Shown here one piece after another: positions 1-64,000 of a stretch of 64,000 bases of DNA. The stretch spans positions 1-64,000 of the forward strand of contig JANTGM010000021.1 of the NCBI GenBank assembly GCA_024762925.1, given 5' to 3'. This DNA is from Kofleriaceae bacterium (GTDB lineage Bacteria > Myxococcota_A > Polyangia > Haliangiales > Haliangiaceae). Positions within the stretch are counted from its first letter, which is position 1. Each line of letters starts with the position of its first letter. Under the pieces are notes generated by a model that worked only from the letters and a program-made list of their open reading frames with translations, was not told where the DNA came from and did no database searches. A program made the position numbers and the translations under genes.

Positions 1-105
1 TTCGTTGTTCCTCGGTCGCTTGCCCCAGCAAACTCCCTCTTCCCGCCTCGCCAGCAAACGAGCTGACTTCGCGATCACGAATCAATGTCCATGGATCACG
101 CACTA
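1..105. repeat. Dispersed intergenic repeat, copy A (cut by window edge)
   Basis: These bases are about 95% identical to 15135-15234: aligned end to end without gaps, I count five mismatches in 100 positions. The first part (TCGTTCCTCGGTCGCTTGCCC-type core) also occurs on the minus strand at 26697-26725. The copy continues past the left window edge, so its true length is unknown. It sits just after the stop of the LolC/E-like gene on the minus strand. I see no open reading frame in it. Confidence 0.8.
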
Positions 106-1506
106 GTCGTACCGTAGACCTTCAACGGGCGAGAGCGAGGATGCCTTCGTGGATGGGAACCAAGTGGCGACAGCGGAGATGAGCATGGTGCCAGCTCCGA
201 CCATCAGTACCTCGCTGAGGTTGACGGAAACTGGTAGTCGGTCAATGAGGTAGACCTGCGGATCGAGGCGGTAGTTATAGCGCTTGAGAAGCTCACAGAG
301 TGTGAGGCCGATGGTGAGCCCGCACACCGTGCCAACGCCTCCAATCGACAAACCGACGGTTTGAAACACCCGTCCAATGGCAACCGAACTCGAGCCCATG
401 GATCGAAGAATCGCAATCTCCCGAGTCTTGTCGATGACCATCATAGTGAGGGCGGAAACCATGTTGAAGATCGCCACGGCCATGATGAGTGTGAGAACAA
501 TAACCAACGCGATTTTTTGAAGCGTGAGAGCGGTAAAGAGGTTTCGATTGAGTTCGTGCCAATCTTGAACGCTCCAAGGAACACCACCGAGCTGCTTCTC
601 GAGCCGGTTGGCGATTTCCTCACCTCGACTCACATCGCGCAGTTTGAGCTCAACACCCATGACCTTGTCGCCAAAGTCGAGCAGCTTCTGCATGTCGGAT
701 AGTCCCGCGTACATGAGCCTCTGGTCATATTCTGCAAAGCCACTGTAGAAGATTCCGGTTACTTCAAACTCAATGCTCTGCATCGACTCTGAGAGAGACT
801 GCCAATCGCTGGTGTCGATCTTGCGAATTGGTGGAACAACGACCGTTACCTTGTCACCGATCTTGGTCTTGAGCTTCTCGGCGAGCACCTGCCCCATGAT
901 GATGGGCGGCGGCTGGTCCTCGCTCTCAGGCTCTCGCCCTAGGGATTCTACTGAGCCCTCGACCATGTGCTTATGCACATCGAGAACTGAGTTCATTCGC
1001 TTGGGGTCGATTCCCTTGATCGCTACGCCAGCGACATGGCCCTGCCCTTGTGTCACTTGCATCTCAACGAATATGAAAGGCTGGACCGCAATCACATCGT
1101 CATCAACTTCCCAAGCCATCTTCTCGATGTCGCGGTATTCAGAGAAGCCGCTATTGTTCTTCATGATGATGACGTGTGCATTCACGCCAAGCACCTTGTC
1201 TTGAAACTGTTGCTGAAAGCCTGAGGTCACTGCCAACACTAGGGTCATGGCCGCAACGCCCAGCACAACACCGAGAACCGAGACTGTGGTGAAGACCGAG
1301 AAAATCCATAGGAGCCCAAAGAGGACCGAGCCCATCATCCCCACACCTGTCAGAATGATGCCCCAGCCTGAGCCGCCAGCGGTTGCCAGAGCCATAGCCA
1401 GCCCAAGCGCGGTCATGGTCGCAAAGCACGCCAGGCCGTAGAGGTGGCGCCGATCGAGTTCCCCGCGATAGAGGTAGCGCCAGCCGATTCGTGACTCGTA
1501 GGACAT
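103..1506 (-). CDS. LolC/LolE-type lipoprotein-releasing ABC permease
   Basis: 467 aa inner-membrane protein of the FtsX/LolCE family. LolCDE-type complexes release lipoproteins from the inner membrane towards the outer membrane, which suits an organism with as many lipoproteins as this window shows. The classic entry segment (FSVFTTVSVLGVVLGVAAMT, about residues 68-87) is followed by SGFQQQFQDKVLG, a large periplasmic domain (about 100-320), then three C-terminal membrane segments with the FtsX-type stretch DKTREIAILRSMG. It is unusual in carrying about 60 extra N-terminal residues with two more hydrophobic segments before the normal first helix. No LolD ATPase is adjacent. LolC cannot be told from LolE here; a MacB-like role is less likely. 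Confidence 0.85.
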   Translation of the reverse strand: MSYESRIGWRYLYRGELDRRHLYGLACFATMTALGLAMALATAGGSGWGIILTGVGMMGSVLFGLLWIFSVFTTVSVLGVVLGVAAMTLVLAVTSGFQQQFQDKVLGVNAHVIIMKNNSGFSEYRDIEKMAWEVDDDVIAVQPFIFVEMQVTQGQGHVAGVAIKGIDPKRMNSVLDVHKHMVEGSVESLGREPESEDQPPPIIMGQVLAEKLKTKIGDKVTVVVPPIRKIDTSDWQSLSESMQSIEFEVTGIFYSGFAEYDQRLMYAGLSDMQKLLDFGDKVMGVELKLRDVSRGEEIANRLEKQLGGVPWSVQDWHELNRNLFTALTLQKIALVIVLTLIMAVAIFNMVSALTMMVIDKTREIAILRSMGSSSVAIGRVFQTVGLSIGGVGTVCGLTIGLTLCELLKRYNYRLDPQVYLIDRLPVSVNLSEVLMVGAGTMLISAVATWFPSTKASSLSPVEGLRYD

Positions 1507-1565
1507 CAGTATGTAGACAGTTGTCGTGGATAGAAGTTGCGCCGATGACGCTGCCTGAGCTTACG

Positions 1566-1605
1566 CAAAAAAAAGAAGCGCTGTGGACATTCCACCGCGC
1601 TTCTT
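1566..1605 (-). terminator. Rho-independent terminator of the pyrophosphatase gene
   Basis: On the minus strand, arms of nine perfectly paired bases (AAGAAGCGC with GCGCTTCTT) plus four more inner pairs (GGTG/CACC type) enclose a short loop, followed by a run of eight T. It lies about 55 bases after the stop at 1660 and before the minus-strand LolC/E gene, so it should separate the two transcripts. Confidence 0.85.
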
Positions 1606-1659
1606 ATTAGTTGGTTGGTTTGTGGCTGCCCCAGTGAGCAGCCCAGGCCAAGCGATCTC

Positions 1660-3726
1660 TTAGAGCAGAGGAGCGATAACCAGAGCAACAACACTCATGA
1701 GCTTCACGAGGATGTTGAGGGATGGCCCCGAGGTGTCCTTGAGAGGATCGCCAACCGTGTCGCCCTGAACCGAAGCCTTGTGAGCCTCGGAGCCTTTGCC
1801 ACCGTGAGCGCCGCCCTCGATGTGCTTCTTGGCGTTATCCCAAGCGCCACCAGCATTGGCTTGGAAGATGGCGAGGAGCACACCGCAGGTGGTGACGCCA
1901 GCGAGCAGGCCGCCGAGCATCTTCTTGTCGATGAATCCGAAGACTACAGGGACGACGACAGCCATCAGGCCAGGAACCAGCATCTTCTTGAGAGAAGCCT
2001 CGGTAGAGATGTCCACGCACTTGGCGTACTCAGCGGTTGCCTTGCCCTCGAGAAGACCTGGAATCTCGCGGAACTGACGGCGAACCTCGTCGATCATGGC
2101 GTCGGCGGCTTCAGCAACGGCGTTGATGGCCATCGAGGAGAAGAGGAACGGCATCATGGCTCCGAAGAAGAGACCAACCATGATCTTGGGCTCGGTGATG
2201 TCGATCGTAGCGATGCCAGCGGTCATCTTGTAGGCAGCGAAGAGAGCAAGGGCGGTAAGAGCGGCTGAAGCAATGGCGAAGCCCTTGCCGATAGCAGCCG
2301 TGGTGTTGCCAACGGCGTCGAGCTTGTCGGTGCGCTCGCGAACTTCAGGAGGCAGCTCACTCATCTCGGCTAGGCCACCAGCGTTGTCGGCAACAGGGCC
2401 GTAGGCGTCAACAGCGAGCTGGATGCCCGTGGTGCAGAGCATGCCCAGAGCGGCGATGGCGATACCGTAGAGACCGGCTGCCCAGTTGGCGGCGAGGATG
2501 GCGCCACCAATCCAGACGATTGGGAGAGCGGTGGACTGGAAGCCCATGGCGAGACCGGCGATGATGTTGGGAGCCGAGCCGCGCTCAGAAGATTTCGCAA
2601 TTGTGTTGACGGGTTTCTTGCCGACAGCACAGTAATACTCCGTTGTCACGCCGACTGCGACACCGGCAGCGAGACCGGCAACAGCCGCAACACCGATTCT
2701 CCACCAGGCGTCGCCGAAGTCGCCGACGAGCCAGTAGGAGAGACCGAAGATTACGGGAACCATGATGCCAGCAGCGCCAAAGGTACCGATGTCGAGGGCA
2801 TGCTGCGGATTGCCGCCCTCTTCCACCTTCACGAAGAAGGTCGCTACGATGGAGACGAGGATGCCGATGCCGGCAATCATCAGTGGAAGGAGTACGAACT
2901 CGATGCCCATGGCGTAGCCGAGAACCATCGCGCCGACGATAGAGCCGACGTAGGACTCGAAGAGGTCGGCGCCCATACCGGCGACGTCGCCAACGTTGTC
3001 GCCAACGTTGTCGGCGATGGTGGCGGGGTTACGGGGGTCATCCTCGGGGATGCCAGCTTCGACCTTACCGACGAGGTCGGCACCGACGTCGGCAGCCTTG
3101 GTGTAGATACCGCCGCCAACGCGAGCGAAGAGAGCAATGGAAGAAGCACCAAGCGAGAAGCCGGTGACAATCTCGATAACCTTGCGCAGGTTTTCGCGCT
3201 GCTCGATTGCATCAGCAGCGTGGATGTCGGCGATGACGCCGAACTGTCCGTAGAGGAGAAGAAGAAGACCGAGGCCACCAACCGCCAGGCCAACGACACA
3301 CATACCCATTACGGTTCCACCGGCGAATGCTACCTTGAGGCCGCCTTCAAGCCCCTTGCGACATGCGTTCGTGGTCCGAACGTTGGCGTTGGTAGCCACT
3401 CTCATTCCAAACCAGCCCGCGAGACCGGAGCAGGTTGCACCAAAGACAAAGCTAAGCGCGATGAGAGGATTCTTATAGCTGGTCGCGCTGGAATCGCCAA
3501 TCGCATGGAAGATTCCAAGCAGAGCTGCGACGACGACCACGAAGATTGCCAGCACCTTGTACTCGCGGGTCAAAAACGCCATGGCACCCTCTTGGATGTA
3601 GCCAGCGATTTCCTTCATGCGGTCGGTGCCCGAATCCTGAGCGGCGACCCATTTTGCTTTTGTAAAAGCGAAGATGAGAGCAATAAAGCCCGCAACGGGA
3701 ACAAGAAATAGCAGCGATTCTTTCAT
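1660..3726 (-). CDS. hppA: Membrane-bound ion-translocating pyrophosphatase
   Basis: 688 aa, a normal length for this family, with about 15-16 membrane segments. It hydrolyses pyrophosphate and pumps H+ and/or Na+ across the inner membrane. The pyrophosphate/Mg site motif [11 protein letters not shown] is at about residues 213-223, followed by [19 protein letters not shown]. In the GNTTAA motif the position that is Lys in K+-independent enzymes is Ala, which by family knowledge predicts a K+-dependent enzyme; ion specificity cannot be read safely. The ATG at 3724-3726 has GGAG nine bases upstream (minus strand). A strong terminator follows. It is divergent from the histidine kinase at 3901. 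Confidence 0.96.
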
Positions 3727-3900
3727 GATGTTTGTCTCCGAGCCGGCGTGGATTTTGGCGCCGACAGCGGGCGCTGAATAGCCGATATGTAGGTGGACAG
3801 CAAGGGATGGTTAACGAAATTCACGCATTGAAGCTTTCTCAGCAGATCCTCGCTGCACCTACATGCCTTCCCCACCTGAGCGGGGTCAGCGGCGAAAGGC

Positions 3901-5706
3901 ATGGAGCTTGTCTTCATCGCCAACTACAATATGAACGTGTCAAAAGCGGGGGACGCTGGCCAAGCGGAGGAGACCATGCGAGATGCCGTGCGCATCTCGG
4001 CAAATCTCGCCATCCCATGTGCCACGCTGATTCTCGCGTTGGTGCTGCTTAGCGAGAGACCGATCCTGCTGGGCACGGTTGGTGGCGTGCTGTGGCTGGG
4101 AAATGCCGTGCTCGCAACCCTCACGCACCGCACGCTGAAAGGTGCGACTCAGCTTAGCCCCCAACCTTGCCTGGCGGAACGAGTTCGCTCGCCGGTAAAT
4201 GTCGTCATCGTGCTTGTCTTTGTTGGTCTGGCGCACCCATTGCCGGGTTGGCTGCTCTCCATTCCGGTGATCGCTTTCATGGCAACCACCCTCCAAGGGC
4301 ACCGAAGATTCTGGGGGGTTCATGGACTCACGGCAGGAACCTGCCTTGTTCTGGCTGCCGTCGGTGCACCAATCATCCCAATTGTGATCTGTGCCGCGAG
4401 TTGCACAGGTATGGGGGTGGTGCTGATTAGCGGCAGCAGGCGCCTCGAAGCGGGACGCGCACAACTCAACGAGATCATCGATGACGTGGTTCAGCGTGAG
4501 CGCGAGCATGGCAAAGCTCTGCTCAGCGCCCAACGTTCAAGCCGGCTCGCGTCGGTTGGTCAATTGGCTGCAGGGATCGCTCATGAGATCAACAATCCCC
4601 TCACCTACGTAATCTCGAACCTCGAATACATGCTCGATTTTGACCAAAAGCTAGCCAACAAGCTCTCGGTGGAGGATCGCCATGCCCTCATCGACTCTGG
4701 GCAAGATGCGCTTGAAGGGGCTCACCGAGTGCGTCGTATTGTGCATGGCATCAAGCTCTTTGCTCGACTCGATCGCGAGGTGCTCGTCACTGATGTCGAT
4801 GTGAACGAAGTGCTTGAGTCCTCGCTAGATATGGCTCGCAATGAGATTCGCCATCGGGCAACGCTAGAGACCGACTTCGCTGAACAGCTCCCCTTTGTGC
4901 AGGCCGACAAGTCCCGTCTCGGTCAAGTCTTCATCAACCTATTGATCAATGCGGCTCAGGCGCTGCCCTCAGATCCCGAAGAAGGAGCAGAGCACACCAT
5001 CACGGTAGCCACAGTCCAGGAGGAAGAGGGGTTCATTACTGTTTCGATTCGCGACACCGGGGCAGGAATCGAACCTGAGAAAATGTCGCAAATCTTCGAG
5101 CCCTTTTACACTTCCAAGCCAATTGGTGAAGGTACAGGCCTTGGGCTTCCCATCGTTCACGGCATTGTTTCAGACGCAGGCGGCCATATCGATGTCACGA
5201 GCGAAGTAGGCAAGGGAACGACATTTTATGTGCACCTGCCTACCAGCACGGATGCCACGGAGGAGTTGGAGCGCACCGCCGAGTACGATACGCCCAAAGA
5301 CGCTACCCCGGGGAAAATTCTGATCATTGATGATGAAGCTCTGGTCGCGAAATCGCTAGCGCGCATGATCAAAGGAACTAAGAGTACGGCTGTGGGCGGC
5401 GGAAATGAGGCGCTGGCCATCCTTCGGGAGGACTCTGACTTTGACGTTCTGTTCTGCGATTTGATGATGCCCGGGCTTTCAGGACCGAAGTTCTACGAGA
5501 TCCTCAAAACCGAGTTTCCCGCGCTCGCCGGCCGTGTCATCTTCATCACCGGTGGCGTCTTCAGCGATGTGACGCAGAGCTTCCTAGACAACAGTCAGGC
5601 GCGATGCCTCTACAAGCCCTTCTCGTTGGATAGTGTGCGTGAAGCGATTGCCGGCATCCAGGCAGACAATGCACCGCCAGCGTCGCAGCAACAATCCGCC
5701 TCCTAA
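3901..5706 (+). CDS. Hybrid membrane histidine kinase with C-terminal receiver
   Basis: 601 aa. About six N-terminal membrane helices (residues 30-180) with no recognisable extracellular sensor are followed by a kinase core: the H-box GIAHEINNPLTYV with phospho-acceptor His228, the N-box around FINLLINAAQAL, and the G-boxes DTGAGI and GTGLGLP. A receiver domain (about 475-590) has the acidic pair IDDE and phospho-acceptor Asp520 in FCDLMMPG. It should autophosphorylate on His228 and relay to its own Asp520; no Hpt protein or separate output regulator is adjacent. The ATG at 3901 has a weak AAAGG-like site; ATG 3931 is an alternative. It converges with the enoyl-CoA hydratase gene, eight bases apart. 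Confidence 0.93.
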   Translation: MELVFIANYNMNVSKAGDAGQAEETMRDAVRISANLAIPCATLILALVLLSERPILLGTVGGVLWLGNAVLATLTHRTLKGATQLSPQPCLAERVRSPVNVVIVLVFVGLAHPLPGWLLSIPVIAFMATTLQGHRRFWGVHGLTAGTCLVLAAVGAPIIPIVICAASCTGMGVVLISGSRRLEAGRAQLNEIIDDVVQREREHGKALLSAQRSSRLASVGQLAAGIAHEINNPLTYVISNLEYMLDFDQKLANKLSVEDRHALIDSGQDALEGAHRVRRIVHGIKLFARLDREVLVTDVDVNEVLESSLDMARNEIRHRATLETDFAEQLPFVQADKSRLGQVFINLLINAAQALPSDPEEGAEHTITVATVQEEEGFITVSIRDTGAGIEPEKMSQIFEPFYTSKPIGEGTGLGLPIVHGIVSDAGGHIDVTSEVGKGTTFYVHLPTSTDATEELERTAEYDTPKDATPGKILIIDDEALVAKSLARMIKGTKSTAVGGGNEALAILREDSDFDVLFCDLMMPGLSGPKFYEILKTEFPALAGRVIFITGGVFSDVTQSFLDNSQARCLYKPFSLDSVREAIAGIQADNAPPASQQQSAS

Positions 5707-5714
5707 GAACTCTT

Positions 5715-6497
5715 CTAGCGCCCCTTCCAGTTCGGCTTGCGTTTCTGAAGGAATGCCATGAGCCCCTCGCGTGCATCTTCGGTGGCGAGGACATCCGCAA
5801 GGCCCGCCTCCAACGCGGTCAAGGCCCCCTCGAACTCCATGTCTTGCGTCGCGTAGAAACTTCGCAGCCCCTTGGCGAGCGTACACGGGCTCTGCGCCGC
5901 AAGCTGCGCTGCTAATGCCCTGGTTGTTGTTCGCAGCTCCTCTGCTGGCACATGCTGGTTGATGAGCCCAATGCGTTCCGCCTCGATTGCATCAATACGC
6001 TTGCCCGTGAGCATGAGCTCGAGCGCCTTCTTGCGTCCAATATTGCGCGTGATCTCCGCTGTGATCATCATCGGCCAAAGGCCCACTTTGATCTCGGTGG
6101 TACCAAAGGTTGCAGCATCACTTGCCACAACCAAGTCGCAAGCCACCATAAGCCCGAGGCCACCGGCCAAGGCGTGTCCATTCACCATCGCAATGATCGG
6201 CTTGCCAAGGCTGTGCATGGTCGTGAGCATCTTCACTAGCGACGCTGGAGGAACCTCGCTCTCGTCCTGTCCAGAGCCTGCCAACATGGATAGATCACCG
6301 CCCGCGGAGAACGTCTTGCCAGCACCAGTGATGAGAATGACTCGGCTCTCGGCATCCGCCTTGGCCGCCTCGAGGGCATGCACCAATTCGCCAAGGCTCT
6401 TCGGTCCGATCGGATTGCGCTTTTCGGGGCGATTCAAAGTCAGAGTAACGATGCCCTCCTCGCGCTCGCACAGAATGCTCTGATAGCTGGCTGTCAT
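5715..6497 (-). CDS. Enoyl-CoA hydratase/isomerase family protein
   Basis: 260 aa from the chosen ATG (6495-6497), the usual length for crotonase-fold enzymes; a longer in-frame start at 6542 adds 15 residues that do not look conserved. The oxyanion-hole regions are visible: AGKTFSAGGDLSML and NGHALAGGLGLMVACDLVVAS. It probably hydrates or isomerises an acyl-CoA ester in fatty-acid or amino-acid breakdown. The substrate cannot be predicted. TATACA lies six bases before this ATG, which resembles the -10 pattern seen before other genes here and supports the shorter start. Confidence 0.9.
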   Translation of the reverse strand: MTASYQSILCEREEGIVTLTLNRPEKRNPIGPKSLGELVHALEAAKADAESRVILITGAGKTFSAGGDLSMLAGSGQDESEVPPASLVKMLTTMHSLGKPIIAMVNGHALAGGLGLMVACDLVVASDAATFGTTEIKVGLWPMMITAEITRNIGRKKALELMLTGKRIDAIEAERIGLINQHVPAEELRTTTRALAAQLAAQSPCTLAKGLRSFYATQDMEFEGALTALEAGLADVLATEDAREGLMAFLQKRKPNWKGR

Positions 6498-6580
6498 GGT
6501 CCTTGTATAGCACTCAGACCGTCGTTTCCGCGCAACGAGCACAACGACGCGCCAAGGCCGATGACAGCTCGCAGGGCGGG

Positions 6581-6610
6581 TTGACAGCCTGCGTCGCGCT
6601 TAGCTACGTT
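6581..6610 (+). promoter_or_regulatory. Sigma70-like promoter, near-leaderless
   Basis: TTGACA (6581-6586), an 18-base spacer and TACGTT (6605-6610). The ATG of the next gene starts eight bases after the -10 box, so the transcript would start one or two bases before the start codon. This is the best -35/-10 pair I found in the window. Confidence 0.5.
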
Positions 6611-6618
6611 CGAAACTG

Positions 6619-7584
6619 ATGATCGGTCCGACTCGATTTCTCGCTCTCGTTGCGCTCTCCTCAGTGGCGCTTGGAGCAAGCTCTCAAGTCGCGGTCGCCG
6701 ATGACAACGATCTTGTCCTCTCCCGTCTTGGAACCGTCACTCCCTTGGGCAACTCCGTGGTTGGCGACAACATCAACTTCCGGTCATTGGCAAGCGAGCT
6801 GGGAGTCGTCATGGCGCCCCGCCTGCTCGAGCCAGCGGACACGTTGGGCTTTGGAGGCTTTCACTTCAGCGCCGACGTTGCATTCACAAGCATTAGCAAC
6901 AATGCCACGTACTGGAGCGCCATCGAAGAGCCAAACGATGGAACGATGACGACAACAGGTCTCTTTGTAAAGAAGGGCATGTGGTTGCCACTGCCGAGTT
7001 TCGAAGTTGGCATTGGCGCCGTTCATCTGGGCTCTTCGCATTTGTGGGCCAGCCAAGGCTATGTGAAGTTTGCGCTACAAGAGGGCTACCACGACCTGCC
7101 CTTGCCCTCAGTCGCTGTTCGCGGTGCTGCATCCCGGATGATGGGTTCCGAGCAAATCGACCTCACCGTTGCCTCAGTGGACGTTGTTGCCTCAAAGGAC
7201 TTTGGAATTGCTGGCGTGGTTCGCGCCAGCCCCTACATTGGATGGAACTGGCTCATCATTGTGCCGCGCTCCGAGGTTATCGATAAGACCCCACACATCG
7301 ACTCGCGCGATGACGCCACAGACGCAAACATGAACTTCGTCTTCGGTGACCAGGACGACATCATTCGCCAGCGCATTCTCTTGGGCACCAAGCTCAAGTA
7401 CTACATCTTCACACTCACACTCGAAGCAAACTTTGCGTTGGCCGGGAGTTCTGTAGACGATCGCAGCGGAACGGATATGCGCTGCATTGACGTCGATCCG
7501 TCGACACCAACAAGCAACTGTGATGCAACCGACGCAGCGGGCGCTCAGTCGACATTCACGACGAGCATTGGCCTAGACTTCTAG
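6619..7584 (+). CDS. Predicted outer-membrane beta-barrel protein, unknown function
   Basis: 321 aa. A signal peptide (MIGPTRFLALVALSSVALGA...VAVA/DD) precedes a mature protein rich in alternating polar/apolar strands and ending in GLDF, a C-terminal Phe typical of beta-barrel outer-membrane proteins. Two Cys near the C-terminus (MRCIDVD and SNCDATD) could form a loop disulfide. I do not recognise a named family. It stands alone between a divergent enoyl-CoA hydratase gene and an intergenic repeat region. Confidence 0.75.
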   Translation: MIGPTRFLALVALSSVALGASSQVAVADDNDLVLSRLGTVTPLGNSVVGDNINFRSLASELGVVMAPRLLEPADTLGFGGFHFSADVAFTSISNNATYWSAIEEPNDGTMTTTGLFVKKGMWLPLPSFEVGIGAVHLGSSHLWASQGYVKFALQEGYHDLPLPSVAVRGAASRMMGSEQIDLTVASVDVVASKDFGIAGVVRASPYIGWNWLIIVPRSEVIDKTPHIDSRDDATDANMNFVFGDQDDIIRQRILLGTKLKYYIFTLTLEANFALAGSSVDDRSGTDMRCIDVDPSTPTSNCDATDAAGAQSTFTTSIGLDF

Positions 7585-7717
7585 AGCGTATCTCATAACC
7601 ACTGACCGAGCATGAGGGCCGCAGGTCCAAAAGCGAGGGCCCTACGGCAAGGTTTCGCGACGCCGAGATGCGCCGCAGATCGGGACGCAGACGACCGAAG
7701 AGGTTGGGAGATACGCT
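7585..7717. mobile_element. MITE-like 133-bp element with terminal inverted repeats
   Basis: The left end (7585-7600) and the reverse complement of the right end (7702-7717) match at 14 of 16 positions, with ten perfect outer bases (AGCGTATCTC / GAGATACGCT). The interior has no open reading frame and is GC-rich with short internal repeats (GAGGGCC twice). The size and paired ends suggest a non-autonomous transposon remnant mobilised in trans. No clear target-site duplication is visible. It starts one base after the stop codon of the preceding gene. Confidence 0.55.
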
Positions 7718-7720
7718 AAA

Positions 7721-7848
7721 GCTAGTGCCTGATGCATTGCCATTGACCAAGCAAACTCGATTCCTCGCTCGCTGGCCGCTTTGCTCGTCAACGCGTCCAG
7801 CGGCGAGAAGACGAGTGAGCGCGTTCCATATTCATGAATCGCGCACTA
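7721..7848 (+). repeat. Dispersed intergenic repeat, copy C
   Basis: The left part (7722-7787, beginning CTAGTGCCTGATGCATTG) matches, with a few changes and a short indel, the reverse complement of 26715-26788. The right end (ATATTCATGAATCGCGCAC, 7830-7848) recurs at 21157-21175. The copy is a mosaic of two modules that occur separately elsewhere. It fills the gap between the MITE-like element and the sixA stop. Confidence 0.7.
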
Positions 7849-7855
7849 ACCACAG

Positions 7856-8320
7856 CTATGGTTGGTGGCGCCAAATCACGCTGCTATCTTCATATGCGCG
7901 CACTTCTGCGGGATGGTAGCCAGCACCAAAGCCTCCCGGTCTATCGCCGACGATACGCGCACTCATGGCACTCACGATGGGTTCGTGGGTAACCGCCAAC
8001 ACCACACCATGCCCCAAAGCCTGCAGCTCATCCAAACCGCGCTGACTTGGCGATTCTGACCGAAGCGCGTGCATGGCCCGAATCTCATCTTCAAAGCCCA
8101 GTGTCGCAGCGACAAGCTCGGCAGTCTGGACCGCTCGCACCAGCGGGCTCGTGACAATGCACGAGAGCACGAAGCGTTGTGACGCGAGCTCGTTTTGCAA
8201 TGCCTCTCCTGCGGCTTTTGCGTGAAGTCGCCCCTCTGCGGTGAGGCAGCGAGAGTCGTCTGTGGTTCGAAAGTCGGCAGGCACAGCAATGCTGTGCCGC
8301 ATGAGGAAGAGAATGGTCAT
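7856..8320 (-). CDS. sixA: SixA-type histidine phosphatase
   Basis: 154 aa cytosolic protein of the phosphoglycerate-mutase-like (RHG) family. The catalytic RH is Arg8-His9 (LMRHSIA). The second conserved Arg is in TSPLVRAVQTAE and the second His in AVTHEPIV. SixA proteins in E. coli remove phosphate from phosphohistidine on Hpt or PTS proteins; other small RHG phosphatases act on different substrates, so the target is open. It starts 27 bases after the stop of the upstream gene (8348-9319) on the same strand, which suggests one transcript. Confidence 0.85.
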   Translation of the reverse strand: MTILFLMRHSIAVPADFRTTDDSRCLTAEGRLHAKAAGEALQNELASQRFVLSCIVTSPLVRAVQTAELVAATLGFEDEIRAMHALRSESPSQRGLDELQALGHGVVLAVTHEPIVSAMSARIVGDRPGGFGAGYHPAEVRAYEDSSVIWRHQP

Positions 8321-8347
8321 GCGTGCTCCTTCCTCATGGTTGAGGCG

Positions 8348-9319
8348 CTACGCTTCGTCGGCGGTGCCATTGGACTTGCTCCAGCGGTGCACGGGGCTCG
8401 CCTTGACCACTTCACGCACGACGGCTTCCACTTCGGAGGGAGTTAGCTTGCTCCCCACACCACGAGGCGATCCTCCGACATTTTCTGAGCCGCCCCAACC
8501 AGTAACACCTTCGGGATCAAAGCCCTCCGCGATGTTTAGCTGGCGAAGAATCTCAAGAATAGGAAAGTTCACGATGTACTCAGAGCGGCGCCAAATCGCG
8601 TACATGAAGCGATCATCTTTCTTGGCGTAGAGTTCAACAGCCGCTTTGATGTTGGCCTCGACCATTTTTTGCCGGGCGTGTTGGTGATCAATCTCGACGA
8701 GCACCCAACCATCACCACCGCCGATTTCACGATAGTCACCAAGCAGTGGCGTGATCTTGCTTTGCCCATTGAGGAAACGCTCGATGCGCGTGTGCGACTC
8801 TTGAATGATGTCCCGCATGCCGTTTTCGTCGAGTTCTCCGAGTCGGTGGCGGTTGCCGGTGTAGGGCTCAAAGACCCACCGAATCTCGCCGAGCAAGTCG
8901 CGCTCATCAGGCATGGGGAAGCCGCCGGCTGACATGTCCAGCAAGTCTTCAATATACGCCAGCGTTCGAACCCAAGGCTCGCTTGCACGCGATGGGTTAA
9001 AGAGAATCCAAGTTGCCAGACAGACATCCTGATCGCAGTCGTTGGCCCAAAGGGTCGCCCGTGGCCCGCGCTCTCCTTTGTAGAGGTCGTAGAGCCCAAG
9101 GGCAATTGCCCGGCGAACTTGCTCGCATGTCGCTGATGTACAGCTCCGATCCACAGACTCATGGTGATTGAAGTTTCGATATGGCCCCTTGTCGTTCACG
9201 GCGAGAAACGGCTCACCCGCAACATAGCCATCCAGTGCAATGCTGAAGGGTGGGTGAGTTTCGAGAAACTCTTCTGGCGTGATGATCTTGCCAGGGACGA
9301 TTTTCAGAACAACGGCCAT
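8348..9319 (-). CDS. Uncharacterised protein with His/Asp/Cys-rich possible metal site
   Basis: 323 aa, no signal peptide, no membrane segment. I do not recognise the family. Clusters that look functional are FNHHESVDRSCTSATCEQV (about residues 50-68), WANDCDQDVC (about 91-100) and a Gly-rich GWGGSENVGGSPRGVGS near the C-terminus. Paired His, Asp and Cys like these often bind metals, and the Gly-rich loop is reminiscent of phosphate-binding loops in DHH-type phosphoesterases, but the motif order differs and I would not assign it. The gene lies directly upstream of sixA, probably in one operon, so a phosphate-ester link is an inference only. Confidence 0.75.
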   Translation of the reverse strand: MAVVLKIVPGKIITPEEFLETHPPFSIALDGYVAGEPFLAVNDKGPYRNFNHHESVDRSCTSATCEQVRRAIALGLYDLYKGERGPRATLWANDCDQDVCLATWILFNPSRASEPWVRTLAYIEDLLDMSAGGFPMPDERDLLGEIRWVFEPYTGNRHRLGELDENGMRDIIQESHTRIERFLNGQSKITPLLGDYREIGGGDGWVLVEIDHQHARQKMVEANIKAAVELYAKKDDRFMYAIWRRSEYIVNFPILEILRQLNIAEGFDPEGVTGWGGSENVGGSPRGVGSKLTPSEVEAVVREVVKASPVHRWSKSNGTADEA

Positions 9320-9482
9320 GAGAGGTCGGCTAAGTAAGTATTCCAGTACTGACGGGCAGATGCGAGGCCCAGCCCAGCAATCCCGAGGATCTCCACCACA
9401 AAGTCCATGGATCGCACACTGTGTACAGGAAGTTCCCGGAGGCCAGTGAAGGGGAGCATCTGTACGTGTACACTCAGCGCCT

Positions 9483-9674
9483 ATGGCAACTTACACCTGC
9501 GAAAAATGTGGCATGGGCGTTAACATGACCTGCTCGACCTGCAACTCTGAACTCGTTCACGATTCCATCACGAAAGACGATGGTACCAAAGTCGCGATTT
9601 CCAAGTGCCCAAACGGACACGGCAAGATCAAGTCGCCACTCTGCTGTGGCCAAGACATGAGCTGCCCTATCTAA
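9483..9674 (+). CDS. Small zinc-ribbon protein
   Basis: 63 aa with nine Cys. The N-terminal half has two CxxC pairs (CEKC and CSTC) typical of a zinc ribbon; the second half has CPNGHGK and CCGQDMSC. Small rubredoxin- or ribbon-like proteins of this sort are widespread and mostly uncharacterised. TACACT lies eight bases before the ATG and there is no Shine-Dalgarno site, so the transcript may have almost no leader. It is followed 30 bases later by another small Cys-motif protein. Confidence 0.75.
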   Translation: MATYTCEKCGMGVNMTCSTCNSELVHDSITKDDGTKVAISKCPNGHGKIKSPLCCGQDMSCPI

Positions 9675-9704
9675 CAACCTACATAACCGTAGCCCGCTTC
9701 CCTC

Positions 9705-10013
9705 ATGACCAACCCAAACAAAATCGGACGCAATACCCCATGCCACTGTGGCAGCGGTAAGAAGTTCAAGAACTGCTGCATCGACAAGGTGCAGAAGGAA
9801 GCATCTCAGGCGCCTCTTGGTGCCTCGATCGGGATTGTTCTCGTTGGTCTTGCGGGGGCGGCGTTGCTGCTCATGACCAAAGGAGTCGGCTCTGCTCTCG
9901 CTGCGGTTGCTGGCGCTATCATCGTCGCTGTTGCCGTCTTCATCTTCCGCGATCCAAATCCGCCCAGAGGCGGTAGCGGTGGTGACTCCTCTGCGATCAA
10001 CTTCGGTCGCTAG
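9705..10013 (+). CDS. SEC-C motif small membrane protein
   Basis: 102 aa. The N-terminus has the zinc-binding SEC-C signature PCHCGSGKKFKNCC (about residues 12-25), known from the SecA tail where it binds SecB and ribosomes. It is followed by two membrane helices (about 38-58 and 63-83) and a short Gly/Ser-rich tail. The zinc knuckle should face the cytoplasm or, less likely, the periplasm. A SEC-C motif attached to a membrane hairpin suggests a ribosome- or translocon-associated adaptor; this is inference. No SecA is nearby. Confidence 0.8.
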   Translation: MTNPNKIGRNTPCHCGSGKKFKNCCIDKVQKEASQAPLGASIGIVLVGLAGAALLLMTKGVGSALAAVAGAIIVAVAVFIFRDPNPPRGGSGGDSSAINFGR

Positions 10014-10030
10014 GGTCTGAGCGCCTTTTC

Positions 10031-10804
10031 GTGGACGATCGCAAGCGCACGGAACGCGAGTGCTACCTTGCGCTCAATGAGGCGAGTTGGGACAAGGTTG
10101 CCCACACCACCAAGGGACGCACCGCCCTGCCGCACTATGGCCCGCTCTGTGCCGACGAAAATGCGCTTGGGCTCCTTGGGGATGTTCGAGGAAAACGCAT
10201 TGTCGAGCTAGGATGTGGCGACGGCAAGTCGCTGCTCTATCTGCACCAACGAGGGGCAGCCGAGGTCTGCGGTCTCGACCTCGCCGGGGAGCAAATCACA
10301 AATGCGAGGGCGCTTTGTGACACACACGGTGTACCAGCCAGCTTGTTCCACGCTCCTATGGAAGACAATCCCGGTATTGCCCTGGGCCACTACGACATTG
10401 CCCTTTCGCTCTACGCGCTTGGATGGTCCGTGGACCTGGATGCATCACTCGACCGCATTGCCAGCTATCTTCGGCCCGGTGGCATGCTCGTCTTTAGCTG
10501 GGAGCACCCAATGTTCCGATGCCTAAAAAGCCGGGGCAAAGAACTGGTCATGCAGCACTCTTACAGCGACGAAGGCCCAATTGAGAGCATGTCTTGGAAT
10601 GGCGCCCCCATCGTAATGCACGCAAGAAAACTCAGTACATTTCTTAACTCGATCATTGTGGCTGGACTGCGGATCGAACAGGTGATCGAGGCCGACCTTT
10701 GCGAGAGCGAGACGGGCTTGCGCGACTACCCGCGACGTTGGTACAGCAAAGATAGAGCCAAGCTCATGCCAACCACTATCATCGTAAAAGCACGCAAGCC
10801 GTGA
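10031..10804 (+). CDS. Class I SAM-dependent methyltransferase
   Basis: 257 aa from a GTG start. Motif I is IVELGCGDGKSLLYL (about residues 56-70), followed by the acidic residue in VCGLDLAGEQI and a post-motif PGGMLVFSWEHP. The fold is that of small-molecule or RNA methyltransferases; the substrate cannot be predicted from the motifs. Its TGA overlaps the GTG start of the Tgt fusion gene (GTGA at 10801-10804), so the two are probably translationally coupled and may act in one pathway, perhaps tRNA modification. Confidence 0.88.
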   Translation: MDDRKRTERECYLALNEASWDKVAHTTKGRTALPHYGPLCADENALGLLGDVRGKRIVELGCGDGKSLLYLHQRGAAEVCGLDLAGEQITNARALCDTHGVPASLFHAPMEDNPGIALGHYDIALSLYALGWSVDLDASLDRIASYLRPGGMLVFSWEHPMFRCLKSRGKELVMQHSYSDEGPIESMSWNGAPIVMHARKLSTFLNSIIVAGLRIEQVIEADLCESETGLRDYPRRWYSKDRAKLMPTTIIVKARKP

Positions 10805-12834
10805 GCGCCTCTCGGCTAGACTTTCGCGTTGAGCGAACCGCATCAGGTTCTAGAGCCCGTGCGAGCAGGTTTCGCACCTTGCATTCTGAGGTTCTCGCGC
10901 CGCTCTTCATGCCGGTCGGCACGCAGGCCACCGTCAAAGCCCAAATGCCACACAGCTTGGAGGATGCGGGCTCGCAGATACTCTTGGCCAACACATACCA
11001 CTTACTCTTGCGACCGGGCCCCGAAGTCTTTGAGGCTATGGGTGGCTATCACGGCTTCACGAGTTGGAAGCGCTCGGTGCTGACCGACTCTGGTGGCTTT
11101 CAGATTTTTTCTCTAAACGACGCCCGCACGATGACTGAAGAGGGGGCTGCGTTCAAAAGCTATATTGACGGCACCAAGATCTTGCTGAGCCCTGAGCGCA
11201 GCATTGCAACCCAAGTGTCGATTGGCAGCGACATCATGATGGTGCTCGACCAGTGCATTCCATCGACGGCGGATTGGGCACAGGCGAAAGCGGCCTTGGG
11301 GCTAACGCATCGGTGGGCAAAACGCAGCTTGGCCGCTCGAGGCGAGTCCCCGCAGTCGCTCTTTGCGATCGTGCAAGGGGCACTGTTCCCGGACCTGCGA
11401 AGAGAGAGCGCCGCCCAACTCACTGCCCTGCCCTTCGATGGCTATGCGATTGGTGGCCTGGCTGTAGGTGAGGCCAAGGAAGAGCGCGAAGCAACGTGTG
11501 AGCTCACGACGGAACTGATGCCAGAGGATCGGCCTCGCTACCTCATGGGCGTTGGCACACCACTCGATATCCTGGAAGGCGTGCACCGCGGTGTTGATAT
11601 GTTCGACTGCATCATCCCAACCCAGGTTGCGCAACATGGGACGGCATTCACCTCCCGGGGGCTCATAAAGACGCGACGCTCAGTTCACCGTTTCTCAGAA
11701 GAAGCCCTAGATCCGGCGTGTCACTGCCCCACGTGCGCCCGATTCTCGCGCGCCTATCTCTATCATCTGGGGCGGGCAAAGGAGCCTCTGGCCTGGCAGC
11801 TCCTGGGACAGCACAACATCTACTTCTATCATCAGCTCATGCGTGAGATTCGCCAGAGCATTCTGGAAGACAGGTTCTTGGCGCTCTACAAAGAGAAGCG
11901 GGCCATTCTCCACGAGCCCGACATTGACAATCCTGTTCTAACCGCTCGGCCCAAGCCGCGAAAAGCGAAACGAGGCCCTGAACGCCTTGGCGATTATGAG
12001 GTCTATCGCAATGAGGGAGGCTTTGCGAGCATTCGACAATCGAGCTCGGGTGAGATCATGCACTCGCACAATCCTCCCCTCCAAGAGGCCAACGAACTCT
12101 ACGTGGAGCAAAGCAACCTTCGCGGCGCACTCGCCGAACCAAGTGATTCGCCCATTGTGATTTGGGACGTGGGCCTAGGCGCCGCTGCAAATGCGATGGC
12201 GGCAGTGCAATGCCACGAGGCGATGCGAGCGGAAGGAGCTACCGTGCGCCCGTTGCACCTTGTGAGCTTTGAAAACGATCTGGACTCACTCAAGCTTGCC
12301 CTGGCAAACCATAAAGAGTTTCCCTATCTGTGGCACGGTGGTCCACGAGCGCTTGTGAGTGATGGGGAGTGGAGTTGTCGGCGCAGCCAGCAAGTTCGCT
12401 GGTCTCTCTTGGAAGGCGAGTTTCTCAGTCAACTCACGCAAGCCGACGCGCCCGACCTCATCTACTTCGACATGTTTTCGGCGAAGAGCAGTGGAGAGCA
12501 GTGGACGCTGCAGGCCTTCGAGACCATATGGCAGGCTTGCGCCACCTCCAGCACTCAGCTTTTCACCTACAGCCGTTCCACCGCTGTGCGGGCCAGTCTC
12601 TTGGCTGCGGGCTTCTACGTGGCAAGCGGGCGAAGCACTGGGGCGAAAGCCGAGACCACGATTGCCATGACGCCGAAGGCAGCGGCGAGGTCCGGGCAGC
12701 GTCACAAGCTCTTGGGTCAAGAGTGGTTAACCAAGTGGCAACGTTCAGCTGCGCAATATCCCGAGGGCCTCGACACAGATGAGAAGACCGCATTCGCAGC
12801 CAAGGTACTTGGCCACCCCCAGTTTAGCGACTGA
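10801..12834 (+). CDS. tgt: Fusion: tRNA-guanine transglycosylase + MnmC-like methyltransferase
   Basis: 677 aa, nearly twice a normal Tgt. Residues 1 to about 375 are a complete bacterial Tgt, which swaps G34 for preQ1 in GUN-anticodon tRNAs: Asp96 in DSGGFQ, VDMFDC with Asp266/Asp269, and zinc ligands Cys307, Cys309, Cys312 and His338 at the same spacing as E. coli C302/C304/C307/H333. After a basic linker (PKPRKAKRG), residues about 390-660 resemble the methyltransferase half of MnmC, which makes mnm5(s2)U34: SAM loop VGLGAAAN (Gly458, Gly460) and YFDMFSAKSSGEQWT with Asp557 where MnmC has its catalytic Asp. GTG start overlaps the upstream methyltransferase stop. It overlaps the convergent gene by 11 bases. 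Confidence 0.92.
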   Translation: MSASRLDFRVERTASGSRARASRFRTLHSEVLAPLFMPVGTQATVKAQMPHSLEDAGSQILLANTYHLLLRPGPEVFEAMGGYHGFTSWKRSVLTDSGGFQIFSLNDARTMTEEGAAFKSYIDGTKILLSPERSIATQVSIGSDIMMVLDQCIPSTADWAQAKAALGLTHRWAKRSLAARGESPQSLFAIVQGALFPDLRRESAAQLTALPFDGYAIGGLAVGEAKEEREATCELTTELMPEDRPRYLMGVGTPLDILEGVHRGVDMFDCIIPTQVAQHGTAFTSRGLIKTRRSVHRFSEEALDPACHCPTCARFSRAYLYHLGRAKEPLAWQLLGQHNIYFYHQLMREIRQSILEDRFLALYKEKRAILHEPDIDNPVLTARPKPRKAKRGPERLGDYEVYRNEGGFASIRQSSSGEIMHSHNPPLQEANELYVEQSNLRGALAEPSDSPIVIWDVGLGAAANAMAAVQCHEAMRAEGATVRPLHLVSFENDLDSLKLALANHKEFPYLWHGGPRALVSDGEWSCRRSQQVRWSLLEGEFLSQLTQADAPDLIYFDMFSAKSSGEQWTLQAFETIWQACATSSTQLFTYSRSTAVRASLLAAGFYVASGRSTGAKAETTIAMTPKAAARSGQRHKLLGQEWLTKWQRSAAQYPEGLDTDEKTAFAAKVLGHPQFSD

Positions 12835-14122
12835 GCTTTGTGGCGGGCTTGTAGGTCACACGGCGCCCAGCATTTTGCCGATCAAACCAGCGCTGTCGCT
12901 CCCTGCGCGCCATTCGATCCGCAACCCTATCAAGCAATGGTGAATGCCGACGCAAGGTCTCCGCTCCAAAGAGAAATGGGAACCCGAGCAGCGGATACAA
13001 TGACAACAGACCGACACCGGGCATCTCATTGGCGTGGAAGAACCGTGGCAGCGAGAAAAACTGCGTATACCCCATGTGCAGGCGATGACGCACCTTGGCC
13101 ATAAGATGTTTTCTTAGGGGAAGTCCTTTGGGCGGTTCGAAGGCTTGCGCGAACGATTGGCAGAGCCGCTTGCCGTCTTCGCCGGATTGCTTGGCACCTT
13201 TGACAAAGTTCACAAAGAGAAGCTGTACAGCTTCTTCCAGGTTGGCGGGGTACCATCGTGGACGCACGCCCATAATGTGGCCGACGTAGCGCCAAAAATG
13301 CATCATCGCCAGAATCTCAGCCTTGGACGGCCGAAACCCTATTGCCTGCATTGCCAAGCCGGGCACTGCACTTCCGCCCATGAGCGTCAAGACCGCATCG
13401 CCTTGACTAATTGGAGTGCCCCACGCGGCTTCGTCCCACTCTGCATGTTCGGCTAGGCGACGGCGTACAAAGACGTGCATGATGCGCACTCGCATCGAGG
13501 TGCTGCGTCCCTTCGAACCTGGCCGCATGGCTCCCGGCTCAGAAACGTCAATCCAGAATGAGGCGGTTTCCAAGAAACGATTTCGGGTCGTGGAGCCTTC
13601 GTAGCCACCCGCCAAGATCAGCGCTTTGGCCACAGAGTTTTCTGCGTAGGAGAGAAGCGTCACCGCCCCTGCAAAGCGAAACACGCTCGAACCATAGCGA
13701 CGAAAGACTTTGGCTCCGATTTCAACCTGCTCCCAATCGAGCCAATCTGGGTCTGTGTCTAGATCGGCAAAGAGGTTGCGAAGGGCCAAAGGCGCGTCGG
13801 GCACTGCATCGGCACCATGTGCGAGCGCGGTGTCCAACATGGCGCGGGCTCGCTCATGTCCCAAAGGCTCCACCACATCACGAACAAAGTCCTCTGCCAG
13901 GGGATCCGCATCATAATAGGAGGCGGCGAATTCACGAATGCGCTCGTCGCTTGGAGCCAAATCAAACTTAAAGACGCTCTCGGCAATTTGTCGTATTCGG
14001 CGAACCGACGGCTTCTCAACATTCTCCCAGTAGCAAAACTCTCCTGGTTGCTCCCTCGGAAGCACACGATGGGCCTTCGCTTGGCTCTGCATATTCATTT
14101 TCAGGGCTAGTGAGAAAAACAC
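12824..14122 (-). CDS. Lcp/MpaB-like haem oxygenase family protein (DUF2236 type)
   Basis: 432 aa from a GTG; internal ATGs at 14098 and 14092 are also possible starts. The region STTRNRFLETASFWIDV...SMRVRIMHVFVRRRL resembles the rubber oxygenase Lcp and fungal MpaB family, where the His in a RVRxxHxxVR-type helix ligates haem b. Family members cleave double bonds of polyisoprenoids or unsaturated chains with O2. No Tat or Sec signal is visible, unlike secreted Lcp, so a cytoplasmic or peripheral membrane role on an endogenous isoprenoid or lipid is more likely than rubber breakdown. It overlaps the Tgt fusion gene tail to tail by 11 bases. Confidence 0.75.
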   Translation of the reverse strand: MFFSLALKMNMQSQAKAHRVLPREQPGEFCYWENVEKPSVRRIRQIAESVFKFDLAPSDERIREFAASYYDADPLAEDFVRDVVEPLGHERARAMLDTALAHGADAVPDAPLALRNLFADLDTDPDWLDWEQVEIGAKVFRRYGSSVFRFAGAVTLLSYAENSVAKALILAGGYEGSTTRNRFLETASFWIDVSEPGAMRPGSKGRSTSMRVRIMHVFVRRRLAEHAEWDEAAWGTPISQGDAVLTLMGGSAVPGLAMQAIGFRPSKAEILAMMHFWRYVGHIMGVRPRWYPANLEEAVQLLFVNFVKGAKQSGEDGKRLCQSFAQAFEPPKGLPLRKHLMAKVRHRLHMGYTQFFSLPRFFHANEMPGVGLLSLYPLLGFPFLFGAETLRRHSPLLDRVADRMARRERQRWFDRQNAGRRVTYKPATKLSR

Positions 14123-14269
14123 CTAAACACACGATCGCGCACGTTGTCGTACATCAGAATAACATATGGGCTGTGAAGGCTGATACTGCACATTGGACGC
14201 GCATGTGTGAATTGGTCTGAGCAACAACAGCTCAGCGTGTATACTAGTGGCTGACCACACTTTCCCCAT

Positions 14270-15061
14270 TTGGACCAGAAAGAGACTAAGGCCATCTTGC
14301 CGCACTGCCCCCAACTCAACATCATTCACTGCACGCTCCTCTCACTTGTCTTGGCTACAGGCGCTTGTGCCACCTCGATTGATGGAGGCATGCAACAAGG
14401 CGTCCCTGCTGACGGGGGAACATCGGAGTCCAGTGGCGCTGATGCCAGCCCGGGTAGCAGCCCAGATGCAGCAGTTGCCGAACAGGACGCAGGGATCCAA
14501 GAGGTCACACTGCAAGCGGGTGCTGACAACAGCATCACTCCGCAGAACTCTGTTTCGTGCAACTCCGGCGGCCCCGATTTTTTTCACGCCGACAATCACT
14601 ACTACCGCACCTACCCACTTGCGAGCGTCGGTGTCACCAGTGACTTTATTGTGAGCAGCGTGGACATCGGCGTTGAGGAAGCTGCCAGTGCAGGTGGGAG
14701 CCAGCCGGTCCAGGTTACTCTGCACACCTTGGATGGCCCGCTTCAACTGGCAAACCTCACCCTCTTGGCGAGCACGAGTGCGGCAGTGCCCGATCAGACT
14801 GAGGCCATCATCAATGTGCCCATCTCCGCCACCGTTCCTGCAGGCTCCACCCTTGTCATTGAGGTCTTTACGCCAAACGGACAGGAGCCACAGAATCGCT
14901 TCTTTATTGGCAGCAATCGCGAAGGAGAGGCATTTCCCAGTTTCCTGCGCGCTCCTGGTGGCAATTGCGCCCTAGAGGAACCCACTGCTACCAACGCACT
15001 GGGGGTCGATGGACTCATCATGTCCATTGTCCTAAACGTCACTGGAACCCACACAAGCTAG
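14270..15061 (+). CDS. Secreted or lipid-anchored surface protein, unknown function
   Basis: 263 aa from a TTG start; I see no ATG or GTG upstream of the hydrophobic segment. The signal segment (LLSLVLATGAC) has a lipobox-like end with a poor -3 residue, so anchoring is uncertain. A Gly/Ser/Asp/Ala linker (residues about 40-80) leads to a beta-sandwich-like domain beginning SCNSGGPDFFHADNHYYRTY; similar Asn-x-Tyr-Tyr-Arg openings occur in secreted proteins with C-terminal surface domains. TATACT lies at 14240-14245. Function unknown. Confidence 0.65.
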   Translation: MDQKETKAILPHCPQLNIIHCTLLSLVLATGACATSIDGGMQQGVPADGGTSESSGADASPGSSPDAAVAEQDAGIQEVTLQAGADNSITPQNSVSCNSGGPDFFHADNHYYRTYPLASVGVTSDFIVSSVDIGVEEAASAGGSQPVQVTLHTLDGPLQLANLTLLASTSAAVPDQTEAIINVPISATVPAGSTLVIEVFTPNGQEPQNRFFIGSNREGEAFPSFLRAPGGNCALEEPTATNALGVDGLIMSIVLNVTGTHTS

Positions 15062-15065
15062 TGCG

Positions 15066-15234
15066 CAATTCATGAATACTTAACGCGCTCACTCGTCCTT
15101 TCGCCCGCTGGAGAGACTGGCTCTGCCAGTCTTCTTCGTTGTTCATCGGTCGCTTGCCCCAGCAAACTCCCTCTTCCCACCTCGCCAGAAAACGAGCTGA
15201 CTTCGCGATCACGAATCAATGTCCATCGATCGCG
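15066..15234 (+). repeat. Dispersed intergenic repeat, copy B
   Basis: Positions 15135-15234 are about 95% identical to copy A at 1-100. The left part carries AATTCATGAAT (15068-15078) and a CTTTCGCCCGCTGGAGAGACTGG-like module that resembles copy G (44001-44050) and, in reverse, copy F. No open reading frame is supported. It lies between a surface-protein gene and the nitronate monooxygenase gene. Confidence 0.75.
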
Positions 15235-15282
15235 TCTGTAGCCTGTGGAACCGACGCAAAGCTAGCCGGCGTTTTCCGGTGA

Positions 15283-15294
15283 TAGGCTGGCACC
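15283..15294 (+). promoter_or_regulatory. -10 box placed for leaderless transcription
   Basis: TAGGCT at 15283-15288 is separated from the ATG at 15295 by exactly six bases and no Shine-Dalgarno site is present. The same TANNNT-N6-start arrangement occurs before eight other genes in the window. No good -35 box is visible. Confidence 0.45.
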
Positions 15295-16188
15295 ATGAGT
15301 TCCTTCTCGACGCCCCTCTCCAAACGCTTAGGCCTCACATATCCAATCGTGTGCGCGCCAATGTTCCTCATCAGCAACAAGGAGATGCTTCTCGCGTGTG
15401 CAGAGGCTGGCATATTGGGAGCCATGCCAAGCATCAATGCGCGCACATCAGAACTATTCCGAGATGACCTGAAGTGGCTACGAGCTCGAACGGACAAGCC
15501 CTTTGGGATCAATTTCACGATCGGGCTCACGGATCCGGAGAGACTAAAGCGTGATGTTGAGCTGGCGTACGAATTCGAGGTGCCCGTCTTCATCACGAGC
15601 TATGGCAACCCCACGGAGATCGTGCGAGAAGCCCACAAGAGGAACGTCACAGTTCTGCACGATGTCATCAACCTGAAGCACGCCAAGAAGGCCGAGGCCG
15701 CGGGAGTCGATGCCATCATCGGCGTGAGCCAGGGCGCAGGTGGACACGCTGGAACCATCAATCCCTACGTATTTGTGCCCTATCTGCGCCAGAACTTGGC
15801 GATCCCAGTTGTCGCAGCTGGCTGCATCTCGGGTGGCGAGCAGGTCGCGGCCGCCATCGTTCTCGGTGCCGAACTCGCCTACATGGGCACGCGTTTCATT
15901 GCCTCAGAAGAATGCGGGGCGCAGGCTGACTACAAGGAGTTGGTGGTGAAGAGCGATCACAATGAAGTGGTCTACACCGACAAAGTCTCGGGCGTGCACG
16001 CAAACTTCCTCAAGAGCACAATCCCTGGCGACACCCACACCCCCGGCCATGGAGCAGACTCTGCGAAGCGTTGGAAGGACATCTGGAGTGCGGGACAAGG
16101 CATCTCGCTCATCGATGAGACCAAGCCCATTGCCACAATCGTGGAGGACATCGTTCGCGAGTACCACGACGCGGCGACGCGACTGTAG
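15295..16188 (+). CDS. Nitronate monooxygenase family flavoprotein
   Basis: 297 aa, TIM-barrel FMN enzyme of the 2-nitropropane dioxygenase family. The catalytic-base His151 is in QGAGGHAGTI and the FMN-phosphate region is VVAAGCISGGEQVAAAIVLGAELAYMGTRF. Family members oxidise alkyl nitronates such as propionate-3-nitronate to aldehydes and nitrite; some relatives are enoyl reductases. It starts near its N-terminus with the standard LGLTYPIVCAPM segment, which supports the ATG. Single gene, followed by two hairpins that may end the transcript. Confidence 0.88.
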   Translation: MSSFSTPLSKRLGLTYPIVCAPMFLISNKEMLLACAEAGILGAMPSINARTSELFRDDLKWLRARTDKPFGINFTIGLTDPERLKRDVELAYEFEVPVFITSYGNPTEIVREAHKRNVTVLHDVINLKHAKKAEAAGVDAIIGVSQGAGGHAGTINPYVFVPYLRQNLAIPVVAAGCISGGEQVAAAIVLGAELAYMGTRFIASEECGAQADYKELVVKSDHNEVVYTDKVSGVHANFLKSTIPGDTHTPGHGADSAKRWKDIWSAGQGISLIDETKPIATIVEDIVREYHDAATRL

Positions 16189-16201
16189 ACAGTGCGGGAT
16201 T

Positions 16202-16246
16202 GCTCCACACCATGTTGTGGAGCCATGCCACAGCGCGCTGTTGGCA
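16202..16246 (+). terminator. Tandem hairpins after the nitronate monooxygenase gene
   Basis: GCTCCACA pairs with TGTGGAGC around a six-base loop (16202-16223). A second hairpin is TGCCA-CAGCG/CGCTG-TGGCA with a one-base bulge (16226-16246). Neither is followed by a T run, so these may be pause or RNA-stability structures rather than intrinsic terminators. Confidence 0.4.
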
Positions 16247-16311
16247 GTGGCGCAACCAATGACAATTCCCGTATTTAGAAGTGGGCACGGAGTCTGCACG
16301 AGAGAGCTGGC

Positions 16312-17310
16312 ATGAAACAAGTCAAAGCCACTCTCACCGGTCTCCTCCTCTCTTCGGTCCTCGCGACGGCTTGTGTTCAGCAAGAAGCTCCGGAAAACAT
16401 CGCAAGAGCTCTGCCAACTGCCGAGAGTGTGCGCATTAACCTACCCGAGACTGCGGCGCGAACTCAGGACAGTTCCCACGACGGAATCACCTCAACCCGC
16501 AATGCCGTGCTTGGCGAACTCGCTCCCTACTACGTCATCACTCGCCAAGTCACTCGCGATCTCAATCAAGGTGCAGGCTGGGTACTTCTCTTAGTGCACA
16601 CCATTGTGCAGACACCTCCAACAACTGTCGATGGCAACGTATATACATGGGGCCCAGGCTCGAGCGCACTTGACCCTGCGGACCACAGACTCGTTGTCAC
16701 TGAGAACCTTGACGGTAGCTACGACTGGAGCCTAGATGGCCGAAGCAAGACCATCGACAATGCAGAGTTCGAGGCCCTTATCTTTGGTCATGCAGTGCCA
16801 GGATTAGAAGAACACCGAGGCCAGGGAAGTTTCACAATCGACTTTGATGCGGGTGAGCGCGTGAACCCTATCGATAACGACCAAGTCGGCCTGGTCACCG
16901 TACAGTACAATCTCGAAGATCCAAACGACGACGTGCCAGCGCTCACCATGATCATCGACTCTCGAGAGCTGGATGAAGACGGTGAGGAGCGGGACGTGCA
17001 CTTCGAGTACCTCTACGACGAGAACGAAGAGGGTGCCGGCAACTTTGAGTTCACCATCCACGGTGACTTGGAAGATGCTGGCACTGCGCAAGAAGACGCG
17101 GTGATTCGCAGCCGCTGGTTGGCGACTGGGGCGGGCCGTGCAGACCTGCGCATGCAGTCTGGCGACCTTGGCGACTTGGTTGTCGAAGCGTCCGAGTGCT
17201 GGAGCGACAGCTTTGGCCGCGTCTTCTACACCGATAGTGTCGAGTGGATGCCCACCGAGGGCGACGAGAGCGATTGCTCCCACGCCACCTCCGACTTGCC
17301 ACCGCTGTAA
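16312..17310 (+). CDS. Lipoprotein of unknown function
   Basis: 332 aa. A signal peptide with lipobox LATAC (Cys21) predicts an outer-membrane lipoprotein. The mature part is acidic and beta-rich, with a late SECWSDSFGRVFYTDSVEW that may hold a disulfide with the C-terminal SDCSHA. No family recognised. AGAGAG shortly before the ATG may be a ribosome-binding site. A strong hairpin follows the stop. Confidence 0.75.
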   Translation: MKQVKATLTGLLLSSVLATACVQQEAPENIARALPTAESVRINLPETAARTQDSSHDGITSTRNAVLGELAPYYVITRQVTRDLNQGAGWVLLLVHTIVQTPPTTVDGNVYTWGPGSSALDPADHRLVVTENLDGSYDWSLDGRSKTIDNAEFEALIFGHAVPGLEEHRGQGSFTIDFDAGERVNPIDNDQVGLVTVQYNLEDPNDDVPALTMIIDSRELDEDGEERDVHFEYLYDENEEGAGNFEFTIHGDLEDAGTAQEDAVIRSRWLATGAGRADLRMQSGDLGDLVVEASECWSDSFGRVFYTDSVEWMPTEGDESDCSHATSDLPPL

Positions 17311-17330
17311 CGAAGAATTCTTAGCTCATC

Positions 17331-17363
17331 AGAACGCCGGCTCCAACGTGGGGCTGGCGTTCT
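17331..17363 (+). terminator. Long perfect hairpin after the lipoprotein gene
   Basis: A 14-base stem (AGAACGCCGGCTCC with GGGGCTGGCGTTCT, two G-U pairs) closes a five-base loop, followed by CGCGTTT, a weak T tract. It lies 20 bases after the stop at 17310 and insulates the TetR operon. The same left arm, AACGCCGGCTCC, recurs at 53395-53406 after another gene, also in a smaller hairpin. Confidence 0.7.
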
Positions 17364-17410
17364 CGCGTTTCGGAGTTCGCGGTGTTTTGGAATTGGCCAA
17401 AAATCATACC

Positions 17411-17451
17411 TTGACGATGTGTCAGAGAACTGTTACCTGACAATACGTCAA
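17411..17451. promoter_or_regulatory. Two tandem TetR-type operators before the tetR-like gene
   Basis: Two 13-base palindromes of the form TGAC-N5-GTCA lie at 17412-17424 and 17438-17450, with centres 26 bases apart. The whole block is itself symmetric (TTGACG at 17411 and CGTCAA ending 17451). The TTGACG could be a -35 box, so bound repressor would cover the promoter. The block ends three bases before the tetR ATG. This is the expected target of the adjacent TetR protein, by position and symmetry; binding is inferred. Confidence 0.75.
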
Positions 17452-17454
17452 CAA

Positions 17455-18096
17455 ATGGCACGTCCTGTAGACATAGCGAAACGACGCGAAATTGGTGCTA
17501 AGGCGGTGGAATTTCTAACCGAGCACGGCCTCGATACCTCAACGGCCAAGCTCGCCGATGGGCTCGGACTCAAGCGCCCCACCCTGCTCTACTACTTCCC
17601 CGACCGCATTGCGATCTTCGAGCAGGCCCTGGCAGACCTCCTCGCTGAGCAAGCCATCTTTGTTGTTGGGCAAATGGCCAAGCATGATCACCCCATTGAC
17701 CAGCTCTTTGCCCAAGTCAAAGCGGTGCACGCTTTCCACCACGAGCGAGAGGAGCGGGTTCTCTTTCTCACACAGGCACTGGCGGTCGGAGGCAAAGAGC
17801 GCACGAAAAACATTGTCGACATTGGCAACCAAGCGTTCGAGACACATCGCCAAGCACTCACCCAGCGAATTCGCGACGGCATTGCCGCTGGGCAAATCGC
17901 CGACTGCGATGCCGACTCACTGATTCGGATCTGCCGAGCGGTGATCGATGGGCTCATGGTCCAACGGGTAATGATGCAATGTGACCTTGCGCCCGTGCAC
18001 AAGCTTCTCTGGGAGGGCTTGCTAGCTCCCCTCAAACTCACGAAGCCGGCAACGCCCCCCGAAACCACCACTAAGACAAATACGGAGACAACATGA
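17455..18096 (+). CDS. TetR/AcrR family repressor
   Basis: 213 aa from the ATG at 17455; a GTG at 17419 in frame would put the operator inside the gene and is rejected. The N-terminal helix-turn-helix is visible (DTSTAKLADGLGLKRPTLLYYFPDR, about residues 27-51), followed by an all-helical ligand domain and a Thr/Pro-rich tail. It probably represses its own operon through the two TGAC-N5-GTCA sites just upstream. Its TGA overlaps the ATG of the next gene (ATGA), so the three genes 17455-21073 should form one operon. Confidence 0.9.
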   Translation: MARPVDIAKRREIGAKAVEFLTEHGLDTSTAKLADGLGLKRPTLLYYFPDRIAIFEQALADLLAEQAIFVVGQMAKHDHPIDQLFAQVKAVHAFHHEREERVLFLTQALAVGGKERTKNIVDIGNQAFETHRQALTQRIRDGIAAGQIADCDADSLIRICRAVIDGLMVQRVMMQCDLAPVHKLLWEGLLAPLKLTKPATPPETTTKTNTETT

Positions 18097-19529
18097 GCAA
18101 CGAAATCTTTCCAGAAAACGGTAGCACCGACGATGATGCAATCCTGCAGCGCTTGGCTGCACTCCGAGAAGATGATCTCAGTGCCAAAGATGGCAATGCC
18201 TTCGCATTCATCTACGATGCGGGTGATGCGGTGAACCAACTCGCGCGCAAGGCCTTTGCGGCTGGCATGAGTGGCAACGGGTTGGACCCCACGGTGTACC
18301 CGAGTGCTCGCCGCTTGGAAAACGATCTAGTTGGCGCAACCCTCAGTCACCTTCGGGCGCCACAGGAAGCTGTTGGCACCGTGACATCAGGCGGTACCGA
18401 GAGCGTGATTCTCTCCGTAAAAACTGCACGAGACTATGCTCGAAAGCACCGGCCGCACATCACCGAGCCAAACATGCTGCTTCCAGAGACAGCTCATGCC
18501 TCATTTCAAAAAGCCGCGCACTACCTCGGCGTAAAGGCCATCCTCGTCCATGTTGATCCTCAGACGATGCAAGCCTCAATGGAAAGTGTACGAGCAAAGC
18601 TCGATGAGAACACCATTCTCTTAGTGGGATCGGCGCCAAGCTACGCTCATGGCGTTATCGATCCCATTGCGGAGATGGGCGCCCTTGCCCAAGAGAAGGA
18701 CCTTCTTCTCCACGTTGACGCCTGCATTGGAGGCTGGGTGCTGCCTTTCGAGCGAGAGATTGGCGTTGACCTGCCAGAGTTCGACTTTCAGGTCCCCGGA
18801 GTGACCTCGATGTCGGTGGATCTTCACAAATACGGTTTCACCCCAAAGGGCATCAGCATCCTCGCCCAACGCAATCGGGAGCTTCGCAACGCCCAGTACT
18901 ACTCGTGCGCAACTTGGACAGGCTACTCCATCATCAACCCAACGATACAGGGTTCCAAGTCACTTGCCCCAATGACCGCAGCCTGGGCGGTTCTTCAGAG
19001 GCTGGGAAAATCGGGGTACCGCGAACTCATTGCAAAGACTTGGAAGGCTACAGAACAATTCGTAGAGGGAGTTGGCAAGATCGATGGCATTCGTGTCTTG
19101 GGGAATCCGGTGATGGGACTGGTTGCCATTACCACAAAGGGTGGCGATGTATTTGAGTTGGCGGACCGTCTGACAGCCGCTGGCTGGCACGTGCAGCCTA
19201 CCTATGCCTTTGGCAATTCGCCGGCGCATATTCACTTCTCGATTGACCCGCACAATGCCTCCAAGGTGGGTGCTCTTCTCGAAGATCTTGAGAAGGCCAC
19301 CCCAAACCTCCCTGATAGCGCAGAGGCGCCGGCTCCCGTTGTACAGCTCCTTGAAGCCGTTGCACAAGGTGCCGGTGGCATGGACACAGGAGCCATGATG
19401 GCCGAATTCGGCATCAAGGATGGCAAGCTTCCCGGCGCCCAAGCGCCAATTCACCGCCTACTCAACAGCTGTTCGCCCACAGCTCGAGAGAAGCTCCTCA
19501 CACTCTTTCTCGGGGAGATGTTCTCCTAA
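18093..19529 (+). CDS. PLP-dependent lyase/decarboxylase, sphingosine-phosphate-lyase-like
   Basis: 478 aa, fold-type I PLP enzyme of the group II decarboxylase superfamily, closest by motif to sphingosine-1-phosphate lyase/DPL1. TSGGTESV binds the cofactor phosphate, HVDACIGGW holds the ring-binding Asp, and SVDLHKYGFTPKG contains the Schiff-base Lys246. The YGFTPKG continuation is typical of the S1P-lyase branch rather than glutamate decarboxylase. The natural substrate is unknown; candidates are a phosphorylated long-chain base or a beta-hydroxy amino acid. No membrane anchor is present. Overlaps tetR and mlrC-like genes by four and one base. Confidence 0.88.
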   Translation: MSNEIFPENGSTDDDAILQRLAALREDDLSAKDGNAFAFIYDAGDAVNQLARKAFAAGMSGNGLDPTVYPSARRLENDLVGATLSHLRAPQEAVGTVTSGGTESVILSVKTARDYARKHRPHITEPNMLLPETAHASFQKAAHYLGVKAILVHVDPQTMQASMESVRAKLDENTILLVGSAPSYAHGVIDPIAEMGALAQEKDLLLHVDACIGGWVLPFEREIGVDLPEFDFQVPGVTSMSVDLHKYGFTPKGISILAQRNRELRNAQYYSCATWTGYSIINPTIQGSKSLAPMTAAWAVLQRLGKSGYRELIAKTWKATEQFVEGVGKIDGIRVLGNPVMGLVAITTKGGDVFELADRLTAAGWHVQPTYAFGNSPAHIHFSIDPHNASKVGALLEDLEKATPNLPDSAEAPAPVVQLLEAVAQGAGGMDTGAMMAEFGIKDGKLPGAQAPIHRLLNSCSPTAREKLLTLFLGEMFS

Positions 19530-21073
19530 TGACGAAGAGAATCTCATCAGGTGGACGCCCGCTTCGCATCGCTTACGGACGAGTCTTTCACGAGGGCAAC
19601 TCTTACTCTCCACTCTTCACGGAGCGTGAGCACTTTGAGGACTTCCACTATTTCGAAGGTAAGGGCCTCAGTGATTTTCTGGCCAGTGGAAAGCACGAGC
19701 TTGTTGATGTCCTCCGCAATGCCGAGTTGCGAGGTTGCCTTGAGACTGCCAAGAAAGCTGGTGACGTCGAGTGTGTTCCGCTGCTATCGGCCTTGGCAGT
19801 TCCCGGTGGCCCTATCAGCCGCGAATGCTTTGGATGGATTCGTGAGCGTCTCAAGAGTGCCGTGCGCGCAGCAGGGAAGCTCGACGGAGTCTATCTGGCA
19901 CTGCACGGTTCCATGCGCGTTGCGGAGTTGGATGCAGCCCCCGAAGGCGTACTCATTGCCGACGTAAAAGAGATCCTTGGCGAAGATGCCATCGTAGCTG
20001 TGAGCTACGATCTGCACGCCAACCTTTCACCGGCCATTGTCGACACGACGACGATCCTCGAAGGCTATAGAACGAACCCACATCGCGATTTGCGAAAGAC
20101 GGGCGTCCGGGCCATGACGCAGCTCATCCAGCATCTGCGTGGCGAATTCGCACCTGTTCGAGCGTGGCGAAAGCTGCCTGTGATTCTTGGTGGCGGCATG
20201 ACGATCGATTTTCTCAATCCAATGCGGCCGCTCTTCATGCACATCAAGAGGCTCTGTAGGCGTTCTGATGTTGTGAGTGCACACATCTTCATGGTGCATC
20301 CCTTCACAGATGCCAAAGATCTAGGCTGGGCAGTGCACGTCTGCACTGATGGCGATCAAGCGCTCGCAGACAAACTCGCTGATGAGTTGGCCGAGATGGT
20401 CTGGAATGTGCGAGAAGTTCCACTTCCAGAGTTCCAATCACCAGCCGATGCGCTACGAGATGTTCGCAAGGCAAAGATTGCCCGCAAGCTCGGGCATATT
20501 GCGCTTGTCGATACCAGCGATGTGGTCGGTGCAGGTGCGACAGGAGGCAATACGCACATCCTCAACACCCTCGTCAAAGAAGGTTCCGACCTCATGGTGC
20601 TCCTTCCCCTCCACGACCCAGAGGCAATCGAAGAGCTGTGGCCAAACGCTGAAGGAGATGATGTAGAGGTGACGCTGCGTGGCACCAAGGGTCTCGCTTC
20701 GCAACCCGAGGTCACGTTGAGTGCTCGCATCGACAAGCGTGTTGATGGCGACTTCGGGAGAACTCTGGTGCTCCGACATAACGAGCTTCGTGTCGCCATA
20801 ACGGAGAAGTCTCCGGGCCCAGTTCATCCAAAGTTCTGGAGACAGCTCGGGCTCTCGCCGTGGAAGGCCGATGCGATTGTCCAGAAGTTCTTCTTCCACT
20901 ATAGACTCTTCTATGCAGCAAGCTTGCGTAAGAACATTCCCGTGGCGACGATGGGACCGAGCAGTCTAGAACGGATCCGAGACCGACAGTTCGATCTTCC
21001 GACCTACCCAAAGAACTCCGTCGCCGAGTGGCGCAGTTTTGACAAGGTACGACGCGCTGAGTCTCGCGCCTAG
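19529..21073 (+). CDS. M81/MlrC-like metallohydrolase
   Basis: 514 aa of the MlrC family, named after the enzyme that opens linearised microcystin fragments. Likely zinc ligands are visible in FHEGNSYSP (about residues 20-28), SYDLHANLSP and GYRTNPHRDL. The second half has the typical VDTSDVVGAGATGGNTHIL segment. The start ATG overlaps the previous TAA by one base, so expression depends on the upstream genes. Most MlrC-family genes are not linked to toxin breakdown; the pairing with a PLP lyase suggests stepwise cleavage of an amide- or peptide-linked amino-acid-derived compound, an inference. Confidence 0.88.
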   Translation: MTKRISSGGRPLRIAYGRVFHEGNSYSPLFTEREHFEDFHYFEGKGLSDFLASGKHELVDVLRNAELRGCLETAKKAGDVECVPLLSALAVPGGPISRECFGWIRERLKSAVRAAGKLDGVYLALHGSMRVAELDAAPEGVLIADVKEILGEDAIVAVSYDLHANLSPAIVDTTTILEGYRTNPHRDLRKTGVRAMTQLIQHLRGEFAPVRAWRKLPVILGGGMTIDFLNPMRPLFMHIKRLCRRSDVVSAHIFMVHPFTDAKDLGWAVHVCTDGDQALADKLADELAEMVWNVREVPLPEFQSPADALRDVRKAKIARKLGHIALVDTSDVVGAGATGGNTHILNTLVKEGSDLMVLLPLHDPEAIEELWPNAEGDDVEVTLRGTKGLASQPEVTLSARIDKRVDGDFGRTLVLRHNELRVAITEKSPGPVHPKFWRQLGLSPWKADAIVQKFFFHYRLFYAASLRKNIPVATMGPSSLERIRDRQFDLPTYPKNSVAEWRSFDKVRRAESRA

Positions 21074-21176
21074 TATCGGGTCCAGAATGGTTGTTCGACG
21101 ATCGCGAGCAACGCAGAGCCGAAGGCGTCCACAGGGCGAGGAACCGAGAGCGTTCTATATTCATGAATCGCGCACA
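21066..21176 (+). repeat. Dispersed intergenic repeat, copy E
   Basis: The left half (TCGGGTCCAGAATGGTTG, then TCGACGATCGCGA) matches 44877-44908. The next module (GAGCAACGCAGAGCCGAAGG and onwards) matches 44966-45006; here the two are adjacent, while copy F has about 58 extra bases between them. The right end ATATTCATGAATCGCGCAC matches copy C. It overlaps the mlrC-like stop by a few bases. Confidence 0.75.
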
Positions 21177-21178
21177 AG

Positions 21179-21850
21179 CTATGCCAGCGACCACGCAATG
21201 CAGAGCTGCCCTGCGTAATAGCAAGGCAGCCCCCAAAGCCTGTCCCTGAAGTGCGCTTCCACAAAGCGGGCTTTTGCAACAGCGACGTCCGACGCGAAGA
21301 AGAGCAGAGCCCCAATGACAGCAAAGCGCACTGCTTGTCCGCTCAGGGGTGGTGTTTGTGCCACTGCGAGAGCGAGGGCCGCCATAACCATCAAGACGAT
21401 AGCGATCATGTACGCGAGCACAGGCACGCGCATCGAACCGAGGTGCCGCCACAGGTACTTGAGCACCACAAGAACGGCAACGATTGGGAACGCCGACCAT
21501 GGTGATAGCCAGTCTTCCACCAACGTGAGCCGCGCAAACGCTACAAGGTAGGCGATGTGTCCAAGCAAGAAGCTAACCAAGCCAAGGAGAAACCACTTCT
21601 TCGCCTTGGACATGAGCGCCACATCGCCCCCCGCGCCAAACCCCAACCCCACGACAATGAGAAGTGCATACCCACGTGGGCGGCTCTCCCAATTCGCAAG
21701 ATGCAGCGACAACGCAATGAAAGCGAGCGAGGCAGTGGGTTTGCCTAAGACCATCATGACCTTCGAGCCTTTGAACTCGCCGAGGAGTGTGAGTCCTACG
21801 CAAGAGCCACAGAAGACCGTCAAAGCGAGGGCGAGGGCGTGCGCGTTCAT
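21179..21850 (-). CDS. YhhN/TMEM86-type lysoplasmalogenase family membrane protein
   Basis: 223 aa with about eight membrane helices. The family pattern is visible: GKPTASLAFIAL early, LGFGAGGDVALM with the conserved Gly-Asp, and LLFFASDVAVAKARF. TMEM86B and some bacterial homologues hydrolyse the vinyl-ether bond of lysoplasmalogens. This is notable in a window that also has an alkyl-DHAP-synthase-like gene (50435-52126), as both concern ether lipids. Whether this homologue is active is not known. No operon partner. Confidence 0.8.
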   Translation of the reverse strand: MNAHALALALTVFCGSCVGLTLLGEFKGSKVMMVLGKPTASLAFIALSLHLANWESRPRGYALLIVVGLGFGAGGDVALMSKAKKWFLLGLVSFLLGHIAYLVAFARLTLVEDWLSPWSAFPIVAVLVVLKYLWRHLGSMRVPVLAYMIAIVLMVMAALALAVAQTPPLSGQAVRFAVIGALLFFASDVAVAKARFVEAHFRDRLWGLPCYYAGQLCIAWSLA

Positions 21851-21900
21851 GTTCCGTGTCTACCAAATGGCGCAAACTGGCCCAACGCGTTTCGGTGCCC

Positions 21901-21912
21901 TAGCATGGAAAG
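21901..21912 (+). promoter_or_regulatory. -10 box placed for leaderless transcription
   Basis: TAGCAT at 21901-21906 is six bases before the ATG at 21913. The intervening GGAAAG could also act as a ribosome-binding site, so this is the most ambiguous of the nine cases. Confidence 0.35.
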
Positions 21913-22347
21913 ATGTCTCCAAGCCTTACCGCCAAAGCTCTTTCGTCCCGCCTCGACTCTCTCCGTCACCGCGGAAAAGTAGGCCTGCTGGCAGCCCTTG
22001 GTGCTCCCGCTACCCCTGAACCAGACGCGCTCCCGCGGCTCCAAGGACAAGCGCTCGCCAAACACCATCTGGCCCTGGCACTAGACGCCTGCCAAGAAGT
22101 TGACAGCACAAAACCCCAGGCCTTTGCAAAGCTGAGGCTGTTGGTCAATCAACTCGAGCAGGGCCGCATCCCGAAACTCACGACTGTCAAGGTGCCCACA
22201 ATGGCAGGGGCAGCTGGACAGACGCAGAACGCGAGCACGCCCAGTCCGAGCAAGCGATCGCGATTGCTCGTTCGAGCATTTCAAGGTGCGACCCAAATCG
22301 CAGACTGGCGCAAAAGCCTCGGCACAACGTCAACGGATCTGCGCTAG
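21913..22347 (+). CDS. Hypothetical protein, helical and basic
   Basis: 144 aa, no family recognised, no signal peptide. The first two thirds (to about residue 90) look helical with Leu/Ala repeats (LQGQALAKHHLALALDACQEV, KLRLLVNQLEQG); the last third is Ser/Thr/Gln-rich and basic. It is the only frame in 21851-22380 with coding-like features on either strand. It may be a narrow lineage-specific protein. Confidence 0.5.
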   Translation: MSPSLTAKALSSRLDSLRHRGKVGLLAALGAPATPEPDALPRLQGQALAKHHLALALDACQEVDSTKPQAFAKLRLLVNQLEQGRIPKLTTVKVPTMAGAAGQTQNASTPSPSKRSRLLVRAFQGATQIADWRKSLGTTSTDLR

Positions 22348-22436
22348 AAAGAACCAACACTTGTCGTTCCTGGCGTTGGAGTCACATGGAAAGAGTGTCT
22401 CGCCAACCTTGGTGGGACGTAGTAGCCTGGCGGCGC

Positions 22437-23021
22437 ATGCATCCCCTCTCTCTCACAGTACGTCCAGCCCTGAGCACGTTCGCTCTCTGCGTTGCCGCTT
22501 GTGGTGGTGGCACAGGGCCAAGCTTGAGTGATGGCGGAGCAGACTCCCCAGACGCCGCTCTCCCTACTTGTGAAGCGCGCATGCCACTCACCATTGGCCA
22601 CTGCGTTGAGGCCGACACAGGCGACCCATGTGTTTCCGGAGAATCAGAAATGCAGCTCTTTCTCCCCCTCGATGAGGTTCCGGTTGTGCACCCAATTATC
22701 GGACTGCAGGGCTCCCCGATGTTTGTGATGGCAGTCCAAGCTGAGGGCATCGCAACAGGAGAAGACCTCGATGCTCCACGAGTCGACCTGCGCGTCTTTG
22801 ATGGGGAGCAAGATGTTGGAGGGTTTTCTTCGCGTCCGATCGTGATTGAGAGTGATGGACTTGTAACGGCACCCCGCCTCTTTGTTGTGTCCTTCTTTGC
22901 CGAAGATCTTCTTGGCAAGACCCTCAATGTGACGGCGGAAGTGGAGGATCGGAACGGCCAGACTTGGTGCAGCAAAGACAGCTTTGAGGTAGGTGCGCTG
23001 ATTGATGCGCCCCCCCTGTAG
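22437..23021 (+). CDS. Lipoprotein of unknown function
   Basis: 194 aa from the ATG at 22437; an ATG at 22386 in frame would add 17 residues before the signal peptide. Lipobox CVAAC gives a lipid-anchored Cys, followed by the GGGTGPSLSDGGADSPDAA linker typical of Myxococcota lipoproteins. The mature domain looks beta-rich and contains Cys that could pair (TCEARM, GHCVEAD, DPCVSG, TWCSKD). TAGCCT lies eight bases before the ATG. It converges with the selenoprotein gene, 29 bases apart. Confidence 0.7.
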   Translation: MHPLSLTVRPALSTFALCVAACGGGTGPSLSDGGADSPDAALPTCEARMPLTIGHCVEADTGDPCVSGESEMQLFLPLDEVPVVHPIIGLQGSPMFVMAVQAEGIATGEDLDAPRVDLRVFDGEQDVGGFSSRPIVIESDGLVTAPRLFVVSFFAEDLLGKTLNVTAEVEDRNGQTWCSKDSFEVGALIDAPPL

Positions 23022-23050
23022 CCATGGTGTCGTAGTGAGGTCGGCTTCGC

Positions 23051-24067
23051 CTAGAATCGCCAGGCAGCAGCTGCTCGCAGCAGGCTTCGTGCGGAAAGCG
23101 CACTGGCTGGGGCCGATATCCGGGTTGCCTCGACTGCAAGCTCAACAATAAGCTGCACGTTTGGATTCACGTCGAATGACAGACCGAGACGCGCGCCCAG
23201 GAAGACACCCGACGAACCTAATTCGTCATCAGAAAAACGCTTAGCCCATCCAACGGGCAACTGCAGATAGAATTCTCCGACCCCCGCATGCATTGGCACA
23301 TGGGCCTGGGCAAGCAGCGCTGCTCGAAGTTCCGCGTCTGGCAGCGCGAGTCCACCAACTTCGGCGCCAAAGCCAAGATGGTTGCCAAGCGTGCGCAGCG
23401 CCCGAATCGAGAGGTCGGTGGCAAAGCCCGCGTTTTCGTCAAGTGTGTGCCCGCCAAGCCCGAGATTCGCAGAGATACGATTGGGCCGGGCAAATCCACG
23501 AGGTTTGGTCATAGAACTCGAATCATGACCAAGCATTGCATCTAGGTGGCCAAGGAGTTCGGGCACGTAAATGCGATCATTCTTCGCATCGCCAATCCTG
23601 CGCAAGTACACCGAACCGTCCGGACGCAAGATGTACATGGATGGCAAAGGATATCCATCGCTGGACACTCCTGCCCACTGTTTTGCGAGCGCGAGTTCCT
23701 TGTCTTCAAGAAGCGAGAACGCAATTCCATATCGCTCAGCCATCTCTCGTGCCTTTGCAGGCTTGTCCGGGCTAATTGCGACAATCGTGGCGCCCCGTGC
23801 GTTGATGGCTTTGCGTTCATGTGCCAACTCGCCGAGCTGACGTTTGCACCATGGTCACCAGTGTCCGCGGTAGAAAATCACAACCACAGGGCCTTTTGCC
23901 AGCGCGGCGTCTAGGGAAAACTCTGTTCCCCGATGATCAACACCTGAGATCTCGGGCATGCGGCCAGGAGCAGGCTGAGTTGCCGTGTTGCGCACGTTGA
24001 GAGCAGCGGGGCTCGCACAGCCAACAACGAGACTCACGCACACAGCAATCAAGAATGCTCGCTTCAC
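23051..24067 (-). CDS. Selenocysteine-containing peroxiredoxin-like lipoprotein (TGA read-through)
   Basis: 338 aa if the in-frame TGA at 23855-23857 is read as selenocysteine (U71). GTG start. Residues 1-18 are a lipoprotein signal ending LVVGC. Residues about 40-175 form a peroxiredoxin/thioredoxin-like domain: GPVVVIFYRGHW-U-PWCKRQLGEL, then ATIVAISPDKPAKA, then the cis-Pro region LPSMYILRPDGSV. Family members have WCPxC here, so TGA replaces the first, catalytic Cys and gives U71-x-x-C74. Both sides of the TGA are in one frame and fully conserved in pattern. Residues about 185-338 are beta-rich and end in WRF like an outer-membrane barrel. It should reduce peroxides at the periplasmic surface. 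The alternative is a nonsense-mutated pseudogene. Confidence 0.85.
23823..23841 (-). promoter_or_regulatory. Candidate bacterial SECIS stem-loop
   Basis: Downstream of the TGA on the coding strand, GTCAGCTC pairs with GAGTTGGC (eight pairs, two of them G-U) around a three-base GGC loop at 23831-23833. The loop begins with G and lies 21 bases after the TGA. These agree with the published bacterial SECIS rules of a small apical loop with G in its first two positions, 16-37 bases from the UGA. It would be bound by SelB during translation. Confidence 0.65.
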
Positions 24068-24216
24068 ACCACGAGACTGACAAATGCCCCGAGTTGAGGC
24101 AAGTACCCAGCTAGCCCGCGCTCACTCGCATCCGCTCTCACCTTTTCACGTCTCGAGTTCGGCGCCCTCGTTCCGGTAGCCAACGACATTGACAGCGGTG
24201 CCGTGAACGAGGTGTG

Positions 24217-25203
24217 ATGCATGGGATGTTTGATCAACACTGCGCGGTTGCCCTGAAAGCCACCGAAAGCGCCGCCAAGCTCTGTCAACGGGTGCAACGA
24301 AGCGTCACAGCAGAGGCTCTTGAGAAACGTGACAAGAGCCCTGTGACCATCGCCGACTTCGGAAGCCAAGCCATCATCGCCCTGGCTCTCCGCGAAGCGT
24401 TTCCCGATATTCCCCTTATCGCGGAAGAAGACTCTGCCGCGCTTCGCGATGAGAAGAACGCCACACTGCGTGATCGAGTCGTTGAGGAAGTTGCGCTGGT
24501 GCTTGATCGCCCGAACTTGGGGGCCGATGCAGTCTTGGAATGGATCGACCATGGAAGCGCAAGTTCGTACTCAGAACGTTTCTGGACACTCGATCCAATC
24601 GACGGCACAAAAGGGTTTCTCCGCGGAGAGCAATATGCGATTGCCCTTGCACTGGTCGAAAAGGGCGAGCCGGTGCTCGCAACGCTGGGTTGCCCAAACC
24701 TTGTAAATCCCGACAGCTCTGTGGGGGCAATTTTTTCCGCGCAAAATGGCAAGACCCGCTCTCACGGCCAAGGAGGATCCAGCACTGTAGTGCGAGTGAG
24801 CCCTGAAGAGGACCTTTCTGCAAGTCGCTTTTGCGAGTCGGTGGAGAGTGCGCACAGTGATCACAGCCAGAGCAAGGCGATTGCCCAATTACTCGGAATT
24901 GGTGGGGAATCTGTTCGAATGGACTCGCAAGCCAAGTATGCCGCAGTCGCTCGAGGTGATGCGGAGATCTACCTGCGCCTGCCAACTCGACCAGGCTATG
25001 TCGAGCGCATCTGGGACCACGCTGCTGGCTATGCGATTCTCAAGGGCGCAGGGGGAAGAATCACCGATGTGGACGGTATGGAGTTGGACTTTCGTCACGG
25101 CCGCGGTCTAGAGCAGAATCGCGGGATCGTAGCTTCCAACGGCATTCACCACGACCGCCTCATCGAAGCGATTGCCGAGACCCGCGAAGCTGAGACCCGC
25201 TAA
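24217..25203 (+). CDS. 3'(2'),5'-bisphosphate nucleotidase / inositol-phosphatase family
   Basis: 328 aa from the ATG at 24217, preceded by GAGG. Metal-binding motifs of the Li-sensitive phosphatase family are present: IAEEDSA (about residues 70-76), WTLDPIDGTKGFLRG (about 127-141) and ERIWDHAAGYAI. The GTKGFLR form is typical of HAL2/CysQ-like enzymes that hydrolyse PAP to AMP in sulfur assimilation, rather than of inositol monophosphatase (GTxNF). Length fits HAL2 better than CysQ. Stand-alone gene, divergent from the selenoprotein gene. Confidence 0.88.
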   Translation: MHGMFDQHCAVALKATESAAKLCQRVQRSVTAEALEKRDKSPVTIADFGSQAIIALALREAFPDIPLIAEEDSAALRDEKNATLRDRVVEEVALVLDRPNLGADAVLEWIDHGSASSYSERFWTLDPIDGTKGFLRGEQYAIALALVEKGEPVLATLGCPNLVNPDSSVGAIFSAQNGKTRSHGQGGSSTVVRVSPEEDLSASRFCESVESAHSDHSQSKAIAQLLGIGGESVRMDSQAKYAAVARGDAEIYLRLPTRPGYVERIWDHAAGYAILKGAGGRITDVDGMELDFRHGRGLEQNRGIVASNGIHHDRLIEAIAETREAETR

Positions 25204-25228
25204 GCCGAGACCAGCGACGCCGAGGCCG

Positions 25229-26548
25229 CTAAGCTGGGTCAAGCACGTAGTTTGCGACCAAGTCTTGGATTTCGAGCGTATCGGGATCTTGTGACTCTGC
25301 AGTTGGCGGGTCGGTTGGTATCACGGCCTGCATTCGACGTGTTGGAACCGCAAACTCACTGCTGCCTACCGCCAAGGCTGGTGATTCTGCTGCCTCTAGG
25401 GATTCTTCTGACTGGGCTGTATTGGCCCGATGCCTCTCACCTGCATCGAAAATTGGATCAACCGTTGTTCGCACTCCCTCGTGAAACCGTCGTACCCCTG
25501 GAATCTTCATGGGTGATGTGGGCATGGTGAGAGAAGACATGAAAACCGATGGGGCAGGTGGAGTGGGCCCTGAAGCTAAGTTCGAGACATCTCGAGATCG
25601 TGCAACTTGCCCAACGTTCCCCGAGCTGAGTTCTTTCATCCATTCCCGCAAGGCCCGAGGCGAAGCAGAAGCTCCCTCTGATTCCAACAAAGGTTCCAAG
25701 GCAGTGAGCATGTCGCGCGCTGAGGCCCAGCGCTGATCGGGCTCTTCTGCAAGGGCCACTGCGATGAGCTGGTCCAAGGCCTTTGGCACAGTGGAATTCT
25801 TGGATGAGGGGGGCGTGCGTTCGTGATTGCGCGCCCGAAGTGCGAGCTGCTCTCGTTCGCTACCGCGAAACAAGCGTCGTGCTGTGAGCAACTCCCAACC
25901 GAGAACCGCAAGAGAATAGAGGTCCGAGCGACTGTCGATCTCACGACCTGCCAGTGCCTCAGGCGACATGTATCCGAGCTTGCCCTTGATCCTGCCGCTG
26001 TTGGTCGCGTATCGCCCTCGAAGGGACTTGGCGACACCGAAATCGATGATCTTTACTTCACCGCGGCGGTTGACGATGATGTTCGAGGGTGAGAGGTCCC
26101 GATGCACGATATTGAAGGGCTCGCCCTGCTCGTCCAGACCACACATCGCATAGTCCAAGGCACACAGAATTTCTCTTAGAATCCACAGGCTCACCCCTAT
26201 TGGTGCTGGGCGGTCTGCTTCGTTTGCCTGACGGAGCAGCTCTAGGACGGAGGGCCCATCGATCTCCTCCATCGTCAGATAGTGAACTCCATCCACTTCA
26301 CCAAACTCGAGCACAAATGCCATGTTTGGATGAGCGAGTGACCTGGCGATATCCGCCTCGCGCTTGAACTGCCGAATTAGCATTGCGTCCTTGGCCATCT
26401 GGGGGAGCAATCTTTTTAGCGCTACCCGCTCACCGGTTTCGCGGTGAATGGCTCGGTGCACCGTTGCCATCCCGCCAACACCCAGGCGCTCCTGCAGACG
26501 ATATGGACCGAAGTCCTCCTGTTGCCAGGTTGAGTTTGAGTCGGGCAT
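25229..26548 (-). CDS. Soluble Hanks-type Ser/Thr protein kinase
   Basis: 439 aa. The kinase domain (about residues 13-275) is complete: Gly loop GVGGMATV, catalytic Lys45 in VALKRL, Glu in the C helix, HRDLSPSNIIV with Asp151 and Asn156, DFGVAK with Asp169, and GYMSPEAL. No membrane helix follows; the C-terminal 165 residues are Ser/Thr/Pro-rich and probably disordered. Myxococcota carry many such cytosolic kinases controlling development and metabolism. The substrate is unknown; no FHA or phosphatase gene is adjacent. Confidence 0.93.
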   Translation of the reverse strand: MPDSNSTWQQEDFGPYRLQERLGVGGMATVHRAIHRETGERVALKRLLPQMAKDAMLIRQFKREADIARSLAHPNMAFVLEFGEVDGVHYLTMEEIDGPSVLELLRQANEADRPAPIGVSLWILREILCALDYAMCGLDEQGEPFNIVHRDLSPSNIIVNRRGEVKIIDFGVAKSLRGRYATNSGRIKGKLGYMSPEALAGREIDSRSDLYSLAVLGWELLTARRLFRGSEREQLALRARNHERTPPSSKNSTVPKALDQLIAVALAEEPDQRWASARDMLTALEPLLESEGASASPRALREWMKELSSGNVGQVARSRDVSNLASGPTPPAPSVFMSSLTMPTSPMKIPGVRRFHEGVRTTVDPIFDAGERHRANTAQSEESLEAAESPALAVGSSEFAVPTRRMQAVIPTDPPTAESQDPDTLEIQDLVANYVLDPA

Positions 26549-26696
26549 GGACAGCCCAGATCAAAGCAATGCACGGGCCAGAGGTAACCAGCTGATACTA
26601 CTTACAAAACTGAGAGATCCCCGGGGTCATCGCTCCCCGAAATGCGGAGACAAACTGCGAGCTGCACGTTGCACCATGGCCTGCTGTCGCCACTAA

Positions 26697-26788
26697 GGGC
26701 AAGCGACCGAGGAACGACGATGGGCAAAGCGGCCAGCGAGCGAAGAATCGAATTGCTTGGTCAATGCCAATGCATCAGGCTCTAGTGC
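26697..26788 (-). repeat. Dispersed intergenic repeat, copy D (joins modules of A and C)
   Basis: Read on the minus strand, it starts CTAGAGCCTGATGCATTGG, matching copy C, and ends CGTTCCTCGGTCGCTTGCCC, matching copy A. This shows that A and C are parts of one longer unit. The remaining gap to the kinase gene (26549-26696) shows nothing I can name. The repeat overlaps the stop codon region of the next minus-strand gene. Confidence 0.75.
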
Positions 26789-27735
26789 CTGCGACGGCGC
26801 AGACCGACCAAAGCTAGTAGCGCCAGAACGCCACCGCCCAATGGACTATTCGAGCCAGTTTGGCAGCCCGCACAACCTGAGCCCTTGGGCTTTTTTGGGG
26901 TTGTCAAAAGCAGTTCCTCAACCTCGTCTTTGGGAGGTTCCACTTCCGCCACCTCGATCGCCTTTTCCTCAGGTTTTGGTGCTGCCTCCTGCGCATCAGA
27001 AATCGGGCCAAAGCTCACGTTCACAAGGAAGGGCGACTTCGCTTTGCCTTTGCGTGCAGCAGGTCTTCCATCTTTGAGCCGGGACTCAAGGTAGTACTCG
27101 ATGCTTGGTGCGTTGACACCATCCCCGGGTATCTCACCGCGATAGGTGCAACCATCAACCTTTGTCATGGGGGCTTCTTTGTAGGTGCCCCCACCTGCAC
27201 CGCGATACATAACCAGCATCGGGCCATCGAGAAGGTATCGATCGAGCTTTGCCTCAATCACGGCGGGCGTTCCCTCTTGCGCTAGAGGAACCGATTTGTG
27301 CCACATCCCGAGAAGGGTATCGCACTTGATGGTCGGGTGAATTGCCTCATACGCCCGTCCAAAGACGACTTTTGCGCGATCATTCGCAAACTCTGGAAGA
27401 GCAATGTCTTTTTGAATATTGATGGCAGTTGAGAAATGTTCTGTGGCGAGCTTGGTGTTCTTGAACCCGAGGATTAGAACAACTCCCAGCTTCACATGAA
27501 CCTCTGCAGCGATTGGTCGCACAGCAGAACCAGCCATCTTCAGATCGGCAAGGCTCTTCATGAGGCTGTCTCTTGCCATCGCATATTCGCCGAGCTCGAT
27601 GTACTCACCCACCATACGCATGCTTGAGGCTGCCTTCGCCTCAGTCTTGTTAGCTGGCTGTGCAACAGCCGGATGGGAGGCAATCGGGCCAGCCAAGAGG
27701 ATGGCGAGTGCAGGAACGAGAGCCGCGTGACGCAT
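26782..27735 (-). CDS. MYXO-CTERM-like cell-surface protein with TPR-like region
   Basis: 317 aa. A signal peptide (LVPALAILLAGPIASHPAVA) is followed by a helical TPR-like region (about residues 35-140: GEYIELGEYAMARDSLMKS, LATEHFSTAINIQ), a middle beta-rich part (about 145-235), a Pro/Glu linker and a C-terminal tail GCAGCQTGSNS, a hydrophobic helix and RRRRH. This tripartite tail fits the MYXO-CTERM sorting signal, which anchors proteins at the myxobacterial surface after myxosortase cleavage near the Cys. Function of the body unknown. Strong taxonomic marker. Confidence 0.85.
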   Translation of the reverse strand: MRHAALVPALAILLAGPIASHPAVAQPANKTEAKAASSMRMVGEYIELGEYAMARDSLMKSLADLKMAGSAVRPIAAEVHVKLGVVLILGFKNTKLATEHFSTAINIQKDIALPEFANDRAKVVFGRAYEAIHPTIKCDTLLGMWHKSVPLAQEGTPAVIEAKLDRYLLDGPMLVMYRGAGGGTYKEAPMTKVDGCTYRGEIPGDGVNAPSIEYYLESRLKDGRPAARKGKAKSPFLVNVSFGPISDAQEAAPKPEEKAIEVAEVEPPKDEVEELLLTTPKKPKGSGCAGCQTGSNSPLGGGVLALLALVGLRRRRH

Positions 27736-27794
27736 GACGGCTCTTTACCATAGTCCCACGGAGGCCAAGGGCCAAAGTGCAACCGGGAATGGGC

Positions 27795-28076
27795 TTAGCG
27801 ACGCAACTTGCGAAAGAGACGGAGCGCCTTGCCCGTGCCCATACGAGCGATGCGGAGGAAATCCGCCTTCTTCTCGTTTCGACCAGGAAGCCGGGGCCCA
27901 ATCAACAGCACGCCCACCACAAACGCGGCCACAAACCCATACGTATAGAGCAGTTTGGAAGGCATCAGGATTCCCATTACAAAGAGCCCAGCGGCACCTA
28001 CTGCTGCAAACGCCCCAGCACGCATACCAAAGTAGTAGGCGGTGATCGCACCAATGACGAGGGCTCCGAGAATCAT
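27795..28076 (-). CDS. Small inner-membrane protein, unknown
   Basis: 93 aa with three hydrophobic segments in residues 1-65 (ILGALVIGAITAYYFGM, AGAFAAVGAAGLFVMGIL, YGFVAAFVVGVLLIG), then a basic cytosolic tail ending KALRLFRKLRR. No family recognised. TATGCT (28083-28088) is six bases before the ATG, with no clear ribosome-binding site. Confidence 0.65.
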   Translation of the reverse strand: MILGALVIGAITAYYFGMRAGAFAAVGAAGLFVMGILMPSKLLYTYGFVAAFVVGVLLIGPRLPGRNEKKADFLRIARMGTGKALRLFRKLRR

Positions 28077-28088
28077 GCCTCAAGCATA
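28077..28088 (-). promoter_or_regulatory. -10 box placed for leaderless transcription
   Basis: On the minus strand TATGCT is followed by six bases and the ATG of the small membrane protein. It differs from the consensus TATAAT at two positions. Confidence 0.45.
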
Positions 28089-28287
28089 GCGCGCACCTTG
28101 GAATCCCGCAGCAACCGATTTGCCCTCTGCTCGCTCCAATGTAGTTTCAGCTACTTGGAACTCCGCTCGCCTTCTTTGGGCGATCCTTGGCACAATGCTC
28201 CTCCGCAGCAAAACGGGAATTTAGTAGAAAACGCGCCTTGGCTCACTTTTAACCAAGCCTATCCCGTTGTGGTGCGTCTAATTGAAT

Positions 28288-28938
28288 ATGACGGCGAAGC
28301 AACGAGGCCAAGCAGCCACCGTGCTAGTAAACCGAGCCAAAGCCGGGGACGATGGTGCGTTTGAAGAGCTCGTGCGTCGGTATCGTGATCGGATCCTGGC
28401 GCTTGCCCTCCACCTTTCAGGGAACGAGAGCGAAGCGGAGGACATCACCCAAGAGGTGTTTCTGAAGGCCTATCAGAAGCTAGACAGCTTCGAGGGCCGC
28501 TCACATTTCTTCACGTGGGTCTATCGCATGACGGTGAACCGCAGCCTCAACGCCAAGCGTGACCGCAAGCGTCGCCGAGAGGAGACAATTGATGACCCAC
28601 GTATCGCACGCGCGCTGCGAATCGACGCCCCTGACGACCCTCGCAAAGCTGCAGAGCTCCGCGCTACCTACGAAAGTCTCTTACAAGCTCTCGATAGTCT
28701 GCCCACGAACATGCGTACCTCGGTAGTGCTTGTGGTGCTGCAGGGGCTCAGCCACGCCGAAGCTGCGGTAGTTCTCAAGTGCTCGGCGGGAACAGTTGCT
28801 TGGCACATCCATCAGGCTCGGCATCGACTCCGCGACAAGATGGAACGGAGCATTCCCCGTGCAAAGCGCAAGGCCCTCTCCGATGAGTTCACGAGCCTGA
28901 TGCAGGACTGGCTCTTGCCCTGTCCGCAAACGAGCTAG
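28288..28938 (+). CDS. ECF-type RNA polymerase sigma factor
   Basis: 216 aa from the ATG at 28288. Region 2 is clear (FEELVRRYRDRILALALHLSGNESEAEDITQEVFLKAYQKLDSF split over residues about 27-71, with FFTWVYRMTVNRSLNAKR) and region 4 shows PTNMRTSVVLVVLQGLSHAEAAVVLKCSAGTVAWHIHQARHRLR. A basic tail of about 35 residues follows. No zinc-finger anti-sigma gene is adjacent, which is unusual for this class; control may be by another route. The direct repeats just downstream (28961-29000) could be its or another regulator's target. Confidence 0.92.
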   Translation: MTAKQRGQAATVLVNRAKAGDDGAFEELVRRYRDRILALALHLSGNESEAEDITQEVFLKAYQKLDSFEGRSHFFTWVYRMTVNRSLNAKRDRKRRREETIDDPRIARALRIDAPDDPRKAAELRATYESLLQALDSLPTNMRTSVVLVVLQGLSHAEAAVVLKCSAGTVAWHIHQARHRLRDKMERSIPRAKRKALSDEFTSLMQDWLLPCPQTS

Positions 28939-28960
28939 TGCCTGCGAGTTTGTCTGAGGG

Positions 28961-29041
28961 AACGATGTAGGTTGACATCGAACGGTGTAGGTTGACATCG
29001 ACGATCCAGTACTACACCTAGGAGCTTCTCCTACACCATCG
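28961..29041. promoter_or_regulatory. Two tandem 20-bp repeats plus inverted copy and hairpin
   Basis: 28961-28980 and 28981-29000 are adjacent 20-base repeats that differ at one position (AACGATGTAGGTTGACATCG / AACGGTGTAGGTTGACATCG). Each has an inner dyad (GATGT/ACATC) and a TTGACA. CCTACACCATCG at 29030-29041 is an inverted copy of the repeat's left part. A hairpin TAGGAG-CTT-CTCCTA is at 29019-29033. Two-turn spacing suggests cooperative protein binding on one DNA face. It lies between the sigma factor and the VWA lipoprotein. Confidence 0.6.
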
Positions 29042-29096
29042 CTTCCACTCGGCCTTGAGCATCCAGACGCTACCCCTCACAAACTCGTGATGGACC

Positions 29097-29108
29097 TATA
29101 CTTGTGGG
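29097..29108 (+). promoter_or_regulatory. -10 box placed for leaderless transcription
   Basis: TATACT (29097-29102), five of six matches to TATAAT, is six bases before the ATG at 29109. This is the strongest example of the pattern. Confidence 0.55.
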
Positions 29109-30158
29109 ATGGCCAGGCTCCCCATTTGCGCCCTCCTCGCTCTATCCCTTGCAGCCTGTGGTGGATCGATAGGGGATTCTAGTGAAAACGGCGCCGATGG
29201 CGGTGGTGGAGGTGGCGACGGTGAAGGGGATGCCAACACGTGCGCTCGCGTCCAGGTAGACCTCGCGGAACAGGTTCCCACAGTCATGCTCCTCATCGAT
29301 CGCTCCGGCTCAATGACCGCGGGCTTTGGCGGAACCGACCGATGGAATGCAACGTATGGAACGCTTATGAACGCCAGCACTGGCGTGGTCAAGAGCCTTG
29401 AAGATCGCGTTCGCTTTGGGGTTGCGCTCTACACAAGTAAGAACGGGTTTGCGGGAACCGAGGAATTGGAAGGGCAGCCTGCTGGCACCTGCCCGATGCT
29501 GGCTGAGGTCGTTCCGGCGCTGGGAAACTACAGCGCAATCGATGCGATGTATGCCCCTAAGGGCCCAATCACAGATACTCCAACCGGCGCTTCTCTCGTT
29601 GCCGTCACGGCCACTCTTGCAGCGGTGACCGAGCCTGGACCAAAGATCATTGTTGTTGCCACGGATGGAGAACCCGATAGCTGCACCATTCCCAATCCGG
29701 CCAATGAGGCCGAGCGCGTGGAAACTCGGGGAGAGGCAATTGCGGCGGCGCAAGACGCCTTCACCGCGGGAATCGAGACCTACGTCATTAGCGTTGGCGA
29801 TGACGTTGGAGCCGCTCACTTGCAGGACATGGCGAACGCAGGCACGGGCCTGCCCGTGGGGGGGGCGAGTAATGCAACCTTCTACACCGCACTTAACCCA
29901 GACCAACTCATCACAGCCTTTGATGACATCATCGCCGGCGTTCGCACCTGCGTCTTCACCCTCGATGGTCAGGTGAGCGACGTAGAAAACAGTGGCGGTA
30001 CCGTGTCCTTTGACAGCTTGCCTCTCGAAGAGGGGACCGATTGGCGCCTTAACGATGCTAGCACCCTAGAGATCCTTGGCAGCAAGTGCGAAGAACTCTT
30101 AGCTGGCGGTCAACACACCATTGAAGCCAGTTTTGAGTGTGGTGCCATCGTAGAGTAG
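29109..30158 (+). CDS. VWA-domain lipoprotein
   Basis: 349 aa. Lipobox SLAAC (Cys17) and a Gly/Asp-rich linker precede a von Willebrand factor A domain (about residues 50-290) with the metal-binding MIDAS motif DRSGSM, the later Thr in DTPTGASL and Asp in VVATDGEPD. Six or more Cys suggest a disulfide-braced surface domain. VWA lipoproteins in this phylum are thought to be adhesins or scaffold proteins; a partner is not evident. The second such gene in the window is 59270-60748. Ends two bases before the convergent haemoglobin gene. Confidence 0.88.
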   Translation: MARLPICALLALSLAACGGSIGDSSENGADGGGGGGDGEGDANTCARVQVDLAEQVPTVMLLIDRSGSMTAGFGGTDRWNATYGTLMNASTGVVKSLEDRVRFGVALYTSKNGFAGTEELEGQPAGTCPMLAEVVPALGNYSAIDAMYAPKGPITDTPTGASLVAVTATLAAVTEPGPKIIVVATDGEPDSCTIPNPANEAERVETRGEAIAAAQDAFTAGIETYVISVGDDVGAAHLQDMANAGTGLPVGGASNATFYTALNPDQLITAFDDIIAGVRTCVFTLDGQVSDVENSGGTVSFDSLPLEEGTDWRLNDASTLEILGSKCEELLAGGQHTIEASFECGAIVE

Positions 30159-30160
30159 CG

Positions 30161-30586
30161 CTAGTCTTCTTTGCGTCGGGCTACTGAGGCCTTGCGAACC
30201 TTCTCGGCGGGCCGTGCGATGGCCCCAAGAAAATACGTCTTGAAGTCGTCGGCCCAAGCCTCTTGTTCGGCAACCGCGCGCTCCATGCAGAGCATCCAGG
30301 CGTCGCGCTCAGGCTCATCGATATCCAGATGCGCGTGCACTTTGGGAATGCGAATCTGCCCAAAGCGATTCGCATACTCCTTTGGGCCACCAAGCCACCC
30401 GGCAAGAAACACTTTGAGCTTCTCGATCGACTCATCCAAGTCGTGCGAGTGCATGTTCCGAATGGTCACAGCTTCGGGCAACGTGTCCATGTAGCGGTAG
30501 AAGGCGTCGACTAGCGAGCTGATGCCCTCGTGTCCACCAGCCGCCTGAAACGACGCATCACCATCTCCAAATGCGGGCTTGGGCAT
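30161..30586 (-). CDS. Group II truncated haemoglobin
   Basis: 141 aa, typical length. FYRYMDTLPEAVTIRNMHS matches helices B-CD, and FLAGWLGGPKEY...IRIPKVHAHLDIDEPERDAWMLCM contains the proximal-His region (VHAHLDI) and the conserved Trp of group II globins. Such proteins bind O2, NO or peroxide and often hand electrons or oxygen to partner enzymes. It starts two bases after the preA-like stop, so it is surely co-transcribed with it. Confidence 0.9.
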   Translation of the reverse strand: MPKPAFGDGDASFQAAGGHEGISSLVDAFYRYMDTLPEAVTIRNMHSHDLDESIEKLKVFLAGWLGGPKEYANRFGQIRIPKVHAHLDIDEPERDAWMLCMERAVAEQEAWADDFKTYFLGAIARPAEKVRKASVARRKED

Positions 30587-30588
30587 GG

Positions 30589-31689
30589 TTACTCCGTGGC
30601 CGTTAGGTCACTGGTTTCTTTAGCAATGTCACCCTTCCAATTGTTGTCGGCGCCACTCTTGCGCTCAAGCTTTGCCTTGCGCTGTGCCTCGACGAGGTTG
30701 GCATGGGTGGAGAAGTGCGGAAGGCTGTGGCCCACGCAGTCTGCGAGCCGCTCAAAGGTGTGGTCAACAGTGAACTTGAGAAGCTCTTCGCAAAGGCCCT
30801 CAATCATCGCGTAGCCGTTGAGCATGGCACCGGTGCACACCTGAACGGTGTGTGAACCGAGAAGCATGAACTGTGCTGCATCCCAACCCGTTTCAATACC
30901 TCCCATGCCCGAGATGGTGACGTTCTTTGGAATGGCTTTCGCGATTTCCATGACGTGTCGCAGCGCAATCGGACGTACCGCCTGTCCAGAGTAGCCGCCC
31001 GGCACAGTCGCTCCAGCAACCGTTGGCTGTGGCTTGAGCGTCTTGGGGTCGATGCCAACCACGGAGAGAATCGTGTTGATGGCGGCAATACCATCAGCGC
31101 CGGCTTCACTCGCTGCAAGCGCTGAGTCTTTGGGGTGCGTGACATTGGGGGTCATTTTTGCCCACACAGGAATGGTGGAGACTTCTTTTACCCATCCAAC
31201 AACTTCACTCACACACGTTGGGTCCTCCCCCATCGCGAGCCCCATGCGCCTCTCGGGCATGCCATGAGGACAGGAGAGGTTCATTTCAAAGGCATCGACG
31301 CCCGTTTCTTGCACGCGCCTGACAATCTCTTGCCAGTTCTCTTTCTTGCCCTCTTCCATGATTGAAGCAACGAGCACTTTGCTTGGATACTCCTTCTTTA
31401 GCTGTCGGAGCTCGTCAAGCCAGGTTTCGAAGGGACGGTCGCTAATGAGTTCGATATTCTCGAAGCCCACGACTTCGCCAGTCTTGCGACTCTTGAACTT
31501 GCCGTAGCGTGGAGCAACGTTGACGACGAGTGAGGCATCCAAAGAAATTGTCTTGCAGACGACTCCCCCCCAACCGAGGTCGAACGACTTTGCAATGACC
31601 TTGGCGTTGGTGCCAGGAGGCCCCGAACCGAGAAGGAAGGGATTCTCGAATTTGATGCCGTTAACTTCGATTGATAGGTCTTTTGCCAT
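30589..31689 (-). CDS. preA: PreA-like dihydropyrimidine dehydrogenase, without ferredoxin domain
   Basis: 366 aa FMN TIM-barrel protein. ENPFLLGSGPPG opens the barrel, MNLSCPHGMPERRMG contains the active-site Cys, and ISGMGGIETGWDAAQFMLLG is the FMN-phosphate region. The SCPHGMPE signature is diagnostic for the PreA/DPD C-terminal half, which reduces uracil and thymine. E. coli PreA is about 411 aa because it ends in a two-[4Fe-4S] ferredoxin domain; that domain is missing here and no PreT is adjacent, so the electron donor must be separate. Second-last gene of the operon 34459-30161. Confidence 0.9.
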   Translation of the reverse strand: MAKDLSIEVNGIKFENPFLLGSGPPGTNAKVIAKSFDLGWGGVVCKTISLDASLVVNVAPRYGKFKSRKTGEVVGFENIELISDRPFETWLDELRQLKKEYPSKVLVASIMEEGKKENWQEIVRRVQETGVDAFEMNLSCPHGMPERRMGLAMGEDPTCVSEVVGWVKEVSTIPVWAKMTPNVTHPKDSALAASEAGADGIAAINTILSVVGIDPKTLKPQPTVAGATVPGGYSGQAVRPIALRHVMEIAKAIPKNVTISGMGGIETGWDAAQFMLLGSHTVQVCTGAMLNGYAMIEGLCEELLKFTVDHTFERLADCVGHSLPHFSTHANLVEAQRKAKLERKSGADNNWKGDIAKETSDLTATE

Positions 31690-31733
31690 GTGTTTTCTCG
31701 GTTTCGGTTTTGCTCGGTTGAACTTGGTGCGGG

Positions 31734-33164
31734 TTAGGCGCCCTTGCCTGCGAAGAGCGTAGTACCAACAAAATGTGCTGCAGCTGCGACAAAGAATGCC
31801 ACGAACCAGCCCCAGCTGTAGAGGGACGCAAAGAAATCGGGTGCCGTGATAACCCCAAGCTGTTGGAGCATCCCAGGAATGTTGACCCCAACGCCGATAG
31901 CCAGCGCACAGAGCGCGATGGGGTTGAAGCCACCCCTGAATTCATAGCGACCACCACGCTCGTAGAGTTCGTCGACGACAAGTTCGGTTTTGCGGATTAG
32001 GTAGTAGTCAGCGATCATCACGCCGCCCACTGCACCAAGAACGGCTCCATAGGCGCCAAGCCAGTTGCCAATTTCGTCCGCCAGCTTCCACGGAAAGAAG
32101 AGGCTTCCGACGATGGTCGCAATGATGGCACCCGCCTTGAACGAAATCCGGGACGGGGAGAGATTTGAGATATCGTTTGCGGGTGAGACGATGTTGGCTG
32201 CAAGATTCGTGGACACGGTTGCCAGGCCGAGTGCAAACATCGATATGAGCGCTACCAAGACAGAGCTCTCACTGCTGATTTTTGCGGTCAGATCAATCGG
32301 GTCGGGAATTGCTTGGCTGTAGAGGATTAGGGTGGCATTGGTGACCGCTGCCCCGATGAAGGCGTAGAGCGTCATGGTGGGGGGCAAGGCAATCGCTTGC
32401 CCGACAATCTGGTCGCGCTGGCTCTTTGCATAGCGTGCGAAGTCGGGAATGTTGAGAGCGAGGGTGCCCCAAAAGGCAACGGCGAAGTTGATGCCAACAA
32501 CGAGCGTTGCACTGGCAGATTGCCTTGCGCCAGGTGGGCTCGCCATCATGTCTGAAAGGCTGCCTGTCTTGGCCCAAGCCCATCCAAAAAGTGCGACGCC
32601 AATGAGAATCAGAAACGGCGCTGCCAGTGCTTCGAGCTTTCGAATGGATTCCATGCCCCGCACGATGATCGCGACCTGGATAGCCCAGAAGCTTAGGTAG
32701 CAGAGAAACATCCCCGTGCCGATTCCCATAAAAGCGGGAAGGACGTCGGGCATCGACCAAGAGTTGGGCACAACAATGAGTGCGAGTACGTAGATGGCCT
32801 TGCCACCGATAAAGGTGTTGAAACCGAACCAACCACAAGCAACAACCGCCCGCATCATCGCGGGAATGTTTGCCCCCATGACGCCAAAGCTCGAACGAAG
32901 CACGACGGGAAATGGAATGCCGTATTTGGTACCAGGATGGGCGTTCAAGACGAGGGGCCCCAAGACAATCAGGTTGCCGATGGCAATGGCGAGAACAGCC
33001 ATTCCAAGGGTCGCTCCGCCAGCCATGATCCAGCCAGCCAGCATATAGGTCGGAATGCACACCGCCATGCCCACCCAGAGGGCGGCAATGTGCCACTTTG
33101 ACCACGTGCGCTCTGCATCCGTGGTCGGTCTTAGATCGTCGTTTATGAGGTGCGGATCAGCCAT
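31734..33164 (-). CDS. NCS1 family nucleobase/hydantoin:cation symporter
   Basis: 476 aa with about 12 membrane helices. The NCS1 N-terminal pattern is clear: NDDLRPTTDAERTWSKWH, then AALWVGMAVCIPTYMLAGW, then GIPFPVVLRSSFGVMGANIP. It should import uracil, allantoin, hydantoin or a related ring with Na+ or H+. The adjacent dihydropyrimidine dehydrogenase favours a pyrimidine. It starts nine bases after the aminotransferase stop. Confidence 0.92.
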   Translation of the reverse strand: MADPHLINDDLRPTTDAERTWSKWHIAALWVGMAVCIPTYMLAGWIMAGGATLGMAVLAIAIGNLIVLGPLVLNAHPGTKYGIPFPVVLRSSFGVMGANIPAMMRAVVACGWFGFNTFIGGKAIYVLALIVVPNSWSMPDVLPAFMGIGTGMFLCYLSFWAIQVAIIVRGMESIRKLEALAAPFLILIGVALFGWAWAKTGSLSDMMASPPGARQSASATLVVGINFAVAFWGTLALNIPDFARYAKSQRDQIVGQAIALPPTMTLYAFIGAAVTNATLILYSQAIPDPIDLTAKISSESSVLVALISMFALGLATVSTNLAANIVSPANDISNLSPSRISFKAGAIIATIVGSLFFPWKLADEIGNWLGAYGAVLGAVGGVMIADYYLIRKTELVVDELYERGGRYEFRGGFNPIALCALAIGVGVNIPGMLQQLGVITAPDFFASLYSWGWFVAFFVAAAAHFVGTTLFAGKGA

Positions 33165-33172
33165 ACAAGGCG

Positions 33173-34459
33173 TTACTTGACCGCCGCCATAGCAGTCGTG
33201 AAGCGCCTTACAGCTTCGTCCATCTCATCATCGGTGATGAGCATTGGAGGGGCGATGCGAATGGTATTGCCATAGAGGCCACCTTTGCCGAGCAGAATGC
33301 CAGCCTTCTTGCCCGCCTCCATGATCGCGTTAGTCTTCGAGGCATCTGGCGTCTTGCTGGCTTTGTCTTCGACGATTTCCATCGCCTGCATAAGCCCCAT
33401 ACCGCGCACATCACCAACCCACTCATACTGCTCTTTGAAGCCAATGAACATCTCGGTAATTTTCTTACCAAGTCGTTCAGCTCTCGATGGCATGTCTTCG
33501 CGCTCCATGACGCCGAGCGTGGCGTTGGTAGCCGCCATCGAAACGGGGTTGCCGCCGTAGGTTGCGATGCTGGCGCCGGTCCACGAGTTGGCAACTTCGT
33601 CGGTGGCAATGGTCGCGCCCACGGGCATGCCATTGGCAATGCCTTTCGCAAAGGTCATGATGTCTGGCTCAACACCATAGTGCTCAATGCCGAACCACTT
33701 GCCACCCGTGCGGCCAAAGGCCGTTTGTACCTCGTCACAAATGAAGACACCGCCATACTTGCGAACAATATCGACAGCAATTTGGAAGTACTCTTTAGGG
33801 GGCGTGATAAAGCCGCCGACTCCCTGGATGGGCTCGGCAAGAAGCGCTGCAGGTTTGCCGCTGGTGGTGGTTTGAATGAGTTCCTCAAGATCCGAGGCAC
33901 ACTTCACATCACAGCTTGGATAGGTTTGCCCAAACGGGCAACGATAGCAGTACGGGGCCGGTGCGTGCTTAATTCCCGCCACTGGAGTTTGCAGCAGGCG
34001 GTAGTTTTTGTGAGCTGTGAGCGTTGTGTTGAGCTGTGTGCGCCCATGATAGCCATGGCGAAGTGCAATGATTTCGCTTGAGCCTGTGTGAATCTTCGCA
34101 AGCATGACGGCGGTCTCATCCGCCTCACTTCCCGAGCTCGTGAAAAAGGACTTCTTGAGCTTGCCTGGTGTCAGCCGCGCAAGGGTCTGCGCAGCTTCAA
34201 TCTGCCCGTGCGTTGGGTAGAGCGTGGAGGTGTGCCCAAGCGTCTTGCTCTGCTCGGTGATTGCATCAACGACTTCGGGATGGCAGTGCCCCAATGAAAC
34301 AGTGAGAATCCCACCAAAGAAATCGAGATACTCAACGCCATCGACGTCTTTAACTCGCGTGCCATCCGCTTCTGTGATGACAACCGGTTCTTGGTAGTAG
34401 TTCGCAACGCAGGGAAAGAGGAATTCTCCCTGCTTCTCAAGGGTTTCTTTTCTGTTCAT
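33173..34459 (-). CDS. Class III PLP aminotransferase (AGXT2-like, possible beta-alanine transaminase)
   Basis: 428 aa. Class III motifs are complete: SGSEADETAVMLAK, HGYHGRT, ICDEVQTAFGRTGGKWFG with the ring-binding Asp, and MTFAKGIANGMPVG with the Schiff-base Lys. The closest named relatives are alanine-glyoxylate aminotransferase 2 and PydD-type beta-alanine/3-aminoisobutyrate transaminases. In a pyrimidine-reduction operon the expected job is removal of the amino group from beta-alanine. A Cys-rich insert (APYCYRCPFGQTYPSCDVKC, about residues 167-186) could bind a metal. Confidence 0.9.
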   Translation of the reverse strand: MNRKETLEKQGEFLFPCVANYYQEPVVITEADGTRVKDVDGVEYLDFFGGILTVSLGHCHPEVVDAITEQSKTLGHTSTLYPTHGQIEAAQTLARLTPGKLKKSFFTSSGSEADETAVMLAKIHTGSSEIIALRHGYHGRTQLNTTLTAHKNYRLLQTPVAGIKHAPAPYCYRCPFGQTYPSCDVKCASDLEELIQTTTSGKPAALLAEPIQGVGGFITPPKEYFQIAVDIVRKYGGVFICDEVQTAFGRTGGKWFGIEHYGVEPDIMTFAKGIANGMPVGATIATDEVANSWTGASIATYGGNPVSMAATNATLGVMEREDMPSRAERLGKKITEMFIGFKEQYEWVGDVRGMGLMQAMEIVEDKASKTPDASKTNAIMEAGKKAGILLGKGGLYGNTIRIAPPMLITDDEMDEAVRRFTTAMAAVK

Positions 34460-34474
34460 AAGTCGTACTCAGCT

Positions 34475-35107
34475 TTAGTGAGAGTCTTTGTTCTGTTCTT
34501 CTTCTTCGACCATCGCGCCAAGCTTCGCTTCAAGCTCGGCAATGCGCTCGGCGAGCCCCTGTACATCGCTGTGAATGCCACGAAACGGCGAGATGCCTTC
34601 CACGACGCCACGAATTCGATCATCCATTCGCTTCTGCCACTCATCAATGGTGCGTTGTGAAGTCACAAGAAAGTCGCGGAATTCACGAATCGCCAGCGGC
34701 CCAGACTTGCTCTCTGCGAGGTCGGTATCGTCATTCTTGTCGGAATCGCCAGAGTGCAGGGTCTCGTTGTCGCTGCTGTGAGGCAAGATGTCGGCGACCT
34801 TGCGTTGCGCCTCACCAATCTTGTCTTGCGCTTGTGACACGAGCTGGTTAATTGACTCACCGCCAGTCTGTATGATGTTTCTCATCGCCTGCAGCGGCAG
34901 GAAGCTCTTCTGCTTCTTTTCCTCTTCAAAGATGATCTGCGCCAAGGTCACGCTGGTCAGATCTTCTTTGCTCTTGTTGTCGATGATTTTTACGTCATCA
35001 CCCTCGCGAATCATTTCGGAGATTTGTTCGAGGGTCACGTATCGGGAGTGCTGAGTATCGTAGAGCTTCCGGTTGGCATACCTCTTAATCACCCTCTCCT
35101 CAGACAT
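34475..35107 (-). CDS. PhaR-like polyhydroxyalkanoate regulator
   Basis: 210 aa. The N-terminus (VIKRYANRKLYDTQHSRYVTLEQI, split over residues 6-29) is the PHB/PHA accumulation regulator DNA-binding domain, followed by the second conserved block DDVKIIDNKSKEDLTSVTLAQIIFEEEKK. The C-terminal 90 residues look like an amphipathic coiled coil with an acidic end, as in phasin-like proteins. PhaR represses phasin genes and binds PHA granules. It ends 15 bases before the aminotransferase start and may head that operon; no PHA synthase is in the window. Confidence 0.9.
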   Translation of the reverse strand: MSEERVIKRYANRKLYDTQHSRYVTLEQISEMIREGDDVKIIDNKSKEDLTSVTLAQIIFEEEKKQKSFLPLQAMRNIIQTGGESINQLVSQAQDKIGEAQRKVADILPHSSDNETLHSGDSDKNDDTDLAESKSGPLAIREFRDFLVTSQRTIDEWQKRMDDRIRGVVEGISPFRGIHSDVQGLAERIAELEAKLGAMVEEEEQNKDSH

Positions 35108-35192
35108 ACGAGCATCATTACATTGGAACGCTCAGGCAGACAACTTGGGCCCGATTCTTCGGTCTAGCCCCAGCTCATGGCACACTTCCTTT

Positions 35193-35954
35193 GTGGCCGA
35201 ACAAGGGGCGCAAGAGACGGAGGCGCGACTTGGCGCGATGCTCTCCGCTGTGAAGTCCATTCGAGAAGTGGGCATGCGCCAGGCTGCCCTGGCCAGGATT
35301 ATCGATTTGCATCCTGCAACCGAAACGGTGCAAACCATTCAGGCGCTCATAGCTCGCGCAGGACGTGGGAATCTGGATGTCAGCTTGGCGCTTGCAGCTT
35401 TGGTCGCTGTCTTGGAACACCCCACCCAAATTTCCTATGATGCACGTTCCGCGCTCTACATGGCGGCAAATGAGCTCGCTGCAACGGAGGTTTCCTATAT
35501 CTTGCTGGAAGGCGCCGCTCATGAGGGCGAGGAGACCGAAGATGCACCACGCCCCGTCATTCCCAATGGGCCTCCAATGCCACTTGGTGCGCGAAAATCT
35601 GCGGCGCGAACCAGGGACCGAACTGTTCTCACACATCTCATCCACGATCCCAACATGCAGGTTGTTGATGTGTTGCTTGGCAATCCCAATCTCGTCGAAG
35701 CGGATCTCTTGGTGATGGCAGCGAAACGCCCAGCGGATCGACGCGCACTTCAGCGGATCGCCCACCATCCCCGATGGTCGCAAAGCCGCCGCGTGCGAGT
35801 TGCGATCGCGCTGAACCCCGACTGCCCCCTGCCCCTTGCCTGCCGGCTATGCCTGGACTTTCGAGACAGCGATCTCAAAGATGTTGCCCGAAACGCAGGC
35901 AGCCCACCGCTGTTGCGTGGGCATGCAACACGTCTGCTTGAAAGACGCGCGTAA
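35193..35954 (+). CDS. HEAT-like helical repeat protein, unknown function
   Basis: 253 aa if started at GTG 35193; ATG 35238 is an alternative. The longer open frame back to 35073 overlaps the divergent phaR-like gene and is rejected. The sequence is built of helical repeats; the C-terminal part (LLGNPNLVEADLLVMAAKR, IAHHPRWSQSRRVRVAIALNP, LPLACRLCLDFRDSDLKDVARN) matches a pattern I associate with uncharacterised Geobacter/Myxococcus proteins with 'xNPxTP' loops. Probably a protein-binding scaffold. It converges with tatA. Confidence 0.75.
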   Translation: MAEQGAQETEARLGAMLSAVKSIREVGMRQAALARIIDLHPATETVQTIQALIARAGRGNLDVSLALAALVAVLEHPTQISYDARSALYMAANELAATEVSYILLEGAAHEGEETEDAPRPVIPNGPPMPLGARKSAARTRDRTVLTHLIHDPNMQVVDVLLGNPNLVEADLLVMAAKRPADRRALQRIAHHPRWSQSRRVRVAIALNPDCPLPLACRLCLDFRDSDLKDVARNAGSPPLLRGHATRLLERRA

Positions 35955-35977
35955 GAGGCTAAGGCTCGGAGCCTGGG

Positions 35978-36235
35978 CTAGACGTTTTCTTTGCTCTTGG
36001 CCGCGCTCAGTACTTCGGCGTCTTCGACGTCGCCTTCACCGAGTTCACCAGAGGACTTCTTTGCGCCATCGAGCTTGTCCTTTTTGGACACCTCGATTTC
36101 GTCGTTGCCAGTGGCAGTGCGCTTGAAGTTCTTGATGCTGCGTCCGAGTGCATCCCCGATTGCGGGCAGTTTGCCAGCGCCGAAGATTAAGAGAACGATG
36201 AGCAGAATAATGAGAAGTTCGCCCATTCCGGGCAT
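35978..36235 (-). CDS. tatA: Twin-arginine translocase subunit TatA/E
   Basis: 85 aa. One N-terminal membrane helix (GELLIILLIVLLIFGAGKLP), a hinge with conserved FGxxKLP, then an amphipathic helix (IGDALGRSIKNFKRTA) and an acidic/basic tail. TatA oligomers form the pore for folded proteins. tatB and tatC are not adjacent. The start has AGGAG seven bases upstream, a proper leadered start unlike several neighbours. Confidence 0.93.
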   Translation of the reverse strand: MPGMGELLIILLIVLLIFGAGKLPAIGDALGRSIKNFKRTATGNDEIEVSKKDKLDGAKKSSGELGEGDVEDAEVLSAAKSKENV

Positions 36236-36364
36236 AGTTGACTCCTAAAGTCTAAGTCCGGGGCCACTCTACCAATTTTCCAGGAGAAAAGGCCAATGCA
36301 ATGGCGCTAGGAGTCTGGTTTCGCCAAAAACTCGCGCTCTAGGCCCACTGTCGTAGGCTCATAG

Positions 36365-38407
36365 ATGGTGCCCATGACTCTCGTTCTTTCTCGCCATTTC
36401 CCCCTCTGGCTCTCCGGCTTCTTCCTATCCGCTGTCGTTGCTCTTGATTTTGGGGGCTCTGCGCACGCCCAGCCCAAGACTGCGACACCGGGCCCGATGC
36501 GCCCCGGACCGGGCCCAACAGCGGGTAGCCCGCGAATTCTCGTTCAAGATCTTGGCCAGCGACGAGCCATTCGGGGCTGCCCGGTTGGTGTCTCGTGTCA
36601 GGGGCCGATTCAAGAGGCGCTCTTTGAGTTCGAGCTTGAGGCATTTCCCAAGAGCAACTCCGATAGCCCGTGGGCTGAAGCGGCATCGGTGCACGGACAT
36701 GCCGCAGTTCGCAAGCGCGGAAAACGGGGCGATCGGATTGGTGCTCCCGGGTCAAGGAACAAGCCGGTGGCAGTGCGCAAGCCCTCCGAGCTACGCCCTG
36801 ACCTGCCCTGGCTAGATGACCTGAAGATGCCGGATGTGCCGGTGCACTGGGATGAGCGAATTATCAAGTTCCTCGAGTTCTATCGTTACGATCAACGCGG
36901 GCGCAACATCATGCGAACGTGGTTGCGAGATCAGAATAAGTATAAGGCGATGATGCTTCGTAACTTACGCAAGCACAAACTGCCTGAGGCGTTGCTCTAC
37001 ATCAGTATGATTGAGTCTTCGTACTCACCTCATGAGTACTCAAGGGTTGGAGCGAGCGGTCTGTGGCAATTCATGCCAGCAGCAGGGCACATCTATGGCC
37101 TTACACAGAACCGGTGGATCGATGAACGCAATGATCCGGGGCTTTCGACCGAAGCTGTGACCTACTACTTCAAAGACCTCTACGATCGGTTTGGCGACTG
37201 GGATTTGGCAATGGCTGCGTTCAACGCTGGGTATGGTGCTGTCATTAAGAGCATCGCTAAGTACAACACCAACAGCTACTGGCAGCTTCTAGAGTACGAG
37301 AACGGATTGCCTTGGGGAACCTCGCACTACGTCCCCAAGTGGCTGGCCACGGCGATTGTTGGCAACAACCTGGAAGCCTTCGGGTTTGCAGACGTTGTGC
37401 AGGCTCCGGAAATCGAATGGGAAGAAGCCGTCGTTCCAAAGTCGGTCGCCCTGTCCATCGTTGCAAGGGCTGCAGGAACCACGAAGGACACCATCGAGCT
37501 TCTCAATCCACAGCTTCGACGCGGGCACACACCTCCGCAAGTGAAGAACTACCGAGTGCGAATTCCGATCGGCTCGAAGGCCAAGTTTGGCGAGCGCTTT
37601 GCGCAGCTCCGTGCAGATTGGGACGATGTAGACGCCTACGTCATAAAACACGGAGAGCGCTTTGAAGATGTGGCTGCGACCTATGGAATTACTCGCAGCA
37701 AGCTTCGACGCCTAAATGGTCTCGAGAGCGAATCGGAAGTACGTGGCGGCATGATTCTCGTTGTGCCCAAAGTTAGCGAGGAGACCAAGAAGGCAAACAA
37801 AACCAAGGCAACCGCAGACCTCTACAAGTCTGGAGTGCCAGCGGCGGCAGACGGCGAAGCGCTCCTAATGCCCATCCCGGATATCAACTTCAAGGTCAAG
37901 GGAAAGAAGCGCTACTTCCACCGAGTGGTCTCTGGAGCGACGCTTGCAGGAACTGCCAACGCATTTGGTGTCAAGACCTCCGATTTGGCCATGTGGAATG
38001 GTTTGGATCCTGAGGCGCACTTGCATCCGAGGATGGTGCTGCAGGTCTGGTTGGCGAAAGGGTACAAGCTCGGCGATACGGTCGCAGTCATGGACGAATC
38101 TCGGTTGCGGATTGTCGAAGCGGGATCAGAAGAACACCTAATCGAGGCAGAGCGGCGCATTGGCCGCAAGAGAGTTTCGTACAGCCCCAAACGGCCAGAG
38201 TCTCTTGAGACCATTGGCGCGAAGTTTGGCCTTGGGCGCTACGATTTGGCCCGGATCAATCACTTGAGCCCAAGTTCGATCGTGCCTCCGGGCGAGAAGG
38301 TCTTGGTGTATCAAGTTGTGGATCCAAGTAAGTCCTCCCGCAGCGCCGAGCAAGCAAAGACGGCAAAGCGAAACAATCGAAAGAAGCCAAAGGGCAAGAA
38401 GCGCTAG
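36365..38407 (+). CDS. MltD-like membrane-associated lytic transglycosylase with LysM-type repeats
   Basis: 680 aa; ATG 36374 is a possible alternative start. After a signal peptide and a Pro/Gly-rich and basic region, a SLT domain (about residues 160-330) carries catalytic Glu217 in ISMIESSYSPHEYSRVGASGLWQFMP and the AAFNAGYGAV motif. Three LysM-like repeats follow (about 440-490, 515-570, 610-655; e.g. ERFEDVAATYGITRSKLRRLNGL), then a Lys/Arg-rich tail. It cleaves peptidoglycan glycan strands to 1,6-anhydro ends. TAGGCT lies five bases before the ATG. Confidence 0.92.
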   Translation: MVPMTLVLSRHFPLWLSGFFLSAVVALDFGGSAHAQPKTATPGPMRPGPGPTAGSPRILVQDLGQRRAIRGCPVGVSCQGPIQEALFEFELEAFPKSNSDSPWAEAASVHGHAAVRKRGKRGDRIGAPGSRNKPVAVRKPSELRPDLPWLDDLKMPDVPVHWDERIIKFLEFYRYDQRGRNIMRTWLRDQNKYKAMMLRNLRKHKLPEALLYISMIESSYSPHEYSRVGASGLWQFMPAAGHIYGLTQNRWIDERNDPGLSTEAVTYYFKDLYDRFGDWDLAMAAFNAGYGAVIKSIAKYNTNSYWQLLEYENGLPWGTSHYVPKWLATAIVGNNLEAFGFADVVQAPEIEWEEAVVPKSVALSIVARAAGTTKDTIELLNPQLRRGHTPPQVKNYRVRIPIGSKAKFGERFAQLRADWDDVDAYVIKHGERFEDVAATYGITRSKLRRLNGLESESEVRGGMILVVPKVSEETKKANKTKATADLYKSGVPAAADGEALLMPIPDINFKVKGKKRYFHRVVSGATLAGTANAFGVKTSDLAMWNGLDPEAHLHPRMVLQVWLAKGYKLGDTVAVMDESRLRIVEAGSEEHLIEAERRIGRKRVSYSPKRPESLETIGAKFGLGRYDLARINHLSPSSIVPPGEKVLVYQVVDPSKSSRSAEQAKTAKRNNRKKPKGKKR

Positions 38408-38440
38408 CCGTCAGGTCGACGAGCATCACGAGACTCTGCA

Positions 38441-39034
38441 ATGGAACTTGGCAGCATTTTCATCCTTGGCGCAATTGTAGCCGCAGCTGCGACCCTTGTG
38501 CGGCGACGGCTACGCGTCTCGCGCGATGAAGTTACACGACGAGCCTTCGCGCAGCCCATCGTCAAGATTGGTGAGGCCCGCGAAAAGACCAGAGTCGTTC
38601 TGGTCGGTACCGTGAGCCACACTGAGGCTGTGACCTCTCCCGTCTCACATCGCGCCTGTGCAGCATTCGAATATGTGGAAGCAATCAAACGCAGTGATGT
38701 TTGGCACGAGCGCACCCGGCGAATCGCTGGCGTAGACTTCGCGATCGACGATACGAGTGGTGAGGTTCTTGTTCGCGGCGCCAACATCGAAATGCTTCTC
38801 ATGAAGGATGAGAAAGACACTCTTGATGATCTGGAACGACGGGAAGGTCTCGTTCAGAATGGGGATCAAGTTGCGGTCTTCGGCTATGTCACCAGAGTGC
38901 CCGACCCACGACCAGAAGCCGCAGGGCTAGGCTATCGACAGCGTCCCACGGTTCTGGCGATACGAAGTACCCGCCGCTATCGGGCGCGCATCACCAACAG
39001 CCCTGCAATCTTGCAGCGAGCTGCGCGCCCCTAG
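38441..39034 (+). CDS. Membrane protein with GIDE-like domain
   Basis: 197 aa. One N-terminal membrane helix (LGSIFILGAIVAAAATLV), then a soluble domain with the pattern seen in GIDE-type proteins: VVLVGTVSHTEAVTSPVSHRACAAFEYVEA, ..VDFAIDDTSGEVLVRGANIEMLL, and DQVAVFGYVTRV. In eukaryotes GIDE domains sit in mitochondrial ubiquitin ligases; bacterial homologues lack the RING and are uncharacterised. Its last four bases overlap the convergent ABC-F gene. Confidence 0.65.
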   Translation: MELGSIFILGAIVAAAATLVRRRLRVSRDEVTRRAFAQPIVKIGEAREKTRVVLVGTVSHTEAVTSPVSHRACAAFEYVEAIKRSDVWHERTRRIAGVDFAIDDTSGEVLVRGANIEMLLMKDEKDTLDDLERREGLVQNGDQVAVFGYVTRVPDPRPEAAGLGYRQRPTVLAIRSTRRYRARITNSPAILQRAARP

Positions 39035-40650
39035 CCCACGCCCGGCGCTTCGTAGCCGACCTGCTCCACATATTCGAGGTAGCCGCCTTCGTAGCGCCTC
39101 ACGTCACCATTCTCCAGCTCGAGAACTCGATTCGACAGAGCGGCGAGAAACTGCCTATCGTGTGAGACAAAGAGCATCGAACCCTCAAAGTTCTCTAGGG
39201 ATTTTACTAACATCTCCTTGGTCGCCATGTCGAGGTGGTTCGTCGGCTCATCAAGCACAAGGAAATTGGGCGGGTTGTAGAGCATTCGCGCCAACACCAG
39301 TCGCGCCTTCTCGCCCCCAGAAAGCACCGAGCAGGGCTTCTCGACGTCATCCCCCGAAAACCCAAATGCGCCAGCGAGTGAGCGAAGACTGCCCTGGCTC
39401 GCTCTTGGAAAGGCGTCTTCGAGTGTCTGGAAGACGCTGGAAGTTGGCTCGAGCATCTCCATGGCGTGTTGGGCAAAGTATCCGAGCTTCACACTTGGAC
39501 CGATCGCCACATTGCCAGCATCGGCTTGGGTGGCCCCGGCAATGAGTTTGAGAAGCGTTGATTTCCCTGCGCCATTGACGCCCATCACGCACCAACGCTC
39601 GCCCCTCCGAACCAGCATGTCAAACCCTTCGTAAATCTTGAGGTCGCCATACGACTTGTCCACCGACTCAAGCTTGGCCACGTCCTCGCCAGAACGAGGT
39701 GGTTTGTCGAATTGAAACTCCGTCGGTTTTGCACGCCGCGGTGGCTCTACCAAGTCGATTTTCTCCAGTTTCTTTTCACGGCTCTGTACCTGAGCTGCAT
39801 GACTCGCTCTGGCCTTAAAGCGCTCTATAAACGCCTTCTCCTTGGCGAGCATGGCCTGTTGCCTTGCAAACTGCGCATCCGCTTGCTTGTCGAATAGGTC
39901 GCGCTGCTTCTCATAGAACTCAAAGTCCCCCGTAAATGAGGTGAGCTCGCCGCCGCTAATCTCGACGATGTGCGTCACGAGGCGATTGAGAAACGAGCGA
40001 TCGTGGCTGGTAACAATGAGCGCACCGGAAAAACTCTTAAGAAACCTTTCAAGCCAAATAATCGACTCCAGATCCAGATGGTTCGTAGGTTCGTCCAAGA
40101 GCAAGAGATCAGGACTCATCAGAAGAATCCTTGCGAGCGCAACCCGCATTTTCCAACCGCCACTAAGCGTGCCAACGTCAGCGTCCATCTGCTCGGGGCG
40201 AAAACTTAGCCCAGCGAGAATCTCGCGAGCACGCGACTCCAGCGAATAGCCGTCCAAGGCATCGAAGCGCGCTTGTACAACACCGAATCGGTCGACAAGG
40301 GCCTCAAGCTCATCGGCGCGTTCCGGATCTGACATCGCTGCTTCAAGCTCGGCCAACTCCTGACCGACCGTTGCAACTTCGCCTGCACCTGCCATGGCCT
40401 CTTGTACGACGGAGCGACCAGCCATCTCGCCAACGTCTTGACTGAAATAGCCGACAACCACATCTTTGTCGACGAGGGCCGAGCCTCCATCAGGCTCTTC
40501 CTCGCCGACGATGACGCGAAAGATGCTCGACTTGCCCGAGCCATTGGGACCAACCAGGCCGATTCTCTGGCCAGCAAATGCCGCCATCGAAGCGTCTACG
40601 AGCAAGATTTGATGCCCGTGCCGAAGAGAGAGTTTGTCGAGTCGCAACAC
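39031..40650 (-). CDS. ABC-F family ATPase (ribosome-associated)
   Basis: 539 aa with two nucleotide-binding domains: Walker A GPNGSGKSS (about residue 34) and GVNGAGKST (about 350), two signatures LSGGWKMR and LSGGEKAR, and two LLDEPTNHLD / VLDEPTNHLD Walker B motifs. The inter-domain linker (about 240-320) is charged and helical like the P-site tRNA motif of EttA/Uup/YbiT. No membrane segments. ABC-F proteins act on stalled or initiating ribosomes; some give antibiotic resistance, but nothing points to that here. The start is GTG (GTG-TTG-CGA), with TAAGGT six bases upstream. Confidence 0.93.
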   Translation of the reverse strand: MLRLDKLSLRHGHQILLVDASMAAFAGQRIGLVGPNGSGKSSIFRVIVGEEEPDGGSALVDKDVVVGYFSQDVGEMAGRSVVQEAMAGAGEVATVGQELAELEAAMSDPERADELEALVDRFGVVQARFDALDGYSLESRAREILAGLSFRPEQMDADVGTLSGGWKMRVALARILLMSPDLLLLDEPTNHLDLESIIWLERFLKSFSGALIVTSHDRSFLNRLVTHIVEISGGELTSFTGDFEFYEKQRDLFDKQADAQFARQQAMLAKEKAFIERFKARASHAAQVQSREKKLEKIDLVEPPRRAKPTEFQFDKPPRSGEDVAKLESVDKSYGDLKIYEGFDMLVRRGERWCVMGVNGAGKSTLLKLIAGATQADAGNVAIGPSVKLGYFAQHAMEMLEPTSSVFQTLEDAFPRASQGSLRSLAGAFGFSGDDVEKPCSVLSGGEKARLVLARMLYNPPNFLVLDEPTNHLDMATKEMLVKSLENFEGSMLFVSHDRQFLAALSNRVLELENGDVRRYEGGYLEYVEQVGYEAPGVG

Positions 40651-40662
40651 ATGCGCACCTTA
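40651..40662 (-). promoter_or_regulatory. -10 box placed for leaderless transcription
   Basis: On the minus strand TAAGGT (40657-40662) is followed by six bases and the GTG start of the ABC-F gene. There is no purine-rich ribosome-binding site in the gap. Confidence 0.4.
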
Positions 40663-40829
40663 GCAAGCCAGGCCCTGTCGCACGACTTGGGCGGGCAAAC
40701 AGAGGCATAAGACTCTTCGCAATCTGCGAACCAGCCAGTTTGAACAAGGCCTCGCACGAGCCTGGAGACTGTGCCTTCGTGCGCGGTTCTCGCTATGCTC
40801 TGCATGCCGTCGAAAACGAAGCACCCCTC

Positions 40830-41801
40830 ATGTGGCGACCTCATTCAATCGTTCTGCTCTTCTCCCTGCTCGCTCTTCTGCTCATCGCTCCAACCTCCCG
40901 GGCGGAAGCCGAGCGCTGCGGCCCCAACTCTTGCAAGGCCGGAACAACATGTTGCAACAAGGGCTGCGGCATTTGTGCAGCACCGGGCGAAGGCTGCATT
41001 GCACTCTTCTGCTTTTGGGGACGCCCCCGCGCGATCGATGCCAATGAGAATCCCACAACGGGAAACTATGATCGAGTCACGGTGGGACTGGCCGTTCGCG
41101 ACTCACAACTGCGCCTGAACGGCTCGGAGGTTGGCACCGCCACGGGCAACGCTCTGCACCTTCGCATGCAGCACGTTCTCGGCCAACGCGCGGCACTGCG
41201 AGTTGGTGTCACTGGTTCCACACTCGTTCGTGGACGCGAGTTCGTGGGCAACGAGCGGTTTGGCTGGTCCCTCGATGTTGGAGGGACGTATCGCCTGCCG
41301 CCCATTGCAAGACTCTTGGGCTCGGCGCTAACCCTCGACGCAGAGTTCTTGGAAGGGCCTGTCGCTGGCGACTCGTTGGCGCCAGCTGCCTTCGCAGACA
41401 ATCAAGCTGTGACCTTCGCCGGTGGAATCGTACTTGAAGACCTTCGCAACGCCATACCCTTTACGGGCCATGCGCGCTTTGTGCGTTCGGCCAATGACGA
41501 TGCGGACCTCTCTGTTGTGGATGTTGGTCTCACCTTCTCCTCCAACCTCGATTGGATCTACTGGCGCGGTGGCAAGCCCTTTCCTTTTGGCGTACGCCTG
41601 AGTTACGGCCATGCGCGCGAAGTCTCAAAGAGCGACTACCAAGAGCACGAGTTTAGCGGTGGGCTCTACTACTTTGGCTGCGACAAAACGCGCATTGGTC
41701 TTGATTTCGAAGCGAGCTACCAATCCCTTGATGAGAACCTCGATGCGCGCAGTCTTGGTGCAATGCTACGTGTTGACTACTACTGGGACGCCAACCACTA
41801 G
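40830..41801 (+). CDS. Exported protein: Cys-rich module plus beta-barrel-like domain
   Basis: 323 aa from ATG 40830; the longer open frame back to 40578 overlaps the divergent ABC-F gene. A signal peptide (IVLLFSLLALLLIAPTSRAEA) is followed by a compact eight-Cys module (CGPNSCKAGTTCCNKGCGIC and APGEGC, about residues 28-55) common in Myxococcota secreted proteins, then about 260 residues of beta-strand pattern ending in a Tyr/Trp-rich strand. It may be a surface-exposed barrel with a disulfide-braced plug or cap. Function unknown. Confidence 0.75.
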   Translation: MWRPHSIVLLFSLLALLLIAPTSRAEAERCGPNSCKAGTTCCNKGCGICAAPGEGCIALFCFWGRPRAIDANENPTTGNYDRVTVGLAVRDSQLRLNGSEVGTATGNALHLRMQHVLGQRAALRVGVTGSTLVRGREFVGNERFGWSLDVGGTYRLPPIARLLGSALTLDAEFLEGPVAGDSLAPAAFADNQAVTFAGGIVLEDLRNAIPFTGHARFVRSANDDADLSVVDVGLTFSSNLDWIYWRGGKPFPFGVRLSYGHAREVSKSDYQEHEFSGGLYYFGCDKTRIGLDFEASYQSLDENLDARSLGAMLRVDYYWDANH

Positions 41802-41841
41802 AGAAACCACCAACCCGATGGCCTCGTGGTAAGACGCCCTC

Positions 41842-43053
41842 ATGCTCAAGCCCGACGAAGCCATCGGTCGAATCCTCGCTCAGATATCGCCCATGCCAAC
41901 GGAGCGAACGCCACTGCTCGCCGCGCAGGGGCGCGCGCTTCAAGTTGCTCAGAACGCCCGCTTCGAACTGCCACCCTGGGACAACTCTGCCATGGATGGC
42001 TATGCGGTGCGGGCATCGGAATTGCCGGGCACGCTGCCAGTCTCCGGAATCATGGCAGCTGGCGTCTCTCCCGATGCCGAACTGGCGGTGGGCACGTGCA
42101 TGAAGATTATGACAGGAGCTCCCGTTCCCCGCGGAGCCGATACGGTGGTGATGCGCGAGAATGTCGAAGAGGGCACATCGGTCGCAACGTTCTCGGAAGC
42201 CCCGATTCTTGGTCGACACATTCGGCGCGCAGGAGAAGACATCAGCGCCGATAGTGAATTGCTACCAGCTGGCAGTCGTTTGGGCCCCGGTGAGTTGGCA
42301 ATCTTGGCAGCACAGGGCATCGCGGAGATACCCGTTTGCAGGCGACCACGAGTCGCGATTCTCTCGACTGGTGACGAACTTGTTCCCCTTGGAGCCACGC
42401 CTTCCGATGCGCAGATCATCAGCAGCAACTCCACCACACTTGCCGCCCAGATTCGCGAAGCTGGGGGCATTGCTGTTGACGCCGGCATCGTTCCCGACAC
42501 CTTGCAAGCGACCGTTCGCGCTCTGCGTTCGCTGGCGGACTACGATGTACTGCTTACCTCTGGCGGGGTCTCGGTTGGGGACTTTGACTACGTGAAGGAA
42601 GCCTACGAGACCATCGGTGTCTCAATGGACTTTTGGAAGGTCGCAGTCAAACCGGGCAAGCCGCTCGCCTTTGGCACACGCGCGATTCCTGGCAGCGATC
42701 GAACACAGCTGGTCTTTGGGCTTCCCGGCAACCCAGCGTCGTCTCTTGTGAGCTTCGAAATCTTTGTGCGCCCTGCACTTCGCAAGCTTCTTGGGTTCGC
42801 AAGCGCGACTCGTCCACGCATCATGGTCACTCTCTCCGAAGACTTCGAGAAAGCCACGGGCCGAACCAACTTCTTGCGAGCAAAGCTCACTCCCAGCGAA
42901 ACGGGCCCCGTTGCGACCCTGTTGCGCAAACAAGGGTCAGGAATGCTGCGCTCTATGGTCTCGGTGGATTGCCTTGTGCAGTTCGATGCCGATACAACCC
43001 ACTTTGCGGCTGGCAGCAAAGTCCCAGCACTTCCCCTCCGCGGGGCATGGTAA
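41842..43053 (+). CDS. moeA: Molybdopterin molybdenumtransferase MoeA
   Basis: 403 aa. Inserts molybdate into adenylylated molybdopterin. Conserved blocks: LPPWDNSAMDGYAVRA (about residues 43-58), KIMTGAPVPRGADTVVMREN, VAILSTGDELV, LLTSGGVSVGDFDYVK and FGLPGNPASSLVSFE. Full length compared with E. coli MoeA (411). Followed two bases later by an RluA-type gene, likely one transcript, although the two functions are unrelated. No other moa/moe gene is nearby. Confidence 0.96.
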   Translation: MLKPDEAIGRILAQISPMPTERTPLLAAQGRALQVAQNARFELPPWDNSAMDGYAVRASELPGTLPVSGIMAAGVSPDAELAVGTCMKIMTGAPVPRGADTVVMRENVEEGTSVATFSEAPILGRHIRRAGEDISADSELLPAGSRLGPGELAILAAQGIAEIPVCRRPRVAILSTGDELVPLGATPSDAQIISSNSTTLAAQIREAGGIAVDAGIVPDTLQATVRALRSLADYDVLLTSGGVSVGDFDYVKEAYETIGVSMDFWKVAVKPGKPLAFGTRAIPGSDRTQLVFGLPGNPASSLVSFEIFVRPALRKLLGFASATRPRIMVTLSEDFEKATGRTNFLRAKLTPSETGPVATLLRKQGSGMLRSMVSVDCLVQFDADTTHFAAGSKVPALPLRGAW

Positions 43054-43055
43054 TC

Positions 43056-43991
43056 ATGAGTGACTCCGAACTAAGAACTTCTCCGAACCTCCTTGTATTT
43101 GATGCCGCTTCGGCGGGTCGCGTCGATAAACTGGTTGGCGAACAATTCCCAGATGCCAGCCGCAAGCGTCTTGCGCAACTCTTTGCAGAGCGTCTCGTTC
43201 GCGTTGACGGCAAGAAGGTCAAGAAGGGCCACCAGGTTCGCCAGGGCCAACGCATCGCCCTCGACAGGCCTCCGGTTTCTGATGAGGATCTTCGGGCAGT
43301 GCCAGCGGAGGGTGCGCTGCACGTGGTCTACGAGGACGAGCATCTTGTGGCTCTCGTCAAACCTCCTGGCATGCCGACCTACCCACTTCGAGCCGGCGAA
43401 GTAGGCACCCTGGCCAACCTGGTTGTGAGCAAGTATCCCGAGTGCGCGCGAATTGGCAAGGATCCGCGAGAAGCGGGCTTTGCGCACAGACTCGACGCCG
43501 ACACGTCGGGCTTGCTGATCGCAGCTCGCACCTCGGATGCTTGGACTGCGCTGCGGGCGGCCTTCGCAAGTGGCAACATTCAAAAAACGTATCTTGCGGT
43601 TGTTGAAGGTCGTCCGATTGGCTCGGAGTGCGAGGTCGAACTCTTGCAAGATGGAAAGCGGGTGCGCGTCGACTACGCTGGCCTCGAGGCCTACACGACA
43701 TGGGAAGAGCTTGTTCGCACCGATGCGTTCACGTTGCTCTCCTGCCAAGCGCATACCGGCCGCATGCACCAGGTACGAGCCCATCTATCGCACTGTGGCA
43801 GCCCAATCGCTGGAGACCTCCTCTACGAGGGAACCGTCCAAGAGGGCCTATCGGGGCACTTTCTCCATGGCTCAGAACTTCACCTAAGCCACCCGGTGAC
43901 AAACGAGCCGCTCTCGCTCAAAGCGCCACTCCCCAAAGAGCGAGCGGCTTGGCTTGCAAAGCACGATTTAGTGCCAGATCCAGGAGCATAA
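43056..43991 (+). CDS. RluA-family RNA pseudouridine synthase
   Basis: 311 aa from the ATG at 43056, which follows the moeA stop by two bases; the much longer open frame upstream is only the third frame of moeA. An S4-like N-terminal domain (about residues 18-75: DKLVGEQFPDASRKRLAQLF, VRVDGKKVKKGHQVRQGQRI) precedes the catalytic domain with HRLDADTSGLL, holding the nucleophilic Asp, and the ARTSDAWTAL..QKTYLAVVEG block. It isomerises specific uridines of 23S rRNA (RluC/D type) or tRNA; the exact target is not readable. Confidence 0.92.
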   Translation: MSDSELRTSPNLLVFDAASAGRVDKLVGEQFPDASRKRLAQLFAERLVRVDGKKVKKGHQVRQGQRIALDRPPVSDEDLRAVPAEGALHVVYEDEHLVALVKPPGMPTYPLRAGEVGTLANLVVSKYPECARIGKDPREAGFAHRLDADTSGLLIAARTSDAWTALRAAFASGNIQKTYLAVVEGRPIGSECEVELLQDGKRVRVDYAGLEAYTTWEELVRTDAFTLLSCQAHTGRMHQVRAHLSHCGSPIAGDLLYEGTVQEGLSGHFLHGSELHLSHPVTNEPLSLKAPLPKERAAWLAKHDLVPDPGA

Positions 43992-44158
43992 AAACCTCTC
44001 ACTCGCTTTCTTGCCCTCTGGACGCGCTGGCATGGCTAGCGTTCTTCGTTGCTCAGTTCCTTCCTTACCCCGGTAAGGTCGTCTTTCGCGGCTTGTCAGA
44101 GAATAAGCTCGCTTCGCGAGAGGAACTCTTTGCTCGTGAACTTGGCTCTCGTCAATTC
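43992..44158 (+). repeat. Intergenic region with degenerate repeat copy G and hairpins
   Basis: CTTGCCCTCTGGACGC and GTTCTTCGTTGCTC (44010-44053) resemble the reverse complement of copy F/E and the left part of copy B. A hairpin CCTTACC-CC-GGTAAGG is at about 44064-44079, with a second possible stem around GCTCGCTTCGCGAG. No gene is supported. It lies between convergent genes, so the hairpins may help termination. Confidence 0.5.
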
Positions 44159-44734
44159 CTAGAACGACATACCAAGTCCAGCTTGAGCACCGTTTCTCGT
44201 GACGTTTAGCGAGGGACGCAGGCTTGCCCAGCCCGTTGGCATCGCCACCACTTCGGTCTTCTTCGCAAGGTGGAACCAATCGATCGCCAGAGCACCCGCG
44301 TAACCGAGCATAGCGCCTGCGATGACCCCTCCAAAGCAGTCGTAGTCATCGTCGCAACCGGATGAGAAGAGCAAGGCTCCACCAAATGGCAATCCCGTTC
44401 GTGCAAGCAAGCTGTAGATCGCTCCGGAGTTGTTGCCATGTGCAATGTGCACGATGGGCCCACCAAGAAACACACCGGCCGCGCCAATGGCACCAATATC
44501 GCTTTCGGCGCCTGCTCCAAGGACGGCCCAACTCGCCAGGTCGGCCAAGAAGACGTGGGTGCCATAGCTGACCGTTCGCGTGGGTGGCGCTTGCGGGTAT
44601 TGCACGTAGGGTTGGGCGTACGGCTGGGGTTGATAGGGAGTTGCCTGTCCCGGGGGCGTCATGCCCGGTTGTGCATCAGCGACTGTGGTGAGTGCGAGGA
44701 CAAGGGCGATGGACGAGACAAGTTGGAGGCGCAT
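44159..44734 (-). CDS. Exported glycine-rich membrane-associated protein, unknown
   Basis: 191 aa from the ATG at 44734, which begins a good signal peptide (MRLQLVSSIALVLALTTVADA); the open frame to 44872 adds 46 residues before it and is rejected. A Pro/Gln/Tyr stretch (about residues 20-50) is followed by several weakly hydrophobic Gly/Ala-rich segments and a CDDDYDCFGG pair of Cys. It ends in GLGMSF, compatible with an outer-membrane beta-barrel C-terminus. No family recognised. Confidence 0.65.
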   Translation of the reverse strand: MRLQLVSSIALVLALTTVADAQPGMTPPGQATPYQPQPYAQPYVQYPQAPPTRTVSYGTHVFLADLASWAVLGAGAESDIGAIGAAGVFLGGPIVHIAHGNNSGAIYSLLARTGLPFGGALLFSSGCDDDYDCFGGVIAGAMLGYAGALAIDWFHLAKKTEVVAMPTGWASLRPSLNVTRNGAQAGLGMSF

Positions 44735-44874
44735 AGGGCCCACTAGAGCAACTCTGTTGCCAACTCTTGGAGTAAGCAAATCCAGTAACTTGAGCGTTCT
44801 CACTCTCAGATTGTGGCGAAGAACCGACACCAATGTCCGACTTTTACCGCCAAGCGCGCTTTGCCTCTTCAAGT

Positions 44875-45040
44875 GTCGGGTTCAGAATGGTTGATCGACG
44901 ATCGCGATGGGAGTTCGTTCACTGGCAAGGCGCGAATAGCGAGCGTACTGGGGCAAGGGAGGCGCTGAGCAACGCAGAGCCGAAGGCGTCCAGAGGGCGA
45001 AGACCGAGCGAGCTTTGCGAGTCTTCTGCGCACTGGGGCG
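44875..45040 (+). repeat. Dispersed intergenic repeat, copy F (longest form)
   Basis: TCGGGTTCAGAATGGTTG and TCGACGATCGCGA match copy E at 21069. An extra segment (about 44909-44965, with TCACTGGCAAGGCGCGAATAGCG) follows. Then GAGCAACGCAGAGCCGAAGG to CCGAG (44966-45007) again matches copy E. Apart from this repeat, the space between the two minus-strand genes shows nothing I can name. Confidence 0.75.
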
Positions 45041-45046
45041 CAAGAC

Positions 45047-45892
45047 CTAGCGGGTGAGTTTCACATTTCGCGGAAACAAGACGATCTCGATACGTCGGTT
45101 CTTGGCCTTCTTACGGCGTGAGACTGGTCGATGGCTACCAAAGGCGGCGGCAGCGAGGCGGCTTGGATCGACCTTGGAAGTATCCTCCAAAAAGTGCACA
45201 ACGGTTAGAGCCCGCATCGCTGACAGCTCCCAATTGCTCTTGAACAGTGGGTTGTCTTTCTGAATCGGCACGTTGTCGGTATGGCCTTGCACCCAGACCT
45301 GCTTGTCTTTCATTTCCTTGAGCGCAACCCCGACTCGCGCCATCACGCGCTCGCCGCGCTTTGTGAGTGCGGCCTCACCGGATTTGAAGAGAACCTTGTC
45401 GACCAACTGCAACGTCAAACTGCCGTCGGCCCCCTTGAGCACTTGCCCCTGCCCGTCTTCGAGCAACGCTTCAAGCTTACTCTCCAGTTCACTAGCGGCC
45501 TGTGCCTTGGACTTGGCGGCTTTCTCGGCGGCTTTCAAACTCGCGCTACTCTGTGCCAGTTGCTTCTCGGTGCGAACAAGCCCTGCCACGGCAGCCATCG
45601 CTTCTTGGTCGGCTTTGACCGCGCGCGCATTTGCTTCTGCGAGTTGCGCTCGCAGTTCGCCGCTCTCACTCTGCGCACTACGAATTTTCCCTAGTGCCAG
45701 ATACCCAACGCCCGACATGCCAAGAAGCAAAACCACGTAGCCCAACCAGGCTGGCACTCTTCGCTTCTTGCGATTTGTGAGTTGTGTGATGCGCTTTGAA
45801 CGAGCGTCGGGACCCGGTGGCGGCAATGGCAATGGTGCATGTAGCACCACTCCAGAGTCCTCGTATGGATTGCGCAGATGATTCGCGTGCAT
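45047..45892 (-). CDS. OmpA/MotB-domain inner-membrane protein
   Basis: 281 aa. A Pro-rich cytosolic N-terminus (LPLPPPGPDARS) and basic stretch precede one membrane helix (about residues 48-68), a coiled coil of about 90 residues (SGELRAQLAEANARAVKADQ...), and an OmpA-like domain (about 155-275) with the peptidoglycan-binding pattern VWVQGHTDNVPI and NWELSAMRALTVVHFL. It resembles MotB-like or uncharacterised OmpA family proteins with a periplasmic spacer. No MotA partner is adjacent, so a flagellar role is unlikely; a cell-wall anchor in an envelope machine is more probable. Confidence 0.87.
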   Translation of the reverse strand: MHANHLRNPYEDSGVVLHAPLPLPPPGPDARSKRITQLTNRKKRRVPAWLGYVVLLLGMSGVGYLALGKIRSAQSESGELRAQLAEANARAVKADQEAMAAVAGLVRTEKQLAQSSASLKAAEKAAKSKAQAASELESKLEALLEDGQGQVLKGADGSLTLQLVDKVLFKSGEAALTKRGERVMARVGVALKEMKDKQVWVQGHTDNVPIQKDNPLFKSNWELSAMRALTVVHFLEDTSKVDPSRLAAAAFGSHRPVSRRKKAKNRRIEIVLFPRNVKLTR

Positions 45893-46090
45893 CGTCTATT
45901 GGGAAATGCAAAGTGCAAGCCATCGCCAAACACCTAAAATCACTGGGAGATCGCATATGTAAGGCGCAGAGAATCGGGGGGATGCCCTCCGATTTGGAGC
46001 CTGTGCCCCCGCGCGTGAGCTGCAAGCGATGATGGCTGTCGGCCTGCAAGGTGCATGAGCGTTCCTAAGACTTATTCTCATACAATTGGA

Positions 46091-46122
46091 CCGAGGCATA
46101 CGTAGTACAACGTGCGCCTCGG
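46091..46122 (+). promoter_or_regulatory. 5' leader hairpin before the PilZ gene
   Basis: CCGAGGC pairs with GCCTCGG, then after one A/C mismatch and a T-G pair, ACGT with ACGT, around the loop AGTACA. TACAAT at 46081-46086 is a good -10 box, so the hairpin would be at the very start of a roughly 135-base leader. The rest of 45893-46227 shows no gene I can support on either strand. The region may hold a riboregulator or simply stabilise the mRNA. Confidence 0.4.
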
Positions 46123-46227
46123 TGTGTTTCAACCGCAACGTGTTCTGTAAGCAACCTCTCCAACACTTCCGTTCTCGATCGCTGGCAAATCTTCTGAGAG
46201 CATCACGAACACAAAGGGAGGATCCAC

Positions 46228-46710
46228 ATGGAACGAGAACTTCGAAAGCATCCGCGAGTACCCGCCAAACTGGCATGCTCACTATTCTGCGACAAAGCCG
46301 ATGATGCGATTGCCGCCTATTGCTTTAGCGTGGCCAGTCGCGGGATCGGAGTGCTCGTGGAGGCAGACAGTCTGGTACCGCTTGCCGTTGGGGAAACCGT
46401 CACCGTCGCCCTTGAACTCGAACGCATGGATGTCGTCGGCTCCATCGCGTGGATCCAGCACGCCCCAAATCGGAGTTGGAGTTTTGGCGTGCAGCTTCAT
46501 CCCGAATCGCAGAACGCCGCGCACTATGAAGATTGGGTCGCTGAGCGCTTTGCCGCGCTTCGAGAAGAGAGCCTGAAGCTCGGCGGCACGCTTGCCGGCG
46601 ATCGCTTGATCACGCTTCGGGCCTTGCAGCGAGCTCTTGACGACCAGGCTCGCGACGGAGGGTTTCTCAGCGATCACTTGAGCTCGCTAGAGCACCTAGA
46701 CGAGCAGTGA
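46228..46710 (+). CDS. PilZ-domain protein
   Basis: 160 aa. The c-di-GMP-binding motifs are RKHPR (residues 6-10, RxxxR) and SVASRGIGV (about 34-42; the usual D/NxSxxG lacks the acidic residue but keeps Ser and Gly). The domain ends near residue 105, followed by a helical tail. It could sense c-di-GMP, acting on motility or surface growth, although the altered second motif leaves binding uncertain. GGAGG eight bases before the ATG is one of the few strong ribosome-binding sites here. Confidence 0.83.
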   Translation: MERELRKHPRVPAKLACSLFCDKADDAIAAYCFSVASRGIGVLVEADSLVPLAVGETVTVALELERMDVVGSIAWIQHAPNRSWSFGVQLHPESQNAAHYEDWVAERFAALREESLKLGGTLAGDRLITLRALQRALDDQARDGGFLSDHLSSLEHLDEQ

Positions 46711-46879
46711 GCAGCGATAGCAGCGCGCACTACCCAGTAACAAGTTGATGCGCCCCGTGCCATCAGGCTTGTGTTCAACAACCATCGTTGCACCTCTCGG
46801 CACAGTCCACTCTGTGATGTGCGTTCTGTCTGTGGTTGCAATTGAGGAATAGGTGCGCGCCCACTTCGGTAGAGACTGC

Positions 46880-47866
46880 ATGCAACGTCTCTTGTCATGG
46901 GTCCAACTAGCAACACTCGGTTCCGGGCTTGGAGCGAGTGCGCTTCTCTTGGCGGAATACTCGTCCGATGCTCCATCGCTCTGCGCAGTGAACGGAGGTT
47001 GTGATGCAGTTCGGAACTCGGCGTTTGCAAACCTTGCCGGCATTCCAACTCCGGTTCTCGGCCTGCTCTTCTTCAGCCTGCTCATCGCCTTGCGCGTGCT
47101 TTCGGCTCCTCTTCGCTTCCAGCGAGCTTTGGCAACTGCGGGCGCACTTGGAGCAATTGGCCTGCTCGCGATCCAAGCGTGGATCGTTGGCGCCTTTTGC
47201 CAGTACTGCGTTGTCGTCGATGTCTCCGCGGTAGCGTATGGCGCCCTCCTCTGGCGAGAACAGACCAAACCGCACAAGCTCCACATCGCAGTTCCTCTTG
47301 TCACCGCGGGCGCGCTCTACGTTGCAGTGGTTTCCTCTGCAAGTACTCCCAGAGTAGACGTTGCAAACTCAGCTCTTGCAATGCCTGCGACAGATCAGCT
47401 CACGATCACCGAGTTTGTCGACTTTGAGTGCCCCGCATGTCGGGCGCTACACATCGAACTCGCGTCGGCGCTCGAGCAAATTGAAGGCGAAGTGGATGTG
47501 GTGCGACGCCACGTTCCCCTAGAGCGCCACCGGCATGCTCGAATTGCAGCCCGTGCCTACTGTTGTGCGGACGCTGCGGGCAAAGCCGAACAAATGGCCG
47601 ATGTGCTGTTCAAAGCCGACGCCCTGAGCAAGAGCGACTGCGAAGACATTGCGGTGAGCGTTGGTGTGCCAATGGACGCCTACCGCAAGTGCATCGAGAG
47701 TGACACGCCGGAGGAAACCATTGCCCGGGACGAAGAGCTTGCATCCGAAATTGGCTTGCGAGCTCTTCCTACCTTCTTTGTGGGCACGCAGCGCTTCGAG
47801 GGAGTGCGAGGGCGCGAAGACCTCGTGGCTGCGATCGAAAGCGCTCTAGCCGAGCGCAGAAACTAA
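46880..47866 (+). CDS. Fusion: VKOR membrane domain + DsbA/thioredoxin-like domain
   Basis: 328 aa from ATG 46880 (GTG 46853 possible). Residues about 1-140 form a four- or five-helix VKOR domain with the loop Cys pair SLCAVNGGC and the quinone-side CxxC FCQYCVV. Residues about 175-325 form a DsbA-like thioredoxin fold with FECPACRAL (CPAC) and the cis-Pro LRALPTFFVG. Such fusions make disulfides in the periplasm and pass electrons to quinones, replacing DsbB/DsbA. This fits the many Cys-rich exported proteins nearby. Confidence 0.93.
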   Translation: MQRLLSWVQLATLGSGLGASALLLAEYSSDAPSLCAVNGGCDAVRNSAFANLAGIPTPVLGLLFFSLLIALRVLSAPLRFQRALATAGALGAIGLLAIQAWIVGAFCQYCVVVDVSAVAYGALLWREQTKPHKLHIAVPLVTAGALYVAVVSSASTPRVDVANSALAMPATDQLTITEFVDFECPACRALHIELASALEQIEGEVDVVRRHVPLERHRHARIAARAYCCADAAGKAEQMADVLFKADALSKSDCEDIAVSVGVPMDAYRKCIESDTPEETIARDEELASEIGLRALPTFFVGTQRFEGVRGREDLVAAIESALAERRN

Positions 47867-47875
47867 GAACTTCAC

Positions 47876-48199
47876 CTACGCAACCATCTTGAGTTCATGC
47901 TCAAACGAACCTTCCTGGCCCAGCGTTTCCGAAGCGCGAATCCATGCACGCTTTAGCGACTCCTGACAGTGGCGCGTTCCCTCTGGGTCCAATCCCACAA
48001 GATCGCTCAGGTGACTGCGGAGCTTGCTATCCTGCTCATCGAGCTGCATCCGTTGCAGGGTGATGAGAACGCGGGCGTAGATAATCTCGTCAAGAACTGG
48101 GCTGTTGAAAGGCATGTCCCGACATATTGCAGCCGCAGTGCCAACACGCTTTGGTGGATCGGCAAATGCAAATTCGCGAGCTTGCGAGTGATCGCACAC
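47876..48199 (-). CDS. Small hypothetical protein
   Basis: 107 aa as the longest form; the ATG at 48115 (MPFNSPVLDEIIYARVLITL) gives 79 aa and looks like the better start. The protein is helical and charged with no Cys-based motif beyond two isolated Cys. No family recognised. Its stop is nine bases from the convergent VKOR-DsbA gene, and it is on the same strand as the membrane protein 73 bases upstream, which fits a real gene, but the evidence is thin. Confidence 0.45.
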   Translation of the reverse strand: MCDHSQAREFAFADPPKRVGTAAAICRDMPFNSPVLDEIIYARVLITLQRMQLDEQDSKLRSHLSDLVGLDPEGTRHCQESLKRAWIRASETLGQEGSFEHELKMVA

Positions 48200-48271
48200 A
48201 CAGCGCCAACATCAGCGACGCCAGATTTGACGTCGCCCAACAGCACCTTGGCAATCGGATCAGAGCATCGG

Positions 48272-48760
48272 CTACGACTTGGACTTGGCTATCACTCCAC
48301 CAAAGATCGACATGGTCGAGGCTCCAAACGCTCCACCAAGCGTGCATGCCATTCCATAGCTTGGGGTCCAATCGCCAAAATCTGGATGCGCCCAAACAAA
48401 GATGACTCCGAGGAGCCCAGCAAAGAGCGCCAGCACCCCAGTGACCCAAGTTAGCGTTCCAGGCGCTTTCTTCATCATCATCTGCATAGCGACGGCTGTT
48501 GTGAGTAACGCCGCCATGAGACTGGCCGCCAGAGTGACAATGCCGACTTTGGCCCATGGCGCTGCAGCCGCATCCGAAGCAGAGAGGGCTTTGGGCGAAC
48601 CGCAGTTGTTATGTATGCACATCGTCATGTGGCGCAGATCGATTCGAAAGCTGCCGCCTTCAACAATGCCAGTCCACCATGGCAAGACCACAGCTCCCAG
48701 AACCAACGCAAGCGCGGAGAGCAGCAGCAGGGCGATAGCAATCTTGGCTTTGAGCGACAT
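48272..48760 (-). CDS. Four-helix membrane protein, unknown
   Basis: 162 aa from the ATG at 48760; an ATG three codons upstream is also possible. Helices lie at about residues 5-28, 72-92, 102-122 and 136-158. An outside loop between helices 1 and 2 has WWTGIVEGGSFRIDLRHMTMC and HNNC; the WW and paired Cys give a claudin-like layout, though I do not claim homology. It is divergent from the M23 peptidase gene, 75 bases apart. Confidence 0.7.
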   Translation of the reverse strand: MSLKAKIAIALLLLSALALVLGAVVLPWWTGIVEGGSFRIDLRHMTMCIHNNCGSPKALSASDAAAAPWAKVGIVTLAASLMAALLTTAVAMQMMMKKAPGTLTWVTGVLALFAGLLGVIFVWAHPDFGDWTPSYGMACTLGGAFGASTMSIFGGVIAKSKS

Positions 48761-48835
48761 AGGGGCCAAACGCTGACTACCGAAAATCGCTTGATCAAGC
48801 GAGCATTATCCCGCACCATCCGGCGCCGTAGCCGT

Positions 48836-49435
48836 ATGAGATCGTTTTGTAGCATCCTACTCTGTTGTCTTTCGCTGATTTGGGCGATGCCAGAGTCTCA
48901 GGCGAATACCGCGGTTGCGGTTATGACTGACGAAGTGGCGCAAGCCCCAGCCGCGCTAACCGTTGCGCCGGTTCCAGGGCAGCTCAGTTCGGAGTTTGGC
49001 CTGCGCTCGGACCCCGTTCGCCACAAGCGCAAGCGGAGAAAGCGGCGCCGAATGCACAAGGGCCTCGACTTCATTGCACAGCGCGGCGCTCATGTACACG
49101 CCGCAGGCCCAGGCGTTGTTGTGAAGGCCCAGTTCACGGGCGGCTATGGAAGACTCGTTGTCATTGATCACGGTGGTGGGCTGCACACCCGCTACGCGCA
49201 CTTGCAGCGCTTCAAGGTTCGCAAAGGCCAGAGCATCGAAGCTGGCAAGGTAATTGGCGATGTGGGCTCCAGCGGAAGAGTGACAGGGCCGCACCTTCAC
49301 TTTGAAGTGCGCAAAGATGGTGTCGCGGTGTCGCCAGCAAACGTTGTGCAGTTTGCCGTTCCCCAGTGTTCACGCAGAGCACGGTCGTGCAAGAGCATCA
49401 GTCGGCCGAGTCGCAAAGACCGGCCGAACTCATAG
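48836..49435 (+). CDS. M23 family metallopeptidase (LytM type)
   Basis: 199 aa from the ATG at 48836, which begins the signal peptide; the open frame from 48611 is antisense to the neighbouring gene. Zinc ligands are HKGLDF (His and Asp) and GPHLHFEV (second His pair), with the usual FGLRSDP entry. A strongly basic insert RHKRKRRKRRRM precedes the HKGLDF motif. It should cleave peptidoglycan peptide bridges or act as a degenerate activator; the full ligand set favours activity. The tail is basic and Ser/Arg-rich. Confidence 0.9.
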   Translation: MRSFCSILLCCLSLIWAMPESQANTAVAVMTDEVAQAPAALTVAPVPGQLSSEFGLRSDPVRHKRKRRKRRRMHKGLDFIAQRGAHVHAAGPGVVVKAQFTGGYGRLVVIDHGGGLHTRYAHLQRFKVRKGQSIEAGKVIGDVGSSGRVTGPHLHFEVRKDGVAVSPANVVQFAVPQCSRRARSCKSISRPSRKDRPNS

Positions 49436-49441
49436 CGCTCA

Positions 49442-50350
49442 CTACGATTGACGCTTGCCGTCCTTCCAGACGTAGAAGCCCTCACCACTCTTCTTACCGA
49501 GTTTGCCGTCGGCGACGAGGTCCTTGAGAACTTGTGGGGGAGTGAAGCCCGCACTCACCGTCTCGGTTAAGTACTCTGCAATCGAGAGACGCACATCGAG
49601 CCCGACAAGGTCGGTGAGTTCGAGCGGCCCCATCGGATGCCCATAGCCAAGCTTCATTGCGGTATCAATATCCTCCGCCGACGCGACGCCTTGCTCAAAC
49701 ATGCGCATCGCTTCCAAGCCGATCACAAGCCCTAGTCGTGAAGACGCAAATCCTGGTGTGTCTTTCACGGTAATGCCCGTCTTGCCAAGCTTGGCGGCGA
49801 TGTCTCGCGCACACTGCACAACTGCCTCTGAGCTGCCTTCGTGCTTAACAACCTCGACCAGCTTCATGATGTGCACAGGATTGAAGAAGTGCATGCCAAC
49901 CACACGCTCGGGCCGCGGAATGCTCTCGGCGATTTGTGCAATCGACAGTGAGCTGGTGTTTGTCGCCAATACTGCCCCCGGATGCGCAGTTTCAACGACC
50001 GCAGCAAAGGTCTCCCGCTTCAAATCAATTGACTCGGGCACAGCCTCAATCACCAATTGCGCACCCTCACAGGCCTTGGCGATCGACGTCGATGTGGTGA
50101 GACGCTTGAGAGCAGCATCTCGGTCTTCCGCGGAAACCTTGCCCCGGGCGACGCCCTTATCAAGGTTGGCGCCGATCTTCTTCATCGCTTTGTCGAGGAA
50201 GCCCTCTTCCAAATCTCGCATGACCACGTCAAAGCCGGCCATCGCGGCGACCTGGGCAATGCCATGCCCCATGGTACCCGCCCCAAGCACGGCGACTCGC
50301 CCAATGTCTTCGACCTTCGTTATCAGCTCAGATTGACCATTCTCGCTCAT
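49442..50350 (-). CDS. 3-hydroxyacyl-CoA dehydrogenase (3-hydroxybutyryl-CoA type)
   Basis: 302 aa from the ATG at 50350; the open frame to 50434 overlaps the promoter of the divergent gene. The NAD motif is VAVLGAGTMGHGIAQ (about residues 19-33), the catalytic His is in GMHFFNPVHIMKLVE, and the C-terminal domain has KDTPGFASSRLG and GYGHPMGPLELTDLVGLD. Length matches PaaH/Hbd, which oxidise (S)-3-hydroxybutyryl-CoA or reduce acetoacetyl-CoA. No thiolase is adjacent. It ends seven bases from the convergent M23 gene. Confidence 0.94.
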   Translation of the reverse strand: MSENGQSELITKVEDIGRVAVLGAGTMGHGIAQVAAMAGFDVVMRDLEEGFLDKAMKKIGANLDKGVARGKVSAEDRDAALKRLTTSTSIAKACEGAQLVIEAVPESIDLKRETFAAVVETAHPGAVLATNTSSLSIAQIAESIPRPERVVGMHFFNPVHIMKLVEVVKHEGSSEAVVQCARDIAAKLGKTGITVKDTPGFASSRLGLVIGLEAMRMFEQGVASAEDIDTAMKLGYGHPMGPLELTDLVGLDVRLSIAEYLTETVSAGFTPPQVLKDLVADGKLGKKSGEGFYVWKDGKRQS

Positions 50351-50422
50351 GTGCCGACATGTAACACGAAACCGAGGCAACGATTCGCGCCACCACAAAT
50401 TGCGCCACAGAAGGCTTCGGAA

Positions 50423-50434
50423 TACCGTTCGCAC
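50423..50434 (+). promoter_or_regulatory. -10 box placed for leaderless transcription
   Basis: TACCGT (50423-50428) is six bases before the ATG at 50435. TTGCGC lies 17 bases upstream (50400-50405) as a partial -35 box, making this one of the better supported cases. Confidence 0.45.
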
Positions 50435-52126
50435 ATGGCTGGGCTAGGCGAAGAAGAGCTATTCAATGCGCTGGCCTCCATCGTGGGTGGCAAGTGCGTC
50501 TCCATGGTCGAGCGCGACCGAGAAGTCTATTCCCGGGACATGTGGCCCCGGTTGCTAATTCGCCGGCGCCAGGGAGGAGAGATTGAGCATCTGCCCCACG
50601 CCATTGTCTGGCCGGAAAGTGAACGCGAAGTTGCAGCGGTGGTGCGGCTCGCCAACAAGCTTGGCATGGCCATCATTCCCTATGGTGGCGGCTCTGGCGT
50701 TTGTGGCGGCGCTGTTCCGCTTCGCGGTGGCATCACCATCGATATGAAGCGCATGGATGCGATTCAATCCATCAGTCGCGAAGAACTCGTCACCGATGTG
50801 CAAGCAGGCGCAAATGGGGAGCGTTTCGAGCGAGAACTGCGCGCCAAGGGGTACACACTCGGGCATTTCCCCTCTTCAATTTACTGCTCCACGGTTGGAG
50901 GATGGCTGGCGTGTCGCGCTGCAGGACAACTCTCGACCAAATACGGCAAGATCGAAGACCGCGTGGTTGGACTCACCTTCGTGACCGGCAAGGGCCAAGT
51001 CATCCAGACAGACGAGTTTGCCCGTGCGCGACGCGGCCCCGATTGGACACAGCTCATTGTCGGTAGCGAGGGAACCCTCGGCATTATCACATCGGCCCGA
51101 TTGCGTATCAGTCCAGCACCGGAGATCACGATTCTTCGAGGCTTCGCGTTTGAAAGCGTCGAAGAAGGTACCAGAGCGATTCGCAAAGTCATGCAGCGAG
51201 GCTTGCGGCCTGCAGTCGTCAGGCTCTACGACGAAGTAGATACGTTTATCAACCATGTCTCGGTGTTCGAGTCCCACTCAGAAGAAGCCCTAGAGACTAG
51301 CGGACTGTGCCCATGGCCGGAAAAGGGCGCTGGCGCCCTACCCGTCTTGCCATCGAGCGAAGGCGATGTACCTGGAACGCCCCCACGAGCAAGAAAGGGC
51401 ATGGGTGATAAGGCACTTCGCCTTGGTCGCAGGCTCGGTTCTCGGATCAAGCAGGGTGCAACGGCAGCCGCCCTAACGCGACCAAAGCTGGTCAACTCGA
51501 CCTTTGGCGCCCTTGCCAACTCCATCTCAAAAAGCGGCTGCAAGATGATTATTGGTCTAGAGGGCCCCCGGCTGCGCACCGAAGTGGAGGCCCAACTCAC
51601 TTTTGCCGCCCTGGAGCGAGCGGGAGGCACCGATGAAGGCGAAGAGCCTGGCCTTAAGTGGCTCGCTCATCGCTATGCCGTCTCCTACAAGATGTCTCCG
51701 ATGTTTCGAGAGGGGGGCTTTGTCGACACGATGGAAGTTGCTTCCACCTGGGAGAGGCTGCCCGACCTCTACGAGAGCGTGAAGAAGGCGATTGGCGCCC
51801 ACGCGGTCGTCATGGCTCACTTCTCACACGCCTACGCCGATGGCTGCTCGATCTACTTCAGTTTCGCGGGACGAGCGGACGGTCTTTTGGAGACTCAGAA
51901 TACGTACGATGCCATTTGGAGGGACGGATTGGCGGCAGCAACTCGTGTTGGCGGCACAATTAGCCACCATCATGGCATTGGACTTCTCAAAGGACAGGCG
52001 ATGCACGGCGAACACCGCGAAGCGATGACCCTGTTCCGAGCGCTCAAGAATACGTTTGATCCCAACAACACGATGAACCCAGGAAAGATGGGTTTGCCCC
52101 TTCACGGCGAAATGAAGGTCCTATGA
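50435..52126 (+). CDS. Alkyldihydroxyacetonephosphate-synthase-like FAD enzyme
   Basis: 563 aa from ATG 50435. A PCMH-type FAD domain (PYGGGSGVCGGAVP, about residues 81-94; VGSEGTLGIITSA) is followed by a cap domain. VGGTISHHHGIG near the C-terminus contains the His-rich motif of AGPS, whereas glycolate and D-lactate dehydrogenases have GEHG. AGPS swaps the acyl chain of acyl-DHAP for a fatty alcohol, the ether-bond step in plasmalogen synthesis, known in myxobacteria. A charged insert of about 60 residues (about 290-350, PRARKGMGDKALRLGRRLGS) is unusual. ATGA overlap with the next gene. Confidence 0.88.
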   Translation: MAGLGEEELFNALASIVGGKCVSMVERDREVYSRDMWPRLLIRRRQGGEIEHLPHAIVWPESEREVAAVVRLANKLGMAIIPYGGGSGVCGGAVPLRGGITIDMKRMDAIQSISREELVTDVQAGANGERFERELRAKGYTLGHFPSSIYCSTVGGWLACRAAGQLSTKYGKIEDRVVGLTFVTGKGQVIQTDEFARARRGPDWTQLIVGSEGTLGIITSARLRISPAPEITILRGFAFESVEEGTRAIRKVMQRGLRPAVVRLYDEVDTFINHVSVFESHSEEALETSGLCPWPEKGAGALPVLPSSEGDVPGTPPRARKGMGDKALRLGRRLGSRIKQGATAAALTRPKLVNSTFGALANSISKSGCKMIIGLEGPRLRTEVEAQLTFAALERAGGTDEGEEPGLKWLAHRYAVSYKMSPMFREGGFVDTMEVASTWERLPDLYESVKKAIGAHAVVMAHFSHAYADGCSIYFSFAGRADGLLETQNTYDAIWRDGLAAATRVGGTISHHHGIGLLKGQAMHGEHREAMTLFRALKNTFDPNNTMNPGKMGLPLHGEMKVL

Positions 52127-53379
52127 GCGCAGAAGCAAACCCCGCCTTTCTCGCGGACATTGCAGCGATTGTCGGCGAGGGCAACGTTCGCCCGGAAGGT
52201 CGCCACTGCCATGCCAATCCTTCGAGCGCTTCAGAAATTTCCCAACTCGCGAAATGCGCCAACACGCACAGGGCAACCCTGATTCCGGTTGGCAAGGGTG
52301 GACGCTCCATGCCCACCGACGACATGCGTCCCCAGATTCTGCTCAATATGGGGCGCATGAACCATGTCTTGCACCTTGACCCCACGTCGCTCGTAGTACA
52401 CGCCCAAGCTGGAATCACGGGATTGGTCCTTGAGGAGCTGCTCAACAAACGCGGACTCACACTTGGCGCCTTTGCCCCCGCGGGTCTCGGCTCAAGCCTA
52501 GGGGGGCTGCTCGCCGTTCGCACACCCGGGAAGTCTTCGCGACAGCACGGAACCCTGGAGAACATGGTTCTCGGCGTATCGGCTGTGCTTTCCGATGGGC
52601 GCAGCTTACACACGCGAGTGGCCCCGAGGCGTGCTAGCGGCCCCGACTTTGCTCGAATTCTATGCGGAAGCGAGGGCACCCTAGGCATCATTACGTCAGC
52701 CCATCTCCGAGTTCACAAGCTGCCCGAGTCGCGACTGCTCGTCGCCTTTCGCTTGCCAAACATGGAGGAAGCCCTCGCGGCTGTGAGGCTCGCCATGCGA
52801 GAAGAGGCATCTCCTGCTGCTGTGCGCGTCTACGATGCATCGGAGGCGATGGCGCATCTCGAGGAGCAATGCGAGGGCGAGGAAGCTCTGCTTGTTGCCG
52901 CCACAGCCGGCCCCACCTCACTCGCTGCCTGCGACCGTGACCTCATCGCTTCTGCGGTGTCTGCGGTTGGAGGAGTCCGAGCCAGCGAAGACATTGCAGC
53001 TGCTTGGTGGGAGAAGCGAACGGGCAACAGTGATGCGCCCACGCCACCAGCTCCCAACCTGCAGGTAAGTGCCACGCCGCGGATGTTGAGTCCGGTCTAC
53101 GATGCGATTGTCGCCTCTTGCAAAGAGCAAGGCTTGCAGTGTCGTGCGCATGCCTCCCGATTTGATCGGGATGGTGGAGTTCTCTTCGTGACTGTCCTTG
53201 ATGCAGAAGGAGCGATGCTAGCGGCACGCTCCCCTGAACTCAACGCGGTTTCCGACGCGGCCGAGTCCGCAGGCGCCTACCTCCTCGGCAAGCCCAATGC
53301 CTCACTACAGCGCTACTTCGACCTATTGCGACACGGCCTCGACCCGGAAAATCTCTTAAACCCTGGCGTTCTGCGCTAG
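52123..53379 (+). CDS. FAD-binding oxidase, GlcE/GlcD-like
   Basis: 418 aa. PCMH FAD domain: LIPVGKGGRSMPTDD (the usual G-G-G turn is reduced), GLGSSLGGLLAVRT and CGSEGTLGIITSAHL. The C-terminal cap ends RHGLDPENLLNPG, the typical tail of this superfamily. It is shorter than GlcD and near GlcE in length. It overlaps the AGPS-like stop by four bases (ATGA), so both are made together and may form a heteromer. The CCG Fe-S protein at 56119 could be an electron partner, making a GlcDEF-like set, but two genes intervene. Confidence 0.85.
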   Translation: MSAEANPAFLADIAAIVGEGNVRPEGRHCHANPSSASEISQLAKCANTHRATLIPVGKGGRSMPTDDMRPQILLNMGRMNHVLHLDPTSLVVHAQAGITGLVLEELLNKRGLTLGAFAPAGLGSSLGGLLAVRTPGKSSRQHGTLENMVLGVSAVLSDGRSLHTRVAPRRASGPDFARILCGSEGTLGIITSAHLRVHKLPESRLLVAFRLPNMEEALAAVRLAMREEASPAAVRVYDASEAMAHLEEQCEGEEALLVAATAGPTSLAACDRDLIASAVSAVGGVRASEDIAAAWWEKRTGNSDAPTPPAPNLQVSATPRMLSPVYDAIVASCKEQGLQCRAHASRFDRDGGVLFVTVLDAEGAMLAARSPELNAVSDAAESAGAYLLGKPNASLQRYFDLLRHGLDPENLLNPGVLR

Positions 53380-53526
53380 CGACATAGCGAAGGAACGCCG
53401 GCTCCAGGCGTCTTGAAGTGGCCACAACGAGATGCCGTAGAACTGGTTTCTTGGGCCCGGCCATGCCATCAGAATTCTGAGAGCCGTTGCCCACGCACCG
53501 CGTGCTATAGACACGACCTAGTGCGC

Positions 53527-55749
53527 ATGTGTTCTCTCATCGTGGCTCTGCTGCTCACTGCAGGCACTCAAGCGCATGCGCAACAGAGAGTGGTATCCGG
53601 CCAAGTGCTGGATGCGGCGGGTCACCCAGTAGCAGGTGCCACGGTTGGTCACTTGGCCACTGAGGTAACAACTGATGAGGAGGGTCGGTTCTCGCTTGCC
53701 ATCCCCAAAGCACCTACCGACATCGTGGTCGTCGCCGACACCTTTGAAACGATGATTGCCACAGTCGGCCGCGGCCAGAGCCAACTCGATGTGCGCCTTA
53801 CGGTGGCAACGAACGAAGCGGGCGAGGTGATTCGCATCTTGGGACGAGACCCCGAGCTTTTGGCTGAGACCAAACCGACACGGTACGAAATGGGTCCTGC
53901 CCTCATTCGTCGCGTACCTGGCGCTGGCAACGATGCCTTAAAGTCCATTCAAACCATGCCCGGCGTGGGGCGTGTGCCCTATGGAATGGGGGGGCTCGTG
54001 CTTCGCGGAAACTCGCCAAGGGATAGCAACGTCTATCTCGATGGCATCGAGGTTCCACTGCTGTATCACTTTGGCGGCCTCGCCTCGTTCTATCCATCAA
54101 CCACGCTCAAGTCGCTAGAGCTCTTGGGGGGCGGCTACTCCGCAGAATTTGGCAGGGCCCTAGGCGGCCTGGTCACCGTCGAGTCGCGCTCACCACAACA
54201 AGACCACTGGCGCGTCACACCAGAGATGAGCATGATTGATCTATCGCTTCAGGCAGACGGCCCGGTCAAAAACGGTGGCGTGTCAGTCGGGCTTCGGCGT
54301 TCGATCATCGATGCAGTCCTGCCCGCACTCGGCACGAGTTCAGAAATCACAACCGCTCCCCGGTATTACGATGGACAGCTTCGATATGACACCCCACTTT
54401 GGACCGGAGCCAACCTCTCAGCTCGAGTCTTTGGTTCGGATGACGAAATCGGCCTGCTCTACGGCGAGCGCATGGACCGCCGGTTCACCTACGGGGCTCA
54501 GTTTGCGCGCGTGGGTGTGCAATTCGAGCAAGAAACTGACACAGGAGTGTTTCGCCTGGCTCCCTGGCTTGGCACCGATGACTTTCAAATGGAGTCGGTC
54601 GACCAGAAAATGCTCAGTAAGAACAATCCCTATGGCGGAAGAAGCAGCTACCACAGGAGATTTTCACTAGGAGTGGTTGCTGGCGGAATCGACCTCAGTG
54701 GCGGCGACTTCGAGGTCAAGTCAACCACCATTGCCACAGGGCAGTTTGACGTCGTTGAGCGAAAAAAACGCTATCTGAACGCTGGGGCCTGGCTCTTGGC
54801 CAAGATCCGTCTTTGGGATGGACGCGCGAATCTCAGTCCCGGTGTTCGAGTAGAGCACTACAGTCTTTCGGAGGAATATGTGGTCGACCCCCGACTCGTC
54901 GTAAGTCACGAGGTGAGTGATGCACTGGTCGTACGAGAGTCGCTTGGGATCTTTCACCAGCCCCCAGCCATTTCTGATTCGCTCTGGGGCAATGAAGATC
55001 TCGAATCGAGCTATAGCATTCAAACCGCACTCGGTGCGGAGTACAGGCTCTCACCGTACTGGAGCGCAGCAGCCACGGGCTTCTACTCTGACCTTCGCAA
55101 TCTCGCGATCGACGATCCCAGTGCACCTCAGGGAGCGCTCAGCAACCTCACAACGTCAAAGCTCGGAGCTCTCTCCTCCACTCGGGAATTCATGGCCAAG
55201 CAGTTTGGCACCTTCAGCAAGCTGGTTAACGAAGGCTCGGGCCGCAATGTGGGAGCTGAGGTCATGCTCAAGTACATCGGCCGGCACGGCTTTGCTTGGC
55301 TGTCCTACACCGGTTCGCGGGCAGAGAGAAAACGAGCCCTCGCCCCCGAAGAGGGTTGGACGAGATTTGTCTTAGATCAGCCACACGTTCTCACGGTGAT
55401 CGGCTCGACATCATGGGGCAGCTGGCAATTCGGCGCCAGGGCCCGCTATTCGAGTGGAAGTGCTTTCACTCCCATCCTCGGTGGAACCTCTGGGCCAGGA
55501 GGCACCGTGCCAATCTACGGGGAGGAGTACTCGGAGCGACATCCAGACTTCTACCAACTCGACCTTCGCATCGACCACGTGTGGCACAGGTCCTGGGGAA
55601 GCGTGAACGCATTTCTCGACATTCAGAATATCACCAAGCGAACCAATATTGAGGGGCGGCTTTATGACGACGACTACGAGTCGTTTGAGGAGACCGAGGG
55701 GCTTCCGCTTTTCCCTGCCTTTGGCGTGTCCTACATCCCGGGCGAGTAG
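53527..55749 (+). CDS. TonB-dependent outer-membrane receptor
   Basis: 740 aa from ATG 53527 (GTG 53521 possible); the signal peptide is MCSLIVALLLTAGTQAHA. A carboxypeptidase-regulatory-like domain (about residues 22-100: VSGQVLDAAGHPVAGATV...DEEGRFSLAIP) precedes the plug (about 115-230: RVPGAGNDALKSIQTMPGV, VLRGNSPRDSNVYLDGIEV) and a 22-strand barrel. The last strand does not end in Phe. It imports an unknown ligand, or acts like the SusC-type receptors with the same N-terminal domain. No TonB or SusD gene is adjacent. Confidence 0.9.
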   Translation: MCSLIVALLLTAGTQAHAQQRVVSGQVLDAAGHPVAGATVGHLATEVTTDEEGRFSLAIPKAPTDIVVVADTFETMIATVGRGQSQLDVRLTVATNEAGEVIRILGRDPELLAETKPTRYEMGPALIRRVPGAGNDALKSIQTMPGVGRVPYGMGGLVLRGNSPRDSNVYLDGIEVPLLYHFGGLASFYPSTTLKSLELLGGGYSAEFGRALGGLVTVESRSPQQDHWRVTPEMSMIDLSLQADGPVKNGGVSVGLRRSIIDAVLPALGTSSEITTAPRYYDGQLRYDTPLWTGANLSARVFGSDDEIGLLYGERMDRRFTYGAQFARVGVQFEQETDTGVFRLAPWLGTDDFQMESVDQKMLSKNNPYGGRSSYHRRFSLGVVAGGIDLSGGDFEVKSTTIATGQFDVVERKKRYLNAGAWLLAKIRLWDGRANLSPGVRVEHYSLSEEYVVDPRLVVSHEVSDALVVRESLGIFHQPPAISDSLWGNEDLESSYSIQTALGAEYRLSPYWSAAATGFYSDLRNLAIDDPSAPQGALSNLTTSKLGALSSTREFMAKQFGTFSKLVNEGSGRNVGAEVMLKYIGRHGFAWLSYTGSRAERKRALAPEEGWTRFVLDQPHVLTVIGSTSWGSWQFGARARYSSGSAFTPILGGTSGPGGTVPIYGEEYSERHPDFYQLDLRIDHVWHRSWGSVNAFLDIQNITKRTNIEGRLYDDDYESFEETEGLPLFPAFGVSYIPGE

Positions 55750-56056
55750 CGCAGCATCCGGTGCGAATCGCTCTGCGGGTGACCGAGACCAAAAGCTCCA
55801 GGTCTTTGCGGAGAATCGAGAGCTGAACAACTGAGCCGATCGGTCCAAGGATGCGCAGGATGGAATTGTCCCAGCCAAGTTCGACAGAACTCATCGCGAC
55901 ACTAGCGGTAATCATGTCGCCTACGCGAAGGTCCGCCTCTGCAGCACCACCAGATTCGATGACTCCCAAACGTGCGCATGCGCTGGCCATCCAGGAATGC
56001 CCGCCCCAAGCCGTTTCTATGCCCAGGGTTGGAGAAACGATGTCTATGGTGACCAT
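55631..56056 (-). CDS. Short PDZ-domain protein or fragment, antisense overlap with receptor
   Basis: 141 aa from the ATG at 56056 (the frame opens to 56137 but would overlap the divergent gene). Residues about 20-75 look like a PDZ core: ARLGVIESGGAAEADLRVGDMITA...ILGPIGSVVQLSILRKDLELLVSVTRR, with the usual loop, GD turn and ILGPxGSxVxLxI strand pair. After VTRRAIR the frame runs 119 bases into the opposite strand of the receptor gene and becomes low-complexity basic, so the natural stop may have been lost. No protease or signal peptide is attached. It may be a decayed gene. Confidence 0.55.
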   Translation of the reverse strand: MVTIDIVSPTLGIETAWGGHSWMASACARLGVIESGGAAEADLRVGDMITASVAMSSVELGWDNSILRILGPIGSVVQLSILRKDLELLVSVTRRAIRTGCCATRPGCRTRQRQGKAEAPRSPQTTRSRRHKAAPQYWFAW

Positions 56057-56106
56057 CGCTCGAGAGAGCCTCGTCGCCGAACCTGCGCAACCCAGACGTT
56101 CTACGC

Positions 56107-56118
56107 TAGACTCCCCAC
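56107..56118 (+). promoter_or_regulatory. -10 box placed for leaderless transcription
   Basis: TAGACT (56107-56112) is six bases before the GTG start at 56119. The intervening CCCCAC cannot serve as a ribosome-binding site. Confidence 0.45.
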
Positions 56119-57243
56119 GTGTCAGACGTGTTCTCACAAGACTCGGTTACCCGCCAACTCGACAACTGCACATACTGTCCAAAGATGTGTCGGCACAGCT
56201 GCCCAGTCTCGAATGCGGACGCGCGAGAGACTCACACGCCACAAGCCAAGATGGACACGCTCAATCTGCTGCGTTCCGGAAAGCTTTCGTGGACGCCAGA
56301 AAACACGGAGGCGTTGTGGGCGTGCACCGGATGTCGAGCATGCACCCGGTACTGCGAACACGACAACGAGCCGGCGCTTGTCCTGATGACCGGGCGAAGC
56401 CAGGCAAATGCAGAGGGAGCCTGTCACCCCGCGTTAGAAAAATACCCAGAGCGATTTCGTTCGCGAGATGCGCGTCTCGCCAAAAAACTGCACGAACACG
56501 TTCCAAGCGAGCAGCTCGGCGACTCGGGTCTTGTGGGATTTTGGCCAGGGTGCGATGCGGTTGATAAGGGAATGCAAGACTTAGAAGCAGCGCTGGAGAT
56601 CTTCGGCATGCTTGGTGGCGAACCCGTCGTTGTTGTGGAGAGTGAACAGGTATGCGGAGGCTACCCACTGCTCGCAGCGGGCTATCCGGACATGTTCCGC
56701 TGGCACGCAGAGCGCGTTGCCAAGTCGATGGCTCCCTTCAAGACGATTGTCACCAACTGCTCGGCATGCCTGTTCACGGTGCAGAGGCAATACGCCGCAG
56801 AGGGAATTGATCTCGACGTAGAGATCATTAGCGTTCCTGAGTTTCTTACAGAAAAACTCCAAGCACTCCCCAAGTCCACCAACAAGAAGCCGGTCTACTA
56901 CCACGACCCCTGCCATCTAGCGCGCTACAGCGGAGTCATCGAAGAGCCGAGACTGGTGCTCTCGCGCATCGCCGAACTTCGCGACTTCGAGTGGTCGCAC
57001 TCGGATGCCGAGTGCTGCGGAGGCGCAGGGCTCTTGCCCAAGACCGATCCAGATACCGCCGACACGATGGCGCGCCGCCGCATGCGCGAAGTTGCGAATC
57101 GAGGAGGCGGCACCATTGTCACAGCCTGCGCCACATGCACATATATGCTGCGAAGCAATGCTCCTTCGGGTGTCAAGGTTCGAGACCTGGCCGCCTTTGT
57201 CGCGGATGCCGTAGACGAACTCGCCGCGGCCGACTCGGAGTGA
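56119..57243 (+). CDS. Fe-S oxidoreductase with CCG domains (GlpC/GlcF-like)
   Basis: 374 aa from GTG 56119. Two [4Fe-4S] motifs, CTYCPKMCRHSCP (residues 17-29) and CTGCRACTRYCE (about 69-80), are followed by two CCG-type cysteine-rich domains: SEQVCGGYP with TNCSACLF, and YYHDPCHLARYSG with DAECCGGAGLLP and TACATCTYML. Such subunits carry electrons from flavoenzymes to the quinone pool or to menaquinone reductases. The upstream AGPS-like/GlcE-like flavoproteins are natural partners. Its TGA overlaps the GTG of the CDF gene (GTGA). Confidence 0.9.
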   Translation: MSDVFSQDSVTRQLDNCTYCPKMCRHSCPVSNADARETHTPQAKMDTLNLLRSGKLSWTPENTEALWACTGCRACTRYCEHDNEPALVLMTGRSQANAEGACHPALEKYPERFRSRDARLAKKLHEHVPSEQLGDSGLVGFWPGCDAVDKGMQDLEAALEIFGMLGGEPVVVVESEQVCGGYPLLAAGYPDMFRWHAERVAKSMAPFKTIVTNCSACLFTVQRQYAAEGIDLDVEIISVPEFLTEKLQALPKSTNKKPVYYHDPCHLARYSGVIEEPRLVLSRIAELRDFEWSHSDAECCGGAGLLPKTDPDTADTMARRRMREVANRGGGTIVTACATCTYMLRSNAPSGVKVRDLAAFVADAVDELAAADSE

Positions 57244-58202
57244 TTGAAGGTAGCGCAGACGCCGAAGAAATAGGGCAGACTCTTGGGGTGTCGGGCGCGC
57301 GCACCAAGACAACGCTGGCAAATCCAGAACGAGATCTGGCAGTTCGGCGCGTGCTGATTGTCGAGCTACTTCTCAATCTGCTCGTAGCAGCGGCAAAGGG
57401 CATCTATGGACTGATGACTGGATCGCTAACGATCACCGCTGACGCCTTACACTCAAGCGTTGACGCGGGCGCGAACATCTTGGGCATCTTCGTGCTCAAG
57501 CACAGCGCCGAGTCCCCGGATCCAAAGCACCCTTATGGACATCGAAAGTTCGAGGTTCTCGGAGCGGTCGCGCTTGGGCTTGCCATCGGAACGGTGGGCG
57601 TCAATCTCGCGCTGCACGCTGCACGCGCTCTCTCCTCTGGTGGAGAAGCGCCCACCACAGAACTTCTCGGAGTTGCCGTCATTGTTGGAACGCTGATCGT
57701 CAACCTCTTTGTGGCGACCTATGAGGCCCGCAAGGCCAGGCAGCTGCAGAGCCAATATCTCGCAGCTGACGCAGCACATACGGCGAGTGATGTTCTTGTA
57801 ACGATAGCTGTCTTGGTGAGCTATGGGGCAAGTCATGTTGGCATTGCCTGGGCTGATGGCGTGGGCGCCCTGCTCGTCGCCTTGGTCATTCTCAAAGTCG
57901 CGTGGGAAGTCATCAGCACCAACCTCAGTGTGCTCGTCGACGTCGCACAAGGCGATGTGAAGCGCATCGAAGCCATTGTGCTTGCGGTGCCCGGCGTGGA
58001 AGACTGTCATCGAATACGATCTCACGGCACGCCAAACGCCATCATCATAGACTTACATGCCCACGCAGACGGCGACTTGACCCTAAGGGACAGTCATGAG
58101 ATTGCTCATCAGATTGAAGAAGCCCTTTACCAAGACGACCCACGCATCGCAGATGTCACGGTGCACATGGAACCGGTGGGAGACCCGGCCGAACAACTCT
58201 AG
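57240..58202 (+). CDS. Cation diffusion facilitator (CDF) transporter
   Basis: 320 aa from GTG 57240, chosen because it overlaps the preceding TGA. Six membrane helices (about residues 40-240) with zinc-site motifs in helix 2 (ADALHSSVDAGAN) and helix 5 (ADAAHTASDVLV), the HPYGHRKFE loop and a cytosolic C-terminal domain with HRIRSHGTPNAIIIDLHAHAD. The HxxxD + HxxxD pattern suits Zn or a mixed Zn/Co/Fe exporter. Coupling to the Fe-S protein hints at iron or zinc balance for that enzyme, an inference. Confidence 0.92.
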   Translation: MIEGSADAEEIGQTLGVSGARTKTTLANPERDLAVRRVLIVELLLNLLVAAAKGIYGLMTGSLTITADALHSSVDAGANILGIFVLKHSAESPDPKHPYGHRKFEVLGAVALGLAIGTVGVNLALHAARALSSGGEAPTTELLGVAVIVGTLIVNLFVATYEARKARQLQSQYLAADAAHTASDVLVTIAVLVSYGASHVGIAWADGVGALLVALVILKVAWEVISTNLSVLVDVAQGDVKRIEAIVLAVPGVEDCHRIRSHGTPNAIIIDLHAHADGDLTLRDSHEIAHQIEEALYQDDPRIADVTVHMEPVGDPAEQL

Positions 58203-58235
58203 GGATTCGAGACCAAGCGTGCAGAGGTCCTGGCC

Positions 58236-59114
58236 TCATCCATTCAAGACTCTCCCCGCGACGGCGTCGAGCTTGGCAACCAGGTTGGGATCCCGTTTCT
58301 CAGGGGCCGTCACAATGGCATTGTCGAGAACCCTGTCAAATCCTCTGGGACATGGATCCCGATCCCGACCAGCGAGTTTCCCGGCTAGTTCCAAAATCAG
58401 CTTCTGAGACTTTTTATTGTTGGCTCCAAGCATCGCGATAATCTGAGCGACCTCGACATCGTCGTGGTCATCGTGCCAACAGTCGTAGTCTGTCACCATG
58501 GCGATGGTTGCGTAGTTGATCTCCGCTTCGCGAGCGAGTTTGGCTTCTGGCATGTTCGTCATGCCAATGACTGAGCACCCCCAGCTGCGGTAGAGTTCGC
58601 TCTCTGCACGAGTGGAGAACTGTGGCCCCTCCATCACCAGATACGTTCCGCCACGCGTGTGGGCGATATCCTGGGCTTTGCAACCCGCTTCAAGATAGTC
58701 ACCGAGCCGTGGACAAACCGGATCTGCTACCGAGATGTGAGCGACACAGCCTCTTGTGAAGAACGTCTTCTCACGTGCGAATGTTCGATCAATGAACTGA
58801 TCAACAATGACGAAGTGGCCAGGTGGTAGTTCTTCCCTCAGTGAGCCCACCGCCGAGACCGACACGATATCGGTAACGCCAGCCCGCTTCATGGCATCGA
58901 TGTTCGCGCGATAGTTAATATCGGTCGGAGTGAGCACGTGGTCGCGTCCGTGGCGAGGCAAGAACACCATGTCAAGGCCTCGAAGGCGCCCGAAGTGCAA
59001 CTCGTCCGAAGACTCGCCAAATGGGCTCTCAACCTTCTGCCATCGACTGTCCTCTAGACCGGGAAAATTGTAGACGCCACTTCCACCGATTACTCCAAGA
59101 ACTGTCTTGCTCAT
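58236..59114 (-). CDS. mtnP: S-methyl-5'-thioadenosine phosphorylase
   Basis: 292 aa from the ATG at 59114, with GGAGAAGC just upstream. It splits methylthioadenosine with phosphate in methionine salvage. Family blocks: VIGGSGVYNFPGL, the phosphate site FLPRHGRDHVLTP and NYRANIDAMK, VSAVGSLREELPPGHFVIVDQFIDRT, and YLVMEGPQFSTRAESELYRSWGCSVIGMTNMPEAKLAREAEI with the Met/Glu of the substrate site. The DYDCWHDD segment near the end is typical of MTAP rather than of PNP. Stand-alone. Confidence 0.95.
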   Translation of the reverse strand: MSKTVLGVIGGSGVYNFPGLEDSRWQKVESPFGESSDELHFGRLRGLDMVFLPRHGRDHVLTPTDINYRANIDAMKRAGVTDIVSVSAVGSLREELPPGHFVIVDQFIDRTFAREKTFFTRGCVAHISVADPVCPRLGDYLEAGCKAQDIAHTRGGTYLVMEGPQFSTRAESELYRSWGCSVIGMTNMPEAKLAREAEINYATIAMVTDYDCWHDDHDDVEVAQIIAMLGANNKKSQKLILELAGKLAGRDRDPCPRGFDRVLDNAIVTAPEKRDPNLVAKLDAVAGRVLNG

Positions 59115-59269
59115 TGCTTCTCCATCGTGTGACTCGGTTCTTCTTGAACGTAGCATTCGTTCTCTCGCGAATCACCGAAGCGTAGCTTGTCGCAGCGCTC
59201 GTAGGCCATCGATTGTGCTCGCACAAAGAGTGCTTGTCGCGAAGCCGGGCCTCTCAGCGAGAAGGCATT

Positions 59270-60748
59270 TCAGTCGATGCTTGGCGGCTCACATGCCACG
59301 TGAAAGTCGAGCCTTGCCGTCTCATCAGCTTTCACAGTTGCACAGGTATCCGGGCAAAGCGTAATCACGCCCGCAGACACGTAATACGCGTCGTCAACGC
59401 AAGCTCCGGCATTTGGAACACGGCCAAGACCGATTGGGTCTCCGGTACCAGCGGGAACGTAGTAGCCCACAACTCGGTCAAAATCAAGATCGCCGCTCGG
59501 AGGTTCGGCTGGCACGTAGCTGCAGTCGAGCACCACGCCTTCAATCACACCATCCGCGACTTCTTGAAAGATGACGTCAAAGTTGTCGTTGTCGCAAAGC
59601 GGAAAGCGCAGCCCTCCTGTTGCGATGGAGAGCTCTTGGTAGACCGAGCCATTGTTCACGGCCCCCGCTCCACAGGTACCCGCCTCGATTGGGCTTGTCG
59701 CAGGCCATGCGCCGCCGGCAGGATTCGCCGCAATACCGATAATGGAGTGAAAGACGTATTCGAGTGCAGCGGAAGCTGGATGAGCACTCGCCCATCGCGC
59801 CTTGATCTCTGTGTCAAAGGCGGTTGCGCTTAGGACCTGGTCGGAAACATCACTTTGTGGCAGCGAGTTTGCACCAGGCAAGGAGACAAACGCATTGTCA
59901 TCAGAAATCTCGATGAAGAACTTGAGAGAGTCCTCGCGAAGCAGCGTACCCCAACCGCCGGTGATTTGGCCATTGCTGGCGCTCACGATGCCAGCGCCGA
60001 TACTCCCCGTGTAGGAATCATCGCCGGCAGGATCGTCGAACTCCGCGAGCGCAACCATGAGGGAGTCGCGACTATCGACGTGAGTGTCGTATAAGAAAAA
60101 GTCTGTACCATTGGCTGGTTTAATGTCAGTGACAGGTGGTGTGCAATCCTGCGGGGACAGCGGAGAGCCAACACACAAAACAGGGTCAGCAGCTGGATCA
60201 CCAAGCCCATCCACCGCACCAAAGTCAGCAATCATGATAATTCGATAATCAACTCCACCCGCTTCGAGCACGGTTGCAAGGTCGTTGTTGATGCGAGCTT
60301 CAACAGCATCGGCTTCTCCTCCCATGCTGCTGGACGTGTCGATGATGACGACGAGATCTGCGGGCCTACGTGCCACTGTTGCTTCGGCAGAGGTGTTGGC
60401 ACAGGCCTCATCCGCCTCATTCGGATCCGTTCCGAGCAGAATCTCGTCTCCATCGAGAATGCCATCCCCATCGCTATCGGGATTTAGCGGATCGGTTCCT
60501 TCAGCGATTTCGTCTCCATCATTGAGACCATCGCCATCCGAATCGGGATTGTTTGGATCCGTTCCCTCTTCCTCTTCGCGCGCGTCGCTGAGCCCATCCC
60601 CATCGCTATCGGGACGGGTGTCGGCATCAAAGTCGCCCCCAGGCCCCGAGTCGATGCCACCGCCAACGAGCCCATCGTCGTCACCACTGCCGCAACCTAG
60701 CGCGAGGGCACAACCGAAGAACACCAACACAGACGGTAGACGAGCCAT
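59270..60748 (-). CDS. VWA-domain lipoprotein with three calcium-type DSDGDG repeats
   Basis: 492 aa. Lipobox LALGC (Cys19), then a Gly/Asp linker and three 22-residue repeats of the type DSDGDGLxDxxExxxGTDPxNP (residues about 47-112), the calcium-binding thrombospondin type 3 pattern that forms a stiff stalk. A VWA-type domain follows (about 125-370) with DTSSSM as MIDAS. A 100-residue Cys-containing C-terminal part completes it. It should extend from the outer membrane to bind a partner or surface. TAGAAT is six bases before the ATG. Compare 29109-30158. Confidence 0.88.
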   Translation of the reverse strand: MARLPSVLVFFGCALALGCGSGDDDGLVGGGIDSGPGGDFDADTRPDSDGDGLSDAREEEEGTDPNNPDSDGDGLNDGDEIAEGTDPLNPDSDGDGILDGDEILLGTDPNEADEACANTSAEATVARRPADLVVIIDTSSSMGGEADAVEARINNDLATVLEAGGVDYRIIMIADFGAVDGLGDPAADPVLCVGSPLSPQDCTPPVTDIKPANGTDFFLYDTHVDSRDSLMVALAEFDDPAGDDSYTGSIGAGIVSASNGQITGGWGTLLREDSLKFFIEISDDNAFVSLPGANSLPQSDVSDQVLSATAFDTEIKARWASAHPASAALEYVFHSIIGIAANPAGGAWPATSPIEAGTCGAGAVNNGSVYQELSIATGGLRFPLCDNDNFDVIFQEVADGVIEGVVLDCSYVPAEPPSGDLDFDRVVGYYVPAGTGDPIGLGRVPNAGACVDDAYYVSAGVITLCPDTCATVKADETARLDFHVACEPPSID

Positions 60749-60760
60749 GAGACTATTCTA
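60749..60760 (-). promoter_or_regulatory. -10 box placed for leaderless transcription
   Basis: On the minus strand TAGAAT (60755-60760), five of six to TATAAT, is followed by AGTCTC and the ATG of the VWA lipoprotein. Confidence 0.5.
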
Positions 60761-60798
60761 CGCCGTTGGCGAGGCGTTTTCCCAGAAACCGATGCGCG

Positions 60799-62472
60799 CT
60801 ACCCGCTGCTTACCTTTGCGTACCACAGCGCCTTGGGGACTTCGAAGGCCAACCGCACTTGCTCGTCGAGCGCGCTCTGGGAGGGCTTCGCCAGAACAAG
60901 TTCTGCAATGCGACGAGTTGCCGCACTCGATGGCGGCATCGGCAGTCCCGTTAAATATGCCGTCTTCATGCGGGTATAGCCACCACGCAGCGGCAGACCT
61001 TGCGAGCGCAGCCACAAGCCGACGAGCCTTGAGTTTAGGACACCACAGAGAGTCTCGTGATCGATCGGGGCATCAGCGGAGAGCCGAATTGCGTAGGCTG
61101 AGTCGAGCACCAACGCACCGTGAACATCGAGCAGTGCCCGACCCTCGCGCGTGACATCAGGCACTACGACTTTGGCTCGCTTCTCTTGCAAGAGACCAAG
61201 GTTTTGCGGTCGTCCAAAACAGTAGAAGCGATCGCCGGCAAAACGTCCTCGTTCGCGAGCTTCGAGAGTGTCTCGGTGAAGCTCGAGATGCGCCAGGGCC
61301 TGAGGAAAGCGCGCACGCATCTCCTCGGGCGCGATGAGGGTACCGTCTGGTTTGTACGGCACAAGCAGCCTGGGCCAGCTTGGGACTCTGCCAAGCGCCT
61401 GCACATCACGCCCTCGCAGCACTCGATGCAAGAGTGTAGATTCGATTTCGGTGTCACCAGACTCGATCAGGAAGACCGAGTCCGCATTGGTGCCGGTGCC
61501 TTTCGCAATCCGCGCCATCTCGCCAAGCGGTGTGCCCCGGCTGCGAACTTGCGTAACAAATTCGCGGGCACTGCCGATCGCCAAATCCCACGGCGCTGTG
61601 CCCAACTCCCCATGCTGCACTGCCCCGAGTTGCCACTTCCCTCCATGCAGTCGAGCTATCTCGACCTCTTTGGAAGGCTTTTGTGCGGCTATGCAGACGG
61701 ACGCATAGACGGTCGCATCAGAAAATATCTGATAGTCGCCAAAATCTACGAGCGCGGATAGCGCCCCCGACTCTGCCAACGATGCACGCAACGGCCCAGC
61801 CCACTTTGCGGTCCACCACCTCGATGGCACCACCATCGCGAGCACACCTCCGTCTCCCATCCAACGCATGCCTTGTTCCAGGAAGGCTGCATACAAATCC
61901 CACTCACCATGACTGGTTGCGGCATATCGGTGGCGCAAGCGGCGGCGCAATTCGGCATCGATTCTGCCGAGTGCAATGGAGCGCAGGTAGGGCGGATTGC
62001 CAAGAACCAAGTCGACGCTGGAATCGGCAACCGTCCCAGAGAGGAGAGCCTCATTCTCGTGCACGATGGCCTCACCATAGAGTTGGCTTCGAGCGATCTC
62101 CGCGTAGCGCGGGTCGCGCTCAATCCCAACAAGGCAGTGCTTGTGTATCATTCGCTCGTCCACCTGGAGGCTCAAGGCACGGCCCCGCCTGGCGAGGGAG
62201 CGCGCCGCCTCCAGCAAGAAACGACCGTCACCCGCCGCGGGATCCAAGACCCGCAGAAGCGGATAGCCATCGGGGTGCCACGCCACATTTCCTTGTGCGA
62301 AACGCAAGTCAAGGGCAGTCTCAGTGACAAACGAGACCAAGGCGGGCGGCGTGAAAAACGCCCCTTGAGCACGGCGCTTGCCCCGAGCCTGCAGCGTATC
62401 TGCCCCGGCGACCGAGGCGTCAGACGCTAGAGCGCGGGTTAGTGCGCAGAGGCTGGGCAGCGAGAGTGACAC
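60799..62472 (-). CDS. N6-adenine-type DNA methyltransferase (Eco57I/TaqI-like), no nuclease domain
   Basis: 557 aa from a GTG start. GAFFTPPALVSFV opens the domain, motif I is LDPAAGDGRFLLEAA (about residues 76-90), and motif IV is NPPY at 159-162 (GNPPYLRS), typical for amino-methylation of adenine. The C-terminal half (about 300-530) resembles the TaqI-like target-recognition domain (KGTGTNADSVFLIE..LHRVLRGRDV, LPLRGGYTRMKTAYLTGLPMP). The N-terminal PD-D/ExK nuclease of type IIG fusions is missing and no restriction gene flanks it, so it looks like an orphan methyltransferase. Confidence 0.88.
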   Translation of the reverse strand: MSLSLPSLCALTRALASDASVAGADTLQARGKRRAQGAFFTPPALVSFVTETALDLRFAQGNVAWHPDGYPLLRVLDPAAGDGRFLLEAARSLARRGRALSLQVDERMIHKHCLVGIERDPRYAEIARSQLYGEAIVHENEALLSGTVADSSVDLVLGNPPYLRSIALGRIDAELRRRLRHRYAATSHGEWDLYAAFLEQGMRWMGDGGVLAMVVPSRWWTAKWAGPLRASLAESGALSALVDFGDYQIFSDATVYASVCIAAQKPSKEVEIARLHGGKWQLGAVQHGELGTAPWDLAIGSAREFVTQVRSRGTPLGEMARIAKGTGTNADSVFLIESGDTEIESTLLHRVLRGRDVQALGRVPSWPRLLVPYKPDGTLIAPEEMRARFPQALAHLELHRDTLEARERGRFAGDRFYCFGRPQNLGLLQEKRAKVVVPDVTREGRALLDVHGALVLDSAYAIRLSADAPIDHETLCGVLNSRLVGLWLRSQGLPLRGGYTRMKTAYLTGLPMPPSSAATRRIAELVLAKPSQSALDEQVRLAFEVPKALWYAKVSSG

Positions 62473-62502
62473 GCCCCCAGGCTAGCGTATACTGCCGGCC
62501 AC
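62473..62502. promoter_or_regulatory. Compressed divergent promoters, 30 bp between start codons
   Basis: Start codons of the methyltransferase (GTG, minus) and the lipid kinase (ATG, plus) are only 30 bases apart. TAGCCT for the minus gene (62479-62484) is six bases from its GTG; TATACT for the plus gene (62488-62493) is nine bases from its ATG. The two -10 boxes are three bases apart, and each -35 region must lie inside the other gene. Neither gene has space for a ribosome-binding site plus leader. Confidence 0.6.
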
Positions 62503-63444
62503 ATGGCCCCTCCCCGCACCCTCTTGATCGTCAATCCCCGATCCCAAAATGGCAGTCTTGGGACGCGTTGGCCTTCGCTCAGCCAGCTCGTCCGACGACA
62601 CCTTGGCTCGTTTGAAGAAGCCTTCACCACGGGACCGATGGATGCAACGCGAATCACCCGTGAGGCAATTCGCGATGGTGTGGATGTTGTGGTTGCAATC
62701 GGCGGAGATGGCACGATCAACGAGGTTGCCAATGGTTTCTTCGAGAATGGCGAAGCGATACGCCCAGAAGCGGCCATGGGTATCTTGCCCTTTGGCACTG
62801 GCGGAGATTTTCGGAAGACGATTGCGATTCCCAAGGACATTGAGAAGGCAGCCCAGATTCTGGCACGCTTTCAAACCAAGCGAATCGACTTGGGTCGCCT
62901 AGACTACACAAGCAGAGAAGGCGGCAGTGAGCACCGCATCTTCATCAACATCGCCTCGTTTGGTATGAGTGGTGAGATTGACGAAGAAGTGAACAGCTCG
63001 TCCAAACGACTCGGTGGTCGCCTAACCTTCATGTTGGCAACCGCGAAAGTAGGCATGCGCTACAAGGGCAAACGGGTGCGGGTGGTTTTTGATGGCAATG
63101 AAGACACATGCCTGGAGACCAACATTAGCACCATCGCCATTGCCAACGGACAATACTTCGGTGGAGGCATGAGAGTTGCTCCCAATGCGAGTATCGATGA
63201 CGGGAGCTTTAGTGTTGTCGCCATTGGTGAGATGGGTCCCCTTGAATCGATGTGGAAGGGTCGACACCTGTACTCGGGAAGTCATCTGAATCTCGAGAAC
63301 GTCAGCGAGCGCCGCGCAAAGGCCGTGTACGCGGAGTCTGTTGATGGGCAGGACGTGGTTTTGGACATAGACGGGGAGGTTCCAGGAGTGCTTCCTGCAA
63401 CGTTCACAATCATGCCTGGCGCACTTTCTTTGGTGGTTCCCTAG
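62503..63444 (+). CDS. Diacylglycerol-kinase-family lipid kinase (YegS/DgkB-like)
   Basis: 313 aa. The nucleotide-binding motif is VVAIGGDGTINEVANGF (about residues 62-78) and PFGTGGDFRKT (about 96-106), where most family members have GTxNDFA. The C-terminal beta-sandwich shows IAIANGQYFGGGMRVAPNASIDDGSFSVV, a very typical block. It phosphorylates diacylglycerol or a related lipid at the inner membrane face. lnt follows 21 bases after the stop, so a lipid-related transcript is likely. Confidence 0.93.
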   Translation: MAPPRTLLIVNPRSQNGSLGTRWPSLSQLVRRHLGSFEEAFTTGPMDATRITREAIRDGVDVVVAIGGDGTINEVANGFFENGEAIRPEAAMGILPFGTGGDFRKTIAIPKDIEKAAQILARFQTKRIDLGRLDYTSREGGSEHRIFINIASFGMSGEIDEEVNSSSKRLGGRLTFMLATAKVGMRYKGKRVRVVFDGNEDTCLETNISTIAIANGQYFGGGMRVAPNASIDDGSFSVVAIGEMGPLESMWKGRHLYSGSHLNLENVSERRAKAVYAESVDGQDVVLDIDGEVPGVLPATFTIMPGALSLVVP

Positions 63445-63465
63445 CGACGACGCAGCGAGTGACCC

Positions 63466-64000
63466 ATGGCAAAGAAAACCAAGAAGAGCGGAGCCGCGAA
63501 GGCAAGAGCGAAGGCGAAAGCGAACGTCGAAACCTCTCGCGAGGCCGACGCGCCAACGAGCAAGAAAGCAACGTCCAAGGGGGGCGAGATTTCGGGGGCG
63601 ACCGCCAAGCTACCAACAACGCCAGGCCCAAAGAAACGCCCCAGCCCTGCCGCCCGAAAGGCGCATTGGCAAGGCATCGGGCTCGCTGTCCTCAGTGGCT
63701 GCTTGTGGTTCCTCGCCTGTGCCGATTTCGACATTTGGCCGTTTGCCTACTTTGCCATGGTTCCGGTCTTCTTCGCCTTCGAGCGCGCTCCAACTCGGCG
63801 TAAGGCACTCTTTTACGGCTGGCTTGCCGGGCTCGTCGCAAACGCTGGCGGCTTCTACTGGATTACCAGTTTGCTCGAACGCTTTGGGCACCTGCCGATG
63901 CCAGTTGCCGTGGTTGGGCTTTTTCTTCTTGCGGCATACCAGGCCGTCGCCTTCTGGCTCTTTTTCATGCTTCTTCGGGTCATTCGAAGACGTTCAGAAG
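63466..64000 (+). CDS. lnt: Apolipoprotein N-acyltransferase, N-terminal part (runs off window)
   Basis: The first 178 residues are present. A 65-residue cytosolic Lys/Ala/Thr-rich extension (MAKKTKKSGAAKARAKAKA at the start) is unusual for Lnt. Then come the typical N-terminal helices: GLAVLSGCLWFLACADFDIWPFAYFAMVPVFFAFERAP and the family block FYGWLAGLVANAGGFYWITSLLERFGHLP. Lnt adds the third acyl chain to lipoproteins before Lol export. The catalytic nitrilase domain lies beyond the window. Confidence 0.88.
   Translation, partial: MAKKTKKSGAAKARAKAKANVETSREADAPTSKKATSKGGEISGATAKLPTTPGPKKRPSPAARKAHWQGIGLAVLSGCLWFLACADFDIWPFAYFAMVPVFFAFERAPTRRKALFYGWLAGLVANAGGFYWITSLLERFGHLPMPVAVVGLFLLAAYQAVAFWLFFMLLRVIRRRSE

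Follow-up and report, generated by a model that had tools for sequence, protein, structure and literature searches.

A candidate selenoprotein of Myxococcota that joins a redoxin domain to a predicted outer-membrane β-barrel

RESULTS

A single TGA interrupts a redoxin reading frame at its active site

The locus lies on the minus strand of a 64-kb stretch of DNA (the window), and the host assembly, from an uncultured myxobacterium, comprises 6.8 Mb at 98% completeness. Two in-phase open frames, 23855-24067 (70 codons) and 23051-23827 (258 codons), are separated by a TGA at 23855-23857 followed by nine sense codons, a layout described in an earlier note made from the sequence alone and confirmed here by re-reading the sequence. 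Readthrough of the TGA yields a 338-residue protein, MKRAFLIAVCVSLVVGC...VVVIFYRGHWUPWCKRQLGEL..., carrying U71 and, as the note had claimed, a retained C74; the sole interruption of the frame falls exactly within FYRGHW-U-PWC. An interrupted frame alone is not rare, since the window has three TGAs with open frames on both sides that reach at least 70 and at least 200 codons; this locus stands above chance because its TGA sits exactly at the active site and recurs in dozens of homologs. The features of the locus are collected in Table 1.

TABLE 1 Features of the candidate selenoprotein locus (positions are those of the window)
Feature	Position	Strand	Details
Complete candidate selenoprotein frame	23051..24067	(-)	GTG start, 338 residues, TAG stop; nine relatives align over the full length
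Signal peptide with lipobox VVGC, predicted lipidated Cys17	24017..24067	(-)	G/A-Cys lipobox-like motif in ten homologs
AhpC/TSA redoxin domain, residues 37-162	23582..23959	(-)	Pfam PF00578; ResA and Bcp-type folds
TGA codon, proposed to be read as selenocysteine (U71)	23855..23857	(-)	TGA in 10/10 fused homologs, 39 loci overall; TGC/TGT in other homologs
Cys74, UxxC partner of U71	23846..23848	(-)	Invariant across fused-homolog alignment
SECIS-like hairpin	23823..23841	(-)	Stem up to 8 bp; GGC loop 23831-23833
Predicted eight-stranded β-barrel, residues 197-337	23057..23479	(-)	AlphaFold; Foldseek to NspA/OmpA/OmpX/OprG

The readthrough product matched PF00578 across the TGA (E 5.9e-23; 81.6 bits against a cut-off of 26), and an AlphaFold model of the whole protein (pLDDT 83) placed a redoxin fold at about residues 37-180. 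U71 aligned with the first Cys of ResA, in agreement with the earlier claim that the TGA falls on the catalytic Cys, and this alignment suggests that U71 is likely the nucleophile and that the protein may act as a thiol-disulfide reductase and not as a peroxidase. An AhpC/TSA match above the cut-off together with UPWC gives the protein the characteristics of a Prx-like UxxC protein. The motif of true peroxiredoxins, PxxxTxxC/U (TxxU/TxxC), is absent, as FYRGHWUPWC has U at the Thr position, and UxxC is a thioredoxin/ResA-type motif. The earlier description "peroxiredoxin-like" is therefore better read as redoxin-like.

The C-terminal part is predicted to form an eight-stranded outer-membrane barrel

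In the AlphaFold model of the whole protein, residues 197-337, on which the earlier note was silent, formed eight long strands, and the identical strands, of 11 to 16 residues, were obtained when the C-terminal part was modeled alone (pLDDT 87). The best Foldseek match in the PDB was NspA (E 9e-7, TM 0.71), followed by OmpA, Ail, OmpX, OprG, OmpW, and OprF, and the top matches were almost all eight-stranded outer-membrane barrels. The structure prediction thus combines membrane-length strands with a fold match to this class, and residues 197-337 are predicted to form such a barrel; these models and matches point to a lipobox-bearing, periplasm-facing selenoredoxin on an eight-stranded outer-membrane barrel. 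The Pfam OMP_b-brl match was marginal and below the cut-off for the window protein (15.1 bits against 28.7, E 0.027). When 379 Myxococcota genomes were searched with the barrel on its own, only members of the same family were recovered.

The TGA codon is conserved among homologs

The best matches in 56 related genomes have one TGA, at the identical codon, within active sites that read FYRGHW-U-PWC, FYRGFW-U-PWC, FYRGHW-U-LWC, and so on. A phylum-wide scan, with a motif restricted to TGA or Cys/Ser codons at this site, found 39 loci, spread over many genera, with TGA at the U71 position (ten genes encoding the redoxin-barrel fusion and about 29 further relatives), while many other homologs carried TGC or TGT, so that both selenocysteine (Sec) and Cys forms occur at position 71. 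The ten fused genes, namely the window gene and nine others, come from four genera of one Myxococcota family; their products share 27-42% identity with the window protein, and the alignment continues beyond the TGA. One of them (L021) runs off its contig near its end, and an eleventh relative (L079), which lies at the end of a contig as a C-terminal fragment, is outside the count. Sec was found in 10/10 fused members and a Cys version in none. The lipobox at the end of the signal peptide, pointed out previously and reading VVGC in the window protein, has lipobox-like counterparts in all ten, some of them atypical at the first position. The fused proteins are monophyletic (support 98/97) and nested in a larger tree of mixed Sec and Cys forms.

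Outside the all-Sec fused clade, Sec and Cys forms alternate repeatedly, with about ten label changes in the tree. Some genomes carry both a fused Sec gene and a second, unfused Prx-like paralog with Cys or Sec (G018, L055/L073; G010, L022/L078; G027, L027/L076).

A SECIS-like hairpin lies downstream of the TGA

The stem arms GUCAGCUC and GAGUUGGC pair over up to 8 bp around a GGC loop, 21 nt downstream of the UGA. In the bSECIS model of PMC13188914, bacterial SECIS elements have a loop of 3-9 nt with G in the first two positions, a stem of 4-16 bp, a spacing of 16-37 nt, and a minimum free energy of at most -7.5. The window hairpin, at -9.8 kcal/mol, lies within all of these limits, and folding bore out the earlier description of an apical stem-loop with a G-starting loop. 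The hairpin, CAGCUC-GGN-GAGCUG, stands at a constant distance from the UGA. Among 18 sequences, compensatory changes were seen at three stem pairs (C-G/G-C/U-G; G-C/A-U/G-U; C-G/U-A), where double-change cells numbered 8 and shuffles gave 2.7, and the covariation score was 0.194 and shuffles gave 0.082; the observed value of either statistic was attained in 0 of 500 shuffles.

Because the hairpin overlaps the peptide QLGEL, which is itself conserved, part of its conservation reflects coding, and a synonymous-codon null was applied. Sec genes were more stable than this null predicts (mean z -1.34), forming 5.5 of the 6 core pairs where 4.35 were expected, whereas GC-rich Cys genes were not (mean z -0.27; 3.92 core pairs, 3.89 expected). 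The effect on stability is modest per gene, and single genes, including the window gene (p 0.16), often fail to beat this null. An Rfam scan of the 64-kb window, with a library that may or may not include bacterial SECIS models, gave no match. Four Sec genes (L119, L163, L166, and L170) have a stable hairpin in a shifted register, such as CGCC-AGUUG-GGCG, in place of CAGCUC-GGN-GAGCUG, and the protein family possibly includes two SECIS forms.

The host genome encodes the selenocysteine machinery

All four components were found in the host genome: a tRNA-Sec with a UCA anticodon (67.6 bits against a cut-off of 47), selB (331.8 bits), selA (579.5 bits), and selD (373.7 bits). Together with the conserved TGA, the Sec and Cys homologs, and the hairpin, they support the reading of the codon as selenocysteine put forward in the earlier note. 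Every one of the ten genomes with a fused gene has tRNA-Sec, selA, or selB, singly or in combination. Two of the ten lack a tRNA-Sec above the cut-off, one being G011 (94% complete), which has selA and selB; with the exception of G011, components were missing mostly from incomplete assemblies.

The host selD has an in-frame TGA of its own, within HGGUAAK (L017:1501-2430, contig C125), making SelD itself a selenoprotein. PMC13188914 lists Sec-containing SelD with a UxxK motif, which the host motif fits.

DISCUSSION

The TGA could have arisen in a redoxin gene with Cys at this site, by nonsense mutation or through an error of sequencing, and the draft state of the compared assemblies, which lie in many contigs, as well as the other TGAs between open frames in the window, would suit a pseudogene. 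We rejected this explanation because the TGA is conserved across genera, at the identical codon in all 39 loci. In close pairs such as L022/L023, moreover, dN was below dS both 5' and 3' of the TGA, consistent with purifying selection past it, no further frame damage was found, and the machinery is complete; we hold a pseudogene to be extremely improbable. A variant code in which TGA specifies another amino acid, for example Trp, deserves no greater weight, as nothing was found in its favor. It was rejected on the presence of a UCA-anticodon tRNA-Sec, on the TGA stops that close 7 of 39 long frames in the window (not all of these being genes), and on the Cys found at the site in non-TGA homologs, within a scan that admitted only TGA or Cys/Ser codons.

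Decoding as selenocysteine could also be real and the C-terminal 140 residues be a soluble beta domain, leaving an enzyme that is merely lipid anchored in the periplasm. The lipobox-like motif in every fused homolog, the marginal OMP_b-brl match, and the absence of a terminal aromatic residue from most homologs are compatible with such a protein, but the number and length of the strands, the predominance of eight-stranded outer-membrane barrels among the top PDB matches, and the Phe that ends the window protein argue against it, and we consider it unlikely.

The reading that we prefer, and regard as very likely, is that the locus encodes one selenoprotein, an exported, periplasm-facing redoxin with an outer-membrane barrel. 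Computation supports the conserved active-site UGA, the hairpin, the decoding machinery, and the domain layout. Ribosomes would decode the UGA as selenocysteine, guided by the hairpin, SelB, and tRNA-Sec, and the product would be exported and probably lipidated at Cys17. Its fold would consist of a redoxin domain, with U-x-x-C at the active site, and, after it, an eight-stranded barrel inserted in the outer membrane. Both ends of eight-stranded outer-membrane barrels face the periplasm, and the redoxin domain would therefore hang on the periplasmic side of that membrane. There it may reduce disulfides, sulfenic acids, or peroxides, presumably cycling through a selenenylsulfide between U71 and C74 with the help of a putative electron donor. 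We give about even chances to the broader proposal of a selenoenzyme self-tethered to the outer membrane, in which Sec is apparently obligatory (10/10) and which possibly links redox chemistry to the membrane; if so, it might remove incoming peroxides or act as a sensor of redox conditions at the cell surface.

Catalogs have listed Prx-like UxxC selenoproteins of family PF00578 from 2005 at the latest (PMC1088965; PMC9312934; PMC13188914). These Prx-like UxxC/UxxU thiol:disulfide oxidoreductases resemble the window protein in domain family, UxxC motif, and a SECIS element within the coding region, but the catalog entries consulted mention no outer-membrane barrel, whereas the fused clade is lipobox bearing and restricted to one Myxococcota family. 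The model for SelL-related redox proteins (NCBIfam NF040769) scored all ten fused members (best E 5.6e-18); at 38.4 bits against a cut-off of 120, the window protein is not a member by this model. ResA/TlpA/DsbE thiol-disulfide oxidoreductases match it in the position of W-C-P-x-C and in fold, but the window protein has Sec for Cys and a C-terminal barrel and scores below the NCBIfam cut-offs. Sec in annotated outer-membrane barrels is catalogued for the GSU2204-type MtrB/PioB barrel and the FCYXU type of TonB-dependent receptor (PMC13188914); these entries name other barrel families and no redoxin domain. OmpA, NspA, and OmpX share the predicted fold of residues 197-337 at about 11-17% identity, but in the window protein the barrel comes after an enzyme domain. 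Within the limited, open-licence literature searched, no earlier description of a redoxin-barrel fusion and nothing relevant on redoxin-barrel or Myxococcota selenoproteins was found, so what appears to be new is the fusion of a Sec redoxin to an outer-membrane barrel.

The selenoproteome would thereby extend to a fused outer-membrane architecture in a phylum hardly mentioned for selenoproteins in the searchable literature. A Sec enzyme that needs export and outer-membrane insertion raises the testable question of why selenium is retained there. Since gene finders would cut the gene at the UGA and catalogs would show two fragments, the enzyme and its barrel domain remain hidden in gene catalogs.

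No neighbor common to the fused genes hinted at a partner; neighbors were shared only within a genus or between closest relatives. Two genomes, G018 and G048, each have two equal-scoring tRNA-Sec matches, 7 kb apart in the former (C163:3030-3125 and 10027-10122) and on contigs C56 and C261 in the latter. Beside the window gene, a divergent upstream frame (24214-25203, plus strand) and the next frame (25229-26548, minus strand), which is serine/threonine kinase-like by sequence, are both kept in a relative of the same genus.
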